A stretch of DNA of 64,000 nucleotides from Erysipelotrichaceae bacterium NK3D112 (lineage in GTDB: Bacteria; Bacillota_I; Bacilli_A; Erysipelotrichales; Erysipelotrichaceae), in the NCBI GenBank assembly GCA_000701725.1, contig JNJQ01000003.1, forward strand, positions 1-64,000. Reading direction: 5' to 3'. The notes under the pieces were generated by a model. The model ran no database searches. It worked only from the letters and a program-made list of their open reading frames with translations, and was not told where the DNA came from. The position numbers were made by a program, and so were the translations under genes. Position 1 is the first letter of the stretch. Every line of letters begins with the position of its first letter. Below, piece after piece: positions 1-64,000 of the stretch.

Positions 1-290
1 TCTGCTGATACAGATCTGTGTTTGGCATCGTACCACTCGTGGACAGTGGCACTGATCAGCTTCCTTGAGACGGAGTTCTCCTCTGTTTTATCCCAGGGAA
101 GATACTTCAAAGAGCTTCCCCAAGAGGAAGCGTCGTCCACATATTTACACATAGTTTGGCGGTCGGATCTTTCAGGAATGAATTAACGGACCGCCAAGCC
201 CTAGCATTAATTCATTCCTGAAAGGTTCCTAGGTGTTCCCTTTCCAGAACGAATTAATTATACCGTTATTAGCGTTGTTTACCAACGCAG
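1..290. other. Hairpin-rich, mobile-element-like end sequence
   Basis: Both strands are open at the window edge. The plus strand reads from base 1 to a TAA at 184-186, ending in RSDLSGMN. The minus strand reads from an ATG at 150-152 off the edge. I recognise neither protein and cannot tell which strand, if either, codes. Downstream lie three dyads: TTGGCGGTC (156-164) with GACCGCCAA (189-197), a 17-bp perfect repeat (170-186 with 207-223), and GCGTTG/CAACGC (272-288). The sequence then runs straight into the body of azlC, which has no start codon. This suggests the end of an inserted element or a rearrangement joint. No conventional transposase is visible, so the element type is undetermined. 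Confidence 0.4.
170..223. repeat. 17-bp perfect inverted repeat
   Basis: TTTCAGGAATGAATTAA at 170-186 is perfectly inverted at 207-223, with a 20-base spacer. A third, imperfect copy in the first orientation (TTTCCAGAACGAATTAA) lies at 241-257. There is no T-tract, so it is not an ordinary intrinsic terminator. It may be an element end or a recombinase or repressor site. Confidence 0.7.
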
Positions 291-330
291 TGCAAATTGG
301 GACTTAAAAGCATTTGTCACATCCATTCCG

Positions 331-969
331 GTGATGGCGGGATATATCGTGCTCGGCATCGGTTTCGGCATTCTGTTAAGAGAAGCCGGATACGGCGCTT
401 TATGGGCATTTGCGATGAGTCTTTTCATCTATGCCGGTTCTCTGCAATATGTCGGGGTCAGTCTGATCTCCTCATCCGCATCACTGCTGACTGCGCTCAT
501 CACCAGCATCATGGTCAATGCGAGACATCTTTTCTACAGTATTTCCATGCTGGAAAAATACAGAAACGCGGGAAAATACAAACCGTATATGATCTTCGCT
601 CTGACCGATGAAACCTATTCGCTTTTAAGCACCCAGAAAGTGCCAGAAGGCTGCGATGAGCACTTCTACTGTTTTATGGTTTCACTGTTCAATCACATCT
701 ACTGGATCTTTGGAAGTGTGCTTGGCTCTCTGATCGGCAGATCGCTTCCTTTCTCCAGCGAAGGCATTGAGTTCTCCATGACCGCGCTGTTTGCGGCTTC
801 CTTTGTGGAACAATGGCTCAGCACAAAGGATCACCGCTCTGCCTTATGCGGACTCTGTTCCTCATTATTGTGCCTGCTTGTTTTCGGACCGGCTGATTTT
901 CTGATTCCTTCGATGATTCTGATCACACTCGTGCTGAGTTTCATGGGCAAAGGGGAGGTGCAGCCATGA
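331..969 (+). CDS. azlC: AzlC, branched-chain amino acid export subunit, start lost
   Basis: This is the large subunit of the AzlCD branched-chain amino acid exporter (YgaZ family) in the cytoplasmic membrane. The reading begins VMAGYIVLGIGFGILL, the first conserved helix, followed by the SLFIYAGSLQYVGV and NARHLFYS motifs and several hydrophobic helices. Homology to the family clearly continues upstream of base 331: DLKAFVTSIP is encoded by 301-330. The frame stays open back to 211, yet it holds no ATG, GTG or TTG before GTG 331, and no ribosome binding site precedes 331 or 334. The native N terminus of roughly 10-20 residues seems replaced by the sequence at 1-290. The gene is therefore probably a 5'-truncated pseudogene or expressed only through a fusion. 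It overlaps azlD by 4 bases. Confidence 0.8.
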   Translation: MMAGYIVLGIGFGILLREAGYGALWAFAMSLFIYAGSLQYVGVSLISSSASLLTALITSIMVNARHLFYSISMLEKYRNAGKYKPYMIFALTDETYSLLSTQKVPEGCDEHFYCFMVSLFNHIYWIFGSVLGSLIGRSLPFSSEGIEFSMTALFAASFVEQWLSTKDHRSALCGLCSSLLCLLVFGPADFLIPSMILITLVLSFMGKGEVQP

Positions 970-1283
970 CGCATACGGCAATGCTGATTGCGGTGATGTC
1001 CGCCGCCACCATTCTTCTGCGCTTTCTGCCGTTTCTGATCTTTGATCATAACGATCATGTGCCTTCTTATATTCTCTTTCTTGGAAGGGTACTGCCGTCT
1101 GCGATTATCGGCATGCTGGTGGTGTATTGTCTGAAGGATACGGTAATATTGCGACCGCCTTATGGAATTCCCGAACTGATCGGTCTTGTCTGTGTGGCAG
1201 GGTTGCAGATCTGGAAGCGCAATCCTCTCATCAGCATTCTCATCGGCACATTAATTTATATGTTTGTGACACAGATGATGTGA
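966..1283 (+). CDS. azlD: AzlD, branched-chain amino acid export small subunit
   Basis: The 105-residue membrane protein has the usual size and hydrophobic profile of AzlD (YgaH-like), the small partner of AzlC. It has about three to four helices and the early motif ATILLRFLPFLIF. Its ATG overlaps the azlC stop (ATGA), the standard coupled arrangement of this pair, and the gene carries its own terminator at 1289-1312. It looks intact, but it depends on the damaged azlC for its natural transcription and partner. Confidence 0.88.
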   Translation: MTHTAMLIAVMSAATILLRFLPFLIFDHNDHVPSYILFLGRVLPSAIIGMLVVYCLKDTVILRPPYGIPELIGLVCVAGLQIWKRNPLISILIGTLIYMFVTQMM

Positions 1284-1288
1284 CTTAA

Positions 1289-1312
1289 GCACTGCCTCAG
1301 GCAGTGTTTTTA
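1289..1312 (+). terminator. Intrinsic terminator of azlCD
   Basis: GCACTGCC, loop TCA, GGCAGTG then TTTTT. Flanking ACTTAA/TTAAGT can extend the stem to 1283-1316. Confidence 0.85.
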
Positions 1313-1338
1313 AGTGAATGCGTGAATCCTTTGAAAGA

Positions 1339-1352
1339 ATTGTTGCAACAAT
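1339..1352. promoter_or_regulatory. Palindrome upstream of the aminotransferase gene
   Basis: ATTGTTGCAACAAT is a perfect 14-bp palindrome about 90 bases before the start codon, in an AT-rich 128-base leader that should hold the promoter. It may be an operator. I could not define a convincing -35/-10 pair. Confidence 0.35.
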
Positions 1353-1440
1353 GACATAAAATATTGTATCTTTAATTATCAAATGTCATAAATTTTCAGA
1401 AAGTTTTATGAAAATATGACTAACAGAAAGGCGGAACGCT

Positions 1441-2739
1441 ATGAAACCCTATATTGAAATGACCGATGAAGAACTGAACGAAGAGCTTGTGCAGCTGAAA
1501 AAAGAGTATAAGAAAATCCAGGCTCTCGGTCTTCATCTCGACATGAGCCGCGGCAAGCCGTGCCAGGATCAGCTGGATCTTTCCATGGCCATGATGGATG
1601 TGCTGAACTCTGATTCCGATCTGACCTGCGATGACGGCACCGACTGCCGCAATTACGGCGCTTTGACCGGTATTTCCGAAGCGCGTGAGCTGATCGGCGA
1701 TATGATGGAAAACAATCCGAAGGATATTATCATTTACGGCAACTCCTCACTGAATGTCATGTTTGATACCATCAGCCGCGCATGGACGCACGGCATCATG
1801 GGCAACACACCGTGGGGTAAACTGGATGAGGTCAAATTCCTGTGTCCGGTGCCGGGCTATGACCGCCACTTCGCAATCACCGAATACTTCGGTATCAAGA
1901 TGATTCCGGTCATGATGACACCGACCGGTCCGGACATGGATGTTGTTGAGAAACTCGTCGCGGAAGATGAGGCGATCAAGGGCATCTGGTGCGTACCCAA
2001 GTATTCCAACCCGCAGGGTATTTCATATTCCGACGCGACAGTCAGAAGGTTTGCACGTCTCAAGCCGGCAGCAGCGGATTTCCGTATCTTCTGGGACAAT
2101 GCGTATGGCGTTCATCATCTCTATGATGACAACCAGGATTATCTGATTGAAATTCTGGCTGAATGCAAGCGTGCAGGCAATCCGGACCTTGTTTATAAGT
2201 TCTCTTCCACCTCCAAAATCACATTCCCGGGCAGCGGTATTGCCGCACTGGCAACCAGCCCGAACAATATGGATGACTTCACAAAGCATCTGAGAATCCA
2301 GACAATCGGCCATGACAAGGTTAACCAGCTCAGACACGTCCGCTTCTTCAAGGACATCCACGGTCTGACCGAACACATGAGAAAGCATGCCGATATTCTC
2401 AGACCCAAATTCGAGGCAGTTGAGAATACTCTGGAAGAGGATCTTGCCGGACTGGATGTTGGCACCTGGACAAAGCCGCTTGGCGGATACTTCATCATGT
2501 TTGACTCACTGCCCGGATGCGCAAAGGATATCGTTTCCCGCTGCAAGAAGGCAGGTGTTGTGATGACAGGCGCAGGCGCCACATGGCCGTACGGACTGGA
2601 TCCCAATGATTCTAATATCCGTATCGCTCCGACATTCCCGAGTCTAAATGATCTTAAGAGCGCCATCAAAGTGTTCACATTGTGTGTCAGAATCTCCTCC
2701 GCAAAGAAGATTCTCGCTGACAGAAAAGAAGCCGCTTAA
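1441..2739 (+). CDS. Aspartate aminotransferase, subgroup Ic (PF12897 type)
   Basis: This is a PLP-dependent fold-type I aminotransferase of 432 residues. Its length and motifs fit the Corynebacterium-type aspartate aminotransferase group rather than AspC: MSRGKP near residue 35, NYGALTG near 71, VPKYSNPQG at 185-193, DNAYGVHHL at 219-227, and the PLP-binding lysine in SSTSK (Lys259). It would interconvert aspartate and 2-oxoglutarate with oxaloacetate and glutamate in the cytosol; a wider substrate range is possible. It has a good ribosome binding site (AAAGGCGG) and stands alone between two terminators. The family call is secure, the exact substrate less so. Confidence 0.88.
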   Translation: MKPYIEMTDEELNEELVQLKKEYKKIQALGLHLDMSRGKPCQDQLDLSMAMMDVLNSDSDLTCDDGTDCRNYGALTGISEARELIGDMMENNPKDIIIYGNSSLNVMFDTISRAWTHGIMGNTPWGKLDEVKFLCPVPGYDRHFAITEYFGIKMIPVMMTPTGPDMDVVEKLVAEDEAIKGIWCVPKYSNPQGISYSDATVRRFARLKPAAADFRIFWDNAYGVHHLYDDNQDYLIEILAECKRAGNPDLVYKFSSTSKITFPGSGIAALATSPNNMDDFTKHLRIQTIGHDKVNQLRHVRFFKDIHGLTEHMRKHADILRPKFEAVENTLEEDLAGLDVGTWTKPLGGYFIMFDSLPGCAKDIVSRCKKAGVVMTGAGATWPYGLDPNDSNIRIAPTFPSLNDLKSAIKVFTLCVRISSAKKILADRKEAA

Positions 2740-2746
2740 ACAAATG

Positions 2747-2779
2747 AAGCTGATCGTATCATATGACGGTCAGCTTTTT
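2747..2779 (+). terminator. Intrinsic terminator after the aminotransferase
   Basis: AAGCTGA pairs with TCAGCTT around a roughly 16-base internal segment that can extend the stem; TTTTTG follows. Confidence 0.75.
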
Positions 2780-2796
2780 GTTATACTGAAAACGAT

Positions 2797-3288
2797 ATGA
2801 GAGATTTGCCGAAACTGTACAATGAAACAGAACATTATTGCTGGTATGACTCACCAATCGGTATCCTGAAAATCGCCGAGGATGATCAGGGCATCACGGA
2901 AGTATCGTTTCAGGAAGAAATAGGAGCGGATCAGAAAGAAGGCAGCCTGTATCTGGAAAAGACACTGAGACAGCTGGAAGAATACTTCGCAGGTATCCGC
3001 AGAAGCTTTGATGTGCCTTTGTCACTGAAAGGAACAGAATTTCAGAAGAAGGTCTGGCATGCATTGATGAACATTCCATATGGAAGAACGGCATGTTATC
3101 AGGAGGTTGCAGCTATGATTGGTAATGAGAAGGCATCACGTGCTATCGGCAATGCCAATCATCATAATCCTGTCGTGATCATTGTCCCATGCCACCGTGT
3201 GATCAGGGCGGACGGCTCCATCGGCGGCTATGGCGGAGGCATTGAGCGAAAGAAATATCTTCTGAATCTGGAAGGGATCAAATTATGA
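2797..3288 (+). CDS. ogt: Methylated-DNA--[protein]-cysteine S-methyltransferase
   Basis: This suicide DNA-repair protein takes the methyl group from O6-methylguanine onto its own cysteine. The 163-residue protein has the N-terminal ribonuclease-H-like part (YDSPIGILKIAEDDQG) and the C-terminal catalytic domain with NIPYGRTACYQEVA, the asparagine-hinge region, and IVPCHRVI, where Cys132 is the acceptor. The start codon follows a TATACT -10-like hexamer (2782-2787) by only 9 bases and no ribosome binding site is visible, so the mRNA may be nearly leaderless. Its stop overlaps the start of the next gene by 4 bases, so the two are probably cotranscribed. Confidence 0.93.
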   Translation: MRDLPKLYNETEHYCWYDSPIGILKIAEDDQGITEVSFQEEIGADQKEGSLYLEKTLRQLEEYFAGIRRSFDVPLSLKGTEFQKKVWHALMNIPYGRTACYQEVAAMIGNEKASRAIGNANHHNPVVIIVPCHRVIRADGSIGGYGGGIERKKYLLNLEGIKL

Positions 3289-4124
3289 AAACAATCAGAA
3301 CAGCTGTGATTGCCGATATCCATGGCAATCTGAATGCTTTGAACGCATGCCTTGCGGATATCCGTAAAGAACAATGCGACCGGATCATCTGCCTTGGCGA
3401 TATCATTGCCAAAGGCTTCCGCAATCATGAATGCTGTGAACTCATCAGAGAAAACTGCGATATTGTCATTCAGGGCAATTGCGATGAATTCTTCTCCAGG
3501 GATTTATCCTCCTTTGACAATGAGCGGGAAAAACAGCTGTGCGAAGCCTATCAGAAAACAATGGATGAAGAGGACATCGCCTGGCTTTCCAGACTTCCGT
3601 TTTCATATGAATGCATGATCAGCGGACGGCTTGTGCGGATGTTTCATGCCGGTCCTGATTCCGTGAACAATTATGAGACAAACACGCTTTATGCATCGGT
3701 GGATGAGAAATATTCCATGTTCGCGCCATGTGCAGGCTCAGAATCGGATCAGTATGCGGATGCTGTATTCTTCGGGCATGTTCATATGCAGATGCTCAAC
3801 CGTCTCTATAACCGCATTCTTGTCTGTCCGGGCAGTGTCGGCAATCCGCTGGACTTCATCCGCAATGACACAAAGGACGGGGACGAACGCAATACATGCA
3901 ACGCGCAGTATGTCATCATCACAGGCACTGACAGTGACGAATACGGTCCGTTCCATACGGACTTCAGACAGGTGCCCTATGACATTGCAGGGGAGCTGAG
4001 AGCCTCTGAAGAATTCTTTGAATATGATGATCTGGCCTATGAACTGAAGACTGGAAAATACAGACGCTATGAAAAAATCCGAAAAGTTCTGCTCAAGGAC
4101 GGAATCGATCTCGATCTTGTATGA
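3285..4124 (+). CDS. Calcineurin-like metallophosphoesterase
   Basis: This 279-residue phosphoesterase belongs to the YfcE/MJ0936-like family of two-metal hydrolases. The metal-binding motifs appear in order: ADIHGN near residue 11, CLGDIIAKG near residue 36, QGNCDEF near residue 64, and FFGHVHMQ near residue 163. The substrate cannot be read from the sequence; members act on cyclic nucleotides or on phosphodiesters or monoesters. It overlaps ogt by ATGA. The C-terminal 40 residues are acidic and tyrosine-rich and lie beyond the core fold. Confidence 0.85.
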   Translation: MKTIRTAVIADIHGNLNALNACLADIRKEQCDRIICLGDIIAKGFRNHECCELIRENCDIVIQGNCDEFFSRDLSSFDNEREKQLCEAYQKTMDEEDIAWLSRLPFSYECMISGRLVRMFHAGPDSVNNYETNTLYASVDEKYSMFAPCAGSESDQYADAVFFGHVHMQMLNRLYNRILVCPGSVGNPLDFIRNDTKDGDERNTCNAQYVIITGTDSDEYGPFHTDFRQVPYDIAGELRASEEFFEYDDLAYELKTGKYRRYEKIRKVLLKDGIDLDLV

Positions 4125-4187
4125 AATACAGGAATTTTCCAACGATTGCGTGTATTCTTATATAGGGTAAAGGAAGGTATTAATAAT

Positions 4188-5684
4188 ATGCTTGCTACTG
4201 CAATTTCACAGCTGGTTGAATATGCTGTTCAGAAAGAATGGATCAAAGAGGAGGACCGCGTCTGGGCTGCCAACCGCATTATCGAAGCGCTTGGCGCTAA
4301 CGGCTTTGACGGTCTTGAGGAAGTCAATGCTGAGCTGCCTCCGATTCAGGAGATCCTCAATGAATTATGCGATTATGCCTATGAAAACGGCATCATCGAA
4401 GGCAATTCCGCCGCTTATTATGATCTGCTTGACACAAAACTGATCGGACTGCTCGTGCCGCGTCCTTATGAAGTCATCACGAAGTTCAATCAGCTTTATG
4501 CGGAAGATCCGAAGAAGGCGACCGACTGGTATTATGAATTCTCCAGTGACACAAACTATATCAGAAGAGACAGAATCGCAAAGGACCGCAAATGGACGGT
4601 GGATACCGAATACGGAACACTGGATATCACAATCAATCTGTCCAAGCCGGAAAAGGATCCCAAGGCTATCGCAGCTGCCGGAAAAGCAAAATCCACCGGT
4701 TATCCCAAATGTCTTCTGTGCATTGAAAACGAAGGCTATGCGGGTCATCTGAGCCATCCGGCAAGACAGAACCACCGCATCATTCCGATCACACTCAGCG
4801 GAAAGGATTATTTCCTGCAGTACAGCCCGTATGTTTATTACAATGAGCACTGCATCGTTCTCAACAAACAGCATACGCCGATGCGTATCGACCGTTCCGC
4901 ATTCAATAATCTGCTTGATTTCGTCACAGTCTTCCCGCACTATTTCATCGGCTCCAACGCTGATCTGCCGATTGTCGGCGGCAGTGTGTTAAGCCATGAT
5001 CATTACCAGGGCGGCAATTATGAATTCGCCATGGCAAGAGCGGATGTTGAAAAGAGCTTTGTCATCAAAGGCTTTGAATCCGTGCAGGCAGGCATTGTCA
5101 AATGGCCGATGTCCGTGATCCGCTTAAGAGGAAGCGACCGCAATCAGCTTTCCGCATGTGCGGAACATATTCTCAATGTCTGGCGTGAATATGATGATGA
5201 GGAAGCCTTCATTTATCATGAGACAGACGGAGAGCGCCATAACACGATCACTCCGATTGCCAGACGCAGAGGTGCTGACTATGAGCTGGATCTGGTTCTT
5301 CGCAACAACATCACGACAGAAGAGAATCCGCTTGGTGTCTATCATCCCCACAGCGACAAGCATCATATCAAGAAAGAAAACATCGGTCTGATTGAAGTCA
5401 TGGGTCTGGCGGTATTGCCGGCAAGACTCAAAAATGAAATCGCAGCGCTTGCCGATGCGATCATCATGCATAAAGATCTCGACGCTGATCCATTGACTGA
5501 AAGCCATGCGGAATGGGCAAGGGATATCATCAGCCGTTATCCTGATCTCAACAAGGACAATGTCAATGCCATCCTGGAAAAGGAAGTCGGACTTGTCTTT
5601 GCGGCAGTGCTTGAGGATGCCGGTGTCTACAAACATGATGCAGCAGGAAGAAACGCATTTGACCGCTTTATCGAATCACTCTGA
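4188..5684 (+). CDS. galT: UDP-glucose--hexose-1-phosphate uridylyltransferase, class II
   Basis: This is a Leloir-pathway enzyme that exchanges UMP between UDP-glucose and galactose 1-phosphate. The 498-residue length and the motif SHDHYQGG (about residues 269-276) mark the class II GalT of Bacillota, unrelated in detail to the shorter class I enzymes with HPHxQ. I chose ATG 4188 (MLATAISQLVEYAV) because AAAGGAAGG sits just before it; an upstream in-frame ATG at 4146 has no such signal. No galK or galE is adjacent. GH2 and GH36 genes elsewhere in the window could supply galactose. Confidence 0.93.
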   Translation: MLATAISQLVEYAVQKEWIKEEDRVWAANRIIEALGANGFDGLEEVNAELPPIQEILNELCDYAYENGIIEGNSAAYYDLLDTKLIGLLVPRPYEVITKFNQLYAEDPKKATDWYYEFSSDTNYIRRDRIAKDRKWTVDTEYGTLDITINLSKPEKDPKAIAAAGKAKSTGYPKCLLCIENEGYAGHLSHPARQNHRIIPITLSGKDYFLQYSPYVYYNEHCIVLNKQHTPMRIDRSAFNNLLDFVTVFPHYFIGSNADLPIVGGSVLSHDHYQGGNYEFAMARADVEKSFVIKGFESVQAGIVKWPMSVIRLRGSDRNQLSACAEHILNVWREYDDEEAFIYHETDGERHNTITPIARRRGADYELDLVLRNNITTEENPLGVYHPHSDKHHIKKENIGLIEVMGLAVLPARLKNEIAALADAIIMHKDLDADPLTESHAEWARDIISRYPDLNKDNVNAILEKEVGLVFAAVLEDAGVYKHDAAGRNAFDRFIESL

Positions 5685-5692
5685 ACAATCAT

Positions 5693-5723
5693 ATAACATG
5701 CCCGCGGGAAGCGGGCATGTTAT
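5693..5723 (+). terminator. Perfect hairpin after galT
   Basis: ATAACATGCCCGC, loop GGGAA, GCGGGCATGTTAT: a 13-bp perfect stem. It lacks a T-tract, so termination may be incomplete and could leak into the next gene, which starts 18 bases later. Confidence 0.65.
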
Positions 5724-5740
5724 CATATTGCGGGCGGTGA

Positions 5741-6208
5741 ATGGATATGGAACTGAAAATCAAAGCCTTTGAAGAATTGAGCCTGCACGAGCTTTATGAA
5801 ATCATGAGAGTCAGATGCGCCGTGTTTGTGGTGGAGCAGGAATGCGTCTATCAGGATATCGACGGCATCGATGAAAGGGCCGTGCATGTGTTCTATGAAC
5901 ATGAAAACAATATCTACGGATATCTCAGACTGTTTTACAAAGATGCGGATCATAAGACTGTTCAGATCGGCAGGGTGCTTAGCACAGAGCGGGGCAGGGG
6001 ATTTGGTTTCAAAGCGCTTCATGAAGGTGTGCAATATGCCATTGAAACCATGAAGGCGGAAACGCTGTATCTTGAGGCACAGACCTATGCCATCGGTTTT
6101 TATCAGCGCGAGGGATTTGAAATTGTATCGGATGAATTCCTCGAAGACGGTATTCCGCATGTGAAAATGATCCGTCACATACAGCAGAAAGAACTTCATA
6201 ATCACTGA
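5741..6208 (+). CDS. ElaA-type GNAT acetyltransferase
   Basis: This GNAT-fold N-acetyltransferase (155 residues) resembles the ElaA family. The signature RCAVFVVEQECVYQDIDG near residue 28 is typical of that group. The acetyl-CoA loop region is IGRVLSTERGRGFGFKAL, followed by YLEAQTYAIGFYQREGF near the C terminus. The acceptor substrate is unknown. ATG 5741 follows GGGCGGTGA; an in-frame ATG at 5747 is an alternative. It converges on the small minus-strand membrane gene across a shared hairpin. Confidence 0.88.
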   Translation: MDMELKIKAFEELSLHELYEIMRVRCAVFVVEQECVYQDIDGIDERAVHVFYEHENNIYGYLRLFYKDADHKTVQIGRVLSTERGRGFGFKALHEGVQYAIETMKAETLYLEAQTYAIGFYQREGFEIVSDEFLEDGIPHVKMIRHIQQKELHNH

Positions 6209-6234
6209 GCTTGACTCATATATTAACGCACATA

Positions 6235-6270
6235 AAAACTGCAGCAGTTTGATTCACCGCTGCAGTTTTC
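6235..6270. terminator. Bidirectional terminator
   Basis: AAAACTGCAGC (6235-6245) pairs with GCTGCAGTTTT (6259-6269) between convergent genes. T-runs occur in both readings. Confidence 0.8.
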
Positions 6271-6291
6271 TGTTGGTTTATGGTTCGATTC

Positions 6292-6633
6292 TCATTTCAC
6301 GAAAATGAGAATGGTGCCGGCAAGTGCGGCAATGACTGCGCTGGCCAGATATTCGTAGATGAACATTCCTTCCGGCTGGCGGTAGGAATCCATATTCGAT
6401 TTGACCCTGTGATACATGTTTGTGGAAGCTCCGTGCACACTGGCCTGATGACCCATCATTGTATGCATGAATTCCATGCTGTACACAAATTCAATTCCGG
6501 CCGCGAAGAACAGACCGTCTGAAATATGTCTGATGGAAAAAGGATCATTTCTCTGCACAGAACATGTCAGCCACACAATTCCTCCTGCTACCAGAAGTGC
6601 GAAGATAAACCGTATCAGACTGAATTTTTTCAT
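6292..6633 (-). CDS. Small two-helix membrane protein, function unknown
   Basis: The 113-residue protein has an N-terminal helix (SLIRFIFALLVAGGIVWL) and a C-terminal helix (YLASAVIAALAGTILIFV), with a central polar part rich in Met, His and Ser. The ISDGLFFAAGIEF segment recalls DUF3899-type proteins, but that link is weak. The start follows AAAGGAAC at good spacing. It lies 29 bases after the 6-phospho-beta-glucosidase gene on the same strand and is probably in the same transcript. No function can be assigned. Confidence 0.7.
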   Translation of the reverse strand: MKKFSLIRFIFALLVAGGIVWLTCSVQRNDPFSIRHISDGLFFAAGIEFVYSMEFMHTMMGHQASVHGASTNMYHRVKSNMDSYRQPEGMFIYEYLASAVIAALAGTILIFVK

Positions 6634-6662
6634 TTCAAATAGCTGTTCCTTTTGATGTTGAT

Positions 6663-8168
<1,506 letters not shown>

Positions 8169-8173
8169 CTATG

Positions 8174-8203
8174 AAAAAAAGGGCACGGAATATGTCCGCA
8201 CCC
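8174..8203 (-). terminator. Intrinsic terminator of the alpha/beta hydrolase gene
   Basis: On the minus strand GGGTGCGGA, loop CATAT, TCCGTGCCC is followed by a run of seven T. Confidence 0.82.
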
Positions 8204-8215
8204 GAATGAGATCAC

Positions 8216-8875
8216 TTACATCTGCGTATCCGCATAGATCAGATACTTGACGAATTTCGTGCTGTTGACAATATAGCTGCCATGACCCTCGCCCTTGATG
8301 AAGCGCAGTTTCGCACCCGGAATTCCGGCGGCGATGAACTTGGTTTCAGAATCTGTGACAAGATCCTTCTCGCCAGCCAGCACGAGCGTTTTCGCGTGGA
8401 TTTTACGCAGATCCTCTTCTGTGATATGCGGTTCATTGAGCATGAGCGATATCTTGGAATCGAGTGAAAAGCGGTTCATGAATTTCATGAATCTTTTCAG
8501 CATCGGCTTCACGCCGTCCGGTGTCACATTGGCGCCGCTGGTCACAAGGGTTGTGATTCTGTCCGTTTTCATCGCAGCAAGCAGACCTACAATCCCGCCG
8601 TCTGAGAATCCGTAAAACAGCACATTCTCAAGATTCAGCTTGTCCATGAAGGCAATCATATCATCGGCCATGTCGCTGTAATGGAGTTCGGAACAAAGAC
8701 TGCTCTGACCATGGTCTCTGGAATCCACTGCGAAACATGTGAATCTGCTTTTGAGCTGCTCAATGCCTTTGTCAAAAATATGGTGATCCTCACCGTTGCC
8801 ATGCAGAAGGATCAAAGGCCGTCCGCTGCCGCAGACCTCATAATAGAGACTTACGCCGTTCACATCAATCATCAT
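8216..8875 (-). CDS. Alpha/beta-fold hydrolase
   Basis: This 219-residue alpha/beta hydrolase has the oxyanion motif LLHGNGEDHHIF near residue 23 and the nucleophile elbow GFSDGG (serine near residue 93). Further on are LVLAGEKDLVTDSE, carrying the acidic residue, and GEGHGSY with the catalytic histidine. It is shorter than typical esterases, with a reduced cap. The substrate is unknown. Translation starts at ATG 8875 or the next codon, ATG 8872, after GAGGT. It is divergent from the phosphatase gene at 9026. Confidence 0.88.
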   Translation of the reverse strand: MMIDVNGVSLYYEVCGSGRPLILLHGNGEDHHIFDKGIEQLKSRFTCFAVDSRDHGQSSLCSELHYSDMADDMIAFMDKLNLENVLFYGFSDGGIVGLLAAMKTDRITTLVTSGANVTPDGVKPMLKRFMKFMNRFSLDSKISLMLNEPHITEEDLRKIHAKTLVLAGEKDLVTDSETKFIAAGIPGAKLRFIKGEGHGSYIVNSTKFVKYLIYADTQM

Positions 8876-9025
8876 AATTGTTTACCTCAGATACATGATA
8901 GCAGATTCAGTGATGTTCATTCTGAATTTTCAAAGCAGATGAGTGACAAGCATGATTCATGAAATATGCAAGACTTTTCAGTCATTCCGTATTCTGCTAT
9001 TTGAATGTATACAAAGGGAGGGCAT

Positions 9026-9475
9026 ATGAAGCAGATTCTTGTGAAATCGGTATATGACGCATTTGAATATGTGATGGATCATTATTATCCTTACGGGCTT
9101 GAGGAATTCGCAATGCGCAAAGATAGCTATGCAGTGATCTCCATCCAGGATACGCACACAGACGGATTCGGCTTCACATTCACGCAAAGCAGATTATGCA
9201 GAAGGGTGCTGACACTGTATTTCGATGACATTGTCAAAGAAGTGCCGGGGGCTGTATTGTTTGATGAAACGATGGCACAGCAGATCATTGACTTTGCAAA
9301 GGAATGCACTGATGTCGATACGCTTCTGATCCACTGTTACGCCGGACAGTCGCGCTCGCTTGCCATCGGCAGATTCATTTCGGAAATCTACGGTCTTCCG
9401 GTGCAGGAAGGCAATTACAATCAGTATGTTTATGCTTTGCTGAAAGAAACCTATCACAGAATTCATCAGGAATGA
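9026..9475 (+). CDS. Dual-specificity / tyrosine-type protein phosphatase-like protein
   Basis: This 149-residue cysteine phosphatase has the P-loop HCYAGQSRS (Cys near residue 105), matching HCxxGxSRS of the dual-specificity class. The general-acid aspartate is probably in LYFDDIVKE. The start at ATG 9026 is chosen over an in-frame ATG at 9005 because AAGGGAGG lies immediately before it. Substrate and partner kinase are unknown, and no kinase gene is nearby. Confidence 0.82.
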   Translation: MKQILVKSVYDAFEYVMDHYYPYGLEEFAMRKDSYAVISIQDTHTDGFGFTFTQSRLCRRVLTLYFDDIVKEVPGAVLFDETMAQQIIDFAKECTDVDTLLIHCYAGQSRSLAIGRFISEIYGLPVQEGNYNQYVYALLKETYHRIHQE

Positions 9476-9493
9476 AAATGTTTTCAGACGATC

Positions 9494-9523
9494 ACAGAAC
9501 TTTTATGAAAAGTTCTGTTTTTG
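9494..9523 (+). terminator. Intrinsic terminator
   Basis: ACAGAACTTT, loop TATG, AAAAGTTCTGT then TTTTTG. Confidence 0.85.
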
Positions 9524-9577
9524 TTATGCGAAATCTTATTTGCGCGGCTATCCTCAAAGACAAAAGGAGGTGGAACT

Positions 9578-9652
9578 GTGCTATTGTTAAATCAGAAGAA
9601 AATGCTTTTCGGAGGAATAATTCAATATGACATTCAAAACCCCTCTGTATGA
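9578..9652 (+). CDS. Possible 24-residue leader ORF of the gcv operon
   Basis: A near-perfect ribosome binding site, AAAGGAGGTGG (9563-9573), precedes GTG 9578. From there a 24-codon frame (MLLLNQKKMLFGG...) runs to TGA 9650-9652, past the gcvT start at 9627 in another frame. The gcvT ribosome binding site (GGAGG, 9611-9615) lies inside it. This arrangement could couple or tune gcvT translation. It may instead be a chance frame. The peptide has no glycine or serine run that would suggest classical attenuation. Confidence 0.4.
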   Translation: MLLLNQKKMLFGGIIQYDIQNPSV

Positions 9653-10682
9653 GGAACATGTTGCACTGGATGGCAGAATCGTTGATTTTGCCGGATACTT
9701 TTTGCCTGTGCAATATCCGACCGGCGTTATAAAGGAACATATGGCTGTTCGCGAAAAAGCCGGGCTTTTTGATGTTTCACACATGGGTGAGGTGACATTC
9801 AAAGGAAAGGATGCCCTTGCCAATCTCAACTATATCCTGACCAATGATTACACAAACCTCAAACCGGGCAGAGTGCGCTATGGCGTGATGTGCTATGAGG
9901 ACGGCGGATGCGTGGATGATCTGATTGTCTACAGACGCGGCGAAGATGATTTCTTTGTGGTAGTCAACGCATCCAACCGCTTCAAGGATGTGGAATGGAT
10001 GAAGGCGCATCTCAAGGGAGATGTGCAGTTTGAGGATGTATCTGACGCCTATGCGGAAATCGCGCTTCAGGGACCGCTTTCCGGTGAAATCCTCGGCAAG
10101 TATACAGAGCTGCCGCAGAAGTATTACAGCTTCATCGATACGGAAATTCTCGGTAAAAAGGTCATGGTTTCCCAGACCGGCTATACCGGCGAATACGGAT
10201 TTGAAATCTATTGCGCACCTGAGGATGCGCCTGAAATCTGGAGAGAGCTGCTTAAGGATGAGCGGGTCACACCGTGCGGACTCGGTTCCCGTGACACACT
10301 TCGTCTGGAGGCTTCAATGCCGCTGTACGGCCATGAGATGGACGAGACGATCAGTCCGCTGGAAACAGGTCTCGATTTCGGCGTGAAGATGAACAAGGAT
10401 TTCATCGGCCGCGATGCCATCGCCGCCCGTCATAACCGCCACCGCATCGGCATCAAGATCACAGGACGCGGAATCGCTCGTGAACACAGCGATGTGTTTC
10501 TGGACGGAAAACTGATCGGACACACAACTTCAGGCACCCATTGCCCGTATCTCAAAGGCGCTTACGCAATGGCTTTGACAGATGAGGCATATGAGCCGGG
10601 CACAAAGGTTGAAGTTGATGTGCGCGGAAGAAGAATCGAAGGGGAAGTCACAGCACTTCCGTTCTATAAAAGAGAGAGGTAA
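9627..10682 (+). CDS. gcvT: Glycine cleavage system T protein (aminomethyltransferase)
   Basis: The 351-residue T protein transfers the methylene group from aminomethyl-lipoyl-H protein to tetrahydrofolate and releases ammonia. Family features run full length: FAGYFLPVQYPTGVIKEH, FDVSHMGEV, NDYTNLKPGRVRYGVMCYEDGG (in part), GYTGEYGFEIYC and the C-terminal barrel with YLKGAYAMALTDEAYEPG. ATG 9627 follows GGAGG by 11 bases. It is the first gene of a compact six-gene operon, 8 bases before gcvH. No glycine riboswitch motifs are seen upstream. Confidence 0.97.
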   Translation: MTFKTPLYEEHVALDGRIVDFAGYFLPVQYPTGVIKEHMAVREKAGLFDVSHMGEVTFKGKDALANLNYILTNDYTNLKPGRVRYGVMCYEDGGCVDDLIVYRRGEDDFFVVVNASNRFKDVEWMKAHLKGDVQFEDVSDAYAEIALQGPLSGEILGKYTELPQKYYSFIDTEILGKKVMVSQTGYTGEYGFEIYCAPEDAPEIWRELLKDERVTPCGLGSRDTLRLEASMPLYGHEMDETISPLETGLDFGVKMNKDFIGRDAIAARHNRHRIGIKITGRGIAREHSDVFLDGKLIGHTTSGTHCPYLKGAYAMALTDEAYEPGTKVEVDVRGRRIEGEVTALPFYKRER

Positions 10683-10690
10683 AAAGAAAC

Positions 10691-11074
10691 ATGAAAACAC
10701 CAAATGAACTCAAGTATTCCAAAACCCATGAATGGGTACGTTTCATCAGTGACACCGAAGCGGAAGTCGGTCTGACAGACTATGCGCAGGATGCCCTTGG
10801 CGATCTTGTTTTCGTCAATCTTCCTGAAATCGACACCGAGGCAGCCAAAGAGGAAACCATCTGCGACGTTGAATCCGTCAAGGCTGTATCCGATGTCTAC
10901 GCGCCGGTCAGCGGAACCGTCACCGAAGTCAATGAAGAGCTTCTCGATGCCCCGGAAAAGATCAACTCCGATCCGTATGGCGCATGGCTGTTCAGACTGA
11001 GTGATGTTGCGGATGCGGATGATCTGATGGATGCGGACGCATACGCCGCCTTCTGCGAAACAGAGGCAAACTGA
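10691..11074 (+). CDS. gcvH: Glycine cleavage system H protein
   Basis: The 127-residue H protein is the lipoyl shuttle among the P, T and L proteins. The lipoyl lysine is Lys64 in DVESVKAVSD, flanked by the hammerhead fold segments LTDYAQDALGDLVFVNLP and YAPVSGTVTEVNE. It follows gcvT by 8 bases, and gcvPA begins one base after its stop. The adjacent lplA probably lipoylates it. Confidence 0.97.
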   Translation: MKTPNELKYSKTHEWVRFISDTEAEVGLTDYAQDALGDLVFVNLPEIDTEAAKEETICDVESVKAVSDVYAPVSGTVTEVNEELLDAPEKINSDPYGAWLFRLSDVADADDLMDADAYAAFCETEAN

Positions 11075-11075
11075 T

Positions 11076-12365
11076 ATGGGAACCTATATTCCCTCAACAA
11101 AACAGCAGAAACAGGAAATGCTTGAACAGGCGGGCTTTTCCTGTTTTGACGACCTGTACAGGGATGTGCCCGAAGAGCTGAAACTGAAAGGGGAGCTCAA
11201 TCTTCCCGACGGAAAGAGCGAGCTGGAAGTAAAGCGGTTCATGAAGGCTCTCAGCAATGAGAACACCGTTTATGAAACCGTCTTCCGCGGCGCGGGCGCA
11301 TACCGCCATTACATCCCTTCGATTGTCAGAAGTGTTGTGAACAAAGAGGAATTCGTCACTGCCTACACGCCTTATCAGGCGGAAATCTCCCAGGGTGTGC
11401 TGCAGTCCATTTTCGAATATCAGACAATGATCTGTGAGCTGACCGGAATGGAAGTCTCCAACGCGTCGGTATATGACGGCGCGGTGGCGGCTGCCGAGGC
11501 AGTCTCCATGTGCGTGAGCCCGAAAAAGAAAAAGGTCTATGTCTCAAAGGCCGTGCATCCGGACACCATGAAAGTGGTGAAGACTTACAGCTGGGCTTAT
11601 AACAACGAAGTCATTGAGCTCGATCTCAAAGACGGACTCACTGATGGCGATGCAATGACTGAAGATGCCGCATGTGTGGTGCTTCAGCAGCCCAACTATT
11701 ACGGACTGATCGAGGATATCCCGTCTCTTGTGGAAAAAGCACACGCAAAAGGAATCCAGGTGATCCTGTCAATGAATCCGGTTGCCATGTGCCTGCTGCC
11801 GACACCGGCGGAATACGGCGCTGATATCGCAGTCGGCGAAGGTCAGCCTCTTGGCATGCCCTTAAGCTATGGCGGACCGTATCTCGGCTTTATGGCAACA
11901 AATTCAAAGCTGATGCGCAAACTGCCGGGAAGAATTGTCGGCGAGACCGTTGATCATGATGGCCGCAAGGCATATGTTCTGACTCTGCAGGCACGCGAAC
12001 AGCATATCCGCCGTGAAAAGGCGAGCTCCAATATCTGTTCCAATGAGGCGCTTTGCGCTCTGACCGCTTCCGTTTATCTTTCCGCGATGGGACCGCAGGG
12101 AATGAAGGAAGTCGCAAAGCAGTGCTACAGCAAGGCCCACTATCTGGCTGAAGCATTCGAAAAGGCCGGCATCAGAAGAATCCATAACGGTGACTTCTTC
12201 CATGAATTCGTCACCGCATGCGATGATGCTGAAGCACTCAATGAAAAGCTTGCCGCAAAGGGAATCCTTGGCGGAATGCCGGTGGAAGGCGGTATCTTAT
12301 GGTGCTGCACGGAAATGAATACAAAAGCTGAAATGGACGCGCTTGTTCAGGAGGTTGCCGGATGA
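11076..12365 (+). CDS. gcvPA: Glycine dehydrogenase (decarboxylating) subunit 1
   Basis: This is the N-terminal half (429 residues) of the split P protein, which decarboxylates glycine on PLP and passes the aminomethyl group to the H protein. Markers are YIPSTKQQKQEML at the start, FRGAGAYRHYIPSIV, AYTPYQAEISQGVLQSIFEY and NASVYDGAVAAAEAV. The PLP lysine is on subunit 2. The ATG overlaps nothing but lies one base after the gcvH stop (TGATATG). The 3' end overlaps gcvPB by 4 bases. Confidence 0.97.
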   Translation: MGTYIPSTKQQKQEMLEQAGFSCFDDLYRDVPEELKLKGELNLPDGKSELEVKRFMKALSNENTVYETVFRGAGAYRHYIPSIVRSVVNKEEFVTAYTPYQAEISQGVLQSIFEYQTMICELTGMEVSNASVYDGAVAAAEAVSMCVSPKKKKVYVSKAVHPDTMKVVKTYSWAYNNEVIELDLKDGLTDGDAMTEDAACVVLQQPNYYGLIEDIPSLVEKAHAKGIQVILSMNPVAMCLLPTPAEYGADIAVGEGQPLGMPLSYGGPYLGFMATNSKLMRKLPGRIVGETVDHDGRKAYVLTLQAREQHIRREKASSNICSNEALCALTASVYLSAMGPQGMKEVAKQCYSKAHYLAEAFEKAGIRRIHNGDFFHEFVTACDDAEALNEKLAAKGILGGMPVEGGILWCCTEMNTKAEMDALVQEVAG

Positions 12366-13789
12366 AAACCCTGTTTGAAAGAAGTATAAGCGGCAGACAC
12401 TGCACGATTCTGCCGGTGAGTGATGTGCCCGAATGCACACCTGACACATGCCGTGAAAAGCCTTTACGGCTGCCGGAACTTTCCGAAACCGATATTTCCA
12501 GACACTATACCGAACTGGCAAAGCAGACCTTCGGCGTCAATGACGGCTTCTATCCGCTTGGCTCATGCACGATGAAATACAATCCGAAAGTCAATGAGGA
12601 TGCGGCTGCCATGGAAGGCTTCACGGAAGTTCATCCCACCCAGAAGGCATCGCAGGGAAGCCTCAGACTGTTGAAGACAGCGGAGCAGTATCTCTGTGAA
12701 ATCACCGGCATGGATGAAATGACATTCCAGCCTGCGGCCGGCGCTCATGGCGAGCTGACCGGACTGATGCTGATCAAAAGATATCACGAACTGAGCGGTC
12801 ATTCCGCCCGCAACAAGATCATCGTTCCAGATTCCGCCCATGGAACCAATCCGGCATCTTCCAGCATGTGCGGCTTCACGGTCATCAACATTCCTTCCAG
12901 TGAGGACGGATGTGTTGATCTTGATGAGCTGCGCAAAGCGGTCGGTGAGGATACTGCGGGCCTGATGCTCACCAATCCCAACACACTCGGTATTTTCGAT
13001 AAGAATATCAAAGAGATCACGGATATCGTTCATTCGGCTGGCGGTCTCTGCTATTATGACGGCGCCAATCTGAACGCGGTCATGGGCATTGTCAGACCCG
13101 GTGACATGGGCTTTGACTGCATCCATCTGAATCTGCACAAATCCTTCTCGACCCCTCATGGCGGAGGCGGTCCGGGAAGCGGTCCCGTCGGCTGCAAATC
13201 CTTCCTTGCGGATTATCTGCCAGGTGAGAAGATCGTCGAAACAGACGGTAAGCTTGCATGGTGTGACAGAGGCGAAAAGTCCGTCGGTGCCGTCAGAAGC
13301 TTCCACGGAAACTTCCTGGTTGTCGTCAAGGCATTCGCTTATCTGTTGACCCTTGGCAGACAGGGTGTTCCCGAAGTCGCAAAGAACGCGGTGCTCAATG
13401 CGAACTATCTCAAGCATCTGCTTGAAGATACATACGAAGTGGCAAAGCCCGGCATCTGTATGCATGAGTTTGTCCTGACCCTGGAAAATCTCAAGAAGGA
13501 AACAGGCGTCAGCGCCATGGATGTCGCAAAAGCATTGCAGGACTATGGAATCCATCCTCCCACAATGTACTTCCCGCTCAATGTCCATGAGGCGCTCATG
13601 GTTGAGCCGACCGAAACCGAATCAAAGGAAACACTCGACAATGCGGCTGAGGCATTCCTGGATATCATGAAAACCATTAAAGAGAATCCGGAATCACTTC
13701 ATGACACACCGCATAAATCACCGATCTCAAGACCGGATGAAGTGAACGCTGCCCGCCATCCGAAGCTGCGTTATCACTTCGATGATTGA
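12362..13789 (+). CDS. gcvPB: Glycine dehydrogenase (decarboxylating) subunit 2
   Basis: This is the C-terminal half (475 residues) of the split P protein and carries the PLP Schiff-base lysine, Lys260, in NLHKSFSTPHGGGGPGSGP. Other markers are YPLGSCTMKYNPKVNE, FQPAAGAHGELTGLM and the C-terminal PPTMYFPLNVHEALMVEPTE. It is coupled to gcvPA by an ATGA overlap and to lplA by an 8-base overlap, which supports a stoichiometric complex made from one mRNA. Confidence 0.97.
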   Translation: MKTLFERSISGRHCTILPVSDVPECTPDTCREKPLRLPELSETDISRHYTELAKQTFGVNDGFYPLGSCTMKYNPKVNEDAAAMEGFTEVHPTQKASQGSLRLLKTAEQYLCEITGMDEMTFQPAAGAHGELTGLMLIKRYHELSGHSARNKIIVPDSAHGTNPASSSMCGFTVINIPSSEDGCVDLDELRKAVGEDTAGLMLTNPNTLGIFDKNIKEITDIVHSAGGLCYYDGANLNAVMGIVRPGDMGFDCIHLNLHKSFSTPHGGGGPGSGPVGCKSFLADYLPGEKIVETDGKLAWCDRGEKSVGAVRSFHGNFLVVVKAFAYLLTLGRQGVPEVAKNAVLNANYLKHLLEDTYEVAKPGICMHEFVLTLENLKKETGVSAMDVAKALQDYGIHPPTMYFPLNVHEALMVEPTETESKETLDNAAEAFLDIMKTIKENPESLHDTPHKSPISRPDEVNAARHPKLRYHFDD

Positions 13790-14753
13790 TCATCTATACA
13801 CTGTTTCAGCAGCCGGAAACGATCCCCGGATCAATCTGGCTGCTGAATCAGCTCTTATGGACCGGGTGCGGAAAAATGAAATGATTCTCTATCTGTGGCA
13901 GAATGACAACACAGTCGTGATCGGCCGCAATCAGAATGTCTTCAGAGAATGCAGCCTGGTCAATATGCAGAAAGATCATGTCACCCTTGTGCGCAGAAGC
14001 AGCGGCGGCGGAGCGGTGTATCATGATCTGGGCAATCTGAATTTCACATTTCTGACCGATGACGCAAACTATGATGTTGCCAAACAGTCACAGGTGATCG
14101 TCAAAGCCCTTGAGAAAGCGGGCCTGCATGCGTCAATTTCCGGCCGCAATGATCTGCTTCTGAACGGCTTCAAGTTTTCCGGCAATGCCTATTATCATCA
14201 CGGCGGTTTCTCTTATCACCATGGAACACTGCTGATCTCATCTGATCTTTCAAAGATGCCGCTGTATCTGAATCCGGATCCGCTCAAGCTCAAAGCCAAC
14301 GGTGTGACTTCCATGCGCAGCAGAGTGGCGAATCTCTGTGATTTCAGAAAAGACCTGAACATTGATATGCTCAAAGCATATCTGATCGAAGCAGCACAGG
14401 AGATCTATGGATGTTCAGCTGAGGATACCTCATTTCCGGATGAGGAGAGTCTTGATACGTATCTGCGGCTTTACAGCTCGCAGGAATGGATCTATGGCAA
14501 AAATCCGCCGTTTGATATCCGCTTTGAAAAACGCTTTGCCTGGGGATCGGTACAGCTGGGACTCAGGATTGTCAAAGGGATGATTCAGGAATGTGTCATC
14601 CATTCGGATGCGATGGATCCGGATGAAATCGAGCGGATTGCAAATCAGTTAAGCGGATGCGTTTTTGAGCGCATGGCAATGGTGAATCAGATCCCGCATG
14701 ATTCAGAGATCGGCAGGGACCTCTCTGAATGGATCAGAAAACAGGAGTTTTGA
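13782..14753 (+). CDS. lplA: Lipoate--protein ligase A
   Basis: This 323-residue ligase activates free lipoate with ATP and attaches it to the H protein. Motifs are the RRSSGGGAVYHD loop near residue 70 and NDLLLNGFKFSGNAYYHH near residue 121, which carries the catalytic lysine. The C-terminal accessory domain begins near residue 240, so it is the full LplA form rather than the LipB/LipM type. Its place inside the gcv operon suggests dedicated lipoylation of GcvH from scavenged lipoate. No lipA or lipB is in the window. Confidence 0.95.
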   Translation: MIDHLYTVSAAGNDPRINLAAESALMDRVRKNEMILYLWQNDNTVVIGRNQNVFRECSLVNMQKDHVTLVRRSSGGGAVYHDLGNLNFTFLTDDANYDVAKQSQVIVKALEKAGLHASISGRNDLLLNGFKFSGNAYYHHGGFSYHHGTLLISSDLSKMPLYLNPDPLKLKANGVTSMRSRVANLCDFRKDLNIDMLKAYLIEAAQEIYGCSAEDTSFPDEESLDTYLRLYSSQEWIYGKNPPFDIRFEKRFAWGSVQLGLRIVKGMIQECVIHSDAMDPDEIERIANQLSGCVFERMAMVNQIPHDSEIGRDLSEWIRKQEF

Positions 14754-14755
14754 AT

Positions 14756-16117
14756 ATGAAATATGATGTTTTGATTATCGGCGGCGGTCCGGGCGGATAC
14801 ACAGCCGCATTTGAAGCAGTGAATGCGAAAATGAAAACCTGTCTGATTGAGGAAAGGGAAGTCGGCGGAACGTGTCTCAACAGAGGCTGCATTCCCACCA
14901 AAACCCTTGTTCATACAGCGGATCTTTACCGTGATCTTGCGGATGAGGCGCATACCGCCATCCATGCGGAAAACATCAGCGTTGATCATGCGGCTTTGCT
15001 GAATAAGAAGAACGCCATCGTCACGCAGCTCAGAGAAGGGATCGAGAAAGCTCTGAAAGCGGGAAAGATCGATGTCATCAAAGGTCATGCGGTGATTGAA
15101 AACAATCAGACTGTGTGCGTCAATGATGAACTGATTGAAGCGAAAAATATCATCATTGCGGCAGGCAGCGAACCTGCCCGCATCCCGGTGGAAGGATATG
15201 ATCTGCCGGGTGTGATCACAAGCGATGACATCCTGAGTGAACTGCCTGCCTGTGAATCCATGGTGATCGTGGGCGGAGGCGTGATCGGATGTGAAATGGC
15301 GGGCATCTATGAAGCCCTTGGCACAAAGGTCACAGTTCTCGAAGCGATGGACAGATTGCTGCCGAACCTGGAAAGTGAGCTTGGCAGATCGCTGGCACTG
15401 GTATTCAAAAAACGCGGCATCGATGTCCACGCAAAATCATTACTCAGATCCATCCGCAAAGAAGAGGATCATCTTGTTGTCAGCTATGAGGAGAAGAATG
15501 AGCTCAAGGAAACTCCATGCAGTCTTGTATTGATGGCAGCCGGCAGAAAAGCAAATACCGATCTCTTCAAAAATGAAAAGCCTGCGGTTGAACGGGGCAG
15601 ACTTGTGATTGATGAACATTACATGACATCCATGGAACATGTTTATGCGATCGGCGATTGCGCGGGAGGATATCCTCAGCTTGCCCATACCGCCATGGCC
15701 ATGGCAGTCAATGTGATTGCTTTCCTCAATGACAAAGAGACTGCACGCGATCTGAACGTGATTCCTTCCGGTGTCTACACATCTCCGGAAATCGCTTCAG
15801 CCGGCATCAGCGAGGCGCAGGCAAAGGAAGCAGGCATTGAGACAGTCAGCGGCAAGGTCAACACGCTTGCCAACGCAAGAAGCCTGATCGCCTCAAAGGA
15901 AAGAGGCTTCATCAAGGTGGTCGCAGAGAAACATACCGGAAAACTGATCGGCACATTCATGATGTGCGAAAGAGCAACCGATCTGATCCAGGAGGCGGCA
16001 CTGGCTATTGAAAAAGGCATGACGGTCAGTGAAGTGCTTCGTGTGATCCACGGCCATCCCACCTTTATCGAAAGTTTTGTATCCGCATTGGAAGCAGCTG
16101 AAAAGAAGCTCGGATAG
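14756..16117 (+). CDS. lpdA: Dihydrolipoyl dehydrogenase
   Basis: This FAD-dependent L protein (453 residues) reoxidises dihydrolipoyl-H protein with NAD+. The FAD-binding GGGPGGYTAA lies at the N terminus and the redox pair is Cys40/Cys45 in GGTCLNRGCIPTK. The NAD domain has IVGGGVIGCEMAG, followed by YAIGDCAGGYPQLAHTA and the catalytic HGHPTFIE at the C terminus. I start it at ATG 14756, two bases after the lplA stop; an upstream in-frame ATG at 14729 lies inside lplA and lacks a ribosome binding site. It is the last gene of the operon. Confidence 0.96.
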   Translation: MKYDVLIIGGGPGGYTAAFEAVNAKMKTCLIEEREVGGTCLNRGCIPTKTLVHTADLYRDLADEAHTAIHAENISVDHAALLNKKNAIVTQLREGIEKALKAGKIDVIKGHAVIENNQTVCVNDELIEAKNIIIAAGSEPARIPVEGYDLPGVITSDDILSELPACESMVIVGGGVIGCEMAGIYEALGTKVTVLEAMDRLLPNLESELGRSLALVFKKRGIDVHAKSLLRSIRKEEDHLVVSYEEKNELKETPCSLVLMAAGRKANTDLFKNEKPAVERGRLVIDEHYMTSMEHVYAIGDCAGGYPQLAHTAMAMAVNVIAFLNDKETARDLNVIPSGVYTSPEIASAGISEAQAKEAGIETVSGKVNTLANARSLIASKERGFIKVVAEKHTGKLIGTFMMCERATDLIQEAALAIEKGMTVSEVLRVIHGHPTFIESFVSALEAAEKKLG

Positions 16118-16142
16118 GAATCATTCCATTACCGAAACAACA

Positions 16143-16169
16143 AAAGCTCACCGTGAAGTGAGCTTTTTC
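16143..16169. terminator. Terminator of the gcv operon, usable in both directions
   Basis: AAAGCTCAC, short loop, GTGAGCTTTTT. The reverse reading also ends in TTTTG and can serve the convergent gene at 16193. Confidence 0.83.
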
Positions 16170-16192
16170 TGATGGGCTGATGTATTCGTGAA

Positions 16193-16729
16193 TCAGAAAT
16201 CAAATCTTCTGATCTCGGCATTGCCGATGCCGAATGAGGCAAATTCCTCATTGCTCATATCCGTGAAATAGGACTGGATGATTCTGGCAAGACCGTTATG
16301 CGCCGCAATCAGCACAACACTGTCAGGCCGCCTGACGATTTCATCAAGCACCGAATAAATCCGGTGGGCGGTTTTGAGCATGCTTTCACCATTGCCATAG
16401 GAGCAGATGAAATTCTCTTTTGCCTTGCGGAACTCTTCGCCATCTCTCGGTGTGCCTTCGTACATGCCGAAATCCTGTTCAATCAGACGCGGCTCCACAG
16501 CCAGAGGAATGCCGGTCATTGCGGAAATGGTTTCGGCGGTATGGTATGCCCGCTTCAAAGGGGATGAGAGAATCAGATTGATTTTCAGCTGCTGCTCAAT
16601 GATTGCCTGAGCCGCCTGGCGCGCCTGCATATATCCTTTTTCGGTGAGATCGATGTCCGTCTTTCCGCAGATTTTGTTTTCCACGTTCCAGAGTGATTCA
16701 CCATGTCTTACAAAATAGAAATGTCCCAT
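16193..16729 (-). CDS. Histidine phosphatase family protein (phosphoglycerate mutase-like)
   Basis: This 178-residue member of the histidine phosphatase superfamily carries YFVRHGESLWN at residues 5-15, with the phospho-acceptor histidine in RHGE. Further motifs are LSSPLKRAYHTAE near residue 56 and the second catalytic histidine in IAAHNGLARI near residue 145. Its small size fits a broad-specificity or CobC/GpmB-like phosphatase rather than glycolytic GpmA. It is transcribed divergently from the HAD gene at 16843. The ribosome binding site is GGAG and a TATAAT lies about 25 bases upstream. Confidence 0.88.
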   Translation of the reverse strand: MGHFYFVRHGESLWNVENKICGKTDIDLTEKGYMQARQAAQAIIEQQLKINLILSSPLKRAYHTAETISAMTGIPLAVEPRLIEQDFGMYEGTPRDGEEFRKAKENFICSYGNGESMLKTAHRIYSVLDEIVRRPDSVVLIAAHNGLARIIQSYFTDMSNEEFASFGIGNAEIRRFDF

Positions 16730-16842
16730 AGGTTTTCTCCGTTTTACCAGTCAATTATAACAATTCATGAGCGAATCATCCGCATTTACTGTGAATTGAG
16801 CTTACATGTCTGTTACAATCCAAAAGGAATAAGGAGAAAACC

Positions 16843-17685
16843 ATGAGCAAAGTGATATTTCTGGATGTCGACGGAACATTGATTGACTATGAGGCAAAGA
16901 CACCCGCTTCCGCCAAAAAGGCAGTGGATCTTGCCCGCGCAAACGGACACAGGGTTTACATCTGCACCGGCTGTTCAAAGGCGGAAGTGCTGCAGAGGGA
17001 TCTTCCCGAACTGGATGGCATGATCGGTGCCAACGGCGGATATGTTGAAGACCATGACACGGTGGTAATGCATCAAAGCTTAACCAAAGAACAGACAAAA
17101 AGAGTTGTTGACTGGTGCCATGAAAGAAACATCGGTCTCATTCTGGAATGCAACAGCGGCCGCTATGTCGATGATCTTTTCCTCGAACAGGGACCGGACG
17201 CATTTGCCAGATACAGAGAGGGCAAGGGTGCAGTCAATGTGAGCCGTGAGGATCAGGCAAAGCGTATCCGTGAACAGTTCTTCATTGCCAACGGCGAAGA
17301 TCTTTACAGAAGCGATGTGAACAAGATTTCCTTTGTGCTCAGAACCTATCAGGATCATCTGGATTCCAAAGAAGAATTCTGTGACATGGTTGCCAACACA
17401 TGGGGCGGCAAAGGCGAGCTTGCCATCTTCGGTGATCTCGGACCTGCGGGAATTACCAAGAAAACAGCAATTGAAAAACTGCTGGCATATATCGGAGCGG
17501 ACCGTGAGGATACCATCTCATTCGGCGATGCGAAGATTGATCTTTCGATGTTTGAGCAGTGCGCATACAATGTCGCGATGGGCAATGGCGGCAAGGAGAT
17601 CAAGGAAGCTGCTGACTACATCACAAGCGATGTCAACGATGACGGCATTTACAATGCATTCCGTCATCTCGGTCTGATTGACTGA
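16843..17685 (+). CDS. HAD superfamily hydrolase, Cof/type IIB
   Basis: This cytosolic sugar- or nucleotide-phosphate phosphatase of the HAD IIB (Cof) class has 280 residues. Motif I is FLDVDGTLID at residues 5-14, motif II is ICTGCSKAE near residue 45, the motif III lysine is in AGITKKTAIEKLL, and motif IV is SFGDAKIDLSMFE. The C2B cap lies between motifs II and III. The substrate is not predictable. A clear ribosome binding site (AAGGAG) and a TACAAT -10 precede it. Confidence 0.9.
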   Translation: MSKVIFLDVDGTLIDYEAKTPASAKKAVDLARANGHRVYICTGCSKAEVLQRDLPELDGMIGANGGYVEDHDTVVMHQSLTKEQTKRVVDWCHERNIGLILECNSGRYVDDLFLEQGPDAFARYREGKGAVNVSREDQAKRIREQFFIANGEDLYRSDVNKISFVLRTYQDHLDSKEEFCDMVANTWGGKGELAIFGDLGPAGITKKTAIEKLLAYIGADREDTISFGDAKIDLSMFEQCAYNVAMGNGGKEIKEAADYITSDVNDDGIYNAFRHLGLID

Positions 17686-17712
17686 AGCATCATCATCTGA
17701 AAACTGTGGCAT

Positions 17713-17739
17713 AGAACCGTTAAGCGGTTCTGTGTTTTT
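17713..17739 (+). terminator. Intrinsic terminator
   Basis: AGAACCG, loop TTAAG, CGGTTCT then GTGTTTTT. Confidence 0.8.
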
Positions 17740-17757
17740 AAGTTTCTTAAAAGCATT

Positions 17758-17785
17758 TTGAAACATTCCGTGCTTACGATATACT
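17758..17785 (+). promoter_or_regulatory. Sigma-A-type promoter of the surface protein gene
   Basis: TTGAAA (17758-17763), a 16-base spacer, and TATACT (17780-17785), 51 bases before the start codon. Confidence 0.65.
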
Positions 17786-17836
17786 GAAAAAAGAACAAAC
17801 TGAAAAAATACAATTAAACAGAAAGCAGGTACGGAA

Positions 17837-20800
17837 ATGAAAAAGATGATCATCTGCGTGCTTTCACTGTTCATGTTTCTGTTCCATTCGGGCAGTGTCA
17901 GTGCAGAAGAAAACCAGTCGTTGCAATGGTCAATGCCTGAGGTCAATGTCACATTCCTGAACGAAACGGTGAATGTGCTTGACGGCATCCTGGAAATGCA
18001 GAGTGCGATTCAGGAACCGATTGAATTTGATGTATCAAGTTTTGAAGGCTACAGTGTGGAGCCGCTCTTCAAGGTGGTGCAGATGAAAGAGGGCACTGTC
18101 AAAGAGATGGTCATGAGCAAAGAGCGCTCATTCTCTTTCAGCGCGGACAATCTCGAGCCCGGATGGCCCCTCTATCTGATTGTCGCGGACAGCCGTGACA
18201 ATCAGGTCATCGGTGTGGAACAGCTGGGTATCAGAGTCAGAAAGAATGCCATTCTTTCCAAGGTGCCCGATGATATCGGCAGTGAGTTCGGCAAGGGAAT
18301 CTCCGTGAACATGGACTATCTTCTGCCGGGAATGGAACTCGATGTTCTGCCGTTTTTAATTCCGGTCACTGTCAAAACATATGCCGACGGAACAATCAGG
18401 ATCGGTATCGGCACCAATTCAAGTGATCAGGAATTCTGGGAAAAGGCTGCGAACGGAGAAATGCCGGAAGGCAAGCTTGCCAGCGATCTCAAAGAACTGT
18501 TCTATGGCGATCCGCATAATCTGGATGACATTTCCAAACCCCAAAGCATGGGCGTTGTGGTCATGTTCAGCGGCTGGGCCGAAGGCAATGTCAATACGAC
18601 GGAGCCGATCCTCGGACAGATGCAGCTGTATATCGGCACCGGTTTTTCCATCGATGCCCAGTATGGCATTTTCACATTCAATCTTGCCCTCAGCGGCGGC
18701 GCCACCGGCAAATTTGATTTCCATTTTGAATATGTGCCGGAAGAAAGTGATTATCATTTCAATACTGACCATGTGCTGGCCGGGGTCAAGGGAGCCCTGG
18801 AAGCGTATGGCGGTATCGGCTGCTCCCTGGCATCAATCGGCGTCTATGGCGCGGGAAGTATTGAATACCAGCAGGAGATGTATCCCGATCCCAAAGCGGA
18901 ACATCTGATTATCGCGGGTGAGTTCGGTCTCAAGGCAAAGCTGTTCGGCAAGGTTCTTGCATGTCTTAAGATTGTCTCGGGCAGCCATGATCTGGCCGAA
19001 GATATGAAGAAAAAAGTGACCATGCTTGGCGCAGAACTTGATTCTGAAGAATACCGGGAGTATCTGTTGGCAAACAATTACGGAGATACGGCAGGTGTGC
19101 TGCTGGAAGGCGGCGAAAACATGAAATGGCACGGTTCGGATGTCGAGCAGCCGGATGTCTCCAATGACTGGGAAACCGAAGCAGACTTCTCGCATCTGTT
19201 GGCGGAAGACATCTATCCGGACAGCCATGTGCAGCTTGCCAATACCGGTTCAAGGGCATTGCCGGAAATGACAATGGTCTTCCTTGGCAGCGACAGCGCC
19301 AGAAAGGCGGGTAACCGGTCATTGCTGAATGCCGGCTATTACAACATCGCCACGCAGTTTGTCAGCGTTCCTGTCAGTATCAATGATGACGGCACAGCCG
19401 ACTTTGAACCGTATCTGTATGAAAACACAGAAGGCAGTGCGTATCTTGTCTGGAAGAATGCGCTTGAGGAACTTGATGCGGATATGAGTTTCAGCGACAT
19501 TGCCCAAAGAACGGACATTTATTTCTCTGAGCACGGTATTGGCAATTCCTGGTCCAGTCAGGAAAGAGTCACTTCTTATGGCGGATCAGACATCTTCGCG
19601 GCAGGCGCAAAGGTCTGCGCGGATGAAAACGGCAGTCCGGTTGTTTACTACTATACAAATGATGTGAATGATCCGGCCGGTCTTTCCGGCAACCATGAGG
19701 TTTATATTTCGCGCCGCTTAAACAAAGACAATTGGGAAGCGGAAAAGATCGCGGAAGTTTCCGGCAGAGTGAATCAGCTGGACAGCTCTTATTTCGGATA
19801 TGATCTCTGCACGGCAGTCAGCTATGAAGCCGATGAAAAAGCAAGAATCGAAGTTTACCGCGGAAGCGAAAAGATCTTTGAGAAAGAGAATGCTTCCAAC
19901 GGCAGATTTGTCAGAGCCGGCAACAGCATCGTCTATTTCACCTGGTTTGAAAACGGACGGATTTACAGACGTGATACCGCAGGCAATGAGGAACCGCTGA
20001 CCCCTGAAAGCATCATCATCCCGCGTGATGCCTATGATATTTCCGGCAACATCGGCTGCAGCGCCATCATGATCACTTCCGTCTCAGCTATCGATACTCA
20101 TGGCGACGCGTTTGCCTATATCAGCTATGACGGCGGCATCAGCTGGTCCAGAAGCGATCTGACCAGAATCGGCGCCAACGCCTATGTCAGCCATCTGGCA
20201 GCTGCCTTCACCTATGAAAGCGAACCGGTCATTCTGTACAGTGTGCAGAATTATGAAAGCAACGTGGATTATTCATCCGAAGCACTGCTGGCAAAAGAAA
20301 ACAAGGGACTTGAAGTATTGTTAGGTGAAGAAGACGAGCGCTTCAGCGATACCACATCAGATCTTTACATCAAAGCCAGAGCGGCCAACAGCCATCTGCG
20401 TCTGGAAAGCGGAAAGGCGCTGGATACGGATACGCTGATGCCGGGCAAACCGGTCAGATTCTCTCTGCAGTTCAGAAACACCGGTCTTTATGAAATTGAA
20501 CATGCGGATATTTACTGCAATGATGAGAAGGTTGGCGAATATAACGGAAAGCTCGGCTTATGGGAAACCGCTGAGGTGATCGCGGAAACAACGATTCCTT
20601 CCGATCCGCAGGAGATTCTGACATACATCTTCGAAATCCACAGCCGCAAAGACGGCCTTGCGGACAGCAGAATCAGCGTCGAAGTAGATCCGGGATATCT
20701 TGAAGTCAAAACATGGCATTCCTTCCGCCATGGCGAGGAACAGATCCGCTATCAGATCGTCAATCACGGTTATCTCAGAAAGAACGCGAGAATGCTGATC

Positions 20801-21169
20801 AGGGATGAAAGCAGTGCTACGGTGCTTGATGAATGGACGGTGCCGTATGATGCCGGCGAAAAACGTGACGGGGAATACAGAGCCAGAAGCGGACTGTTCG
20901 TTACTGAAGGCTGCGAAAATGTCACGCTGTATGTGCTTCTTGACGGCGAGGAACCCGGTGATGAGGGCATCTCGCTCAACCGCATTCAGTCGATTGTTCC
21001 GCTCGAAGAAATCTACGGCCAGTCTTATGAAGAGCTGAAGAATCATGAAATGATGCAGAAGAGACAGAGCTCAGGAAACGGTATTTACATCGGACTGGGT
21101 GCCGCACTGATCGCTGCGGCGGGTGTTCTTCTTTACAGAAGAAAGAAGAATCCGCAGATCAAAGCCTGA
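17837..21169 (+). CDS. Large secreted, membrane-anchored surface protein, function unknown
   Basis: The 1110-residue protein has a signal peptide (KKMIICVLSLFMFLFHSG, cleavage near VSA-EE). After a long extracellular part, one C-terminal helix (about residues 1082-1100, GIYIGLGAALIAAAGVLLY) is followed by RRKK. There is no LPXTG, so anchoring is by the helix rather than sortase. A glycine- and phenylalanine-rich section spans about residues 225-340, an Asp-box-like ISYDGGISWS lies near residue 760, and beta-rich repeats resembling CARDB or Ig-like domains lie near 850-1030. It stands alone with its own promoter and terminator. I do not recognise a catalytic domain; adhesion or glycan binding is a guess. 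Confidence 0.8.
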   Translation: MKKMIICVLSLFMFLFHSGSVSAEENQSLQWSMPEVNVTFLNETVNVLDGILEMQSAIQEPIEFDVSSFEGYSVEPLFKVVQMKEGTVKEMVMSKERSFSFSADNLEPGWPLYLIVADSRDNQVIGVEQLGIRVRKNAILSKVPDDIGSEFGKGISVNMDYLLPGMELDVLPFLIPVTVKTYADGTIRIGIGTNSSDQEFWEKAANGEMPEGKLASDLKELFYGDPHNLDDISKPQSMGVVVMFSGWAEGNVNTTEPILGQMQLYIGTGFSIDAQYGIFTFNLALSGGATGKFDFHFEYVPEESDYHFNTDHVLAGVKGALEAYGGIGCSLASIGVYGAGSIEYQQEMYPDPKAEHLIIAGEFGLKAKLFGKVLACLKIVSGSHDLAEDMKKKVTMLGAELDSEEYREYLLANNYGDTAGVLLEGGENMKWHGSDVEQPDVSNDWETEADFSHLLAEDIYPDSHVQLANTGSRALPEMTMVFLGSDSARKAGNRSLLNAGYYNIATQFVSVPVSINDDGTADFEPYLYENTEGSAYLVWKNALEELDADMSFSDIAQRTDIYFSEHGIGNSWSSQERVTSYGGSDIFAAGAKVCADENGSPVVYYYTNDVNDPAGLSGNHEVYISRRLNKDNWEAEKIAEVSGRVNQLDSSYFGYDLCTAVSYEADEKARIEVYRGSEKIFEKENASNGRFVRAGNSIVYFTWFENGRIYRRDTAGNEEPLTPESIIIPRDAYDISGNIGCSAIMITSVSAIDTHGDAFAYISYDGGISWSRSDLTRIGANAYVSHLAAAFTYESEPVILYSVQNYESNVDYSSEALLAKENKGLEVLLGEEDERFSDTTSDLYIKARAANSHLRLESGKALDTDTLMPGKPVRFSLQFRNTGLYEIEHADIYCNDEKVGEYNGKLGLWETAEVIAETTIPSDPQEILTYIFEIHSRKDGLADSRISVEVDPGYLEVKTWHSFRHGEEQIRYQIVNHGYLRKNARMLIRDESSATVLDEWTVPYDAGEKRDGEYRARSGLFVTEGCENVTLYVLLDGEEPGDEGISLNRIQSIVPLEEIYGQSYEELKNHEMMQKRQSSGNGIYIGLGAALIAAAGVLLYRRKKNPQIKA

Positions 21170-21182
21170 TAATAAATGACAA

Positions 21183-21211
21183 GCAAAGCCGTCCGCAATG
21201 GGCGGCTTTGC
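21183..21211 (+). terminator. Hairpin after the surface protein gene
   Basis: GCAAAGCCGTCC pairs with GGGCGGCTTTGC (one G-U) around GCAAT. There is no T-tract. Confidence 0.65.
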
Positions 21212-21228
21212 ATATGCATGCATCACAA

Positions 21229-21256
21229 TTGAAAACCATGGAATGCCTTATATAAT
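21229..21256 (+). promoter_or_regulatory. Promoter of the nitroreductase gene
   Basis: TTGAAA (21229-21234), a 16-base spacer, and TATAAT (21251-21256), 24 bases before the ATG. GGGAG serves as ribosome binding site. Confidence 0.7.
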
Positions 21257-21280
21257 TTCTTTATACAAGGGAGATACGAG

Positions 21281-22090
21281 ATGTCAGTATTTGAAACAAT
21301 CAGACAGCGCAGAAGTGTGCGCACCTTTGAAAAGAAAAAAATCGACAATTCCGTTCTTGAAGAACTGAAGGAATATGCAAAACAGATTGAAAATCCCTGG
21401 AACATCGAAGTCCGTTATGTCTTCATGGATGCGGAAGAATACGGTCTTTCCTCACCGGTCTTAAGCGGTGAGCCGATGTATATCGCCGCTCTGGTCGACA
21501 AAACGGATCATGCGGAAGAGGCGGCCGGCTATGCCTTTGAAAAGCTGATGCTCAAAGCCGTTTCCATGGGACTTGGCACCGTCTGGATCGGCGGAACCAT
21601 GAAACGGGAACTGTTTGAAACAGCCTGCGGCAAAACGGATCGGGAGCGGATGCCCTGTATCACACCGTTAGGCATTCCCGCAAAAATGTCATTCAAGGAA
21701 AAGATGATGCGCAAGGGAGTCGGTGCGGATACACGCATGAAGAGTGAAAAACTGTTTTTCGCTGAAGACATGGATCATCCTCTCAAAGCGGATTCCATGG
21801 ATATCCATGATGCGCTTGAAGCAGTCAGACTTGCGCCAAGCGCCGTCAACAAGCAGCCCTGGAGAATCATTCTGAAAGACGGCCTTTATCATTTCTATGA
21901 GAAACATGCGAAAGGCTATAATTCGGATGCCGTCGGCGATATGCAGAAAATTGACATCGGCATTGCTGTCGCCCACTTTGATCTGGTGCTCAATGAGCGC
22001 GGACTTCAGACGGAACTGGTGATCTCTGATCCAGGCATCCCTGTGGATGAGGATATGGAATACATCGCTTCTGTCAAAGTCAGCAGATGA
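21281..22090 (+). CDS. Nitroreductase family protein, TM1586 type
   Basis: This FMN-dependent nitroreductase-fold protein has 269 residues and the doubled architecture of the TM1586-like group. An N-terminal half contains IRQRRSVRTF and a GLGTVWIGGTM core. A second half contains AVRLAPSAVNKQPWRIIL, the FMN-contacting motif, and ends in DIGIAVAHFDLVL. The physiological electron acceptor is unknown. It has its own promoter and terminator; a second, shorter nitroreductase lies 1.8 kb downstream. Confidence 0.87.
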   Translation: MSVFETIRQRRSVRTFEKKKIDNSVLEELKEYAKQIENPWNIEVRYVFMDAEEYGLSSPVLSGEPMYIAALVDKTDHAEEAAGYAFEKLMLKAVSMGLGTVWIGGTMKRELFETACGKTDRERMPCITPLGIPAKMSFKEKMMRKGVGADTRMKSEKLFFAEDMDHPLKADSMDIHDALEAVRLAPSAVNKQPWRIILKDGLYHFYEKHAKGYNSDAVGDMQKIDIGIAVAHFDLVLNERGLQTELVISDPGIPVDEDMEYIASVKVSR

Positions 22091-22119
22091 AACTGCTGAT
22101 CTGAATATCAATATTATTG

Positions 22120-22141
22120 AAAAGGCTGGAGACGGCCTTTT
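22120..22141 (+). terminator. Short terminator-like hairpin
   Basis: AAAAGGC, loop TGGAGAC, GGCCTTTT. Confidence 0.6.
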
Positions 22142-22204
22142 ACCATACTCACCCGTTTTGTATCGTATAATTGAATTAACGATATATTCTTTCTGGAGGT
22201 GATC

Positions 22205-23851
22205 ATGATCTACCGCAAAATCAGAGCGTCATGGAAAGATGACAGAGAAATGCTCTACCGTGTTTTTCTGATTGATGAATCGATGAGTGTTCTTGAATTC
22301 ACGGTTGTGCTGCAGAAGCTTTTCCATATGGAATTCTCCCATCTGTTTCAGATCATGTTTTCAAAACGGTATTATCAGCCGGCGAAATTCAATGAATATG
22401 ACACCGGCAATATTGATAGTCTTGCATGGGATGATCTGCCCCGGAAATTCGTGTTTGAATATGATTTCGGCGAATCATGGGAATTTGAAATCTTTGTATT
22501 CAAAAAGCCGGTTGAAATCAATGATTCACGAAGGGTGATCCTTCTCGAAGGCAGCGGAGCGGGCATCTGGGAGGATGAGCGAAGCGCCATGACACTTTAC
22601 AAGAATGAAGGCGAACTGCCTCCGTATGAACAATATGAAGACTTCATGCCATGGAACCTCGAATATCTCAAAGATCTTGATTCGACGCTTGATTTCATGC
22701 ATGAGCAGGAACAGGACCGGATCGACGGCTTCATGAATGGAGAATTTAGCAAGGTGATGGCTCAGCTGGATACCTTTATGTCGGTCGATGATGACTGGGA
22801 AGAATATAACGAGGAGATTGAAGCGCTCCGCCGCAATCCCCACGATGATGATGACGCGCTTGCCGGGGCAGTCTCCGCAATCGAAGCCTTTTTCAGAGCC
22901 ATTGATTCCATGTCACGTCATGGCGTGCTGCCGGAGTGTCTCGAAGAGCTGCAGAATCTTGAAAACGGACCGGAAGATTGTAGCGGTATTTATCAGGATG
23001 TGCCTGATGTGCTTGTGGCGCAGGGAAAATTCGAATACTGCCTGATGAATATGAAAAAGCTGCAGTTCTTTTTCCCGAAGGATGAGGAGACAAAACTGAA
23101 TACTGACGGTATTATTCTTAGCTGCCTGTGCGGTCTGAAGCGTTTTGATCAGGCCCATAAACTGCTGGATGAATATGATCAGATCCTGGATGATCCCCAG
23201 GCAAAGGCGGTCAACCGTTCCCGTGTCTATATGGCGGAAGGAAAACTCGCAGAAGCAGAAAAACTGCTTGCGCCATACATCAACAAAGACATCGAGGCAA
23301 ATGAGGATAATTATCCTCTGCTGATCGCGGCTTATCAGCTGTACAGCCGGACTGATCCGGAAAAAGCCGACGCAATCCTTGAAAAAATCGATGCAATCGA
23401 AGAAACGCTGTTTCCCGAAGAGAATGAATCGGCATTTACGGAAGCCAATGATGAGCTTTACTTTGCGGCGCAGCGTTTCCGCGAACATCAGAGCCAGTAC
23501 CGCTATTCCATCGGCGCAGCCGTGTTCATCATGCTGTGTCAGGACAGGGGGAATGTGCTTCTGCCGCTTGATACAAATCTCAATCCGTTAGTGCATACAA
23601 CGGAAGACGGACGGGTATATGCGGTTGTGTGCTCATGCCCGGAAGCGGCGGATGAGCTGGGATATTACGATGAGGGACCGACTGCAGTGAGTGATATCGT
23701 CAAATCCGTGCTCGACAGCGGACTTGACGGAATACTTGTTGATCCGGATGAATACGGAAACGGTCTCTTCATCCATGCGCAGACGCTTGAGGATATGATC
23801 AAAGTGATGAATGAAGAGGATCCGGGTGAAAAACCGCTGTTCCTTTCATGA
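22205..23851 (+). CDS. pRiA4b ORF-3-like / TPR-like / SseB-like fusion protein
   Basis: The 548-residue protein appears to have three parts. Residues 1-160 resemble the plasmid pRiA4b ORF-3 family (PF07929), with IRASWKDDREMLYRVFLI, FVFEYDFGESWEFEI and PWNLEYLKDLD. Residues 200-410 are helical repeats of TPR character, such as ILSCLCGLKRFDQAHKLLDE. The last 110 residues look like an SseB-type domain, with FIMLCQDRGNVLLPLDTN and DGILVDPDEYGNGLF. The start is ATG 22205 because GGAGGTGATC ends just before it; the in-frame GTG 22199 lies inside that site. Function is unknown. It precedes a nitroreductase gene. Confidence 0.72.
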   Translation: MIYRKIRASWKDDREMLYRVFLIDESMSVLEFTVVLQKLFHMEFSHLFQIMFSKRYYQPAKFNEYDTGNIDSLAWDDLPRKFVFEYDFGESWEFEIFVFKKPVEINDSRRVILLEGSGAGIWEDERSAMTLYKNEGELPPYEQYEDFMPWNLEYLKDLDSTLDFMHEQEQDRIDGFMNGEFSKVMAQLDTFMSVDDDWEEYNEEIEALRRNPHDDDDALAGAVSAIEAFFRAIDSMSRHGVLPECLEELQNLENGPEDCSGIYQDVPDVLVAQGKFEYCLMNMKKLQFFFPKDEETKLNTDGIILSCLCGLKRFDQAHKLLDEYDQILDDPQAKAVNRSRVYMAEGKLAEAEKLLAPYINKDIEANEDNYPLLIAAYQLYSRTDPEKADAILEKIDAIEETLFPEENESAFTEANDELYFAAQRFREHQSQYRYSIGAAVFIMLCQDRGNVLLPLDTNLNPLVHTTEDGRVYAVVCSCPEAADELGYYDEGPTAVSDIVKSVLDSGLDGILVDPDEYGNGLFIHAQTLEDMIKVMNEEDPGEKPLFLS

Positions 23852-23868
23852 CAGACAGGAGAAAAGAT

Positions 23869-24366
23869 ATGAATCAATCATCGATCTATCACCGTACCAG
23901 CATCCGCAGATACAAGGATCAGCCGGTTGAAAAGGAAAAGATTATAGAAATGCTGAGAGCTGCCATGCAGGCGCCAAGCGCAGCCAACCAGCAGCCCTGG
24001 GAATTCTTTGTGATCAGCGATCCTGAAACATTGAAGAAGCTTTCGGAAGTTTCGCCTTATGCGAAAATGACGGCAGACGCTCCATGCGCCATTGTCAGCG
24101 CATACCGCAAGCAGTGCAAACTTCCTGCATATGCGGATATCGATATGTCAATCGCCATGGAAAATCTCTGGCTCAGATGCGATGAACTCGGTCTTGGCGG
24201 TGTATGGCTTGGCATTGCGCCGCTTGAAGACAGAATGAAAGGCGTGGAGGAAATCATCGGCATGCCGGATCATCTGCGCGCTTTTGCCATTTTCCCGTTT
24301 GGCTATCCCGATGAGGAAAGAACACAGCAGAACCGTTTTGAAGAGGAAAGGATTCATTTTCTTTAA
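23869..24366 (+). CDS. Nitroreductase family protein
   Basis: This compact FMN nitroreductase-like protein (165 residues) begins SIYHRTSIRRYKDQPVEKEKI and carries the FMN-site motif QAPSAANQQPWEFFVI near residue 35. The second half has LRCDELGLGGVWLGIAP and ends FPFGYPDEERTQQNRF. ATG 23869 follows AGGAGAAAAG. An ATG at 23848 in the same frame overlaps the previous gene but has a poorer context. It is probably cotranscribed with the genes on both sides. The substrate is unknown. Confidence 0.9.
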   Translation: MNQSSIYHRTSIRRYKDQPVEKEKIIEMLRAAMQAPSAANQQPWEFFVISDPETLKKLSEVSPYAKMTADAPCAIVSAYRKQCKLPAYADIDMSIAMENLWLRCDELGLGGVWLGIAPLEDRMKGVEEIIGMPDHLRAFAIFPFGYPDEERTQQNRFEEERIHFL

Positions 24367-24371
24367 GCAAA

Positions 24372-24962
24372 ATGCTGAAGCGTGTTCAATCCATTGACAT
24401 TCAGCGATTAAAGCAGATCTCAGCCGCTTTCGCAGAGAGTTTTCTTGCCCAGAGCGGCTCTCTTTCATCATGCATGAACTATGAGGAGGCATGCCGCTAT
24501 TTTGAAGTCACGCTGTATGAATATCAGCGCATCGGCGTGCTTTATGCATATGGTGAAAACGAAGAGGGATATATCGTCTATCATCATAAGAACAAAGGCC
24601 TTTCCTGGTACAGGGATCTGTATCTGATGTACCGGTATTTCACATGCATGAGCATTGAGACGATGCAGAAAATGATGATGGTCAGAAGGGGATGGACGGA
24701 CTACACAATCGCGCATCTTGACACAAAGGATTACATCGATGTCGCTCTTGTCTGCGTGAAGAAACAATACCAGGGACAGGGGTATCTGAGAAAGCTCATG
24801 GCAGAGCCGTTTGCCGAAGCAAAAGCCCAGGGAATCGCCTTGATTCTTGACACGGATGCGGAACATAAGGCAATGCGCTATGAACACATCGGCATGCGGA
24901 TTGAAAAACATGAGACCCTTCCAAGCGGACTGCACATGTACACCATGATTTATGAACCGTAA
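24372..24962 (+). CDS. GNAT family acetyltransferase
   Basis: This 196-residue GNAT-fold protein has the acetyl-CoA-binding motif VCVKKQYQGQGYLRKLM near residue 128. It is followed by AKAQGIALILDTDAEHKAMRYEHIG, which is motif B. The N-terminal 100 residues are aromatic-rich and poorly conserved. It starts 5 bases after the nitroreductase stop without a clear ribosome binding site, so translational coupling is likely. The substrate is unknown. Confidence 0.85.
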   Translation: MLKRVQSIDIQRLKQISAAFAESFLAQSGSLSSCMNYEEACRYFEVTLYEYQRIGVLYAYGENEEGYIVYHHKNKGLSWYRDLYLMYRYFTCMSIETMQKMMMVRRGWTDYTIAHLDTKDYIDVALVCVKKQYQGQGYLRKLMAEPFAEAKAQGIALILDTDAEHKAMRYEHIGMRIEKHETLPSGLHMYTMIYEP

Positions 24963-25044
24963 AAAAATATCCTGAAACGGCAAAGAAAACATACCCGGAA
25001 ACGGAATATATCAATCGTGCGTACATTACGCAGAAAGGATTTCG

Positions 25045-25899
25045 ATGAGTATGTTGACATTTGAACAGTTTCAGGATGAACTTTCGGCAAAGTGCAGATT
25101 ATTTGCAGAAACACAAGGCGGGATCAGTGTTGTTGAACAGCAGGTGAACAAGCTGAACGCCAGCTATCCTTCAATCACCATGATGAGAGAGGGCAGGGAC
25201 ATGGGCGTCTGTTTCAATCTGAATGATCTTTACGGCATGTATATATGCGATCATGATCTCGAAAAGGTTTTCTTCTATGTGAAAACCCATATGGACGATG
25301 AGATCAAAGGTCTTGAACGAAACGCATTTCTTGATTATGAACAGGTCCGTGATCTTCTCTTCATCCGTGTCTCCAATGCGGCCGCAAACGCTTATCTTCT
25401 CAGCAGCGCTCCTCACAGAATCATTGAGGAATTCGCCATCACATATCACGTGATGGTGCAGAATGATGCGGATACGCTCGGCTCGGCATTGATCACCTGG
25501 CAGCTGATGGAAACCTATGGCATTGAAGAGGAACAGCTCTATCAGGATGCGATGCGCAGCGCACAGAAGCTCTTCGCACCGGATGTTCTGAAATACAACG
25601 GCCCGTATGGCTGGAGCATGTTCATGGTCACCAATCAAAAACAGCTTAACGGCGCATCTGTCATGTTCTATCCCGGCTTTGCGGAGAAACTGCTTGAATC
25701 GGTCGGAGAGGACATGTATGTCATTCCAAGCTCCATTCATGAGATGATGATTTTCCCTGCCTCGCTCTATGAGGGCGCTGCTTATCTGAAAGAGGTGCTT
25801 CACGATGCCAACCGTGAGTGCTGTATGCCAGGGGAGGTTCTGAGTGAGAATGTTTACTTCCTTTCATCCATTGACAGAACACTGCGCAGGCTCTGCTGA
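25045..25899 (+). CDS. DUF5688 family protein
   Basis: This 284-residue protein matches the DUF5688 family found in gut Bacillota. Distinctive features are MFMVTNQKQLNGASVMFYPG near residue 194 and YVIPSSIHEMMIFPAS near residue 230, with a histidine in SSIHE. An N-terminal helical region precedes them. No function is established for the family; it is predicted cytosolic, with no signal peptide. ATG 25045 follows AGAAAGGA by 5 bases. It is followed by a terminator. Confidence 0.82.
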   Translation: MSMLTFEQFQDELSAKCRLFAETQGGISVVEQQVNKLNASYPSITMMREGRDMGVCFNLNDLYGMYICDHDLEKVFFYVKTHMDDEIKGLERNAFLDYEQVRDLLFIRVSNAAANAYLLSSAPHRIIEEFAITYHVMVQNDADTLGSALITWQLMETYGIEEEQLYQDAMRSAQKLFAPDVLKYNGPYGWSMFMVTNQKQLNGASVMFYPGFAEKLLESVGEDMYVIPSSIHEMMIFPASLYEGAAYLKEVLHDANRECCMPGEVLSENVYFLSSIDRTLRRLC

Positions 25900-25911
25900 A
25901 TCTCTGAATAC

Positions 25912-25936
25912 AAAGCGGATTTTCCGCTTTTTTCTG
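25912..25936 (+). terminator. Intrinsic terminator
   Basis: AAAGCGGA, loop TT, TTCCGCTTTTTTC. Confidence 0.85.
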
Positions 25937-25987
25937 TTTCAAGAGACCGTAAGGGACAAAATCCGTATCTTTTCTGAACCATATCAG

Positions 25988-26021
25988 GCATGATCGTTTA
26001 AAATTAAATCAATGATCATGC
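25988..26021. promoter_or_regulatory. Dyad in the ABC importer promoter region
   Basis: GCATGATC (25988-25995) is perfectly inverted at 26014-26021 around an AT-rich 18-base spacer that includes a TAAAAT -10-like hexamer. It may be an operator for the sugar importer operon. Confidence 0.4.
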
Positions 26022-26046
26022 ACACAAGCGCATCATGGAGGTCTAA

Positions 26047-27153
26047 ATGAAAATTGTACTGGATCATCTGACCAAGCGGTTTTCCAACCGTACAAAAGGA
26101 CTGGATGACATCATCGCGGTCAATGATTTCAATTTTGAAATTCCCGACGGAAAGCTGGTCGGTCTTCTCGGTCCGAGCGGCTGCGGCAAAAGCACAACCC
26201 TCAATCTGATCAGCGGACTGGAAAAGGCGACAAGCGGAAAAATCTGGTTCGGTGATGATGATGTGACGGACCTTCCGCCGGAAAACAGAGGCGTCGGTCT
26301 TGTATTCCAGAGCTATGCGCTCTATCCGCATCTGACGGCCAGACAGAATATCATGTTCCCGCTGCAGAACCTCAAAGGCAAGGATAAGCTGACCAAGGAA
26401 CAGATGAATGAAAAGGTTCTGGAGGCTGCGCACCTGGTTCAGATTGAACGATATCTGGACAGCAAGCCCAGCCAGATGTCAGGCGGCCAGCAGCAGCGTG
26501 TCGCAATCGCAAGAGCTCTTGTCAAACTGCCCAGAGTTCTTCTGCTGGATGAGCCGCTGTCCAACCTTGACGCAAGACTGCGTCTGGCAACCCGTGAGGA
26601 GATCCGCAGAATCCAGCAGGAGACAAAGCTGACAACCGTGTTTGTCACCCATGACCAGGAGGAGGCGATGAGCATTTCCGATATGATCGTGGTCATGAAG
26701 GACGGCATCATGCAGCAGATCGGGCGTCCCCAGGATGTCTATGACCATCCGGTCAATCTGTTTGTCGCCAAGTTCCTTGGCAATCCGCCGATCAATGTCT
26801 TCGACGGAAAGATCGAAAACGGAGCGATTGTCATCGGCAATGAGCGGATTCTTGAAATCGAGGGACCACAGGATCAAGAAGTCTATGTCGGCATCCGTCC
26901 GGAAGGTTTCATCATGGATCCGGAAGGAACGTTCCATGTTCATAAGAAGCAGCTTGAAATCCTCGGCAGAGACACCAGTATTGTCGCAACCCATCCGGAT
27001 ATGATTTCGGAATCCATCCGTATCATCGTGACCCTTGACACCAGGGATGATCCCGGTGAAACCGTCGGCTTCAGACTGAAGCCCGGCAAGGTTGAGATCT
27101 TTGCCAAAGATACGGAGGAGAATATTGAATTCAGTGTGAAGGAGTCATTATGA
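26047..27153 (+). CDS. Carbohydrate ABC transporter ATP-binding protein (MsmK/UgpC type)
   Basis: This ATPase subunit of a CUT1-type sugar importer has 368 residues. It has Walker A GPSGCGKST (near residue 42), a Q-loop in VFQSYALYPHLT, signature MSGGQQQR, Walker B LLLDEPLSNLD, and an H-loop in FVTHDQEEAMS. A C-terminal TOBE/MalK-like regulatory region spans about residues 240-368. The fit to MsmK/UgpC is family-level and the sugar is not identified. It is the first gene of the operon and overlaps the first permease gene by 4 bases. Confidence 0.93.
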   Translation: MKIVLDHLTKRFSNRTKGLDDIIAVNDFNFEIPDGKLVGLLGPSGCGKSTTLNLISGLEKATSGKIWFGDDDVTDLPPENRGVGLVFQSYALYPHLTARQNIMFPLQNLKGKDKLTKEQMNEKVLEAAHLVQIERYLDSKPSQMSGGQQQRVAIARALVKLPRVLLLDEPLSNLDARLRLATREEIRRIQQETKLTTVFVTHDQEEAMSISDMIVVMKDGIMQQIGRPQDVYDHPVNLFVAKFLGNPPINVFDGKIENGAIVIGNERILEIEGPQDQEVYVGIRPEGFIMDPEGTFHVHKKQLEILGRDTSIVATHPDMISESIRIIVTLDTRDDPGETVGFRLKPGKVEIFAKDTEENIEFSVKESL

Positions 27154-28031
27154 AAAAGATCAAGCCATGGCTGTACCTTGCGCCGGCGATCCTGTTTCTG
27201 GGCTTCTTCATGGTCTATCCTCTGATCGATGTATTCATCTATTCGTTTGAGGAAGGCTATAATTCCGCTTCCCAGACATTCCGCGGGATCGGCCTTTACA
27301 ACTATATGTATGTTCTGCGGGATCCGTATTTCATCCAGGCTCTCAAGAACACATTCATTCTTGTCATCATCACGGTTCCGCTTTCCACCGGAATCGCGCT
27401 GCTGATTGCGCTTGGACTTAATTCGATCCCCAAGCTCAAGGATCTCTTCCAGACCATCTTCTTTCTGCCTTATGTCACCAATACACTCGCGGTCGGTTTA
27501 GTCTTCATGATTCTCTTCAAAAAGACGGCTTATTCCGAAGGATTGGTGAACATGCTCATTACAGGGCTGGGCGGAAATGCGATTGACTTCATGGACGGTC
27601 CGTACTGGGCGAAGATGTTTGTGCTTTGTTTCTATACGGTCTGGATCGTACTGCCGTTTAAGATTCTGATTCTGACAAGCGCTCTGGCAAGTGTTGACGA
27701 GAATCTTTACAAGGCTGCGAAAATCGATGGCACAAGCCGTTTCAGGATATTCACAAGAATCACCATCCCGATGATTTCCCCGATGATTTTCTATCTGATC
27801 ATCACCGGCTTCATCGGTGCGTTCAAAGCTTATTCCGATGCGGTCGCGTTGTTTGGAACGGATTTAAACGCGGCCGGCATGAACACGATCGTAGGCTATA
27901 TCTATGACATGCTCTATGGCAACGGCGGCGGCTATCCGTCCTATGCTTCAGCGGCTGCGCTGATTCTGTTTGCCGTGGTCTTGACGATCACATGCATCAA
28001 CCTGACGATTTCAGATTCAGGCAAGGACTGA
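27150..28031 (+). CDS. Sugar ABC transporter permease, MalF/UgpA type
   Basis: This 293-residue membrane permease has six predicted helices and the EAA cytoplasmic loop ENLYKAAKIDGTSRFRIFTR near residue 190, which contacts the ATPase. The N-terminal KPWLYLAPAILFLGFFMVYP is typical of CUT1 permeases. It is coupled to the ATPase gene by an ATGA overlap, and the second permease gene follows closely after GGGAGGG. Confidence 0.93.
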   Translation: MKKIKPWLYLAPAILFLGFFMVYPLIDVFIYSFEEGYNSASQTFRGIGLYNYMYVLRDPYFIQALKNTFILVIITVPLSTGIALLIALGLNSIPKLKDLFQTIFFLPYVTNTLAVGLVFMILFKKTAYSEGLVNMLITGLGGNAIDFMDGPYWAKMFVLCFYTVWIVLPFKILILTSALASVDENLYKAAKIDGTSRFRIFTRITIPMISPMIFYLIITGFIGAFKAYSDAVALFGTDLNAAGMNTIVGYIYDMLYGNGGGYPSYASAAALILFAVVLTITCINLTISDSGKD

Positions 28032-28043
28032 TTGGGAGGGAAT

Positions 28044-28919
28044 ATGAGTACAAACAACAGTTATCTCTCAATTGAGAAAAAGGCCAGACGGAATTATCTG
28101 ATCCGCAATATCATCACCTATACACTGCTTGGTATCTGGGCGCTGATCGTTCTGTTCCCGTTTTACTGGATGCTGCTGACATCGGTGAAAAGCTATGGCT
28201 CCTACAATGCGGAATATGTGCCGAAGTTTTTCACGCTTTCACCCACACTGCAGAACTACGCCGATGCCTTCACACAGGTGCCGCTGGCAAGATATTTCGG
28301 CAACACACTGATCTTCGCTCTGATCACCACGGCAGCGATGCTGGTGGTCATCGTATTGGCTGCGTTTGCCTTTGCAAGACTGGACTTCAAGGGCAGAAAT
28401 CCGCTGTTTTCTCTGTTTCTTTCGCTGATGATGATTCCCAATGAACTGGTCATCATCACCAATTTTGTGACAATCACAAATCTCGGTTTGAGAAACACAT
28501 TCACAGGTTTGATTCTTCCTTCGATCACATCGGTCTTCTATATCTATCTTCTCAAGGAAAACTTTGAACAGATTCCCGAAGAGTTATATAAAGCCGCGAA
28601 GGTTGACGGAACCAGTGATTTCAAATATCTGATGAAAGTCATGATTCCCATATGTCAGCCCACCATCGTCACAATCGCGATCCTCAAGATCATCGAATGC
28701 TGGAATTCATATGTATGGCCGCGCCTGATCACGGACAATGAGAAATACTTCCTGGTCTCCAACGGTATCCAGGCGATCCGTGAAAACGGCTTTGGCCGTG
28801 AGAATATTCCGGCGATGATGGCCGCGGTGGTTGTCATTTCCGTACCGCTGATCATTCTCTTCCTGATTTTCCACAAGAAGATCATGGCAGGTGTTTCCAG
28901 AGGAGGTACCAAGGGATGA
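28044..28919 (+). CDS. Sugar ABC transporter permease, MalG/UgpE type
   Basis: The second permease subunit has 291 residues and six helices. The first region is LFPFYWMLLTSVKSYG, and the EAA loop is EELYKAAKVDGTSDFKYLMK near residue 180. I chose ATG 28044, which follows GGGAGGG; an in-frame TTG at 28032 has no spacing for that site. It overlaps the binding-protein gene by 4 bases. Confidence 0.93.
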   Translation: MSTNNSYLSIEKKARRNYLIRNIITYTLLGIWALIVLFPFYWMLLTSVKSYGSYNAEYVPKFFTLSPTLQNYADAFTQVPLARYFGNTLIFALITTAAMLVVIVLAAFAFARLDFKGRNPLFSLFLSLMMIPNELVIITNFVTITNLGLRNTFTGLILPSITSVFYIYLLKENFEQIPEELYKAAKVDGTSDFKYLMKVMIPICQPTIVTIAILKIIECWNSYVWPRLITDNEKYFLVSNGIQAIRENGFGRENIPAMMAAVVVISVPLIILFLIFHKKIMAGVSRGGTKG

Positions 28920-30514
28920 GAAAGCTTCTGAAAACAGCGGCATGTGCCGCAGTCATGATCAGCGCTGTCTGTATGAGCGGATGTCATGGAACCCAGGGTA
29001 TGGCTGACTTTATTGTGCCGGAAGAATTTGACATGAATCAGACACATGAGCTGATCTTCTGGGCCAAGAACGATACCAACCGCACACAGACTGCGATCTA
29101 TGAAAAGGCGATCAAGGACTTCGAGTCCCTTTATCCCAATGTCAGTGTCAAGATTCGTCTTTACACCGATTATTCCAATATATATAACGATGTCATCACT
29201 AACATTGCCACAAACACCACACCGAATGTGTGCATCACATATCCCGATCACATTGCCACTTACATGACCGGCATCAACACCGTCGTTGATCTGGATGAGC
29301 TGATGCAGAATGAAAAGTACGGACTCGGCGGCAGTGAGGTGAAATTTGAAAGTCCTGCCTATGATGAGGTGATTCCGGAATTCCTGGATGAATGCGTGAT
29401 CAGTGAAAAGCATTATGCGATTCCCTTCATGCGCTCAACCGAGGCATGCTATGTGAATGAGACTTATGTGAATGAGCTTGGTTTTGAGCTGCCTGAGGTC
29501 ATGACATGGGACTTCATGTTTGAAGTGGCTGAGGCAGCCATGGAAAAGGATGAAAACGGGCTGTTCAAAATCAACGGACAGAATGTCATGATTCCGATCA
29601 TCTACAAGTCAACCGACAACATGATGATCCAGATGCTCGCCCAGAAAGAGGCGGAATACTCCGATAACGAAGGACATGTGCTGATTTTCAACGATGACAC
29701 CAAGGAAATCATGTACATGAGCGCCGAACACGGCAAGACCGGAGCCTTCTCCACATTCAAGATCTCATCCTATCCGGCCAATTTCCTCAATGCCGGCCAG
29801 TGCATCTTCGCGATTGACTCAACGGCTGGCGCCACATGGATGGGCAGCGATGCGCCGCTTGTGGACATCCCGGTGGATCAGATCGTCCGCTTTGACACTG
29901 CAGTCAGAATGATTCCGCAGTTTGTGCCGGAAAAGCCGAAGATGATTTCCCAGGGACCGTCCATCTGCATTTTCAACAAGAACAATCCCCAGGAGGTTCT
30001 TGCCAGCTGGCTGTTTGCCCAGTATCTGTTAAGCAATGATGTGCAGATTGCCTATTCCGAAACAGAAGGATATGTGCCGGTCACATCCAAAGCGCAGAAC
30101 AGTGACGAATATCAGGATTATCTGAGCAGAAGCGGAGAGGATCTCAATGAGCATTACCGTGTGAAGATTGAGGCTTCGCAACTGCTGCTGAATCATACTT
30201 CCGACACCTTTGTCACGCCGGTGTTCAACGGTTCCGCATCCCTGAGACAGGCAGCCGGACAGCTGATTGAAAATGCCGTCAAGTCCGCGAGAAGAAAAGA
30301 GACAGTGGATGATGCCTATTGCGAAGAACAGTTCTCAAAGGTTAACTCACTGTACCGTCTTGATCAGATTTCCACTTCTTCTGCTGAATCGCAGGAACTC
30401 GGACCGCTTCCTTCCGCCTCAAAAGCGCTTCTGATCTCACTGGTTGTGATCTGGGTAATTCTTGGCGTGGTTTATCTGATTCCGATCATCAGAAAGAAGA
30501 AACAGAATCAATAA
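28916..30514 (+). CDS. Sugar ABC substrate-binding lipoprotein with a C-terminal membrane helix
   Basis: This 532-residue solute-binding protein resembles the UgpB/MalE class. A lipoprotein signal with lipobox CMSGC places the lipidated cysteine at Cys23. The mature part has LIFWAKNDTNRTQTAIYEKA and repeated substrate-lobe features. It is longer than usual because a Ser-rich linker near residue 490 leads to a hydrophobic helix (about 504-525, ALLISLVVIWVILGVVYLIP) followed by RKKK. That gives two membrane anchors, which is unusual for this family. The ligand is unknown. It is the last gene of the operon, before a terminator. Confidence 0.88.
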   Translation: MRKLLKTAACAAVMISAVCMSGCHGTQGMADFIVPEEFDMNQTHELIFWAKNDTNRTQTAIYEKAIKDFESLYPNVSVKIRLYTDYSNIYNDVITNIATNTTPNVCITYPDHIATYMTGINTVVDLDELMQNEKYGLGGSEVKFESPAYDEVIPEFLDECVISEKHYAIPFMRSTEACYVNETYVNELGFELPEVMTWDFMFEVAEAAMEKDENGLFKINGQNVMIPIIYKSTDNMMIQMLAQKEAEYSDNEGHVLIFNDDTKEIMYMSAEHGKTGAFSTFKISSYPANFLNAGQCIFAIDSTAGATWMGSDAPLVDIPVDQIVRFDTAVRMIPQFVPEKPKMISQGPSICIFNKNNPQEVLASWLFAQYLLSNDVQIAYSETEGYVPVTSKAQNSDEYQDYLSRSGEDLNEHYRVKIEASQLLLNHTSDTFVTPVFNGSASLRQAAGQLIENAVKSARRKETVDDAYCEEQFSKVNSLYRLDQISTSSAESQELGPLPSASKALLISLVVIWVILGVVYLIPIIRKKKQNQ

Positions 30515-30521
30515 GAAAAAT

Positions 30522-30544
30522 ACAGACTGCGGTCTGTGTTTTTT
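30522..30544 (+). terminator. Terminator of the ABC importer operon
   Basis: ACAGAC, loop TGCG, GTCTGT, then GTTTTTT. Confidence 0.83.
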
Positions 30545-30612
30545 GAAACAGGATATACTGTTCATGCATGAACTGCATTACAATTCATACATCAGAAAAA
30601 AGGAGGACAATG

Positions 30613-31806
30613 ATGATTTACAGTGATTTCAAGGGATTGAAACTGTCCAGGCTCGGCTTTGGCTGCATGCGTTTCGCCAGCGGCAGCGACGGTGAAATCG
30701 ATCAGGCAAAAGTCAATACGATGTTTGATCTGGCGGTTGAAAAGGGCGTCAACTACTTCGATACCGCTTATCCGTATCTTGGCGGCAAAAGTGAAATCGC
30801 GATGGCGGAAGCTTTGAAGAAGTATCCGCGTGAAAGCTATTATATTGCTGACAAATTCCCCGGTCACTCCATCAATCAGCCGATCGACAATATCAAGCTC
30901 TTCCATCTGGCATTAAAGAAGTGCAATACAGATTATTTTGATTTCTATCTGCTGCACAATGTCAACGAGTGGTCTGTGCAGAAATATGAAAGCGATGAAT
31001 ATCACATTATCCCGGACATGCTGAAAATGAAGGAGGAGGGCAAGATCCGCCACTTAGGCTTCTCGTTCCACGGCGGCTGTGAACTGCTGGAAAAATTCCT
31101 TGATGACCATGAGGGGATGTTTGATTTTGTGCAGATTCAGCTCAATTATCTCGACTGGAGTCTTCAGGACGCCAAGCGCAAGTATGAAATCCTCACAGAG
31201 CGGGGCATCGGCGTATGGGTCATGGAACCATGCCGCGGGGGCAAACTGGCCGTGCTGAATGAGGAGAATCATGCAAAGCTTGCGGCACTGAATCCAAACG
31301 CGAGCGATGCCTCCTATGCCTTCCGTTTCCTTTGCGGTCTGCCCAATGTCAAAGTGATTCTTTCCGGTATGAACGAGGTTTCTCAGGTTGAGGATAATCT
31401 GAACACCTTCGAAACGGAAAAGCCATTGAGCGAAGAAGAACGGAACACACTGTTTGAAATCGCCGAAGGCATGAAGAAGGGCGTTCCCTGCACAGCATGC
31501 AGATATTGCTGCGAAGGCTGTCCGGTGCAGCTGGATATCCCGTATCTCTTATCCTGCTACAATGATTTCAAATATGCGGTCAGCGCGGTCAGCTCCATGC
31601 GTCTGGATGGGCTCAGTAAGGATAAGCTGCCTTCCGCATGCATCGGATGCGGCCAGTGCACCCATGCCTGCCCGCAGTCAATTGATGTGCCAAAAGCGCT
31701 TGCGGAACTGAGTGAAATGTATGCGAAAGGACCGAAATGGCAGGATACCGCAAAAGGCAGAAGCGCGGCGATTGTGGATGATCTGAGCCGTGCAGGGTCA
31801 GAATAA
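30613..31806 (+). CDS. Aldo/keto reductase with C-terminal ferredoxin-like domain
   Basis: This 397-residue oxidoreductase joins an AKR barrel to a 4Fe-4S module. The barrel has LGFGCMRF, FDTAYPYLGGKSE (active-site Asp/Tyr), FYLLHNVN and GLPNVKVILSGMN. The C terminus carries two cysteine clusters, CTACRYCCEGCP and CIGCGQCTHACP, each typical of a [4Fe-4S] site. The substrate is unknown. AGGAGG lies 6 bases before ATG 30613; the adjacent ATG 30610 is also possible. It is probably monocistronic. Confidence 0.92.
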   Translation: MIYSDFKGLKLSRLGFGCMRFASGSDGEIDQAKVNTMFDLAVEKGVNYFDTAYPYLGGKSEIAMAEALKKYPRESYYIADKFPGHSINQPIDNIKLFHLALKKCNTDYFDFYLLHNVNEWSVQKYESDEYHIIPDMLKMKEEGKIRHLGFSFHGGCELLEKFLDDHEGMFDFVQIQLNYLDWSLQDAKRKYEILTERGIGVWVMEPCRGGKLAVLNEENHAKLAALNPNASDASYAFRFLCGLPNVKVILSGMNEVSQVEDNLNTFETEKPLSEEERNTLFEIAEGMKKGVPCTACRYCCEGCPVQLDIPYLLSCYNDFKYAVSAVSSMRLDGLSKDKLPSACIGCGQCTHACPQSIDVPKALAELSEMYAKGPKWQDTAKGRSAAIVDDLSRAGSE

Positions 31807-31895
31807 GACACTAAAAATGCATGTTTTAAGCAAATCATTGCGAAACATGGTCTATAATGAAAACAGTCAGTAAAACTGGCAAAGGGGTAAATAAC

Positions 31896-32672
31896 ATGAA
31901 AAAGACACTTTATGGAATTCTTGCTCTGGCAATGTCCGCTTCCCTGGTAGGCTGCGGATCCGGCGGTTCCAAGGGACCGGATACAACCAAGGGCGAAGGC
32001 GTCATGACTTATGCCGAGTATATGGCAGCTGCCATTGATGACACAGTCACAGTTGAGGCATATGTTCAGGCCAAGCAGTCCTGGTGGGATGGCAAGGCAA
32101 CATTCTTCGCACAGGATGCAGACGGTGCTTACTTCTTCTATGAAATGCCGATTTCCGAAGAGGATTACAACAAGATCAACGAAGGTCAGAAGATCAAGGT
32201 CACCGGCAGCAAGGCTGAATGGGCAGGACAGGTTGAAATCATCGATTCCGAATTCGAGGTTGAAGAGGGCAGCTGGATCGCTGATCCCGTGGATGTCACA
32301 GACCTGCTTGGCACAGACCAGCTTGAAACACGCATGAACCAGAAGGTTCTCTTCAAGGGACTGACTGTTGAAGCAGCTGAATACACCGAAAAAGGCGATT
32401 CATTTGTCACATTCAAGGACGCTTCCGGAAATGAGGCAGCCTTCATGTACAAGTCCAACGGCACAGGCAGCCAGGGTGACGATGTATATTTCACAGTCTC
32501 CAAAGACGGCAAAAACTACACATTCCTCGTCCGCAGCTATCTGACAGGCAAGGATACAGATGTCTATAAGGCTGCCGAAGCTCTCGAAATCGACAAGACC
32601 TATGACATGAGCGGTTACATGTACTGGTACAACGGCCCGAACCCTTGGATCACAGATATCAAAGCTCAGTAA
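31896..32672 (+). CDS. OB-fold-like lipoprotein, function unknown
   Basis: The 258-residue lipoprotein has a lipobox LVGC (Cys20) and a GSGGSKG linker. Its body seems to contain two OB-like beta modules. The first, with TVEAYVQAKQSWWDGKATFF and KVTGSKAEWAGQVEI, is followed by a related one, with VLFKGLTVEAAEYTEKG. It ends with a WY-rich strand. I start it at ATG 31896, after AAAGGGG; an upstream in-frame ATG at 31857 sits within the TATAAT promoter region (31851-31856). Function is unknown; an extracytoplasmic ligand- or stress-related role is a guess. Confidence 0.75.
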   Translation: MKKTLYGILALAMSASLVGCGSGGSKGPDTTKGEGVMTYAEYMAAAIDDTVTVEAYVQAKQSWWDGKATFFAQDADGAYFFYEMPISEEDYNKINEGQKIKVTGSKAEWAGQVEIIDSEFEVEEGSWIADPVDVTDLLGTDQLETRMNQKVLFKGLTVEAAEYTEKGDSFVTFKDASGNEAAFMYKSNGTGSQGDDVYFTVSKDGKNYTFLVRSYLTGKDTDVYKAAEALEIDKTYDMSGYMYWYNGPNPWITDIKAQ

Positions 32673-32677
32673 AATGC

Positions 32678-32702
32678 AAAACCGGCGCAATGCCGGTTTT
32701 CT
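32678..32702 (+). terminator. Intrinsic terminator
   Basis: AAAACCGGC, loop GCAAT, GCCGGTTTT. Confidence 0.83.
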
Positions 32703-32711
32703 ATTGCAATT

Positions 32712-32734
32712 AAAATGACTGCCGGGGCAGTCAT
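32712..32734 (-). terminator. Terminator of the orphan EIIB gene
   Basis: ATGACTGCC/GGCAGTCAT with a 2-base loop, followed on the minus strand by TTTTAATT. Confidence 0.78.
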
Positions 32735-32748
32735 CATTTTTGGTTCGA

Positions 32749-33162
32749 TTATTTGGAAGCCATGTATTTGCGGTGGGATACGGTTCTCATGACTTTGATG
32801 GCGGTCTGCTCACCTTCGAAATGGAACGGATTCATGCCTGTTTCCTTCCATCCTTCTATCGCATCCTGCGCATCCTCATAGAAGTCCACGGCAGACATCA
32901 GACCGTACAGTCTAGTCGGAATGACATAGAACGGCTTGTCCGGATACTTTGCGACAAGACTCTTTGCGTTATGAGCGAGATGCGGACACAGCATGACAAT
33001 GTCAACCGAGTTGATCATGTCGCCGATTCCGCCGAAATCAAACGGACGGAAAACAAATTCGACTTCCTCTCCAAGTCCTTTTTCCTTTGCATCCTTGTTC
33101 AGATGTGTGACCAGCGCGCTGGAAGAGAATCCGCCGCCGCAAGTGACCATGATTTTAAGCAT
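32749..33162 (-). CDS. PTS lactose/cellobiose-family EIIB component, stand-alone
   Basis: This 137-residue protein has the EIIB lactose/cellobiose fold. MLKIMVTCGGGFSSSALV places the phosphocysteine at Cys8, followed by FDFGGIGDMINSVDIVMLCP, the usual beta-alpha core, and a C-terminal extension of about 35 residues beyond the standard domain. It would pass phosphate from EIIA to a sugar at EIIC. No EIIA or EIIC is near, so it is an orphan or works with components elsewhere. The start at 33162 follows AAGGAG; upstream in-frame codons run through the promoter. It is transcribed from a MerR-type promoter next to a broken merR. Confidence 0.85.
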   Translation of the reverse strand: MLKIMVTCGGGFSSSALVTHLNKDAKEKGLGEEVEFVFRPFDFGGIGDMINSVDIVMLCPHLAHNAKSLVAKYPDKPFYVIPTRLYGLMSAVDFYEDAQDAIEGWKETGMNPFHFEGEQTAIKVMRTVSHRKYMASK

Positions 33163-33190
33163 TTTCAGTTCTCCTTGTTGTACTGCCATT

Positions 33191-33221
33191 ATTATAATGG
33201 TGGTTGTAAGAACCATGTCAA
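33191..33221 (-). promoter_or_regulatory. MerR-type promoter with 19-bp spacer and operator
   Basis: On the minus strand TTGACA (33216-33221) and TATAAT (33191-33196) are both perfect consensus but 19 bp apart. The spacer carries the inverted repeat TGGTT-CTTAC-AACCA. This is the classical layout of promoters untwisted by MerR-family activators. It drives the EIIB gene. A plus-strand TATAAT overlaps at 33193-33198. Confidence 0.85.
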
Positions 33222-33231
33222 ACCAAATATC

Positions 33232-33390
33232 ATGAAAAAGTTTTACACGATGAAAGATATCTGCAGGCTTCTGAATGTGACCGGATAGAACCTGCGCCAT
33301 TATGAACGGGAAGGATTGATTCAGCTTTTCCGCAGCGGCACAAAAAAAGATACGCACCGTTATTTCGAAGCGTATCTTCCTTTGCTTTGA
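33232..33390 (+). pseudogene. MerR-family regulator remnant with an internal amber codon
   Basis: From ATG 33232 the frame reads KKFYTMKDICRLLNVTG, then TAG (33286-33288), then NLRHYEREGLIQLFRSG and on to TGA at 33388-33390. Together these are the helix-turn-helix and first wing of a MerR-type DNA-binding domain (compare TLRYYEREGL in the family). The dimerisation helix and effector domain are missing. The end of the remnant merges with the pepT terminator. It sits divergent to the EIIB gene, as a MerR activator of that promoter would, so it is probably the decayed regulator. Confidence 0.78.
33342..33377 (-). terminator. Terminator of pepT inside the merR remnant
   Basis: On the minus strand AGATACGC, a 14-base loop, GCGTATCT, then seven T (33342-33348). 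Confidence 0.75.
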
Positions 33391-33393
33391 TGA

Positions 33394-34629
33394 TCAGCCG
33401 CGGGCACAGATTTCCGCAAGCTTCAGCAGTATTTCAACATTCTTTTCCATGGACTGCACGGGCACATACTCGAAACGTCCGTGGGCATTTTCATATCCGG
33501 CGGAAAGGTTTGGGGAAGGCAGACCGCGCTGGGAAAGAGCGCTGCCGTCCGTGCCGCCGCGGAAGGCCAGGCTCTGCGCCTTGATGCCGCAGGCTTTAAT
33601 CGCCTCAATCAGATTGTCCATCATCCAGGGAACCTGATCGATGACTTCCTTCATGGAACGGTAGGTCGGAACGATCTCAAGCTCGATGCATTCCTTTCCG
33701 TATTCATTCTGAAGAGCCTCTGTAACTTTTCTCAGATAATCTTCACGCTGCGCGAAATGCAGGGCGTCATGGTCACGGATGATCATGACGATTTCACCGG
33801 TTTCGCAGGTGGCGCTGAAGCTGACCGCATGATAGAAACCTTCGCGTCCGTCGGTATACTGCGGTTTTTCATATTTAGGCAGTCTGGAAAGGAATTCCGT
33901 GCCGATGTCCACGGCATTTTTCATGATGCCTTTGGCGGTGCCGGTATGGACACTGATGCCTTTGAGATGGATGTTTGCCTGGGAGGCATTGAATGTCTCA
34001 TCCTCATAATAGCCAAGATGATCCCCATCCAGTGTGTAGGCAACAGGGGATTCAAAGCGTTCAAGATCCAGGTCTCTTGCCAGTCCGCCGACTTCCTCAT
34101 CCGGTGTGAAGGCGATGGAAATCAATCCGTGTTTGATTTCGGAGTGGGCAATCACATATTCCGCAAATGTCATGATCGCGGAGATGGATGCTTTGTCATC
34201 GCCGCCAAGCAGGGTTGTGCCGTCAGTCAGAATGAGGTCCTGACCGATATACATGGACAGATTGTCATAATCGCCTGCTTTCATGAAGATGTTCTGTTCC
34301 TTGTTCAGAACAATGTCACCGCCGTCATAGTTTTCCAGAACCCATGGCTTTACATTGGCACCGGAAGCGTCGGGCGCCGTATCCATATGGGCAACCAATC
34401 CAAGCGGCTTTCCTTCCGCATTGGCTTTGATCTTGCCGTAGACAACACATTTTTCCTCATCAAGCCAGACATCCGAACAGCCGATCTGTTTCAGCTCCTC
34501 ATACAGCATGCGGGCCAGATCAAACTGTTTCATGGTGGTGGGAACAGTCTTCGAATGGTTCGATGACTGGGTGTCGACTTTCGCATAGCGGATCATCCGC
34601 TCCTTAACCTGTTCATAGAATTGTGTCAT
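33394..34629 (-). CDS. pepT: Peptidase T (tripeptide aminopeptidase)
   Basis: This M20B zinc aminopeptidase (411 residues) removes the N-terminal residue of tripeptides in the cytosol. Motifs are LGLVAHMDTAPDASGAN near residue 76 (zinc His and Asp), LLGGDDKASISAIM near residue 138, and IAFTPDEEVGGLARDLD near residue 169 (catalytic Glu pair). FRGGTDGSALSQRGLPSPNL near residue 370 carries the last part of the metal site. The length matches PepT. GAGG precedes the start. It is divergent from tdk. Confidence 0.95.
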   Translation of the reverse strand: MTQFYEQVKERMIRYAKVDTQSSNHSKTVPTTMKQFDLARMLYEELKQIGCSDVWLDEEKCVVYGKIKANAEGKPLGLVAHMDTAPDASGANVKPWVLENYDGGDIVLNKEQNIFMKAGDYDNLSMYIGQDLILTDGTTLLGGDDKASISAIMTFAEYVIAHSEIKHGLISIAFTPDEEVGGLARDLDLERFESPVAYTLDGDHLGYYEDETFNASQANIHLKGISVHTGTAKGIMKNAVDIGTEFLSRLPKYEKPQYTDGREGFYHAVSFSATCETGEIVMIIRDHDALHFAQREDYLRKVTEALQNEYGKECIELEIVPTYRSMKEVIDQVPWMMDNLIEAIKACGIKAQSLAFRGGTDGSALSQRGLPSPNLSAGYENAHGRFEYVPVQSMEKNVEILLKLAEICARG

Positions 34630-34717
34630 AACTTATACCTCATGAATATTTTACGCATCGTTTCCGCATTTGAAAAGAAATGCTAGAATACATATTGTTA
34701 AGCGAGGAATTTCAAAG

Positions 34718-35308
34718 ATGGCAAAATTATATTTCTATTACGGCGCCATGGGCTCCAGCAAGACCGCCAATGCCCTGATGGCAAATTATAATTATGAGGA
34801 AAGAGGACAGAAGACGCTTCTGGCCAAGACAAATATTGACACAAGAGACGGCACCCATATGATCCGCTCCCGCATCGGTCTGCAAAAAGAATGCGTGCTG
34901 TTAAGCGATGTCTGCGCAATGAGCGATGAAGAGCTTTCCGGTTATGACGCGATCATCGTCGATGAGATTCAGTTTGCGAAGAAGGAACAGATTGACCGCC
35001 TTGCCCATATCGCGGACTATTGCGATGTGCCGGTACTCACTTATGGACTCAGAAGCGACTTCCAGCTCAATCTGTTTGAAGGCTCTGAACGTCTTCTTGC
35101 GATTGCCGACTGCATCAATGAGGTTAAAACCATCTGCTGGTGCGGCAGAAAAGCCACCTGCAATGCCAGATACAATGAAAACGGAATTGTGCGTGAGGGC
35201 TCCCAGGTCATGCTTGGCGCCAATGACGAATACATCGCATTATGCCGCAGACACTTCCTGGAAGGAAAGCTCAGAGGCGATGATGATGTGATCGGTTTCA
35301 CGGACTGA
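34718..35308 (+). CDS. tdk: Thymidine kinase
   Basis: This type II thymidine kinase has 196 residues. The P-loop GAMGSSKTA lies at residues 7-15, followed by the lasso region and IIVDEIQFAKKEQI carrying the catalytic Glu. The structural zinc cysteines are in CWCGRKATC and a final CRRHF. It phosphorylates salvaged thymidine. ATG 34718 (MAKLYFYYGAM) follows GCGAGGAA; a longer in-frame start at 34670 overlaps the promoter (TAGAAT near 34684). It ends at a bidirectional terminator. Confidence 0.95.
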   Translation: MAKLYFYYGAMGSSKTANALMANYNYEERGQKTLLAKTNIDTRDGTHMIRSRIGLQKECVLLSDVCAMSDEELSGYDAIIVDEIQFAKKEQIDRLAHIADYCDVPVLTYGLRSDFQLNLFEGSERLLAIADCINEVKTICWCGRKATCNARYNENGIVREGSQVMLGANDEYIALCRRHFLEGKLRGDDDVIGFTD

Positions 35309-35335
35309 CACGATCATTAATTCTGAATGAAATGA

Positions 35336-35359
35336 AAAAGGATGCCGCGGCATCCTTTT
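35336..35359. terminator. Bidirectional terminator between tdk and UPF0371
   Basis: AAAAGGATGCC/GGCATCCTTTT with a 2-base loop, between convergent genes. Confidence 0.85.
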
Positions 35360-35361
35360 GA

Positions 35362-36849
35362 TTATTTCTTATGGTATAAGCGCTTCTGGTGATAAACCGG
35401 TTCGCTTGTCACATTAACCCCGAGCTTGCGGAAGACATTGGCATCTTCAAGCGGAAGAATGACAGTGGAATGCGCTTCGGAACCTTTGAGATTCACAAGC
35501 TGTTCCATAGCCTTGGCGGCAGCCTGATTGGTTTTGGCAACAATTGCCAGGGCAATCAGAACCTCATCGCTGTGCAGGCGGGGATTGCGGTTGCCGAGGT
35601 TGTTTACCTTGAGCTGCTGAATGGGCATGACATATTCCGGATCAATCAGCTTGGTTTCCTTGTCAATGCCGGCCAGCGCCTTGATCGCGTTGATGATCGT
35701 CGCGGCGGAAGGACCGAAGAGGGAGGATGTTCTGCCGGTTACGATTCTGCCATCCGGCAGCTGCAGCGCCATTGCGGGCTCACCGGTCTCATGAGCTTTG
35801 TTGGCAGCTCTGAGTGTGACGTCTCTGTCACTGGGCACAACGCCGACCTCGTTCATGAGCAGTTTGATCTTTTCGACGGATCTTTCATCGCCCATGTCAT
35901 TGCGCACATCAACCTTGGCCTGATAATAGCGGCGGATGATTTCCTGCTTGGAAGCCTCACGTGCGGCATTGTCATCAATGATGCAGTAGCCGACCATATT
36001 CACACCCATGTCAGTGGGGGATTTGTAAATGGATTCATTGAGGATTCGGGAAATAATGCGGTTGAGAACCGGGAAGATCTCAATGTCGCGGTTATAGTTG
36101 ACCGCGGTTGTGTGATAAGCCTCAAGATGATACGGGTCGATCATGTTGATGTCATCAAGATCCGCGGTTGCGGATTCATAAGCCAGATTGACCGGATGGT
36201 GAAGCGGAAGATTCCAGACCGGGAAGGTTTCAAACTTCGCATAACCGGAAGTGATGCCGTTGGCGGCGTCATGATACAGCTGGGAAATGCATGTGGCCAT
36301 CTTGCCTGAACCCGGGCCCGGTGCGGTCACGACGATCAGGTTGCGCTCTGTCTGCACATATTCATTCTTGCCGAGTCCTTCCGCGCTGACAATGAAGTCA
36401 ACATCGGTCGGATAGCCGGGGATCGGATAGTGGAGATAGCTCTTGATGCCGGCATTCTTCAGCTGGTTGCGGAAGGTATCCACACCGGACTGATGTGCAT
36501 ACTGCGTAATGACGACACTGCCGACATAAAGATCCAGGGATCTTAATGCGTCCACCATGCGGAAGACTTCCTGATCATAGGTGATGCCAAGATCGCCGCG
36601 TGATTTGGAATGCTCAATGTTGTTGGCATTGATGCATATAATCAGTTCCACCTGATCCTTGAGTGTGGTCAGAAGTTTGATCTTATTATTGGGATCATAA
36701 CCGGGCAGAACTCTTGAGGCATGGAAATCCTCAAACATCTTTCCGCCGAATTCCAGATAAAGCTTTCCTTTGAAAAGATTGATCCGTTCCAGAATTTTTT
36801 CGCTTTGGAGCTTCAGATACTTATTAGAATCAAATGCCTGTCTGATCAT
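35362..36849 (-). CDS. UPF0371 (DUF1846) family protein
   Basis: This 495-residue conserved protein of Bacillota matches UPF0371/DUF1846. Features are [20 protein letters not shown] near residue 30, [11 protein letters not shown] near residue 117, [15 protein letters not shown] near residue 178 (P-loop-like), and a C-terminal [13 protein letters not shown]. Its biochemical function has not been established. I start it at ATG 36849, 7 bases after GGAGGT; the longer frame from 36864 begins inside that site. A TATACT lies 23 bases upstream of the ribosome binding site region. Confidence 0.9.
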
Positions 36850-36943
36850 AACGCAGACCTCCATAGCGCCTAGTATAACAGAATGAAGTGATTTGAAAAA
36901 GAAAAATCAAAACGATGGTATAATCTTTAGCGGAGTGTGAATC

Positions 36944-38011
36944 ATGTCACTGGAAAGCGATCTGTTCGAAAAAATGAGACCGGATACCGGCAGACTTGCC
37001 GATTACGGTTTTAAAAAGAATGACAATCAATACATTCTGGACCGAATGATCTGCGGTGAGACTATGAAGGCGCGCATCATCATCGATGAGTCTCTTCATA
37101 TCAGCGGCAGAGTCTATGACGATTTCGATGAGGAATATGTGGCATTCCGTCCCGAAGGGGCAAGAGGGGAATTCGCCGCCAGAGTCAGAATGGAATACAT
37201 TGATCTGCTTGAGGATATTGCCCGTCACTGTTTTGTCAAAGTGCCGTTTATTTCGGATCAGGCAAACCGGATCAATGATTATATTTTCAATGTCTATCAC
37301 AATGTGCCGGAATATATCTTTGCAAAATTCCCGGGCTATGCGGTTTACAGAAATGATGGCGGCAAATGGTATGGACTGATTGCGGAGGTTCCTGCAGGAA
37401 CACTGCCCGAAGTGGATGAGAAAAAGGAAATCATCAATATCCGTGTGGATTCTTCGGAAATGGCAGAGATTCTGAATCTGCCGGGCATCTTTCCGGCCTT
37501 TCATATGAACAAGAAAAACTGGGTGACTGCCGTTCTGGACGATACGCTCTCAGATGCAGAAATCAAAAGACTGGTTGATCAGAGCCGTGAGCTGATCAGC
37601 GGCGGAAAAACGAATCTGATCCGCTCCGAATGGATTATTCCGTCCAATCCGAAATACTTCGATCTGGATCATGCCTTCTCAGTCAGTGAGCTGCTTTATT
37701 GGAAACAGAGCTCAAAAGTCAGAGTCGGCGATCTGGTCTATATCTACAGCGGCATGCCGTTTGGTGAAATCCGCTGGCTTTGCGAAGCGGTTGAGACCGA
37801 TCTGCCTTATAAAGGCGCCAACGACGGTCCGGTCCATTTTGAAAAGCTCATGCGGCTGAAAAAGATCCGCTTCTTTGACGGTCATCTGCTGAACCGCAAA
37901 ATGATTGCCCGCTATGGCGTGACCAACATCCGTGGACCGCGCTATATGCCCAAAGAACTCAAAGAGGAAATTATCCGTTTATACAATCTGGAGGAAAATG
38001 AAAATGAGTGA
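36944..38011 (+). CDS. MmcQ/YjbR-like protein with a C-terminal EVE-like region
   Basis: The 355-residue protein seems to combine two modules. Residues about 1-230 contain a MmcQ/YjbR-type region (YIFAKFPGYAVYRND, WYGLIAEVPAG, MNKKNWVTAVLDDTLSDAEI). Residues 225-355 begin IIPSNPKYFDLDHAFS and include VRVGDLVYIYSG and GEIRWLCEAVETDLPY, resembling EVE/PUA-like nucleic-acid-binding folds. A TATAAT (36917-36922) and GGAGTG precede the start. It overlaps pepF by 8 bases. The function is unknown; binding of modified nucleic acid is an inference from the EVE-like part. Confidence 0.75.
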   Translation: MSLESDLFEKMRPDTGRLADYGFKKNDNQYILDRMICGETMKARIIIDESLHISGRVYDDFDEEYVAFRPEGARGEFAARVRMEYIDLLEDIARHCFVKVPFISDQANRINDYIFNVYHNVPEYIFAKFPGYAVYRNDGGKWYGLIAEVPAGTLPEVDEKKEIINIRVDSSEMAEILNLPGIFPAFHMNKKNWVTAVLDDTLSDAEIKRLVDQSRELISGGKTNLIRSEWIIPSNPKYFDLDHAFSVSELLYWKQSSKVRVGDLVYIYSGMPFGEIRWLCEAVETDLPYKGANDGPVHFEKLMRLKKIRFFDGHLLNRKMIARYGVTNIRGPRYMPKELKEEIIRLYNLEENENE

Positions 38012-39806
38012 AAAAATCAGAGAGAGAAATGAAATCGAGGAGCAGTACAAGTGGGACCTTTCCGCATTGTTTGACAACGATGCGAAATGGGAGGAGGCAC
38101 TTGCCTCAATGGATGAGGAAATCGCAAAGATCGCTTCCTGGAAGGGAAAGCTGAACAACGCACAGACCATCCGTGAATTCCTGGATGCCCGCAGCGCGCT
38201 CAGCCGTAAGCTCGAAAACATCTTTACCTATTCCTTCCTGCGCAACAGCGAGGATACCCGCGCTTCCGACGCCCAGTCCATGTATGCAAGAGCCTATGCG
38301 AAGATTGTCGCTGCGGAAAGCGAAGCCGCTTTCTTCAGACCGGAAGTGCTGTCTCTTGGCGAGGAGAAGCTGAATGAAATCATCGGTGACGAATGCCTGA
38401 AGCCCTATGAATTCCTGATGAAGGATATGCAGAGAATGGCAGCCCATACACTTTCCTCCAAAGAGGAACAGCTGCTTGCCGCTTTCGGCGAAGCCCTTGG
38501 CGCCTCCGGCAGAATCGCTGAGACACTGATGGATGCCGATATGGTCTATGATTCCGTCCAGGACGGCGAAGGCAATGAGCGCGAAGTCAGCGACGCAAAC
38601 TATATCCTGCTGCAGTCCGACTCAGACCGTGTGCTCAGAGAAAATGCCTTCCGTTCCTATTACAAGAGCTATAAGCAGCACATCAACACCTATGCGGCAG
38701 CTTATTCCGGAACCGTCAAGGCTATGACCACCGAAGCAAAATTCAGAGGTTTTGAATCAAGCCGCGCCATGAGCCTTGCCAATGACAACATTCCGCTGGC
38801 AGTCTATGACAACCTGATCGCGACCGTTCACAAGCACATGGACACCATGCACAGATATGTGAAGCTGAGAAAGAAGATTCTCGGTGTTGATGAACTGCAT
38901 TACTATGATGTGTATGCGCCTCTGGCAGGGGATGTCTCCAAAAAGTACACCTATGACGAGGCAAAGCAGCTTGTTCTCAAGGCGGTCAGCCCGCTTGGCG
39001 AGGATTACTGCAATACCGTGAAACAGGCCTTTAAAGAGAGATGGATTGATGTCTATCCCAACACCGGCAAATCCGGCGGCGCTTATTCCAGCGGCACATA
39101 TGATTCCAGACCTTACATCATGATGAACTTCACGGGCACTCTGGATTCCGTTTCCACAATTGCCCATGAGATGGGTCATTCCATGCATTCCTGGAATACC
39201 AACCACACCCAGCCTTATCATTATGCGGACTACACGATGTTCGTGGCGGAAGTCGCTTCCACCGTCAATGAGAACCTGCTGATTGAACAGCTGCTGGCGG
39301 ATGAGAAGGATCCGAAAAACAGACTGGCTCTGCTGAACCAGTATCTGGAAGGATTCAAGGGAACCGTCTACAGACAGACGATGTTTGCGGAATTTGAAAT
39401 GAAGGCCCATGCAATGGCAGAGCGCGGCGAGTCTCTTGACCAGGCTGCGTTATGCGCGATTTACAAAGATCTGATCAAGCAGTATTTCGGCGAGGATCTT
39501 GTCATTGATGATGAAGTCCAGTACGAATGGAGCAGAATTCCTCATTTCTACAGACCGTTCTATGTCTTCGTCTATTCCACCGGCTACTGCACAGCCAGCG
39601 CCTTAAGCCAGATGATTCTTTCCGAAGGCAAACCGGCCGTTGACAGATACATTGATTTCCTGAAGATGGGATCTTCCGCTTATCCGATTGATGAGCTGAT
39701 ACATGCGGGCGTTGATCTCAACACACCTGAGCCCATTGACAGAGCACTTGAAAAATTCGAACAGGTTGTCGCGGAAGCGGAAAAGATCGCTGACGAGCTT
39801 GCCTGA
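38004..39806 (+). CDS. pepF: Oligoendopeptidase F (M3 family)
   Basis: This cytosolic zinc endopeptidase degrades short peptides. The 600-residue protein has the M3 motif IAHEMGHSMHS (HExxH-type core HEMGH near residue 388), with the third zinc ligand in VAEVASTVNENLL about 25 residues later. The C-terminal FYRPFYVFVYSTGYCTAS lines the active site. ATG 38004 follows GGAGG by 9 bases and overlaps the previous stop; ATG 37998 is less well spaced. It ends at a strong terminator. Confidence 0.95.
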   Translation: MSEKIRERNEIEEQYKWDLSALFDNDAKWEEALASMDEEIAKIASWKGKLNNAQTIREFLDARSALSRKLENIFTYSFLRNSEDTRASDAQSMYARAYAKIVAAESEAAFFRPEVLSLGEEKLNEIIGDECLKPYEFLMKDMQRMAAHTLSSKEEQLLAAFGEALGASGRIAETLMDADMVYDSVQDGEGNEREVSDANYILLQSDSDRVLRENAFRSYYKSYKQHINTYAAAYSGTVKAMTTEAKFRGFESSRAMSLANDNIPLAVYDNLIATVHKHMDTMHRYVKLRKKILGVDELHYYDVYAPLAGDVSKKYTYDEAKQLVLKAVSPLGEDYCNTVKQAFKERWIDVYPNTGKSGGAYSSGTYDSRPYIMMNFTGTLDSVSTIAHEMGHSMHSWNTNHTQPYHYADYTMFVAEVASTVNENLLIEQLLADEKDPKNRLALLNQYLEGFKGTVYRQTMFAEFEMKAHAMAERGESLDQAALCAIYKDLIKQYFGEDLVIDDEVQYEWSRIPHFYRPFYVFVYSTGYCTASALSQMILSEGKPAVDRYIDFLKMGSSAYPIDELIHAGVDLNTPEPIDRALEKFEQVVAEAEKIADELA

Positions 39807-39814
39807 TAAAATTG

Positions 39815-39842
39815 ATCCGGACGATTTGTCCGGATTTTTTTT
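39815..39842 (+). terminator. Intrinsic terminator of pepF
   Basis: ATCCGGAC, loop GATTT, GTCCGGAT, then TTTTTTT. Confidence 0.9.
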
Positions 39843-39854
39843 GAACCTGTATCA

Positions 39855-39860
39855 TATAAT
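39855..39860 (+). promoter_or_regulatory. TATAAT -10 six bases before a start codon
   Basis: A perfect TATAAT ends at 39860, while the ATG of the MFS-like gene is at 39867. Transcription would start at or within a base or two of the ATG, implying a leaderless mRNA. No ribosome binding site and no good -35 is visible. Confidence 0.6.
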
Positions 39861-39866
39861 GAAATT

Positions 39867-40904
39867 ATGAAAGCATGCAGAAGCGGTACAAAGATCATTG
39901 CGGTGCATTCCATCAGCCACATGGCTGTGGATTTCATCTGCATTCTTTCCCTGATGCATTCCTTTGGCAATGATGCGCAGATGATTGTGCTTTACAATTT
40001 TTGTGCTTTCGCATTGCAGCTGCCGGCCGGACTGATGCTTGATCTGCTGGTCAAAGACCGTAATGACAAACAGGGGATTCCGCTGTACGCAGCCATTGCC
40101 GGCATGGTGCTATGCATGATCGGATCATTTACTGCACCTTTAATCAGCGGCCTTGGCAACGCACTGTTTCATACCGGTGCAGGTATGATCTGTATGGAAC
40201 AGGATGAAGTGAACTCCTTCAAAGGCAGGGGACTCGGCGTGTTTGTGGCGCCTGGAGCACTTGGTGTGACAGGCGGTATTCTCCTAGCTTCCACAGAATG
40301 GTTTTCCATCGTCCGCATTGTACTCTGTGCGCTGCTGGCACTGCTTTGCCTGATTGCACTTTCCATGCACAGGCACGCTGAAATAAGCAGAAAACCGGTA
40401 TCGCAGTCCCTGCATACGGATGATCTCAGAATTTCGTTTCTGTGTCTGGCAGCAGTCATTCTGCGCTCGATTGCCGGCACTTCGCTGGTGTTCTCATGGC
40501 GTAACGGTGTTGTCTATATTGTTCTTTCAACGCTTGCTCTGGCAGCTGGAAAAGCGGCCGGCGGTTTTCTGAGTGCGCGGCTCAATGTAAAGAAAGCTTC
40601 CGTCATGTCCCTGGTTCTGGCAGCAGCCTTTTATCTGGTGAGCGATCATCCGTTCTTTGGCCTTTGCGCATTGTTTTTCTTCAATATGACCATGCCTTTG
40701 ACACTTTACATTGAGATGAAAAATCATCCGGATATGCATGGATTCGCGTTCGGCCTGCTCACGTTCGGTCTGTTTCTCGGCTGGCTGCCGGCCTTTTACG
40801 GAATCTGTAAAAATGTGAATGCGCCATTGCCCGGTGCAGTGATTTCCATCCTCAGTATGATCCTTTTGGTATCTGCGGAAGCGTTGCGAAAGAGGAACTC
40901 ATGA
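39867..40904 (+). CDS. MFS-like multi-pass membrane protein
   Basis: The 345-residue protein has about ten to eleven hydrophobic helices and an MFS-like pattern, including a DLLVKDRNDKQG cytoplasmic loop and SARLNVKKASVMSL. It is shorter than the usual 12-helix transporters (about 400 residues). Helix ends such as GLGNALFHTGAGMIC and PGALGVTGGILLA recall MFS motifs, but no specific family was recognised. It heads a four-gene cassette with a small membrane protein and two signal-peptide microproteins, linked by 4- and 19-base overlaps. Its start appears leaderless. The substrate is unknown. Confidence 0.75.
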   Translation: MKACRSGTKIIAVHSISHMAVDFICILSLMHSFGNDAQMIVLYNFCAFALQLPAGLMLDLLVKDRNDKQGIPLYAAIAGMVLCMIGSFTAPLISGLGNALFHTGAGMICMEQDEVNSFKGRGLGVFVAPGALGVTGGILLASTEWFSIVRIVLCALLALLCLIALSMHRHAEISRKPVSQSLHTDDLRISFLCLAAVILRSIAGTSLVFSWRNGVVYIVLSTLALAAGKAAGGFLSARLNVKKASVMSLVLAAAFYLVSDHPFFGLCALFFFNMTMPLTLYIEMKNHPDMHGFAFGLLTFGLFLGWLPAFYGICKNVNAPLPGAVISILSMILLVSAEALRKRNS

Positions 40905-41242
40905 TCCGCACATTGTTTGAACCGCTGATCCTGACCATGATCCTGGAGGCGGCAGGGGCTTATGTGCTTGGCGTCCGTGATCTGAAACGGCAGTATCTGA
41001 TCCTGCTTGTCAACTGCATCACCAATCCCTTGCTGGTATGCGCATCGCTTCTGGCCATGCATTTCATGGGTGTGCAGAGCGGGATAATGATCACATATGT
41101 GCTGTTTGAACCGATTGTGGTGATCGCTGAGTATCTGATGTATCAGAAGAAAATGGATGTGCCGATGCATCCGCTGATCTTCTCGGCTTTGCTGAATATG
41201 ATTTCCATTTGCGGAGGTGTTTTATGGAGAAGTCTCTTTTAA
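40901..41242 (+). CDS. Small four-helix membrane protein, function unknown
   Basis: The 113-residue protein has about four helices: LFEPLILTMILEAAGAYVLG, then YLILLVNCITNPLLVCASLL, then ITYVLFEPIVVIAEYLMY, then LIFSALLNMISICGGVL. Asn/Pro pairs inside the helices and a repeated LFEP motif are notable. It overlaps the MFS-like gene by ATGA and the next microprotein gene by 19 bases, so the products are likely made together. I do not recognise a family. Confidence 0.72.
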   Translation: MIRTLFEPLILTMILEAAGAYVLGVRDLKRQYLILLVNCITNPLLVCASLLAMHFMGVQSGIMITYVLFEPIVVIAEYLMYQKKMDVPMHPLIFSALLNMISICGGVLWRSLF

Positions 41243-41415
41243 GAAAATCAATCGCAGCCATCTGTTCCGTATTCTTCTTTGGCATTATGGCAATTCCGGT
41301 AAAGGCGGACGCTGCTCCGGTGCCTTTTTATGCAGCCATGACGCTCTGGCCTTTGATACTGGCCGTGCTAATTATGATCATCGCAATCTTTCTGTACAGA
41401 AAATTTAAAAAGTGA
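41224..41415 (+). CDS. 63-residue signal-peptide microprotein with one membrane helix
   Basis: ATG 41224 follows GGAGGT. The protein has a basic start (MEKSLLRKS), a signal-peptide core and a likely cleavage at VKA-DAAPVP. A short outer segment reaches LWP, followed by a helix (LILAVLIMIIAIFLY) and the tail RKFKK. The mature form would be about 34 residues, outside-in with a basic cytosolic end. The downstream microprotein shares the same plan and the mature start D-x-A-P-V/I-P. Function is unknown. Confidence 0.72.
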   Translation: MEKSLLRKSIAAICSVFFFGIMAIPVKADAAPVPFYAAMTLWPLILAVLIMIIAIFLYRKFKK

Positions 41416-41458
41416 TTTGATCTGATTGAAATCTACAAATTAATAGCGGAGGTAATTT

Positions 41459-41656
41459 ATGAATACGATGAAAAGAAGAGGATTTGCCGCAGTTCTTTCG
41501 GCTGTCATGATCACACTGTTTTCTAAACTCACGGTGTATGCGGATCTGGCCCCGATTCCGCCTGAAGAGCCGGAGCCTCTACGGATCTGGCCGGCTTTGC
41601 TGATTGCGGCTGTGGTGATCATTGCCTTGGTTCTGTATTTCAGATATAGAAAATAA
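41459..41656 (+). CDS. 65-residue signal-peptide microprotein, paralogue of the preceding gene
   Basis: A perfect GGAGGTAATTT precedes ATG 41459. The plan repeats that of the gene before: basic start (MNTMKRRG), hydrophobic signal and cleavage near VYA-DLAPIP. A proline- and glutamate-rich outer segment (PPEEPEPLRIWP) leads to the helix ALLIAAVVIIALVLYF and the basic tail RYRK. The last gene of the cassette, it is followed by a hairpin shared with convergent lrgB. Function is unknown; a role as a small membrane-bound signal or transporter accessory is speculation. Confidence 0.72.
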   Translation: MNTMKRRGFAAVLSAVMITLFSKLTVYADLAPIPPEEPEPLRIWPALLIAAVVIIALVLYFRYRK

Positions 41657-41672
41657 TCAATCGCAAAATGAA

Positions 41673-41715
41673 AAAGACATCCGTTTCATGTGTATGCATG
41701 TGTGCGGATGTCTTT
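41673..41715. terminator. Hairpin between convergent cassette and lrgB
   Basis: AAAGACATCCG (41673-41683 with flanks) pairs with CGGATGTCTTT (41705-41715) around a 21-base loop. The T-tract is better on the minus strand, favouring lrgB. Confidence 0.7.
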
Positions 41716-41720
41716 CGCTA

Positions 41721-42413
41721 TTACAGGAACATTGCCCAGAGATTGGCACCGATGACGGTGATGATACCGGCGGTGACGATGGAAAGGGAACTCATTGCGC
41801 CTTCCACTTCACCGATTTCCATGGCTTTGGCGGTTCCGATGGCGTGGGCGCTGGTGCCGATGGCAAGACCCTTGGCAATCGGATCGGTGATGTTGGCTGC
41901 TTTCAGCACGCCTTCTGCGGAGATGTTGCCGAAGATACCGGTGACGATGATGGCAGCGACTGTGATCGGAACCACACCGCCAAGCTCTTCGGAAATGCTC
42001 ATGCCGATCGCGGTTGTGATCGACTTGGGCAGGAATGTGACATACTGCGCATGATCGAAGTGGAAGATCAGTGCGAAGATCAGAATGACTGTCATGGAAG
42101 TGATCGAACCGACAAAGATGGAGATCAGAATCGCTTTGATATTCTTCTTCATCCTCTCGATTTCCATATAAAGCGGAATTGCCAGGGATACGGTGGCAGG
42201 TGTGAGCAGATAGCTCAGATACTTTCCGCTGTTGCTGTAGGATGCGTAATCAATCCGGAACACCAGCAGGAAGATCATTGTGAGGGCGATGGAAATCAGC
42301 AGGGGATTGATCAGGCTGCTTTTGAATTTCGCCTTGAGCCACATGCCGAAATAATAGAAGATCAGAGAAATCACAACACCGACGGTGGTGCTGGAAGCGA
42401 AGAACTCGTTCAT
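41721..42413 (-). CDS. lrgB: LrgB family membrane protein
   Basis: This 230-residue multi-helix protein of the LrgB/CidB family includes SLAIPLYMEIERMKKNIKAI, FLPKSITTAIGMSISEELGG and LAIGTSAHAIGTAKAMEIGE, the conserved core of the family. LrgAB-type systems are linked to murein hydrolase control and, in Bacillus, to pyruvate transport; the role here is not shown by the sequence. I start it at ATG 42413, after GAAAGGAG. A longer in-frame extension up to 42734 runs antisense-like through lrgA and is not real. It overlaps lrgA by 4 bases. Confidence 0.92.
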   Translation of the reverse strand: MNEFFASSTTVGVVISLIFYYFGMWLKAKFKSSLINPLLISIALTMIFLLVFRIDYASYSNSGKYLSYLLTPATVSLAIPLYMEIERMKKNIKAILISIFVGSITSMTVILIFALIFHFDHAQYVTFLPKSITTAIGMSISEELGGVVPITVAAIIVTGIFGNISAEGVLKAANITDPIAKGLAIGTSAHAIGTAKAMEIGEVEGAMSSLSIVTAGIITVIGANLWAMFL

Positions 42414-42775
42414 GCGTTTTCTCCTTTCTTTTTGTCTTTCGAAATAATGAATTCGGCAGTTTTGCCGGTTACCACCATAACCACGACATTGCAGACGATC
42501 ACGGTGATCAAAGCGGGAATCAGAATCGGCTGAAGGGCACTGAAGGAGTCCAGAAGGCCGACGGCTGCCGGTATGAACATCACCGGCATGATGGCGATCA
42601 GAAACTGGGCGGCGGATTTCACCTGATCCAGTTTCAATACTCCCGCATAAAGCAGAATGAACATCAGCACAAGGCCGTAGATGGAAGCGGGGATGGGCAG
42701 GGGAAGCACATAACGGATGATTTCCCCGATGCATGTCACCAGCATGATGATCAGAAATTGCTGAAGATACTTCAT
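42410..42775 (-). CDS. lrgA: LrgA/CidA family membrane protein
   Basis: This 121-residue holin-like partner of LrgB has four helices. The conserved LPLPIPASIYGLVLMFILL lies near residue 24 and FLIAIMPVMFIPAAVGLLDS near residue 60. A lysine-rich tail (KDKKKGENA) follows. ACGAGG lies before the start. The gene is first in the two-gene operon, coupled by an ATGA overlap, and divergent from the glutathione peroxidase gene. Confidence 0.92.
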   Translation of the reverse strand: MKYLQQFLIIMLVTCIGEIIRYVLPLPIPASIYGLVLMFILLYAGVLKLDQVKSAAQFLIAIMPVMFIPAAVGLLDSFSALQPILIPALITVIVCNVVVMVVTGKTAEFIISKDKKKGENA

Positions 42776-42842
42776 GTTTTATACCTCGTCCCTCTCATTC
42801 TATTACATCGTGTCCCCGATTTGAAAAAAAATAATATCAATC

Positions 42843-42871
42843 TTGTTGACAGCCTTTAAATATTGTATAAA
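42843..42871 (+). promoter_or_regulatory. Promoter region of the glutathione peroxidase gene
   Basis: TTGTTG (42843-42848), a 17-base spacer, then TATAAA (42866-42871). An overlapping TTGACA (42846-42851) and a second TATAAT (42873-42878) leave the exact pair uncertain. AGCCTTTAAATATTG here is imperfectly inverted near the ribosome binding site (42885-42901). Confidence 0.5.
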
Positions 42872-42904
42872 ATATAATCGTAAGCAATATTAAAGGAGGC
42901 TGTT

Positions 42905-43447
42905 ATGAGCATTTATGATTATTCACTGACCACACGCAAAGGCGAAGAGGTTTCACTGAAGAATTTCGAAGGCAAGGTTATGCTTGTCGTCAATACAGCA
43001 ACCGGCTGCGGTTTCACTCCGCAGTACGAACAGCTCGAAGAAATGTATGAAAAGTATCATGACAGAGGATTTGAAATCATCGATGTTCCGTGCAACCAGT
43101 TTGCCGGCCAGACACCGGGAACCGATGAGGAAGTCCATGAATTCTGCACACTGAAATACAAGACACAGTTCGACCAGTTCAAGAAGAGCGATGTCAACGG
43201 TGAGAACCAGCTGCCGCTGTTCGCATACCTCAAGAGCCAGAAGGGCTTCGAAGGTTTCGGCAAAGGCGTCAAGGCGCTGGCAATGAGCGCCATGTGCAAG
43301 AAGATCGACAAGGACTATGCGTCCAAGCCTGATATCAAGTGGAACTTCACCAAGTTCGCGGTTGACCGCAAGGGCAATGTCGTCGCAAGATTTGAACCGA
43401 CCGCAAAGATGGAAGATGTTGACGCATGCGTCGCATCGCTTCTCTGA
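42905..43447 (+). CDS. Glutathione peroxidase family protein (cysteine type)
   Basis: This 180-residue peroxidase reduces hydroperoxides. The peroxidatic residue is Cys35 in NTATGCGFTPQYEQLE; the TGC codon shows it is not a selenoprotein. Other family motifs are DVPCNQFAGQTPGTDEE near residue 60 and the catalytic-site WNFTKFAVDRKG near residue 145. As in most Bacillota, the reductant is probably thioredoxin rather than glutathione. AAAGGAGG precedes the start. It is monocistronic with a terminator. Confidence 0.94.
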   Translation: MSIYDYSLTTRKGEEVSLKNFEGKVMLVVNTATGCGFTPQYEQLEEMYEKYHDRGFEIIDVPCNQFAGQTPGTDEEVHEFCTLKYKTQFDQFKKSDVNGENQLPLFAYLKSQKGFEGFGKGVKALAMSAMCKKIDKDYASKPDIKWNFTKFAVDRKGNVVARFEPTAKMEDVDACVASLL

Positions 43448-43467
43448 TTCAATACAGAAATTACCCC

Positions 43468-43497
43468 GAGCCGGAAACGGCTCTTTTCTTTTTTTGT
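43468..43497 (+). terminator. Intrinsic terminator
   Basis: GAGCCG, tetraloop GAAA, CGGCTC, then TTTTCTTTTTTT. Confidence 0.87.
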
Positions 43498-43598
43498 ACT
43501 TACGTGTTTGTGTGAAATGAAAATGAAAACATTTACTTTCTGTTGAAAATATATTCATGAATTGTGTAACATACATTCATTAGTACAGGAGGAATGCC

Positions 43599-44981
43599 AT
43601 GGAAGTTAAACGAATCCCATTTGAGGATGTCATACGAATCAACGACGAATATGCGGCCAGACAGCTTGACGCCTACCAGGAATCGTTTGAAATCGATGCC
43701 GACCGCTATTTTGAATACAATGTGCAGCGCGGACTCAGAGACATCTCCGGCAACGGTGTTCTTGTCGGTCTGACCAATATTTCGACCGTGACTTCCAAGA
43801 AGATCATCGACGGAAAGGTTGTGCACGTCGATGGCGAGCTTTCATACCGCGGCTATGACATCAAGGATCTGATCAAAGGTGTCTACGGCAGTCATTTCGG
43901 TTTTGAGGAGGTCGCGTATCTTCTGCTGTTCAACGAACTGCCGAATGCGGATCAGCTGGAGGAATTCAAACAGCTGATATCCATGAACCGCACACTGCCG
44001 ACCAACTTTGTAAGAGACATTATCCTCAAGGCGCCCAGCCGCGACATCATGAATTCGATGACACGAAGTGTTCTGACCCTTGCCAGCTATGATGAAAAGA
44101 TGGCGGACACATCGCTTGAAAACGTGCTTGAGCAGTCGATCAAGCTGATTGCCCAGTTCCCGATGCTGGCGGTGTATGCCTATCATGCATACAATCATTA
44201 CGAGCTGCATGATTCCCTTTATATCCACCGTCCTGACCGCAACCGCTCGATGGCGGAAAACATTCTGCGCATGCTGAGACCTGACAGTGCTTATACCGAT
44301 CTTGAGGCAAGAGCGCTGGATGCGGCTCTGATACTGCATATGGAACATGGCGGCGGCAACAACTCCACATTCACCACCCGCGTCGTCACTTCTTCCGGAG
44401 CCGATACGTACAGCGTCATCGCTTCCGCTTTAAGCTCCCTCAAAGGACCCAAGCACGGCGGCGCCAATATCAAGGTGATGGAAATGATGAAGGATATTCA
44501 CGAACACGTGAATGATCTGAATGACAATGATGAGATTGAGGATTATCTGAAGAAGATCCTTCATAAGGAAGCCTTCGATCATTCCGGTCTGATCTACGGC
44601 GTCGGCCATGCGGTTTATTCGCTCTCTGATCCGCGTGCCGTGATTCTTGAGGACTTTGCCAGAAAGCTGGCAGCCGCAAAGGGTTTGGAAAATGAATATC
44701 ATCTCTATCAGACGGTTGCGGAAAAGGGCCTGGATCTGATCCGCAAAGAACGGAAAATCTACAAAGGCGTCTGCGCCAATGTCGACTTCTATTCGGGATT
44801 TGTTTATTCCATGCTGAATATTCCTGTGGAAATGTATACACCGATCTTTGCCATGGCCAGAGTTGTCGGCTGGTGTGCGCACCGCATGGAACAGCTGATC
44901 AATGAGGACAAGATCATGCGTCCCGCTTACCAGAGTGTCTGTGAGCCCAAAGCTTACGTCCCGATTGCAGAGAGAAAGTAA
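43599..44981 (+). CDS. Citrate synthase (citrate/2-methylcitrate family)
   Basis: This enzyme condenses oxaloacetate with acetyl-CoA or a related acyl-CoA. The 460-residue protein has GELSYRGYDIKDLI near residue 82, LHMEHGGGNNSTFTTR near residue 246 (catalytic His), KGPKHGGANIKVM near residue 285 and YGVGHAVYSLSDPRAV near residue 330 (catalytic His and nearby residues). The N terminus is about 60 residues longer than the shortest forms. No aconitase or isocitrate dehydrogenase is adjacent. A TTGAAA-18-TAACAT pair (43543-43572) is a possible promoter, and ACAGGAGG precedes the start. Confidence 0.93.
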   Translation: MEVKRIPFEDVIRINDEYAARQLDAYQESFEIDADRYFEYNVQRGLRDISGNGVLVGLTNISTVTSKKIIDGKVVHVDGELSYRGYDIKDLIKGVYGSHFGFEEVAYLLLFNELPNADQLEEFKQLISMNRTLPTNFVRDIILKAPSRDIMNSMTRSVLTLASYDEKMADTSLENVLEQSIKLIAQFPMLAVYAYHAYNHYELHDSLYIHRPDRNRSMAENILRMLRPDSAYTDLEARALDAALILHMEHGGGNNSTFTTRVVTSSGADTYSVIASALSSLKGPKHGGANIKVMEMMKDIHEHVNDLNDNDEIEDYLKKILHKEAFDHSGLIYGVGHAVYSLSDPRAVILEDFARKLAAAKGLENEYHLYQTVAEKGLDLIRKERKIYKGVCANVDFYSGFVYSMLNIPVEMYTPIFAMARVVGWCAHRMEQLINEDKIMRPAYQSVCEPKAYVPIAERK

Positions 44982-45034
44982 GACAGAACACAAAACAGCA
45001 CCGTACATGATAAACTTGTTCATGAGGAAGACTT

Positions 45035-45457
45035 ATGAAAAAAGAAAAATCATGCGGTGCTTTTCTGTTTAGGAAGAACAATGGAAACAATGAGGTTCTG
45101 ATCATTAAACAGGTGCAGGGCCACTGGTGTTTCCCCAAGGGACATGTTGAAAAACATGAAACCGAACAGGAAACCGCTCTAAGAGAAATATATGAGGAAA
45201 CCGGTCTCAAGGCGAAGCTGTTTGATGGCTTCCGCGAGGCGCTTTCCTATTCACCCAAGCCGGATGTCATGAAGGATGTAATCTATTTCATCGGCAAACC
45301 CTCTGGCGGCAAAGTCCGTGTTCAGGAAGAGGAGCTCAGTGAAATCCATTTCGTGTCATTTGATGAGGCACGTGCTTTGATCACATATTCCAATGATGCG
45401 GACATGTTTGAAAAGGCGGCGGCCTGGTTTGCGGCACATGAGGAGAAATGGCTATGA
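45035..45457 (+). CDS. Nudix hydrolase
   Basis: This 140-residue Nudix hydrolase has a full Nudix box, GHVEKHETEQETALREIYEE followed by TGL, near residue 36. The preceding CGAFLFRK and HWCFPKG fit the Ap4A/Ap6A- or MutT-like subgroups. It probably hydrolyses nucleoside diphosphate-linked compounds; the substrate is not resolved. Its stop overlaps the next gene by 4 bases, so the pair is coupled. Confidence 0.9.
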   Translation: MKKEKSCGAFLFRKNNGNNEVLIIKQVQGHWCFPKGHVEKHETEQETALREIYEETGLKAKLFDGFREALSYSPKPDVMKDVIYFIGKPSGGKVRVQEEELSEIHFVSFDEARALITYSNDADMFEKAAAWFAAHEEKWL

Positions 45458-46335
45458 TCCGTTTTGAATCAATGAATTACCGATCCAACAAGCTCATCTT
45501 TGAGGAATGGAAGGCGTCTGCGCCTGAGCGTTTTTACATGCTATGCGAAGGGGAAGAGCTCCGTCTGATCCGCAGGGACAATCAGCCCGCCGGAATATTT
45601 GTTTATTGCTTTGCGGATGACAAAGCGGATCTTTCGGTATGGTTTGCGAAAGGAACGGACGACAGGAAAAAGCTGCTGGCCGTGATCTGTGAAAGACTCG
45701 TGCGCACCTATCATCCATCCATCATCCGCGTACCGGAACCGCTGGAAAACCTGTCTGAGGTTTATAAGGCCAATTCGTTTGTGAAAAACGGGGATGTTTA
45801 TGAAAAGAAGATTGAACCGTGGCGCAAAATCCTGAATGATGCGGTGTTTGATGAAGAAGGCTTCATCATCAACCAGGGTATGATGAAAGAGATTCCCTTC
45901 GGCTGGTTTGATACCAAAAACAAGGGATGCGGATGGATCGCGGGATACAATGTGCTCAAAATGATGGGCATGGAAACAACTATGGAACGCTGCGCCAAGG
46001 AGCTTGAGAAGGGTGCATTACTCGGCGGATTAATGGGCGAGAATCTTTTTTCACTGTTCTTATGGCTTAAAAAGCAGGGACTCGATGTCAGTATGAGCCT
46101 GCCGTCCAACCGCAACTGCGTGAAAAAGATCAGACGCAGCACCTGCGGCGTGATTCTCTACAATCATTCCAGAGGCGCCCATTATGTGACTTACCGCAAT
46201 CTCGGACATGACAACATCCAGATCTATAACGCCGTCTACGGTAAGCGCAGCCATGTGATGAAAAGTGCGGATTTCATGAAAAAGTTCGCGCTGTTTCCGA
46301 CATCGGTTGTCATCGCAGTGAGGAAAGGATCATAA
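45454..46335 (+). CDS. GNAT-like / C39-like papain-fold fusion protein
   Basis: The 293-residue protein seems to join two folds. Residues 1-115 resemble a GNAT acetyltransferase (QPAGIFVYCFADD, ENLSEVYKANSFVKNGDVYEK). Residues 140-293 look like a C39-type cysteine peptidase domain. The candidate cysteine is in NKGCGWIAGYNVL, the histidine in RGAHYVTYRN and the Asn/Asp position in IYNAVYG. There is no signal peptide, so it is probably cytosolic. ATG 45454 overlaps the Nudix stop. A terminator hairpin surrounds its stop codon. The substrate is unknown; the domain calls are by motif only. Confidence 0.68.
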   Translation: MIRFESMNYRSNKLIFEEWKASAPERFYMLCEGEELRLIRRDNQPAGIFVYCFADDKADLSVWFAKGTDDRKKLLAVICERLVRTYHPSIIRVPEPLENLSEVYKANSFVKNGDVYEKKIEPWRKILNDAVFDEEGFIINQGMMKEIPFGWFDTKNKGCGWIAGYNVLKMMGMETTMERCAKELEKGALLGGLMGENLFSLFLWLKKQGLDVSMSLPSNRNCVKKIRRSTCGVILYNHSRGAHYVTYRNLGHDNIQIYNAVYGKRSHVMKSADFMKKFALFPTSVVIAVRKGS

Positions 46336-46348
46336 TGATCCTTTTTCT
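46324..46348 (+). terminator. Terminator enclosing the stop codon
   Basis: AAAGGATCA, loop TAA (the stop codon at 46333-46335), TGATCCTTTTTC. The last codons of the gene are the left arm. Confidence 0.8.
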
Positions 46349-46400
46349 ATGCCGTTTTCTGTGTTATGATTTGTGCCCGAAAAAGAATGAGAGGATGAAG

Positions 46401-46676
46401 ATGATCAATACCATCGTGCATCTGGATGAAATCAGATTTGAGGAAAAAGATCCCGGGGATCTGCTCGATTCAATCCGTCAGAGAGGAATTGCGATTCCTG
46501 TGCAGGTCAATGTCAGGGACGGATATTACGAATGCGCGGACGGGCATAAGCGCTTAAGCGCAGCGAAGATACTGAGAAATGAAAAAGAATCCTTCAACAG
46601 GATTCCGGTGATGATACTCAACGATTATTCAAAGGCGGGCAGCAGTTTCTGGGGAAACACGCAGAACCGCCATTAG
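46401..46676 (+). CDS. ParB-like nuclease-domain minigene
   Basis: The 91-residue protein consists only of a ParB/sulfiredoxin-like fold: VHLDEIRFEEKDPGDLLDSI, RQRGIAIPVQVNVRDGYY, then ECADGHKRLSAAKIL, which is the GxRR-like (here GHKR) phosphate-binding motif. It lacks the DNA-binding and partner regions of ParB. ATG 46401 follows GAGG; ATG 46395 is also possible. It lies 10 bases before rluB and is likely cotranscribed with it. A TATGAT -10 lies near 46365. Its role is unknown. Confidence 0.75.
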   Translation: MINTIVHLDEIRFEEKDPGDLLDSIRQRGIAIPVQVNVRDGYYECADGHKRLSAAKILRNEKESFNRIPVMILNDYSKAGSSFWGNTQNRH

Positions 46677-46686
46677 GAGATGATAT

Positions 46687-47424
46687 ATGGAAGAAAGACT
46701 GCAGAAAGCGATAGCGAAGGCGGGCATCGCCTCAAGAAGAAAGGCCGAGGAGCTGATTCAAAGCGGCAAGGTCAAAGTCAACGGCAAAGTCGTGACCGAG
46801 ATGGGCGTCAAAGTCAGCGACACGGATGAGATCACCGTGAACAACAAGCCGATCCGCACCGAAAACAAAGTCTATTATCTGCTCAACAAGCCCAGACGCA
46901 CGATCTGCTCGGCGTCCGATGAAAAAGGAAGGGAAACGGTTCTTTCCTGTTTCGAGGGTATCAATGAGCGCATCTATCCGGTGGGCAGACTGGACTATGA
47001 TACAAGCGGCCTGCTCATCCTGACCAATGACGGCGAATTCGCCAATCTGATGATGCATCCGAGATATCATCTGCCCAAGACTTATCATGTGACTGTTTCC
47101 GGCGTGATCAGTGACGATATGGCAAGACTGCTCTCCAACGGCATTGAAATCGACGGAAAAAAGACGCTTCCGGCAGATGTTGCCATCCTGGAAAGAAGCG
47201 TCAACCGCAACCGTACGGTGCTTGATATCACGATTTATGAGGGAAGAAACCGTCAGATCCGTAAAATGATGGAATACTTCCATACCGAAGTCACAAGACT
47301 GGAGAGAACCGGATACGGGTTCCTGGATCTTGGACATCTCAGACAGGGTGAATTCCGCAGACTGCGCATGTTTGAAGTGCGCCGCCTCAAGGAAATGGTC
47401 ACTCACTCCAGCGACAAAGCGTGA
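46687..47424 (+). CDS. rluB: 23S rRNA pseudouridine synthase, RluB family
   Basis: This 245-residue RsuA/RluB-family enzyme isomerises a uridine in 23S rRNA. The S4 RNA-binding domain covers residues 1-60 (LQKAIAKAGIASRRKAEELI). The catalytic aspartate is Asp103 in VGRLDYDTSGLLILTNDG, and EGRNRQIRKMMEYF lies near residue 190. Its 3' end overlaps the convergent rqcH by 22 bases, with no terminator between. RluB and RluF/RsuA are hard to separate by eye; RluB fits the length and Bacillota context. Confidence 0.9.
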   Translation: MEERLQKAIAKAGIASRRKAEELIQSGKVKVNGKVVTEMGVKVSDTDEITVNNKPIRTENKVYYLLNKPRRTICSASDEKGRETVLSCFEGINERIYPVGRLDYDTSGLLILTNDGEFANLMMHPRYHLPKTYHVTVSGVISDDMARLLSNGIEIDGKKTLPADVAILERSVNRNRTVLDITIYEGRNRQIRKMMEYFHTEVTRLERTGYGFLDLGHLRQGEFRRLRMFEVRRLKEMVTHSSDKA

Positions 47425-49049
47425 ATCTGATCCGCATCCGGATCAATATAAATCATGCGGTAATTGCCAAGCTGCACCATACCGGGTTTCGCGCCCGGTA
47501 TTTTTTTGAGGTTTCTGACCGGACACCAGATCACCGGCACACTTGATGACATTCTTCCGCCCGAATAATAAGCGGCGATATTGGCGGCGGTGCGCAGTGT
47601 CTCTTCATCGGGATTCTCATCGTGGATCACAACATGCGAGCCATGATAATCCTTGGCATGAAGCCAGATTTCATTCTTTCTGGCCATGTGCCATGTGAGT
47701 GCGTCATTCTGCAGATTGTTTCTGCCAAACGAAATGCGGATGCCGTTGTACAGGGTGACAGAGCGCACATTGACAGCGGGTTCTTTCTTTTTATTCTTGT
47801 TCTTTCTGGTTTTCTTTGTTTCCTTGAGATACCCGAGCGAAACCAGTTCATTGTGTATTTCCGCCGCTGTTTCAAAATCAGCCTGTTCCAGCTGTTCAAG
47901 CAGGCCGCTGAAATAGCTGATCTCGTTTTCGGTGATCTCAATCTGTTCAGCCAGATAGACCTGGCCTTTTTTCAGCTTGTTATAGCGGTTGTATGCCTTG
48001 CGGGCATTGCCTTTGCCATCGAGTTTGGGATCCAGCGGAATTACCACATCACTGTCATCCTCAAATGATTTCAGGGTGATTGAAGAGGTTCCTTTCGTAT
48101 CGGTGATGTTATAGGCATATAACAGCTCGCCATATACACGCCAGCGCTCACAATCCATTGCCTCATCCATTTCCGCAAGCAGACGGGGAAGTTTGGTCTG
48201 CTGGTGCTTGAGCTCGCGTCTGACAAAGCGGAAGATGTCGCCGGAGATGGTGCGGATGCGCTCCTTTTCCTCACGGTGGTAATAGAGCACATCAAAGCCT
48301 TCAAATAACGGCCAAGATCTGCATCGGCCGCGTGATTTGAGCTCAATGCAATGGAATACCGGCTCCTGGTTTCCTTCGGCCGCGTAAAGCATCTTAGACT
48401 CTTTGATCTCGCGCATGATATCCGTGAACGATTCACCGTTGGCCATGCGGTATTCAACTTCTGAAGCAAGGAACGGTGAAAAGCCGGCAAATTGCTTGGT
48501 CAGCGACTGGTCTGGATCGATCATGCTGTTTTCAAACGGATTCTTTTTGTTCTGGGGCGGGGTGGGCACAAACATGGCACCCGGGAAAACGGTGCGGCGG
48601 CTGTTTTCAAAGGGCGGGATTCTCTTCATCGCATCCAGAATCTTTCCTTCGGCATTGATCAGGATGATATTGGCATATTTGCCCATCAGCTCAATGCACA
48701 AGCGGAAATGCTCAAGATCGCCGATCGCGTTGCGCTTGCGGATATTCATCATGCACCAGCGGTCAAGATCCGCCTGCTCGATGTCTTCAATGAAGCCGCC
48801 TTCAATATATTTTCTTAAAACCATGACAAAATTGCCCGGTTCATTGGGAGTGGGGTAGTTTTTATCCGTAAAGAGAAAACGGTTGTAAACAGAGTGACAT
48901 GAGATCAGCATCTGCTTTTTTCCGCCGTTTCCATGGACCTGGAAAAGAATCTCCGTATTGGAGATATCCCAGATCTTCTGGATTCTTAAGGGCAGCTGCG
49001 CCGCGATTTCCGGTATGATTTTGCTTAATAGAATTCCATCCAGTGCCAT
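47403..49049 (-). CDS. rqcH: RqcH / NFACT family ribosome quality control protein
   Basis: RqcH binds stalled 50S-peptidyl-tRNA complexes and directs alanine tailing. The 548-residue protein shows the NFACT-N fold (LDGILLSKIIPEIAAQL, PGNFVMVLRKYIEGG), a central coiled coil with the YNRYNKLKKGQVYLAEQI region, and the C-terminal NFACT-R/DUF814 domain (EIWLHAKDYHGSHVVI). I start it at ATG 49049, after AAAGGCGG; the longer frame to 49169 crosses the promoter of gmk. Older annotation calls such proteins fibronectin-binding. It converges on rluB with overlapping ends. Confidence 0.93.
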   Translation of the reverse strand: MALDGILLSKIIPEIAAQLPLRIQKIWDISNTEILFQVHGNGGKKQMLISCHSVYNRFLFTDKNYPTPNEPGNFVMVLRKYIEGGFIEDIEQADLDRWCMMNIRKRNAIGDLEHFRLCIELMGKYANIILINAEGKILDAMKRIPPFENSRRTVFPGAMFVPTPPQNKKNPFENSMIDPDQSLTKQFAGFSPFLASEVEYRMANGESFTDIMREIKESKMLYAAEGNQEPVFHCIELKSRGRCRSWPLFEGFDVLYYHREEKERIRTISGDIFRFVRRELKHQQTKLPRLLAEMDEAMDCERWRVYGELLYAYNITDTKGTSSITLKSFEDDSDVVIPLDPKLDGKGNARKAYNRYNKLKKGQVYLAEQIEITENEISYFSGLLEQLEQADFETAAEIHNELVSLGYLKETKKTRKNKNKKKEPAVNVRSVTLYNGIRISFGRNNLQNDALTWHMARKNEIWLHAKDYHGSHVVIHDENPDEETLRTAANIAAYYSGGRMSSSVPVIWCPVRNLKKIPGAKPGMVQLGNYRMIYIDPDADQIHALSLE

Positions 49050-49183
49050 ATTTCGTCCGCCTTTTTCCGTATTGCAAATTATAGCATGCGCAAAGCCGAC
49101 CGCAAGCAGACAGCAGCTGTGCCAAAATCGATATGTCGATTTTTCTTTTATCGTGTACAATAGACACAAAGCGGGGTGTATTT

Positions 49184-49771
49184 ATGAGCAAGGGACTTTT
49201 GATTGTATTGAGCGGACCTTCCGGCGTCGGAAAGGGAACCATTCTGAAAGAGGTCATGAAAGATGAATCTCTGAAGCTGGCGTTCTCGATTTCCATGACG
49301 ACCAGGGAAAAGCGTGAGGGAGAAGTTGACGGCGTCAATTACTTCTTCGTGTCAAAGGATGAATTCGAACAGGCAGTGAAAGACGGAAAACTTCTGGAAT
49401 ATGCCGAATTTGTAGGCAATTATTACGGAACACCGCTTGAATATGTTGAAAAGCTTCGCAATCAGGGAATCAATGTCATTCTTGAAATCGAAGTGCAGGG
49501 CTGCATGCAGGTTCAGGAAAAGGAACCGGGCGCACTGACCATCTTCATCGTACCGCCGAGCATGGAGGAGCTGGAAAGCAGAATCCGCGGCCGCAAGAGC
49601 GAACCGGAAGAGATCATTCAGCAGCGTCTGGCCAAGGCTGAAAAAGAAATGGAGATGCTGAACAGATACAAATATGTCGTCTGCAATGATGATGTCGAAC
49701 TGGCAGCGGATATCATTTCCGTCATCATCCGCAGACACATGGAAAGAAACGCCGAAAAAGACAACGCATAA
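49184..49771 (+). CDS. gmk: Guanylate kinase
   Basis: This kinase phosphorylates GMP to GDP. The 195-residue protein has the P-loop LSGPSGVGKGTI at residues 9-20, the GMP-binding SMTTREKREGEVDGVNYFFV near residue 38 and EYAEFVGNYYGTP near residue 72. ATG 49184 follows GCGGGGTG; the in-frame ATG at 49133 overlaps the promoter (TACAAT near 49157). It is divergent from rqcH and ends at a strong terminator. Confidence 0.96.
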   Translation: MSKGLLIVLSGPSGVGKGTILKEVMKDESLKLAFSISMTTREKREGEVDGVNYFFVSKDEFEQAVKDGKLLEYAEFVGNYYGTPLEYVEKLRNQGINVILEIEVQGCMQVQEKEPGALTIFIVPPSMEELESRIRGRKSEPEEIIQQRLAKAEKEMEMLNRYKYVVCNDDVELAADIISVIIRRHMERNAEKDNA

Positions 49772-49797
49772 CGGGTCATATGATCCGTTATTTTTTT
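49769..49797 (+). terminator. Intrinsic terminator of gmk
   Basis: TAACGG (beginning at the stop codon) pairs with CCGTTA around GTCATATGAT, followed by seven T. Confidence 0.87.
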
Positions 49798-49858
49798 GTG
49801 GACGCATGCTACAATTTAAAAAAGCAATAACAGAACAATAAAAGAAAGCTGGACAATT

Positions 49859-52588
49859 ATGATCATCAGAAATGTTTGTGTCAATCACATTGAAAACCCT
49901 ATCGGTTATCTGATAGGGAAACCCGTTTTTACCTGGAACATCGATTCGCAAAGCATAGTGAAAGGCTACCGTCTTATCATCAATGACTCTGATTCAGTCG
50001 TTTATGATACCGGTATGGCTGAACTCAATCCGCTTGGCACAGAAGCGGATCTCAAACTCAAGCCCCGCACCCGTTACACATTCACTCTTGCAGCCGAAGC
50101 TGAAAACGGTGAAACCGCAAAAACGGAAGGGTATTTTGAAACCGGAAAAATGGATGAGCCGTTTTACGGCAAGCTCATCACAACCAATGACAACAAAGAG
50201 CCTAGACACCCCGTCTTCAGCAAATCATTCAGATGCGAGAAAGCTATCAGCAGGGCAAGACTCTATATCAGCGCCTGCGGTCTGTTTGAGGCTGTGCTCA
50301 ACGGAAAACGGATCGGCAATGAACATCTGACGTCATACTGCACCGCATATGATCTCTGGACACAGGTGATCACCTTTGATCTGGATGATCTGATGGCAAA
50401 AGACAACACTATTGAAATCACTCTGGGCAACGGCTGGTACCGCGGACGCTTCGGCTTTGATCAGTCCGAAACGCCCGCCTATGGCGACACATGGAAGCTG
50501 ATCGCGGACCTGATCATCGACTATGAGGACGGCACGCAGGAAATCATCGCCACCGATGAATCCTGGGATGTGAAGCGCTCCAATATTATCTTCTCCAATA
50601 TCTATGACGGTGAGATTGTCGATGACACGCTGGCTGAAATGCCTGTGACAAAAGCTGTTGCGGCAGAAGCAGAGAATACACAATTCACGGACAGACTGTC
50701 GCTGCCGGTAACTGAACAGGAACAGTTCAAGGGAACATTGATTCATACACCGAAAGATGAGACAGTGCTTGATTTCGGGCAGAACATGGCAGGCTCATTC
50801 CGTTTGCGTGTCCATGAACCGGAAGGCAAAAAGATTCATATCCAGTTTTCGGAAGTCATGCAGGATGATTGCTTCTACAGGGATAATCTGAGAACCGCCA
50901 AAGCGGAATATATTTATATCTCGGACGGCAATGAACATGTGCTGGAACCGAAGTTCACATTCTATGGCTACCGCTATGCGAAAATCGAAGGGATTGAAAA
51001 CCTGAATCCGGATGATTTCACCGCATATGCCTTATACAGTGACTTTGCATATGATTCATCATTGAGCACCGGCAATGAAAAGATCAACCGGCTGATTCTC
51101 AATGCCGTATGGGGAATGAAATCCAATTACCTCGATGTGCCGACCGACTGTCCGCAGCGTGATGAAAGAATGGGCTGGACCGGAGACGCGATGGTCTTTT
51201 CAGCCACGGCGCTGTATCTTGGAAGACCCTATGCCTTCTTAAGGAAATATCTTTATGACATGGCGAAGGAACAGCAGAACAACGGCGGTCTTGTGCCGTT
51301 CACGGTTCCTTCCATTCACATTCATCAGACCGCTACGGTCTGGGGCGATGCGACCGTGATCATTCCCTGGAACATGTATCAGTTCACCGGCGATCTCTCC
51401 ATTCTCAAAGAGCATTATCCGGCCATGAAGAGCTGGATTGACTGGATCAGAGCATTTGACGGGGACACTCACAACTGGCGTAGCGCATTCCATTTCGGCG
51501 ACTGGCTCGCACTGGATGGTCCGCAGGGAGCGGAAGCAGTCAAAGGCGCCACTGAGGACGGTTTCATCGCGGATGTCTATTACCGCAAGAGCGCACTGAT
51601 CACAGCTGATACCGCTCATCTGCTCGGATATTGGGAAGATGAAAAAGAACTGCGGAAACTGGCGGATACAATCCTTGAAGGCATTCTGGATGAATATTAC
51701 ACACCAAACGGCAGATGCGCGATCATGACCCAGACCGGACAGATCCTTTCTGTTCAGAACGGACTTGGCAATGATGAGAAGGCGAAGGAGATGCTGATGA
51801 AGCTGCTGGATGACAATGACGGCAAGCTTTGCACCGGCTTTGTAGGCACACCGCTCTTATGCGAAACCCTGAGCATGCTCGGCTTAAATAACTACGCATG
51901 GAATCTGCTTCTCAATGAGGAATATCCGGGCTGGCTTTTTGAGGTCAATCATGGCGCCACAACCATCTGGGAGCGCTGGAATTCACTGGATGAAAACGGC
52001 CATATCACCGGAACCGGAATGAATTCACTGAATCATTATTCCTACGGATCAATCGTCGAGTGGATCTATAAATATGTTGCCGGCTTACAGGCGCTGACAC
52101 CGGGCTTTGCGAAAGCGAGAATCGCACCGCTTGTGCATCATAAACTGGGACATGTGGATTGTGTCTATCCGTCGGCATCTGGAACCTATGAGGTTCACTG
52201 GTCCATTCTGGATGTGAATCATCTGCGTGTTTGCGTCACTGTGCCTTATGGATGCGAGGCACAGATTGTACTGCCGTATTTTGAAGTGCAGAGTGATCAT
52301 GAAAACAATCCGTTGGCAAAGGGAACAGTCAAAGCCGGAACCTATGAAATCGTTTATGAGACATCGCGTCCGCTTAAAGATGTGATTGATCTGAATACAA
52401 TCACCGCTGCCGCATTGGAAAATCAGGAAATCAGAGAATATCTGGAAAAGCTGCCGCTGTTTGCGCAGACGGAATTCTCCATGCGGTCGGTGCAGCTTCA
52501 CAAAGCGCTTGGTATGGTCGGAATCGTTGATCCCGGAAAGCAGAATCAGATTGAAAAAGAGCTGTTTGCGATTCAGATGAACGGATGA
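49859..52588 (+). CDS. Alpha-L-rhamnosidase, GH78
   Basis: The 909-residue GH78 enzyme releases terminal alpha-L-rhamnose from plant glycosides or pectic glycans. N-terminal beta domains include RARLYISACGLFEAVLNGKR and LGNGWYRGRFGF. The (alpha/alpha)6 catalytic barrel has DVPTDCPQRDERMGWTGDA near residue 425, where the general-acid Glu is in DERMGW, and TTIWERWNSLDENG near residue 700. The C-terminal beta domain includes YPSASGTYEVHWSI. There is no signal peptide, so it acts in the cytosol on imported oligosaccharides. It lies just upstream of the TetR operon with no terminator between. Confidence 0.95.
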   Translation: MIIRNVCVNHIENPIGYLIGKPVFTWNIDSQSIVKGYRLIINDSDSVVYDTGMAELNPLGTEADLKLKPRTRYTFTLAAEAENGETAKTEGYFETGKMDEPFYGKLITTNDNKEPRHPVFSKSFRCEKAISRARLYISACGLFEAVLNGKRIGNEHLTSYCTAYDLWTQVITFDLDDLMAKDNTIEITLGNGWYRGRFGFDQSETPAYGDTWKLIADLIIDYEDGTQEIIATDESWDVKRSNIIFSNIYDGEIVDDTLAEMPVTKAVAAEAENTQFTDRLSLPVTEQEQFKGTLIHTPKDETVLDFGQNMAGSFRLRVHEPEGKKIHIQFSEVMQDDCFYRDNLRTAKAEYIYISDGNEHVLEPKFTFYGYRYAKIEGIENLNPDDFTAYALYSDFAYDSSLSTGNEKINRLILNAVWGMKSNYLDVPTDCPQRDERMGWTGDAMVFSATALYLGRPYAFLRKYLYDMAKEQQNNGGLVPFTVPSIHIHQTATVWGDATVIIPWNMYQFTGDLSILKEHYPAMKSWIDWIRAFDGDTHNWRSAFHFGDWLALDGPQGAEAVKGATEDGFIADVYYRKSALITADTAHLLGYWEDEKELRKLADTILEGILDEYYTPNGRCAIMTQTGQILSVQNGLGNDEKAKEMLMKLLDDNDGKLCTGFVGTPLLCETLSMLGLNNYAWNLLLNEEYPGWLFEVNHGATTIWERWNSLDENGHITGTGMNSLNHYSYGSIVEWIYKYVAGLQALTPGFAKARIAPLVHHKLGHVDCVYPSASGTYEVHWSILDVNHLRVCVTVPYGCEAQIVLPYFEVQSDHENNPLAKGTVKAGTYEIVYETSRPLKDVIDLNTITAAALENQEIREYLEKLPLFAQTEFSMRSVQLHKALGMVGIVDPGKQNQIEKELFAIQMNG

Positions 52589-52591
52589 TTA

Positions 52592-52620
52592 TTGAAACCG
52601 CTTACAGTCCATGCTATTAT
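52592..52620 (+). promoter_or_regulatory. Promoter of the glycan operon with a cre site over the -35
   Basis: TTGAAA (52592-52597), 17 bases, TATTAT (52615-52620). TGAAACCGCTTACA (52593-52606) fits the catabolite-responsive element consensus TGWAANCGNTNWCA at every position and covers the -35, so CcpA repression is likely. Confidence 0.75.
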
Positions 52621-52649
52621 GGAAACCGGAAAGGTTAATTGGGTTTCCA
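52620..52649. promoter_or_regulatory. Inverted-repeat operator, probably for the adjacent TetR
   Basis: TGGAAACC (52620-52627) is perfectly inverted as GGTTTCCA (52642-52649), the right arm ending at the ATG of the TetR gene. It begins at the last base of the -10, covering the transcription start: a typical autoregulatory operator. Confidence 0.72.
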
Positions 52650-53222
52650 ATGGAACAGAAGGACATCATCATTGAATGTGCGATCAGATGCTTCGAAAAA
52701 CAGGGACTGCATTTCACCATGCAGGACATTGCCAGCGAGCTTCATATCGCCAAAAAAACAATCTATGCACTGTTTCCGGGCAAAGACATTCTTTTGTGCG
52801 CCATGCTGGAAAAAGGCTATGCCGGTATCCATGAAGACAAGCGCAGAATTCTCGACAGCGATCTGAAAACCCTCGATAAAATCCGCGAGGTCATGATCGC
52901 GATGCCCGCTCAGTATCAGCTGATTGATTTCAGACAGCTCAAGCTGCTTGAGGAAAAGTATCCGGTTGTTTATGAAAAACTGATCGGATATTTGGAGGCG
53001 GACTGGGAGCCGGTGATCGAACTGATTGAAAACGCAAAGAAGGAAGGGCTGATCCGGGATGTGCCGATCAGTATCATCCGCAGTGTTTTCACCGCGTCGG
53101 TTGAATCATTTATCTTTAGCGGCACGCTTGAAAAAGAGAACATCACGTTCCGCGATGCCATGAATCAGCTGATTGATATCCTGCTGTCAGGGATCAGAAA
53201 GGATCATTATGAGAAAGATTAA
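52650..53222 (+). CDS. TetR family transcriptional regulator
   Basis: The 190-residue repressor has an N-terminal helix-turn-helix (FTMQDIASELHIAKKTIYALF near residues 23-43) and an all-helical ligand domain with no close family recognised. ATG 52650 abuts the right arm of the inverted repeat at 52620-52649, and the ribosome binding site is poor (AAAGG about 18 bases away), consistent with low expression. It is the first gene of an operon with GH2, GPH symporter and GH36, overlapping GH2 by 14 bases, so it probably controls that operon in response to a sugar-derived ligand. Confidence 0.9.
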   Translation: MEQKDIIIECAIRCFEKQGLHFTMQDIASELHIAKKTIYALFPGKDILLCAMLEKGYAGIHEDKRRILDSDLKTLDKIREVMIAMPAQYQLIDFRQLKLLEEKYPVVYEKLIGYLEADWEPVIELIENAKKEGLIRDVPISIIRSVFTASVESFIFSGTLEKENITFRDAMNQLIDILLSGIRKDHYEKD

Positions 53223-55551
53223 CAATCATTGGGAGTTTACGGAAAACTGGTCGGATGAATTCCGGGAATTCAAAACAGCGGGCACGCCGGTGCGCATTCC
53301 GCACAATGTGAAGGAGATTCCGCTGCATTATGCGGACAGCGAAAGCTATCAGATGATCTGCGGATACAGAAGAAAAATCCGCTTTGACCAGTCTGAAAAG
53401 GACAAGCGTCACTTTATACGCTTTGACGGCGCCGCCCATATTGCCGAGGTCTGGTTCAATGAACATTATCTCGGAAAGCATTCATGCGGATATACATCAT
53501 TCCGCTTTGAAATCACGGATTTCATTGATTATGAAAATGACAACCGCATTGCGGTGAAGCTGGACACCACGGAGAACCCGGAAATCCCGCCGTTCGGATT
53601 TGTCATTGACTATCTGACTTATGGCGGCATTTACAGGGATGTGGTGATTGAAACTAAGGAACAGACATTCCTTGATGATCTGTTTGTCAGCACACCTGAT
53701 ATGAATACCGTGAAGTGCGCGCTGCGCTATAACGGCGCGAAGAACAATGCGGATGTGAAAATCAAAATCCTGGATGCGGACGGAAATATCGTGGGCGAAA
53801 AGCAGATCACCAACGATGTGAAAACCGCAATGGTAGGCGTTGAAAACATCAGACCGTGGAGTCCGGACACACCGGTGCTCTATACTTGCCGTGTGACATG
53901 CGGCGCTGATGTCAAAGAAGTCACATTCGGCTTCCGCACAGTCAGTCTGAGTGAGAATGACATCATGATCAACGGCACGCCGGTGTTCTTACGCGGACTC
54001 AACCGCCACCAGTGCTATCCTTACAGCGGCTATGCGGTACCGGACGCACTGCAGGTGGAAGACGCGAGAATTCTGAAAGAGGAGCTTGGCGTCAATGCGG
54101 TCAGAACCAGCCATTATCCGCAATCGCATGCTTTTATCGATGCATGCGACAGACTCGGTCTGCTGGTCTTCACGGAGATTCCCGGCTGGCAGCACCTTGG
54201 CGACCGCAACTGGAAAAAGCAGGCGATTGAGAATACCAGGGAGATGGTCATCCAGTACCGCAACCATCCGTCGATTGTTCTTTGGGGTGTCAGAATCAAC
54301 GAATCCATGGATGACGATGAATTCTACCGCGCCACCAACCAGACGGCCCATCATCTTGATCCGACAAGACCCACCACGGGTGTCAGATATTTTGAAAAGA
54401 GCTCGCTTCTTGAAGATGTCTATTCCTTCAATGATTTCTCCCATACCGGTAACAATGACGGCGTGAAGCGCAAGAAGGATGTCACTCCCGATGTCAATAA
54501 GCCGATGCTTATCTCAGAGGCAAATGGACATATGTTCCCAACCAAGTCGTTTGATCACTGGCAGAAGCGCCAGGATCATGCGCTGCGCCATGCAAGAGTG
54601 CTAAATGACGCAAGAGCGGATGGGGCACATGCGGGCTGTTTCCAGTGGTGCATGTTCGACTATCCGACCCATAAGGATTTCGGCAGCGGCGACCGTGTCT
54701 GCTATCATGGCGTGATGGATGCTTTCCGCAATCCGAAGCTTGCGGCTGCGGTTTATGCGGCGGAAGGTTCAAAAGAGAATGTTCTGGAAATATCATCCCC
54801 GATGGACATCGGCGATTATGCCGGAGGCAGTGTGACCGATATCTACGCATTCACAAATGCGGATGAGGTCCGCTTATACAAGAATGATGACTTTGTGGCT
54901 TCATTCACGTCCAAAGGCTATGCCGGCATGGAGCACGGACCGGTACTGATTGATGACAGAATCGGCTGTCTGCTCAACACGAAGGAAGGCTTCAGCGGCA
55001 CCAAGGAAAAACTGATCAAGGAAGCACTCAACGCGGCCGGCAGATACGGCATGGCGGGAATGCCGATCAAAAACATGGCCCAGCTTGGCTGGTGCATGGT
55101 CCGCTATGGCATGAAATATGAGGATGGCGTTGCGCTCTATGGCAAATATGTCGGCTCCTGGGGCGGCGATTCCACCCGCTGGCGTTTTGAAGGTTGGAAG
55201 AACGGTGTCTGTGTCAGTTCCGTGACAAAATCTCCTGACTGCTCGCTGCATCTGGAAACAGTCACATCACATACAGAGCTTCATGAAGGCGACACCTATG
55301 ACATGGCGGCCGTCCGGGTCAGAATCAAAGACGGCTATAACAACCCGGCTGTCTATGCCCAGCTGCCCATCACCTTCAAAGCGGAAGGCCCCATTGAAAT
55401 CATCGGCCCCCATACCGTCACCGCGGAAGGCGGCATGTGCGGAACTTACATCCGCACCACCGGTAAGGAAGGCAGTGCGAAATTAACCGTCAGCGCTTAC
55501 GGCCTTGAAGACAGGATTGTTGAGTTTACAGTCAACGGAAAGGAAATCTGA
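53209..55551 (+). CDS. Glycoside hydrolase family 2 (beta-galactosidase-type)
   Basis: The 780-residue GH2 enzyme has the jelly-roll N-terminal domain (RFDGAAHIAEVWFNEHYLGK), an Ig-like domain, and the catalytic barrel with RGLNRHQCYPYSGYA. The acid/base is probably Glu365 in GVRINES and the nucleophile Glu437 in LISEANG. The usual WSLGNE is altered to WGVRINE, so the substrate may not be lactose. C-terminal domains extend from about residue 530. There is no signal peptide. ATG 53209 follows AGAAAGGATC. The stop overlaps the symporter start by one base. Confidence 0.92.
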   Translation: MRKINNHWEFTENWSDEFREFKTAGTPVRIPHNVKEIPLHYADSESYQMICGYRRKIRFDQSEKDKRHFIRFDGAAHIAEVWFNEHYLGKHSCGYTSFRFEITDFIDYENDNRIAVKLDTTENPEIPPFGFVIDYLTYGGIYRDVVIETKEQTFLDDLFVSTPDMNTVKCALRYNGAKNNADVKIKILDADGNIVGEKQITNDVKTAMVGVENIRPWSPDTPVLYTCRVTCGADVKEVTFGFRTVSLSENDIMINGTPVFLRGLNRHQCYPYSGYAVPDALQVEDARILKEELGVNAVRTSHYPQSHAFIDACDRLGLLVFTEIPGWQHLGDRNWKKQAIENTREMVIQYRNHPSIVLWGVRINESMDDDEFYRATNQTAHHLDPTRPTTGVRYFEKSSLLEDVYSFNDFSHTGNNDGVKRKKDVTPDVNKPMLISEANGHMFPTKSFDHWQKRQDHALRHARVLNDARADGAHAGCFQWCMFDYPTHKDFGSGDRVCYHGVMDAFRNPKLAAAVYAAEGSKENVLEISSPMDIGDYAGGSVTDIYAFTNADEVRLYKNDDFVASFTSKGYAGMEHGPVLIDDRIGCLLNTKEGFSGTKEKLIKEALNAAGRYGMAGMPIKNMAQLGWCMVRYGMKYEDGVALYGKYVGSWGGDSTRWRFEGWKNGVCVSSVTKSPDCSLHLETVTSHTELHEGDTYDMAAVRVRIKDGYNNPAVYAQLPITFKAEGPIEIIGPHTVTAEGGMCGTYIRTTGKEGSAKLTVSAYGLEDRIVEFTVNGKEI

Positions 55552-56936
55552 TGAAATTCGGTAAAAAGGAAATGAGCGCCTTTGGCTTCGGTGCCATCGG
55601 CAAGGACATGGTGTATGCGTTAAGTGCGTCATTCGTCATGTATTATTATCAGGATATTCTCGGTATTTCGGCAGCCTTTGTCGGAACCATCCTGATGATT
55701 GCGCGTGTGTTTGACGCTGTGAATGACCCGTTTATGGGTGTCGTGGTTGCCAAAACCAACACAAAGTGGGGCAGATTCCGTCCCTGGGTTCTGCTTGGCA
55801 CCGTGCTCAACGCGATTGTGCTTGTTTACATGTTCAATGTGCCTGAGCTTGCCGGCAGCGCACTGAAGACTTATTTCTCAATCATCTATATTCTCTGGGG
55901 TGTCACATACACCATGATGGACATTCCTTACTGGTCCATGATTCCGGCGGTCACCGACAATGCGAAAGACCGTGAGAACATGTCCGTGATCGGCAGAACA
56001 TGCGCAGGCGTCGGCAATGCGCTGATCACCATCGGCACCGTCATGGCGGTTGCGATGCTCGGCAAAGGAAATGAAAGAGCCGGTTTCGGAAAATTCGCGA
56101 TCATTGTCGCGGTGATCTTCGTCATCGCCGAAGCGGTTCTGTTCTTCTGCATCAAAGAGAGAAAGAGCGAAGAAAAGATGGAAACTGTCTCCATCCCCGA
56201 AATGTTCAGATCCCTTTTCAACAATGACCAGGCGATGGTCACTGTCATCACCATTGTTCTGATCAATACCGCGCTTTACATCACATCCAACCTGATTATC
56301 TACTTCTTTAAATACGATATCGGCGGAGCCGGCTGGAGCGGAACATACACACTGTTCTCCTCGGTGGGCGGGGCTTCACAGATACTCGGCATGATGATTG
56401 TCTATCCGCTGTTAAGAAAGAAATTCGGCAACACCCAGATCTTCAGACTTTGCCTGATCAGTGCGATTGCCGGTTATGGATTGCTGCTGGCGGTTTGCCT
56501 GCTTGGCTTTGCGCACAACATCGCCATCATCCTGATTCCGGGCATCCTTGTATTCCTTTCCAACGGTATCCTGACCGTACTGACCACTGTCTTCCTGTCC
56601 GCCTCGGTTGACTATGGCGAGCTCAAGACCGGTCACAGAGAGGAATCCGTGATCTTCTCCATGCAGACATTCGTCGTCAAGCTGGCAAGCGGTGTCGCCG
56701 TATTCCTGACCGGTATCGGCATCTCCATGATCGGACTTGTCGGCAATGCGGACACGGAAGGCGAGATCGTTGCCCAAAGCGCTTCCACCTTGATGGGACT
56801 GCGTCTTTTGATGACGCTGATTCCGATTGCCGGACTGATCGCCGCATTCTTTGTATTCAAGAATAAATTTATCCTGAGCGATGAAAAGAGCGAGGAAATC
56901 GCAGCTGAACTGAAAGCACGCAGAGAAGAGGCATGA
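55551..56936 (+). CDS. GPH-family sugar:cation symporter
   Basis: This 461-residue transporter has 12 predicted helices and belongs to the glycoside-pentoside-hexuronide family (MelB/XynP-like). The conserved start FGKKEMSAFGFGAIGKDMVY and the first loop RVFDAVNDPFMGVVVAKTNT are typical, as is WGRFRPWVLLGT. It probably imports the oligosaccharide cleaved by the neighbouring GH2 and GH36 enzymes with Na+ or H+. It is coupled to GH2 (TGATG) and lies one base before GH36. Confidence 0.94.
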   Translation: MKFGKKEMSAFGFGAIGKDMVYALSASFVMYYYQDILGISAAFVGTILMIARVFDAVNDPFMGVVVAKTNTKWGRFRPWVLLGTVLNAIVLVYMFNVPELAGSALKTYFSIIYILWGVTYTMMDIPYWSMIPAVTDNAKDRENMSVIGRTCAGVGNALITIGTVMAVAMLGKGNERAGFGKFAIIVAVIFVIAEAVLFFCIKERKSEEKMETVSIPEMFRSLFNNDQAMVTVITIVLINTALYITSNLIIYFFKYDIGGAGWSGTYTLFSSVGGASQILGMMIVYPLLRKKFGNTQIFRLCLISAIAGYGLLLAVCLLGFAHNIAIILIPGILVFLSNGILTVLTTVFLSASVDYGELKTGHREESVIFSMQTFVVKLASGVAVFLTGIGISMIGLVGNADTEGEIVAQSASTLMGLRLLMTLIPIAGLIAAFFVFKNKFILSDEKSEEIAAELKARREEA

Positions 56937-56937
56937 T

Positions 56938-58512
56938 ATGAATGTCAATTACAGAATGAGCACCATGGAAGGAACCGTGAGTGAGGGATCGTGTCAGCTG
57001 GATGAAGAGATGCATCTGGTCTTTCCGGTTCATGATGAGACCATTGACAGCATTTCCGCTGTGATTCATCTTGAGACAGCCGATGATGAAAAGATCTTCA
57101 TGAACGGTTATCAGACATGGACGCACTGCCGGGAGTATACCAAGAGGAACCGCATCAGAGGTCTGCGCGGCATTCCCCGCAGACTTGTGAACCGATATGC
57201 GTTTGACGGCTACTCCGATTACCATTTCTCTGAATATCCGTATTCCAGAGGGGTATTGCACGGATGGAGCTGGTGCTATTTCCGCAAGGGCAATTTCTAC
57301 CGCCTGTTTGCCTCACTCGGTGAGCAGAACGGCTATACACAGTTTATTTACAATGCCAATGAATCAACCCTGACCATCCGCAAGGATTCCCATGGACTCA
57401 AGGCTGACGGCGACTTTGCGGCAATGGATCTTTTCTATGCGGAAGGCAGCGAGGATGCGGTCTATGACGCATGGTTTGCGAAGATGGATATCCATCCCAT
57501 CACCAATGAAAAGATCGCCGGCTATTCCAGCTGGTACAACCGCTATCAGAACATCAATGAAAAAGCGATCCGCGAGGATCTGGCCGGATGTGTCAACATT
57601 TTCGAAAAGGGCGATCTGTTTCAGATCGATGACGGCTGGGAGCCGTTTGTCGGTGACTGGCTTGAGAGCGATCCTGCCAAATTCCCCGACGGCATGAAAG
57701 TCATGGCGGATGAGATCCACGCCGCCGGTTTCAAGGCAGGCCTGTGGCTGGCACCGTTCAGTGCGGAGGAAAAGAGTGAAACCTTCCGCAATCATCCCGA
57801 CTGGTTCATTAAACATGAAGGCGAGTATTTCAAGGGCGGCTCCAACTGGAGCGGATTCTATTGCCTGGACATTGATCATCCCGAAGTCATCGCATATCTG
57901 AAACAGGTGTTCAGCCGTGTGTTTGACGAATGGGGATTTGATCTGGTCAAGCTGGATTTCCTGTACTGTGCGGCGCCTTATGGCTCGGACAGGGAAACCA
58001 GAGCTGCCAGAATGATCCGTGCGGTCGATCTGCTCAGGGAATTATGCGGAAACCATCCGATTCTCGGATGCGGTGTTCCGGTAATGCCGGCATTCGGCAA
58101 ATTCGAATACTGCCGTATTTCCAATGATGTGACCCTGGACTGGGATGACAAGGCATACATGCATCTGATCCACAGAGAGCGTCCCAGCACAAAAAACGCT
58201 GTGGACAACATTATTTCCAGACACGGTCTCAATGGCCGGGCGTATCTTTCCGATCCGGATGTGTTCTTCTTAAGACGTGAAAACTGCCAGCTAACGGACA
58301 ACCAGAAATATTCCCTGGCTGTGCTGGATGCGCTTTGCGGCGGTGTGTTCCTGACCAGTGATGATCCGGGCAGCTATACGGAAGAGATGAAACGCCAATA
58401 CAGGCTGTACCGCTCTTTGACCAAAGCGGAGAACGTCCGCGTCAGCAGCGACAGCGGCATCACGGTCGTTTACGATCTGGATGATGAGACAACCAGAAGA
58501 AGACTCTTCTGA
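56938..58512 (+). CDS. Alpha-galactosidase-type glycoside hydrolase, GH36
   Basis: The 524-residue protein has a GH36-type barrel. FQIDDGWEPFVGDW lies near residue 236 and LWLAPFSAEEKSE near residue 275. The candidate nucleophile aspartate is in LVKLDFLYCA (near residue 340), and the acid/base in YCRISNDVTLDWDD (near residue 395). The N-terminal beta domain is shorter than that of typical AgaA enzymes (about 700 residues), so substrate specificity is uncertain. It is the last gene of the TetR operon, before a strong terminator. Confidence 0.88.
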   Translation: MNVNYRMSTMEGTVSEGSCQLDEEMHLVFPVHDETIDSISAVIHLETADDEKIFMNGYQTWTHCREYTKRNRIRGLRGIPRRLVNRYAFDGYSDYHFSEYPYSRGVLHGWSWCYFRKGNFYRLFASLGEQNGYTQFIYNANESTLTIRKDSHGLKADGDFAAMDLFYAEGSEDAVYDAWFAKMDIHPITNEKIAGYSSWYNRYQNINEKAIREDLAGCVNIFEKGDLFQIDDGWEPFVGDWLESDPAKFPDGMKVMADEIHAAGFKAGLWLAPFSAEEKSETFRNHPDWFIKHEGEYFKGGSNWSGFYCLDIDHPEVIAYLKQVFSRVFDEWGFDLVKLDFLYCAAPYGSDRETRAARMIRAVDLLRELCGNHPILGCGVPVMPAFGKFEYCRISNDVTLDWDDKAYMHLIHRERPSTKNAVDNIISRHGLNGRAYLSDPDVFFLRRENCQLTDNQKYSLAVLDALCGGVFLTSDDPGSYTEEMKRQYRLYRSLTKAENVRVSSDSGITVVYDLDDETTRRRLF

Positions 58513-58520
58513 ATCATATG

Positions 58521-58556
58521 AAGCATTGTGTTAAAGTATATACACAATGCTTTTTT
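58521..58556 (+). terminator. Terminator of the TetR-GH2-GPH-GH36 operon
   Basis: AAGCATTGTGT (58521-58531) pairs perfectly with ACACAATGCTT (58542-58552), then TTTTTT. Confidence 0.92.
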
Positions 58557-58570
58557 AAAAGGAGGCGCGC

Positions 58571-59386
58571 ATGAGACAGAATCTTCATACCCATACAACG
58601 TATTGCGACGGTATCAATTCCGCTGAAGAAATGGTTCAGGCGGCAATCGCAAAACGTTTTGACATTCTCGGCTTTTCCGGTCACGGTCCGGTCAAAGACC
58701 CGTATGCCATGAGCATTGAAGGCACCCGGCAGTATGTGAATGAAATCCAAATGCTGAAAGAAGAATACAGGGATCAGATCAGCATTTACCTTGGCGTGGA
58801 GGAGGATTCGACCAACCGCATGTGGCTCAAGGAGCCGTTTGAATATGTGATCGGTTCGGTCCATACCCTCAGCCATGAAGGCATGACACTGGCTATCGAT
58901 TACAATCGCGGCGTGCTTGAAGCGATGTATGAAAGCTGGTTCGGAAGTGATTTCCGCGCGCTTGCAAAGCAGTATTATGCGGATGTGGCGGCGATGAAAG
59001 ACTGGGATGAGGTCGATATCATCGGGCATCTTGATCTGATCACCAAATACAATGAGGATGAGTCATTCATCCGCTTTGATGATCCTGTCTATGTGTCTTA
59101 TGCATGCGATGCGATCGATGCGTTTGCCGGGAAAAAGATTCTTGAAGTCAACACCGGCGCGATTGCCAGAAAGAACCGCAGAACCCCGTATCCGTATAAG
59201 AATCTGCTTGCCTATATGCATGAGAAGAATGTTCAGATCGTGCTCAATTCCGACTGCCATGATGCGGCATATCTGGACTGCGCGTTTGAGGAAACTTTAA
59301 AGCTGATCAAAGAATGCGGATACCGTTCCATGATGCGCTTTACCGGCAACGGATTTGAGGAGACAGACATTGAGCTGTTTGAATGA
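58571..59386 (+). CDS. PHP-domain phosphatase, histidinol-phosphatase type
   Basis: The 271-residue PHP-fold metallohydrolase resembles HisK-type histidinol phosphatases. Its metal-binding motifs are NLHTHTTYCDG at the N terminus, GFSGHGPV near residue 37, LGVEEDST near residue 73, IGSVHTLS near residue 94, and NSDCHDAAY near residue 230. No other his genes are nearby, so it may be a general phosphatase rather than a biosynthetic one. AAAGGAGG precedes the start. It is probably cotranscribed with the HD protein that follows one base later. Confidence 0.88.
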   Translation: MRQNLHTHTTYCDGINSAEEMVQAAIAKRFDILGFSGHGPVKDPYAMSIEGTRQYVNEIQMLKEEYRDQISIYLGVEEDSTNRMWLKEPFEYVIGSVHTLSHEGMTLAIDYNRGVLEAMYESWFGSDFRALAKQYYADVAAMKDWDEVDIIGHLDLITKYNEDESFIRFDDPVYVSYACDAIDAFAGKKILEVNTGAIARKNRRTPYPYKNLLAYMHEKNVQIVLNSDCHDAAYLDCAFEETLKLIKECGYRSMMRFTGNGFEETDIELFE

Positions 59387-59387
59387 A

Positions 59388-60161
59388 ATGACAAAAGAAG
59401 CTGTTAATCTCAGCCATGCATATAAAGCCATCGCCGCTTTCTTTAAACGATATGAAAATCTCAGCGATCCCGGATACATACTCAAAATCAGGCACACATA
59501 TCATGTGGCAACCAATGCACGAAGGATTGCTGAATCATTGAACCTGTCAGAGACAGATGTGAAACTGGCAGAACTGATCGGTCTCTTGCATGATGTGGGA
59601 CGCTTTGAGGAGCTGATGATCACAAAGGAGTTCAACAGCGCCCGCTTCGATCATGCGCTGTATGGCGTACAGATGCTGTTTGAAAGGGGAATGATCCGCG
59701 AGTTCATTGATACGGACGCATATGATGAGATCATTTATCACGCCGTGATCAATCACAGCCGCCTGCACATTGACAAATGCCCCGATGAACTCAGCCTGCT
59801 TCATGCGGAAATCATCCGCGATGCGGACAAGCTTGACAATTTCCGCGTGAAAATCGAAGAACCCGTTGAAAACATATTCCCCGGCAGGATCACCACGAAA
59901 GAATCCGTGGAGAATTCCAAAATATCAGAGCCTGTATACAATGCGTTAATGAACAGGCAGTGCGTCAATGTCAAAGACAGGCAGACGCCGCTGGATTATT
60001 TTGTGACAATCATCGGCTTCTATTTTGATCTGAACTTTGAGGTGACAAAGCGGATTGTCCATGAGGAACATCTTCTGGAGCGGATGACAGACCGCTTTGA
60101 ATACAAAAACGAAACAACCCGCGCGCAGATACAGACAATCCTTAATCTGTGTGCAATCTGA
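59388..60161 (+). CDS. HD-domain phosphohydrolase
   Basis: The 257-residue protein has an HD metal-dependent hydrolase domain: HTYHVATNARRIAESL (metal His), ELIGLLHDVGRFEEL (the HD pair), INHSRLHI, and IIRDADKLDNF (the distal Asp). The 80-residue C-terminal region is helical and unclassified. The substrate could be a nucleotide. ATG 59388 follows the previous stop by one base; no separate ribosome binding site is seen, so translation is probably coupled. Confidence 0.87.
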   Translation: MTKEAVNLSHAYKAIAAFFKRYENLSDPGYILKIRHTYHVATNARRIAESLNLSETDVKLAELIGLLHDVGRFEELMITKEFNSARFDHALYGVQMLFERGMIREFIDTDAYDEIIYHAVINHSRLHIDKCPDELSLLHAEIIRDADKLDNFRVKIEEPVENIFPGRITTKESVENSKISEPVYNALMNRQCVNVKDRQTPLDYFVTIIGFYFDLNFEVTKRIVHEEHLLERMTDRFEYKNETTRAQIQTILNLCAI

Positions 60162-60179
60162 AATCTTAAATATAAAAAT

Positions 60180-60242
60180 GAAAATCATTTTCGTTTTACT
60201 TGACTGCATATGCATTCATACATAAAATTGAAAATGGTTTTC
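60180..60242 (+). promoter_or_regulatory. Promoter of the zinc operon flanked by two Fur-family boxes
   Basis: TTGACT (60200-60205), 17 bases, TAAAAT (60223-60228). GAAAATCATTTTC at 60180-60192 and GAAAATGGTTTTC at 60230-60242 lie exactly 50 bp apart, one just upstream of the -35 and one over the transcription start. Their flanks are also alike (ATAAAA before, TTTTACTT after), as if duplicated. They are probable Zur sites. Confidence 0.82.
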
Positions 60243-60262
60243 ATTTTACTTTTGGGGGTTTT

Positions 60263-60700
60263 ATGAATAACAAATCCAGATATACAACAAAACACTATGC
60301 GGAAATCGCCGCATTTCTTGAAAAGATGGAAGGCAGCCATATCACTGCCCAGGATGTCTGCGATCACTTCCGGGAAGAGGGCAGACCGATTTCCACGACC
60401 ACCGTTTACCGCCAGCTTGACCGTCTGGTGGATGAGGGAGTTGTGAACAAGTACATCATAGACGCAAACAGTCCCGCCTGTTTTGAATTCAGCAGAGTGA
60501 GAAACAACGGCCATATGTCCTGCTATCACTGCAAATGCGAAAAATGCGGCAGACTGATTCATCTGCATTGCGATGAGATTGAAGAGCTCTGCGCGCATAT
60601 GAAAAATGAACATCACTTCATTCTCAATCCGGCCCGTACGGTTTTTTACGGCATCTGCGAGTCTTGTGCAAAGGGGGGAAACAGCACGTGTATAAAATGA
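60263..60700 (+). CDS. zur: Fur-family regulator, probably Zur
   Basis: The 145-residue Fur-family repressor has a winged helix (ITAQDVCDHFREEGRPISTT, VYRQLDRLVDEGVV) and a dimer domain with MSCYHCKCEKCGRLIHLHC. A second cysteine pair, CESC, lies near the C terminus, and together they form the structural zinc site. Its position at the head of znuACB, under two matching boxes, points to zinc-responsive autorepression. ATG 60263 follows GGGGG; the longer frame from 60200 crosses the promoter. The gene overlaps znuA. Zur is assigned by context, not by sequence alone. Confidence 0.87.
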   Translation: MNNKSRYTTKHYAEIAAFLEKMEGSHITAQDVCDHFREEGRPISTTTVYRQLDRLVDEGVVNKYIIDANSPACFEFSRVRNNGHMSCYHCKCEKCGRLIHLHCDEIEELCAHMKNEHHFILNPARTVFYGICESCAKGGNSTCIK

Positions 60701-61692
60701 GCAAAACAATGATTGCGGCATCCCTTGCGCTTTGCCTTGCGGGCTGTTCAGATTCATCCGGACAGAATGCACAGCCTTCCGGTTCTGATCAGGATCTCAG
60801 CATTGTGGCGACGGTCTTTCCGGTCTGGGACTGGTGCCGGGAAATACTGGGAGAAAACCCGGGCAATGTGAAACTGACATTCCTGCTGGAAAGCGGCACG
60901 GATATGCACAGCTATCAGCCCAGTGCATCCGATATTCTTGAAATCGCGAATTCGGATCTGTTTGTCTATATCGGCGGAGAATCAGACACCTGGACGGCAG
61001 ATGCGCTGAAACAAAGTGTCAATCCAGATCAGTCCGCCGTCAGCGTGATGGAACTGCTGGAAGGTGCGGTTGTCGAAGAAGAGATCAAAGAGGGCATGCA
61101 GGAAACAGAACATGACCACGATCATGAACATGAGGAAGAGCCGGAATATGATGAACATGTCTGGCTGTCTTTGAAAAATGCGGAAACAGCTGTCGCAAAG
61201 CTGGCAGAGATTATCTGTGAAAAAGATCCGGCAAACGCTGAAATTTACCGGGACAACGCAACCGCGTATATTGAACAGCTCAGCAATCTGGATGCGCAGT
61301 ATATCGAAGCCGTGAAACAGGCTGAAGTGAAAACACTTCTGTTTGCGGACCGCTTCCCGTTCCGTTATTTCTGCGATGATTACGGACTGGATTATTATGC
61401 GGCCTTTGCCGGCTGCTCAGCGGAAACAGAAGCAAGTTTTGAAACCATTCTGTTTCTTGCCAACAAAACTGATGAGCTTGGCCTGAAACACATTATGACG
61501 ATTGAAAACAGCGATGAGCGTATCGCTTCCACCGTGATTGAAAGCACAAAAACCAAAGATATGGACATCCTGCATATGGATTCCATGCAGAATACCACAC
61601 GCAAAGCTTCAGAAGAAGGAAACACATATCTTTCCGTGATGACATCCAATCTTTCCGTTCTAAAGCAGGCGTTAAGCAAAGGCGGTAATTAA
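60688..61692 (+). CDS. znuA: Zinc ABC transporter substrate-binding lipoprotein
   Basis: This cluster A-I metal-binding lipoprotein (334 residues) captures zinc outside the cell. The lipobox is LAGC, followed by SIVATVFPVWDWCREILGEN and GTDMHSYQPSASDI (metal His), then the His/acid-rich loop EHDHDHEHEEEPEYDEH typical of zinc-binding members. DRFPFRYFCDDYGLDYYAAF lies further on. I choose GTG 60688, nine bases after GGGGGG; the ATG at 60697 in the same frame overlaps the zur stop but is 18 bases from that site. It overlaps znuC by one base. Confidence 0.9.
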   Translation: MYKMSKTMIAASLALCLAGCSDSSGQNAQPSGSDQDLSIVATVFPVWDWCREILGENPGNVKLTFLLESGTDMHSYQPSASDILEIANSDLFVYIGGESDTWTADALKQSVNPDQSAVSVMELLEGAVVEEEIKEGMQETEHDHDHEHEEEPEYDEHVWLSLKNAETAVAKLAEIICEKDPANAEIYRDNATAYIEQLSNLDAQYIEAVKQAEVKTLLFADRFPFRYFCDDYGLDYYAAFAGCSAETEASFETILFLANKTDELGLKHIMTIENSDERIASTVIESTKTKDMDILHMDSMQNTTRKASEEGNTYLSVMTSNLSVLKQALSKGGN

Positions 61693-62402
61693 TGTCTTAT
61701 TTACGTGTCAAAGATCTCAGTCTCGGCTATGACGGAAAGGCCATTCTGAGCAATCTGAACTTTACTGTGAACGAGGGAGATTATCTTTGCATCGTCGGCG
61801 AAAACGGTTCGGGCAAGACAACCCTGATGAAAACGCTGCTTCATCTGCAGCAGCCGATCAGCGGCACCATCGAAACCGGTGACGGGCTGATGAGCAATGA
61901 GATCGGCTATCTGCCCCAGCAGACCATCGTCCAGCGTGACTTTCCTGCATCGGTGCGTGAAATTGTCTTATCCGGCTGTCAGGCCAGACTGAAAAACCGC
62001 TTCTTCTACACAAAACAGGAGAAGGAGCTGGCTGAAGAGAATATGGAGCGCATGCGCATCAAAGATATCGCTGACAAATGTTACAGAGATCTTTCGGGCG
62101 GTCAGCAGCAGCGCGTTCTGCTTGCCCGCGCATTATGCGCCGCAAAGAAGATCTTACTTCTGGATGAGCCGGTCACGGGACTTGATCCGAAAGTGAGCAT
62201 TGAAATGTACGGACTGATTTCGGAACTGAATAAACAGGGGATCACGATCATCATGATCTCCCATGATATTGCGGCAGCGGTACGCTATGCCAGCCACATT
62301 CTTCATATCGGATCGAAAATCTATTTCGGCACAAAGGAAAATTATGTCAGGAGCAGTCTGGGTCAGTATTTCCTGTCAGCCGGGGAGGTCGGCAATGGAT
62401 AA
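61692..62402 (+). CDS. znuC: Zinc ABC transporter ATP-binding protein
   Basis: This 236-residue ATPase has Walker A GENGSGKTTL (near residue 36), Q-loop YLPQQTIVQRDFP, signature DLSGGQQQR and Walker B ILLLDEPVTGLD. The H-loop is in MISHDIAAAVRYA. It powers uptake with ZnuA and ZnuB. It starts on the last base of the znuA stop (TAATG) and overlaps znuB by 8 bases, so translation is coupled. Confidence 0.93.
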   Translation: MSYLRVKDLSLGYDGKAILSNLNFTVNEGDYLCIVGENGSGKTTLMKTLLHLQQPISGTIETGDGLMSNEIGYLPQQTIVQRDFPASVREIVLSGCQARLKNRFFYTKQEKELAEENMERMRIKDIADKCYRDLSGGQQQRVLLARALCAAKKILLLDEPVTGLDPKVSIEMYGLISELNKQGITIIMISHDIAAAVRYASHILHIGSKIYFGTKENYVRSSLGQYFLSAGEVGNG

Positions 62403-63228
62403 ACTGTTTGCCTATCTGCAATATCCGTTTGTGCGCTACGCCCTGATTGTCGGTGTGTTAATCGCCTTATGTTCGTCTTTGCTTGGCGTGACGCTTGTGC
62501 TCAAACGTTTCTCATTCATCGGCGATGGACTTTCACACGTTGCCTTTGGCGCCATGGCGGTTGCCGGCGTGCTGCAGTTAAGCAATGAAATGCTCATCGT
62601 TCTTCCCGTTACTGTCATCTGCGCCATTCTTCTGTTAAGAACCGGAACCAATACGAAAATCAAGGGAGATGCGGCGATTGCGATGATCTCGGTCGGAGCT
62701 CTTGCCTTCGGTTATCTTCTGCTGAATATCTTCTCAACAAGCGCAAACGTTTCCGGCGATGTGTGCTCCACACTGTTTGGCTCCACCAGCATTCTGACAC
62801 TGAGCAGATGGGAAGTCTGGCTGTGCGTGGTGCTCTCACTGGCTGTTGTTGCCATTTTCGTTCTTTTCTACAACCGGATCTTCGCGGTCACCTTTGATGA
62901 GAATTTCTCCAAGGCGGCGGGGGTCAATGCGGATCATTACAATCTTCTGATTGCGGTGATCACCGCCGTAATCATCGTATTGGCAATGAATCTGGTCGGG
63001 TCTCTTCTGATATCAGCCCTTGTGATCTTCCCGGCGCTTTCAGCTATGCGGCTTTACGGAAGCTTCCGCTCGGTCACAATCTGTTCCGCTGTTCTTTCGG
63101 TCGTTTCAGCCCTTGGCGGCATTGTTGTCTCCATCGCTGCGGGCACACCGGTCGGCAGCACCATCGTCGCCGCGGATGCGCTGGTATTCTGCGTCTGCTG
63201 GCTGATCGGCACATTCAGAAAGGGGTAA
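62395..63228 (+). CDS. znuB: Zinc ABC transporter permease
   Basis: This 277-residue permease of the ABC-3 metal family has seven to eight helices. The typical start FAYLQYPFVRYALIVGVLIA precedes LGVTLVLKRFSFIGDGLSHVAFGA, the conserved cytoplasmic segment (in part). GSLLISALVIFPALSAMRL lies near the end. ATG 62395 follows GGGGAGG and overlaps znuC. Metal identity (zinc) rests on the neighbouring His-rich ZnuA and the Fur-family regulator. Confidence 0.92.
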   Translation: MDKLFAYLQYPFVRYALIVGVLIALCSSLLGVTLVLKRFSFIGDGLSHVAFGAMAVAGVLQLSNEMLIVLPVTVICAILLLRTGTNTKIKGDAAIAMISVGALAFGYLLLNIFSTSANVSGDVCSTLFGSTSILTLSRWEVWLCVVLSLAVVAIFVLFYNRIFAVTFDENFSKAAGVNADHYNLLIAVITAVIIVLAMNLVGSLLISALVIFPALSAMRLYGSFRSVTICSAVLSVVSALGGIVVSIAAGTPVGSTIVAADALVFCVCWLIGTFRKG

Positions 63229-63232
63229 TCTT

Positions 63233-63847
63233 ATTAAAACAAAGATCTTTGCATATGCTCTGATCTGCGCGCTTTGTTTTTGCGGCTGCAAGTCGAATGA
63301 TTCGCCAAAGGCTGCCACGGTAAACAGCCGGCAGAATGTGTCGGATGTGATCGAGGATCTTGCCGCAAAGCAGGAAGAGGAATCTCTTACCGAAACAGAG
63401 CCGCAGGAAGCAGAAAACACTCCGGAACCGGAATCGGAAACACCCGCGTCTGACTCCTCTGTCAGGCTGATGCAGTGGGAAGGCGATGTGGATATTGATC
63501 TGACCGGTATGAATGAGAATATGATCTATTCCGAAGTCTACAATATGATGGCGGAACCGGATAACTACATCGGCAAGACGATCCGTATCTATGGAGAGTA
63601 TGTCCATCATTATGAGGAAAGCACAAACAGGCACTATTACACATGTGTGGTAAGGGATGCGCTGGCATGCTGCGCAAGCGGACTGGAGTTTGCGCTGGTG
63701 GATGATTATGTCTGGCCGGATGATTATCCGGAGGATGGCAGCGAGGTGGTCGTCACCGGCGACTTCAATGTTTATATGGAAGGCTACTTCAAGGTGATGG
63801 TGCTTGAAAACGCCATCATCGAAAAATGCACGCCGAAAGTTTCATGA
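63233..63847 (+). CDS. OB-fold-like lipoprotein of the zinc operon, apparent ATT start
   Basis: The 204-residue frame begins at ATT 63233, 7 bases after GAAAGGGG. A TGA lies upstream in the same frame (63203-63205), and no ATG, GTG or TTG intervenes. The first residues, IKTKIFAYALICALCFCGCK, are a clear lipoprotein signal with lipidated Cys in FCGC. Starting instead at GTG 63338 would remove it. After an acidic linker (EEESLTETEPQEAENTPEPE) the body resembles an OB or tRNA_anti-like module: YIGKTIRIYGEYVHHYEE, then GSEVVVTGDFNVYMEGYFKV. It has several His and Cys residues and may bind zinc; that is inference. A terminator follows. Confidence 0.75.
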   Translation: MKTKIFAYALICALCFCGCKSNDSPKAATVNSRQNVSDVIEDLAAKQEEESLTETEPQEAENTPEPESETPASDSSVRLMQWEGDVDIDLTGMNENMIYSEVYNMMAEPDNYIGKTIRIYGEYVHHYEESTNRHYYTCVVRDALACCASGLEFALVDDYVWPDDYPEDGSEVVVTGDFNVYMEGYFKVMVLENAIIEKCTPKVS

Positions 63848-63850
63848 TGA

Positions 63851-63880
63851 TAAAGAGATATCGACCGGTATCTCTTTTTT
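63851..63880 (+). terminator. Terminator of the zinc operon
   Basis: AAAGAGATA, loop TCGACCGG, TATCTCTTTTTT. Confidence 0.87.
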
Positions 63881-63890
63881 ATTGAGCGCA

Positions 63891-63920
63891 AAAAAAGGAA
63901 CCCGTTTTGCGGATTCCTTT
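63891..63920 (-). terminator. Terminator of rpsD
   Basis: On the minus strand AAAGGAATCCG, loop CAAAA, CGGGTTCCTTT with one mismatch, then a T run. Confidence 0.85.
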
Positions 63921-63929
63921 GCGAAGCTC

Positions 63930-64000
63930 TTATCTGTTGTAGTATTCAACAACGAGGGATTCGTTGATTTCCTGGTTGAGTTCGGAACGTTCCGGAAGGC
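63930..64000 (-). CDS. rpsD: 30S ribosomal protein S4, C-terminal end
   Basis: The minus-strand frame reads LPERSELNQEINESLVVEYY then NR and TAA (63930-63932), the invariant C terminus of ribosomal protein S4, which nucleates 30S assembly by binding 16S rRNA. The gene continues beyond the window. It stands alone with its own terminator, as rpsD commonly does in Bacillota. Confidence 0.95.
   Translation of the reverse strand, partial: LPERSELNQEINESLVVEYYNR

Follow-up and report, generated by a model that had tools for sequence, protein, structure and literature searches.

A four-helix membrane protein paired with an MFS-fold protein and D....P-tagged microproteins in Erysipelotrichaceae and Oscillospiraceae: parts of a candidate transporter complex

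Four tightly packed genes in the window (the whole stretch of 64,000 nucleotides that was analysed) encode an MFS-fold protein, a 113-aa four-helix membrane protein (4TM), and two signal-peptide microproteins. From sequence features we tentatively read them as the parts of a single transporter complex, in which the single-pass subunits would be docked via a short tag, D-x-x-x-x-P, at their mature N terminus. The association of 4TM with this tag is well shown. The original prediction had placed four genes with 4- and 19-base overlaps and two signal-peptide microproteins here, as direct reading of the ORFs confirms, and had recognised no described system of this composition. The latter stands after searches of Pfam, NCBIfam, PDB, and the literature: Pfam and NCBIfam hold no family for the four cassette proteins, nor for the SH3-like proteins and fusions described below, and no paper on a system of this composition was found. 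Features are listed in Table 1.

Table 1 Positions in the window of the cassette genes, their borders, and the tags; membrane-embedded residues are numbered within the 4TM protein
Feature	Position	Strand	Details
Intrinsic terminator of upstream M3 peptidase gene	39814..39836	+	Stem of 10 pairs, loop of 3 nt, T tail; bounds the cassette upstream
MFS-fold protein gene	39867..40904	+	345 aa; ORF read directly
4TM gene (113-aa four-helix membrane protein)	40901..41242	+	4-base overlap with MFS gene
Microprotein 1 gene	41224..41415	+	63 aa; 19-base overlap with 4TM gene
D-x-x-x-x-P tag of microprotein 1	41308..41325	+	DAAPVP
Microprotein 2 gene	41459..41656	+	65 aa
D-x-x-x-x-P tag of microprotein 2	41543..41560	+	DLAPIP
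Inverted repeat 3' of microprotein 2	41673..41715	.	Perfect 11 bp, 21-nt loop
Membrane-embedded residues of 4TM			T12, E16, N38, T41, N42, E70, E77, N99, S102

The upstream terminator parts the cassette from the family M3 peptidase gene, and the 11-bp inverted repeat is probably the terminator between the cassette and the convergent lrgB. Shine-Dalgarno-like sequences are seen 5' of the 4TM gene (AGAGGA), of microprotein 1 (GGAGG, 41213-41217), and of microprotein 2 (GGAGG, 41448-41452); none is visible before the MFS start. An Rfam search around the cassette gave no match. The adjoining M3 gene behind the terminator encodes oligoendopeptidase F (37932-39806), and another genus also has an oligoendopeptidase F (M3) gene, about 1 kb downstream of its cassette (L105 1097-2899). 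The lrgB-lrgA pair, convergent to the cassette in the window (41721-42775, minus strand) and in L004 (5556-6718, minus strand), is conserved among the closest relatives as the neighbour on the downstream side.

The 345-aa protein is clearly MFS by predicted fold: its AlphaFold2 model (pLDDT 87, pTM 0.88) gave Foldseek matches of probability 1.0 and TM-score up to 0.72, with MFS transporters in the top rows. Its signatures are HxxxD in helix 1, YNFCAFALQxPxGxxxD, GNALFHxGGG, and FNMTMPxTL. The window protein matches nothing in Pfam or NCBIfam, and relatives scored 20.3 and 26.2 bits against Pfam MFS_1, below the 33.4-bit cut-off; the protein is thus MFS by fold only and is filed in no Pfam or NCBIfam MFS family. 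The profile built for its family also picks up ordinary MFS transporters and found no match in a PDB sequence search.

The 4TM domain has the signature invariant E, N-x-x-T-[NQ], E-x6-E, N-x-x-S. Among 95 domain sequences, a set spanning down to about 20% identity, N38, E70, E77, and N99 are invariant (95/95), and T12 and E16 are each kept in 94, a constancy on a par with that of enzyme or ion-site residues. Such a buried set of carboxylates and amides is typical of ion, proton, or catalytic sites. With depth assigned from helix order and basic loops, and provided that the fused ectodomain lies outside, the invariant residues are predicted at mid-membrane depth and in the inner half; direct contact between them and a tag on the outside is therefore unlikely. 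At residue 42 all 51 fusions have Q and all 44 standalone proteins have N, a switch that also marks one split in the tree and is therefore not independent functional evidence. A comparison of 4TM columns between D-type and N-type tags found nothing convincing. The AlphaFold2 model (four sequences; pLDDT 86, pTM 0.72) has four helices, and a fold search with it against PDB returned nothing above helical-bundle background: the best Foldseek rows were RibU, an ECF S component, at E>1 and probability 0.41-0.44, and EmrE and Gdx came low (E 6-8, TM about 0.3). An ECF S component, an SMR protein, and LTC4 synthase were considered as identities of 4TM and found no support in the fold search; as to SMR, the window protein has no Pfam or NCBIfam family at E<=1, and no SMR occurs among the families matched by 51 members. 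A PDB sequence search with the 4TM profile gave no match.

The domain is matched either by standalone proteins of about 110-160 aa or by fused proteins of 250-330 aa, the latter made up of a signal peptide, an ectodomain, and a C-terminal 4TM domain. In a tree of the 95 domain sequences the two forms fall on opposite sides of one branch (support 86/72). In nearly all 51 fused proteins the mature chain starts, after A, with D-x-G-P-K-P or a close variant; a few start like N-S-A-E-P-P. Fused-form genes are solitary with no MFS gene beside them, so that 4TM can function without one. In some proteins the domain is joined in one chain to a kind of tagged segment that elsewhere is encoded next to it, which by the classical argument would speak for physical contact between the two. 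The window's own genome holds one standalone and one fused 4TM; the fused protein (contig 55; L124 6312-7193) is solitary, has a predicted mature start ADTGPKPS, and carries the domain at its C terminus. Just upstream of this gene, on the opposite strand, an ORF encodes a reverse transcriptase domain (Pfam RVT_1). A literature search for the fusion signature MGPKPS found no paper.

The two window microproteins are 32% identical, and each consists of a signal peptide ending in A, a mature part starting DAAPVP (microprotein 1) or DLAPIP (microprotein 2), as the original prediction had it, one helix, and a basic tail (RKFKK and RYRK, respectively). Partners of standalone 4TM genes share little beyond the tag [DN]-x-x-x-x-P at the mature N terminus. 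It follows the signal peptide directly (DAAPVP, DLAPIP, DIAPDP, DEIYEP, DVIWEP, DVIAGP; N-type examples are NAPAP and NSPSP), and in microproteins that have no signal peptide it is kept behind a few hydrophobic residues (LLDVAPTP, LDVIANP, YDIAPDP, FDEAPIP). The predicted pattern, D-x-A-P-[VI]-P followed by WP before the helix, kept its initial D and its P within a wider D....P, sometimes with N for D; the WP, put forward as part of a common plan, is confined to the window pair and the nearest copy and is absent in most relatives.

The first loci gave the tag rule, which was fixed before most of the loci were fetched and then tested on the later ones. Of 65 signal-peptide-like proteins encoded contiguously with standalone 4TM genes, 30 have [DN]x(2-4)P at the predicted mature start, versus 8/125 elsewhere in the same DNA, both denominators being inflated by the simple heuristic used to detect signal peptides. 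Five of these eight are cassette members or direct 4TM neighbours; without them the control is 3/120 (Fisher p about 2e-13 against the 30/65). The tag is loose, with P at position 6 in 27 of 43 partners with a signal peptide and 15 of 23 without one in a list curated by eye. Unlinked SH3-like paralogues on other contigs keep it (ADIAFEP, ADMIVGP, ADYIAFP), the rest of the protein having diverged.

Several loci vary this arrangement. Microproteins are duplicated, with two in the window, L098, L099, and L107, three in L092, and four or five in L108, where different single-pass microproteins of 45-54 aa are encoded in tandem, either between MFS and 4TM or next to the latter (1531-2698; YDLPSP, LDIAHDEFP, FDEAPIP, YDGAPSP, and one without P). 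At L112-L115 and L118 (Bacilli) a protein of 131-214 aa is encoded just upstream of the MFS gene; at four of these five loci a D(x4)P-like motif directly precedes a lipobox-like Cys (the sequences being LDVVIFPFSC, LDVMIFPFAC, LDVAVFPFSC, and LDMPSPFGAC), as if the tag were part of a lipoprotein signal.

All four ORFs are kept in a near-identical genome (L003), with dN/dS of 0.29 for 4TM, 0.19 for microprotein 1, and 0.11 for microprotein 2, from few substitutions; the ORFs are therefore not due to chance. L004, at about 46-50% identity, keeps MFS, 4TM, and one microprotein; L005, of the Oscillospiraceae, has MFS, 4TM, a microprotein, and a 270-aa SH3-like single-pass protein, 'SH3-like' being assigned by reading the sequence, with no Pfam domain reached. 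The microproteins and the gene order are thus conserved in related genomes of two families, and the whole set, tag included, is met again in many Firmicutes. Across Erysipelotrichaceae and Oscillospiraceae the MFS-4TM gene pair recurs, followed by one to five single-pass microproteins and in many cases also by SH3-like single-pass proteins; tagged single-pass proteins adjoin most of the pairs.

By profile search the 4TM domain is present in 19/95 genomes of the window's family, 33/120 of L005's family, and 46/392 of the sample of the window's phylum; of the genomes sampled from two gut-associated Firmicutes families, about a fifth to a quarter thus carry this unnamed domain. The MFS subfamily occurs at E<1e-50 in exactly 15 of the 120 Oscillospiraceae-family genomes, namely those that hold a standalone 4TM; all others lack it, fused-only ones included. 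Exactly 7 of the 95 Erysipelotrichaceae-family genomes have it at E<1e-90, again those with a standalone 4TM; one extra match in this set (E 1.7e-11) is far weaker than the seven. A 299-genome sample of the phylum added four strong MFS matches, three beside 4TM and one at a contig end. Strong SH3-like matches were confined to genomes holding the MFS-4TM pair. Weak ones in cassette-free genomes were discarded, as they align only over proline-rich or anchor C termini; the one retained, in a genome with no detected 4TM, is a 218-aa signal-peptide protein with mature start ADLAIKP (L160 1498-2154), a possible exception to the tag rule. In some Bacilli no MFS gene is recognised beside the standalone 4TM (L116, L117, L119, L120, L122, L123, L146-L148); in one branch of these (L117, L119, L120, L147, L148) the 4TM protein is longer, about 140-165 aa, and adjoining proteins of 240-330 aa have mature starts NAPAP, NSAAP, NSPSP, or NAPQQGP. 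A protein that by eye resembles the manganese exporter MntP is encoded near the standalone 4TM gene in two distant genomes (L103 2664-3146; L116 3481-3972). The viral contigs and plasmids searched held no relatives of the cassette, which is therefore not mobile-element cargo in those collections.

In the transporter complex that we tentatively propose, the MFS-fold protein would be the substrate-translocating subunit and 4TM its constant partner, whose buried acidic and polar site (E16, N38, T41, E70, E77, N99) probably serves to bind an ion or protons, or else belongs to the substrate path. The microproteins would be interchangeable single-pass ancillary subunits, N-out with the Lys/Arg-rich tail inside, docked by the mature tag on the outer face of 4TM or of 4TM and MFS together; in relatives the same tag would tether larger SH3-like, probably wall-facing proteins, and the fusion of 4TM to a D-x-G-P-K-P ectodomain would be a one-chain form of the same contact. 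For the cassette proteins we infer physical docking, N-out topology, transport, and what the polar site does. Of the original suggestion, the half that spoke of 'subunits of a novel transporter' is the better supported one, through the MFS fold, the perfect co-occurrence of MFS and standalone 4TM in two families, and the adjoining tagged proteins. A wider reading, possible although we lean against it, takes D-x-x-x-x-P as a general extracytoplasmic tag and 4TM as a new membrane module that would recognise or process it, a Firmicutes system working at the N-terminal end of proteins, in cis on fused ectodomains and in trans on microproteins, SH3-like proteins, and unlinked paralogues; no described equivalent of such a tag-and-handler system is found. 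In practice, the standalone 4TM comes with microprotein families easily missed by gene finders, and the rule that a mature N terminus D....P marks a partner of the 4TM domain can be tested and would give a function class to many unannotated small proteins.

The strongest rival to the transporter complex, itself rather unlikely, casts 4TM as an intramembrane enzyme or maturase that would recognise the tag of the D....P proteins, its substrates, and trim, lipidate, or otherwise modify their N terminus. Strict invariance of the buried E/E/E/N/N across sequences of about 20% identity would suit an enzyme, as would the finding that a genome's one 4TM has several tagged partners, some of them unlinked, with diverged bodies and a kept tag, in a logic, not a sequence, comparable to the tag-substrate systems of sortase/exosortase or Lgt/LspA; microproteins free of signal peptides keep [hydrophobic]-L/Y/F-D-V-x-x-x-P, and in one lineage D....P abuts the lipobox-like Cys (LDVVIFPFSC). 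However, 4TM carries neither a His/Ser/Cys nor any known catalytic signature, its invariant residues are predicted on the inner side and the tag outside, partners with a signal peptide already carry an ordinary A-x-A site, and every 4TM of the fusion branch comes linked to a tagged ectodomain of its own, which is odd for an enzyme. A very unlikely alternative makes 4TM a dedicated chaperone in the insertion or assembly of small tagged membrane proteins, with the MFS protein as one client: short N-out single-pass proteins lacking a signal peptide could need such help and the MFS-4TM pair is constant, yet the fusion branch and the ion-site-like invariant carboxylates would be left unexplained, and Pfam and PDB searches revealed no similarity to Oxa1/YidC-type families.

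Other readings concern the microproteins. That they are regulators which tune or stabilise a transporter, not structural subunits of it, is quite unlikely in our view; the varying number of microproteins per operon agrees with it, and AcrZ, MgtS, MntS, MgtR/MgtU, and WatS1 are precedents (PMC10710835), but no common N-terminal tag is described for the known small regulators, and the cis fusion of tag and 4TM argues for an obligate contact. Secreted signals, the other half of the original suggestion, fared worst: a role for the microproteins as signals, secreted or on the surface, or as bacteriocin-like peptides, with MFS and 4TM as exporter and receptor or immunity protein, is highly improbable. 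Signal peptides and recurrent paralogous duplication would fit; the anchoring helix and Lys/Arg tail are kept, many microproteins have no signal peptide, neither a peptidase/exporter pair nor a release site is seen, and a pheromone model does not predict the same tag on larger SH3-like proteins.

Compared with known systems, the 345-aa protein shares its predicted fold with the Major facilitator superfamily but differs in having its own conserved signatures, in the scores of its tested members (below the MFS_1 cut-off or no match), and in that, throughout the two families tested, its subfamily occurs only together with a standalone 4TM. FraC (PF24301, NF045624), a cyanobacterial filament integrity and septal junction protein compared by profile only, is the sole family matched more than once by 4TM members in NCBIfam; the resemblance is weak but recurrent (2/51 and 3/28 members, best E 4e-5), covers helices 3-4 of the domain where positions are given, and lies far below the curated cut-offs (L063 with 17.7 and 21.4 bits versus 27 and 100 bits). 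The FraC profiles match neither the window 4TM nor anything in its own genome, and the suggested link remains a lead. AcrZ, MgtS, and similar small proteins, which tune or stabilise bacterial transporters, are likewise single-helix microproteins acting with a transporter, but they belong to other transporter classes and have no common motif and no signal peptide, unlike the cassette microproteins (PMC10710835). C termini anchored by LPXTG sortases likewise consist of a hydrophobic helix and a basic tail; the microproteins have no LPXTG before the helix and match Gram_pos_anchor and LPXTG_anchor below threshold only, and were rejected as sortase substrates. Transporters of the MCT-basigin/embigin type consist of an MFS protein and a single-pass ancillary protein. 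Their logic is similar, an MFS transporter having single-pass partners that bear small extracellular parts, and the cassette may encode a bacterial MFS transporter whose single-pass subunits are obligate; it differs in being bacterial and unrelated in sequence, in its extra 4TM subunit, and in partners as small as 43-73 aa with a common N-terminal D....P tag.
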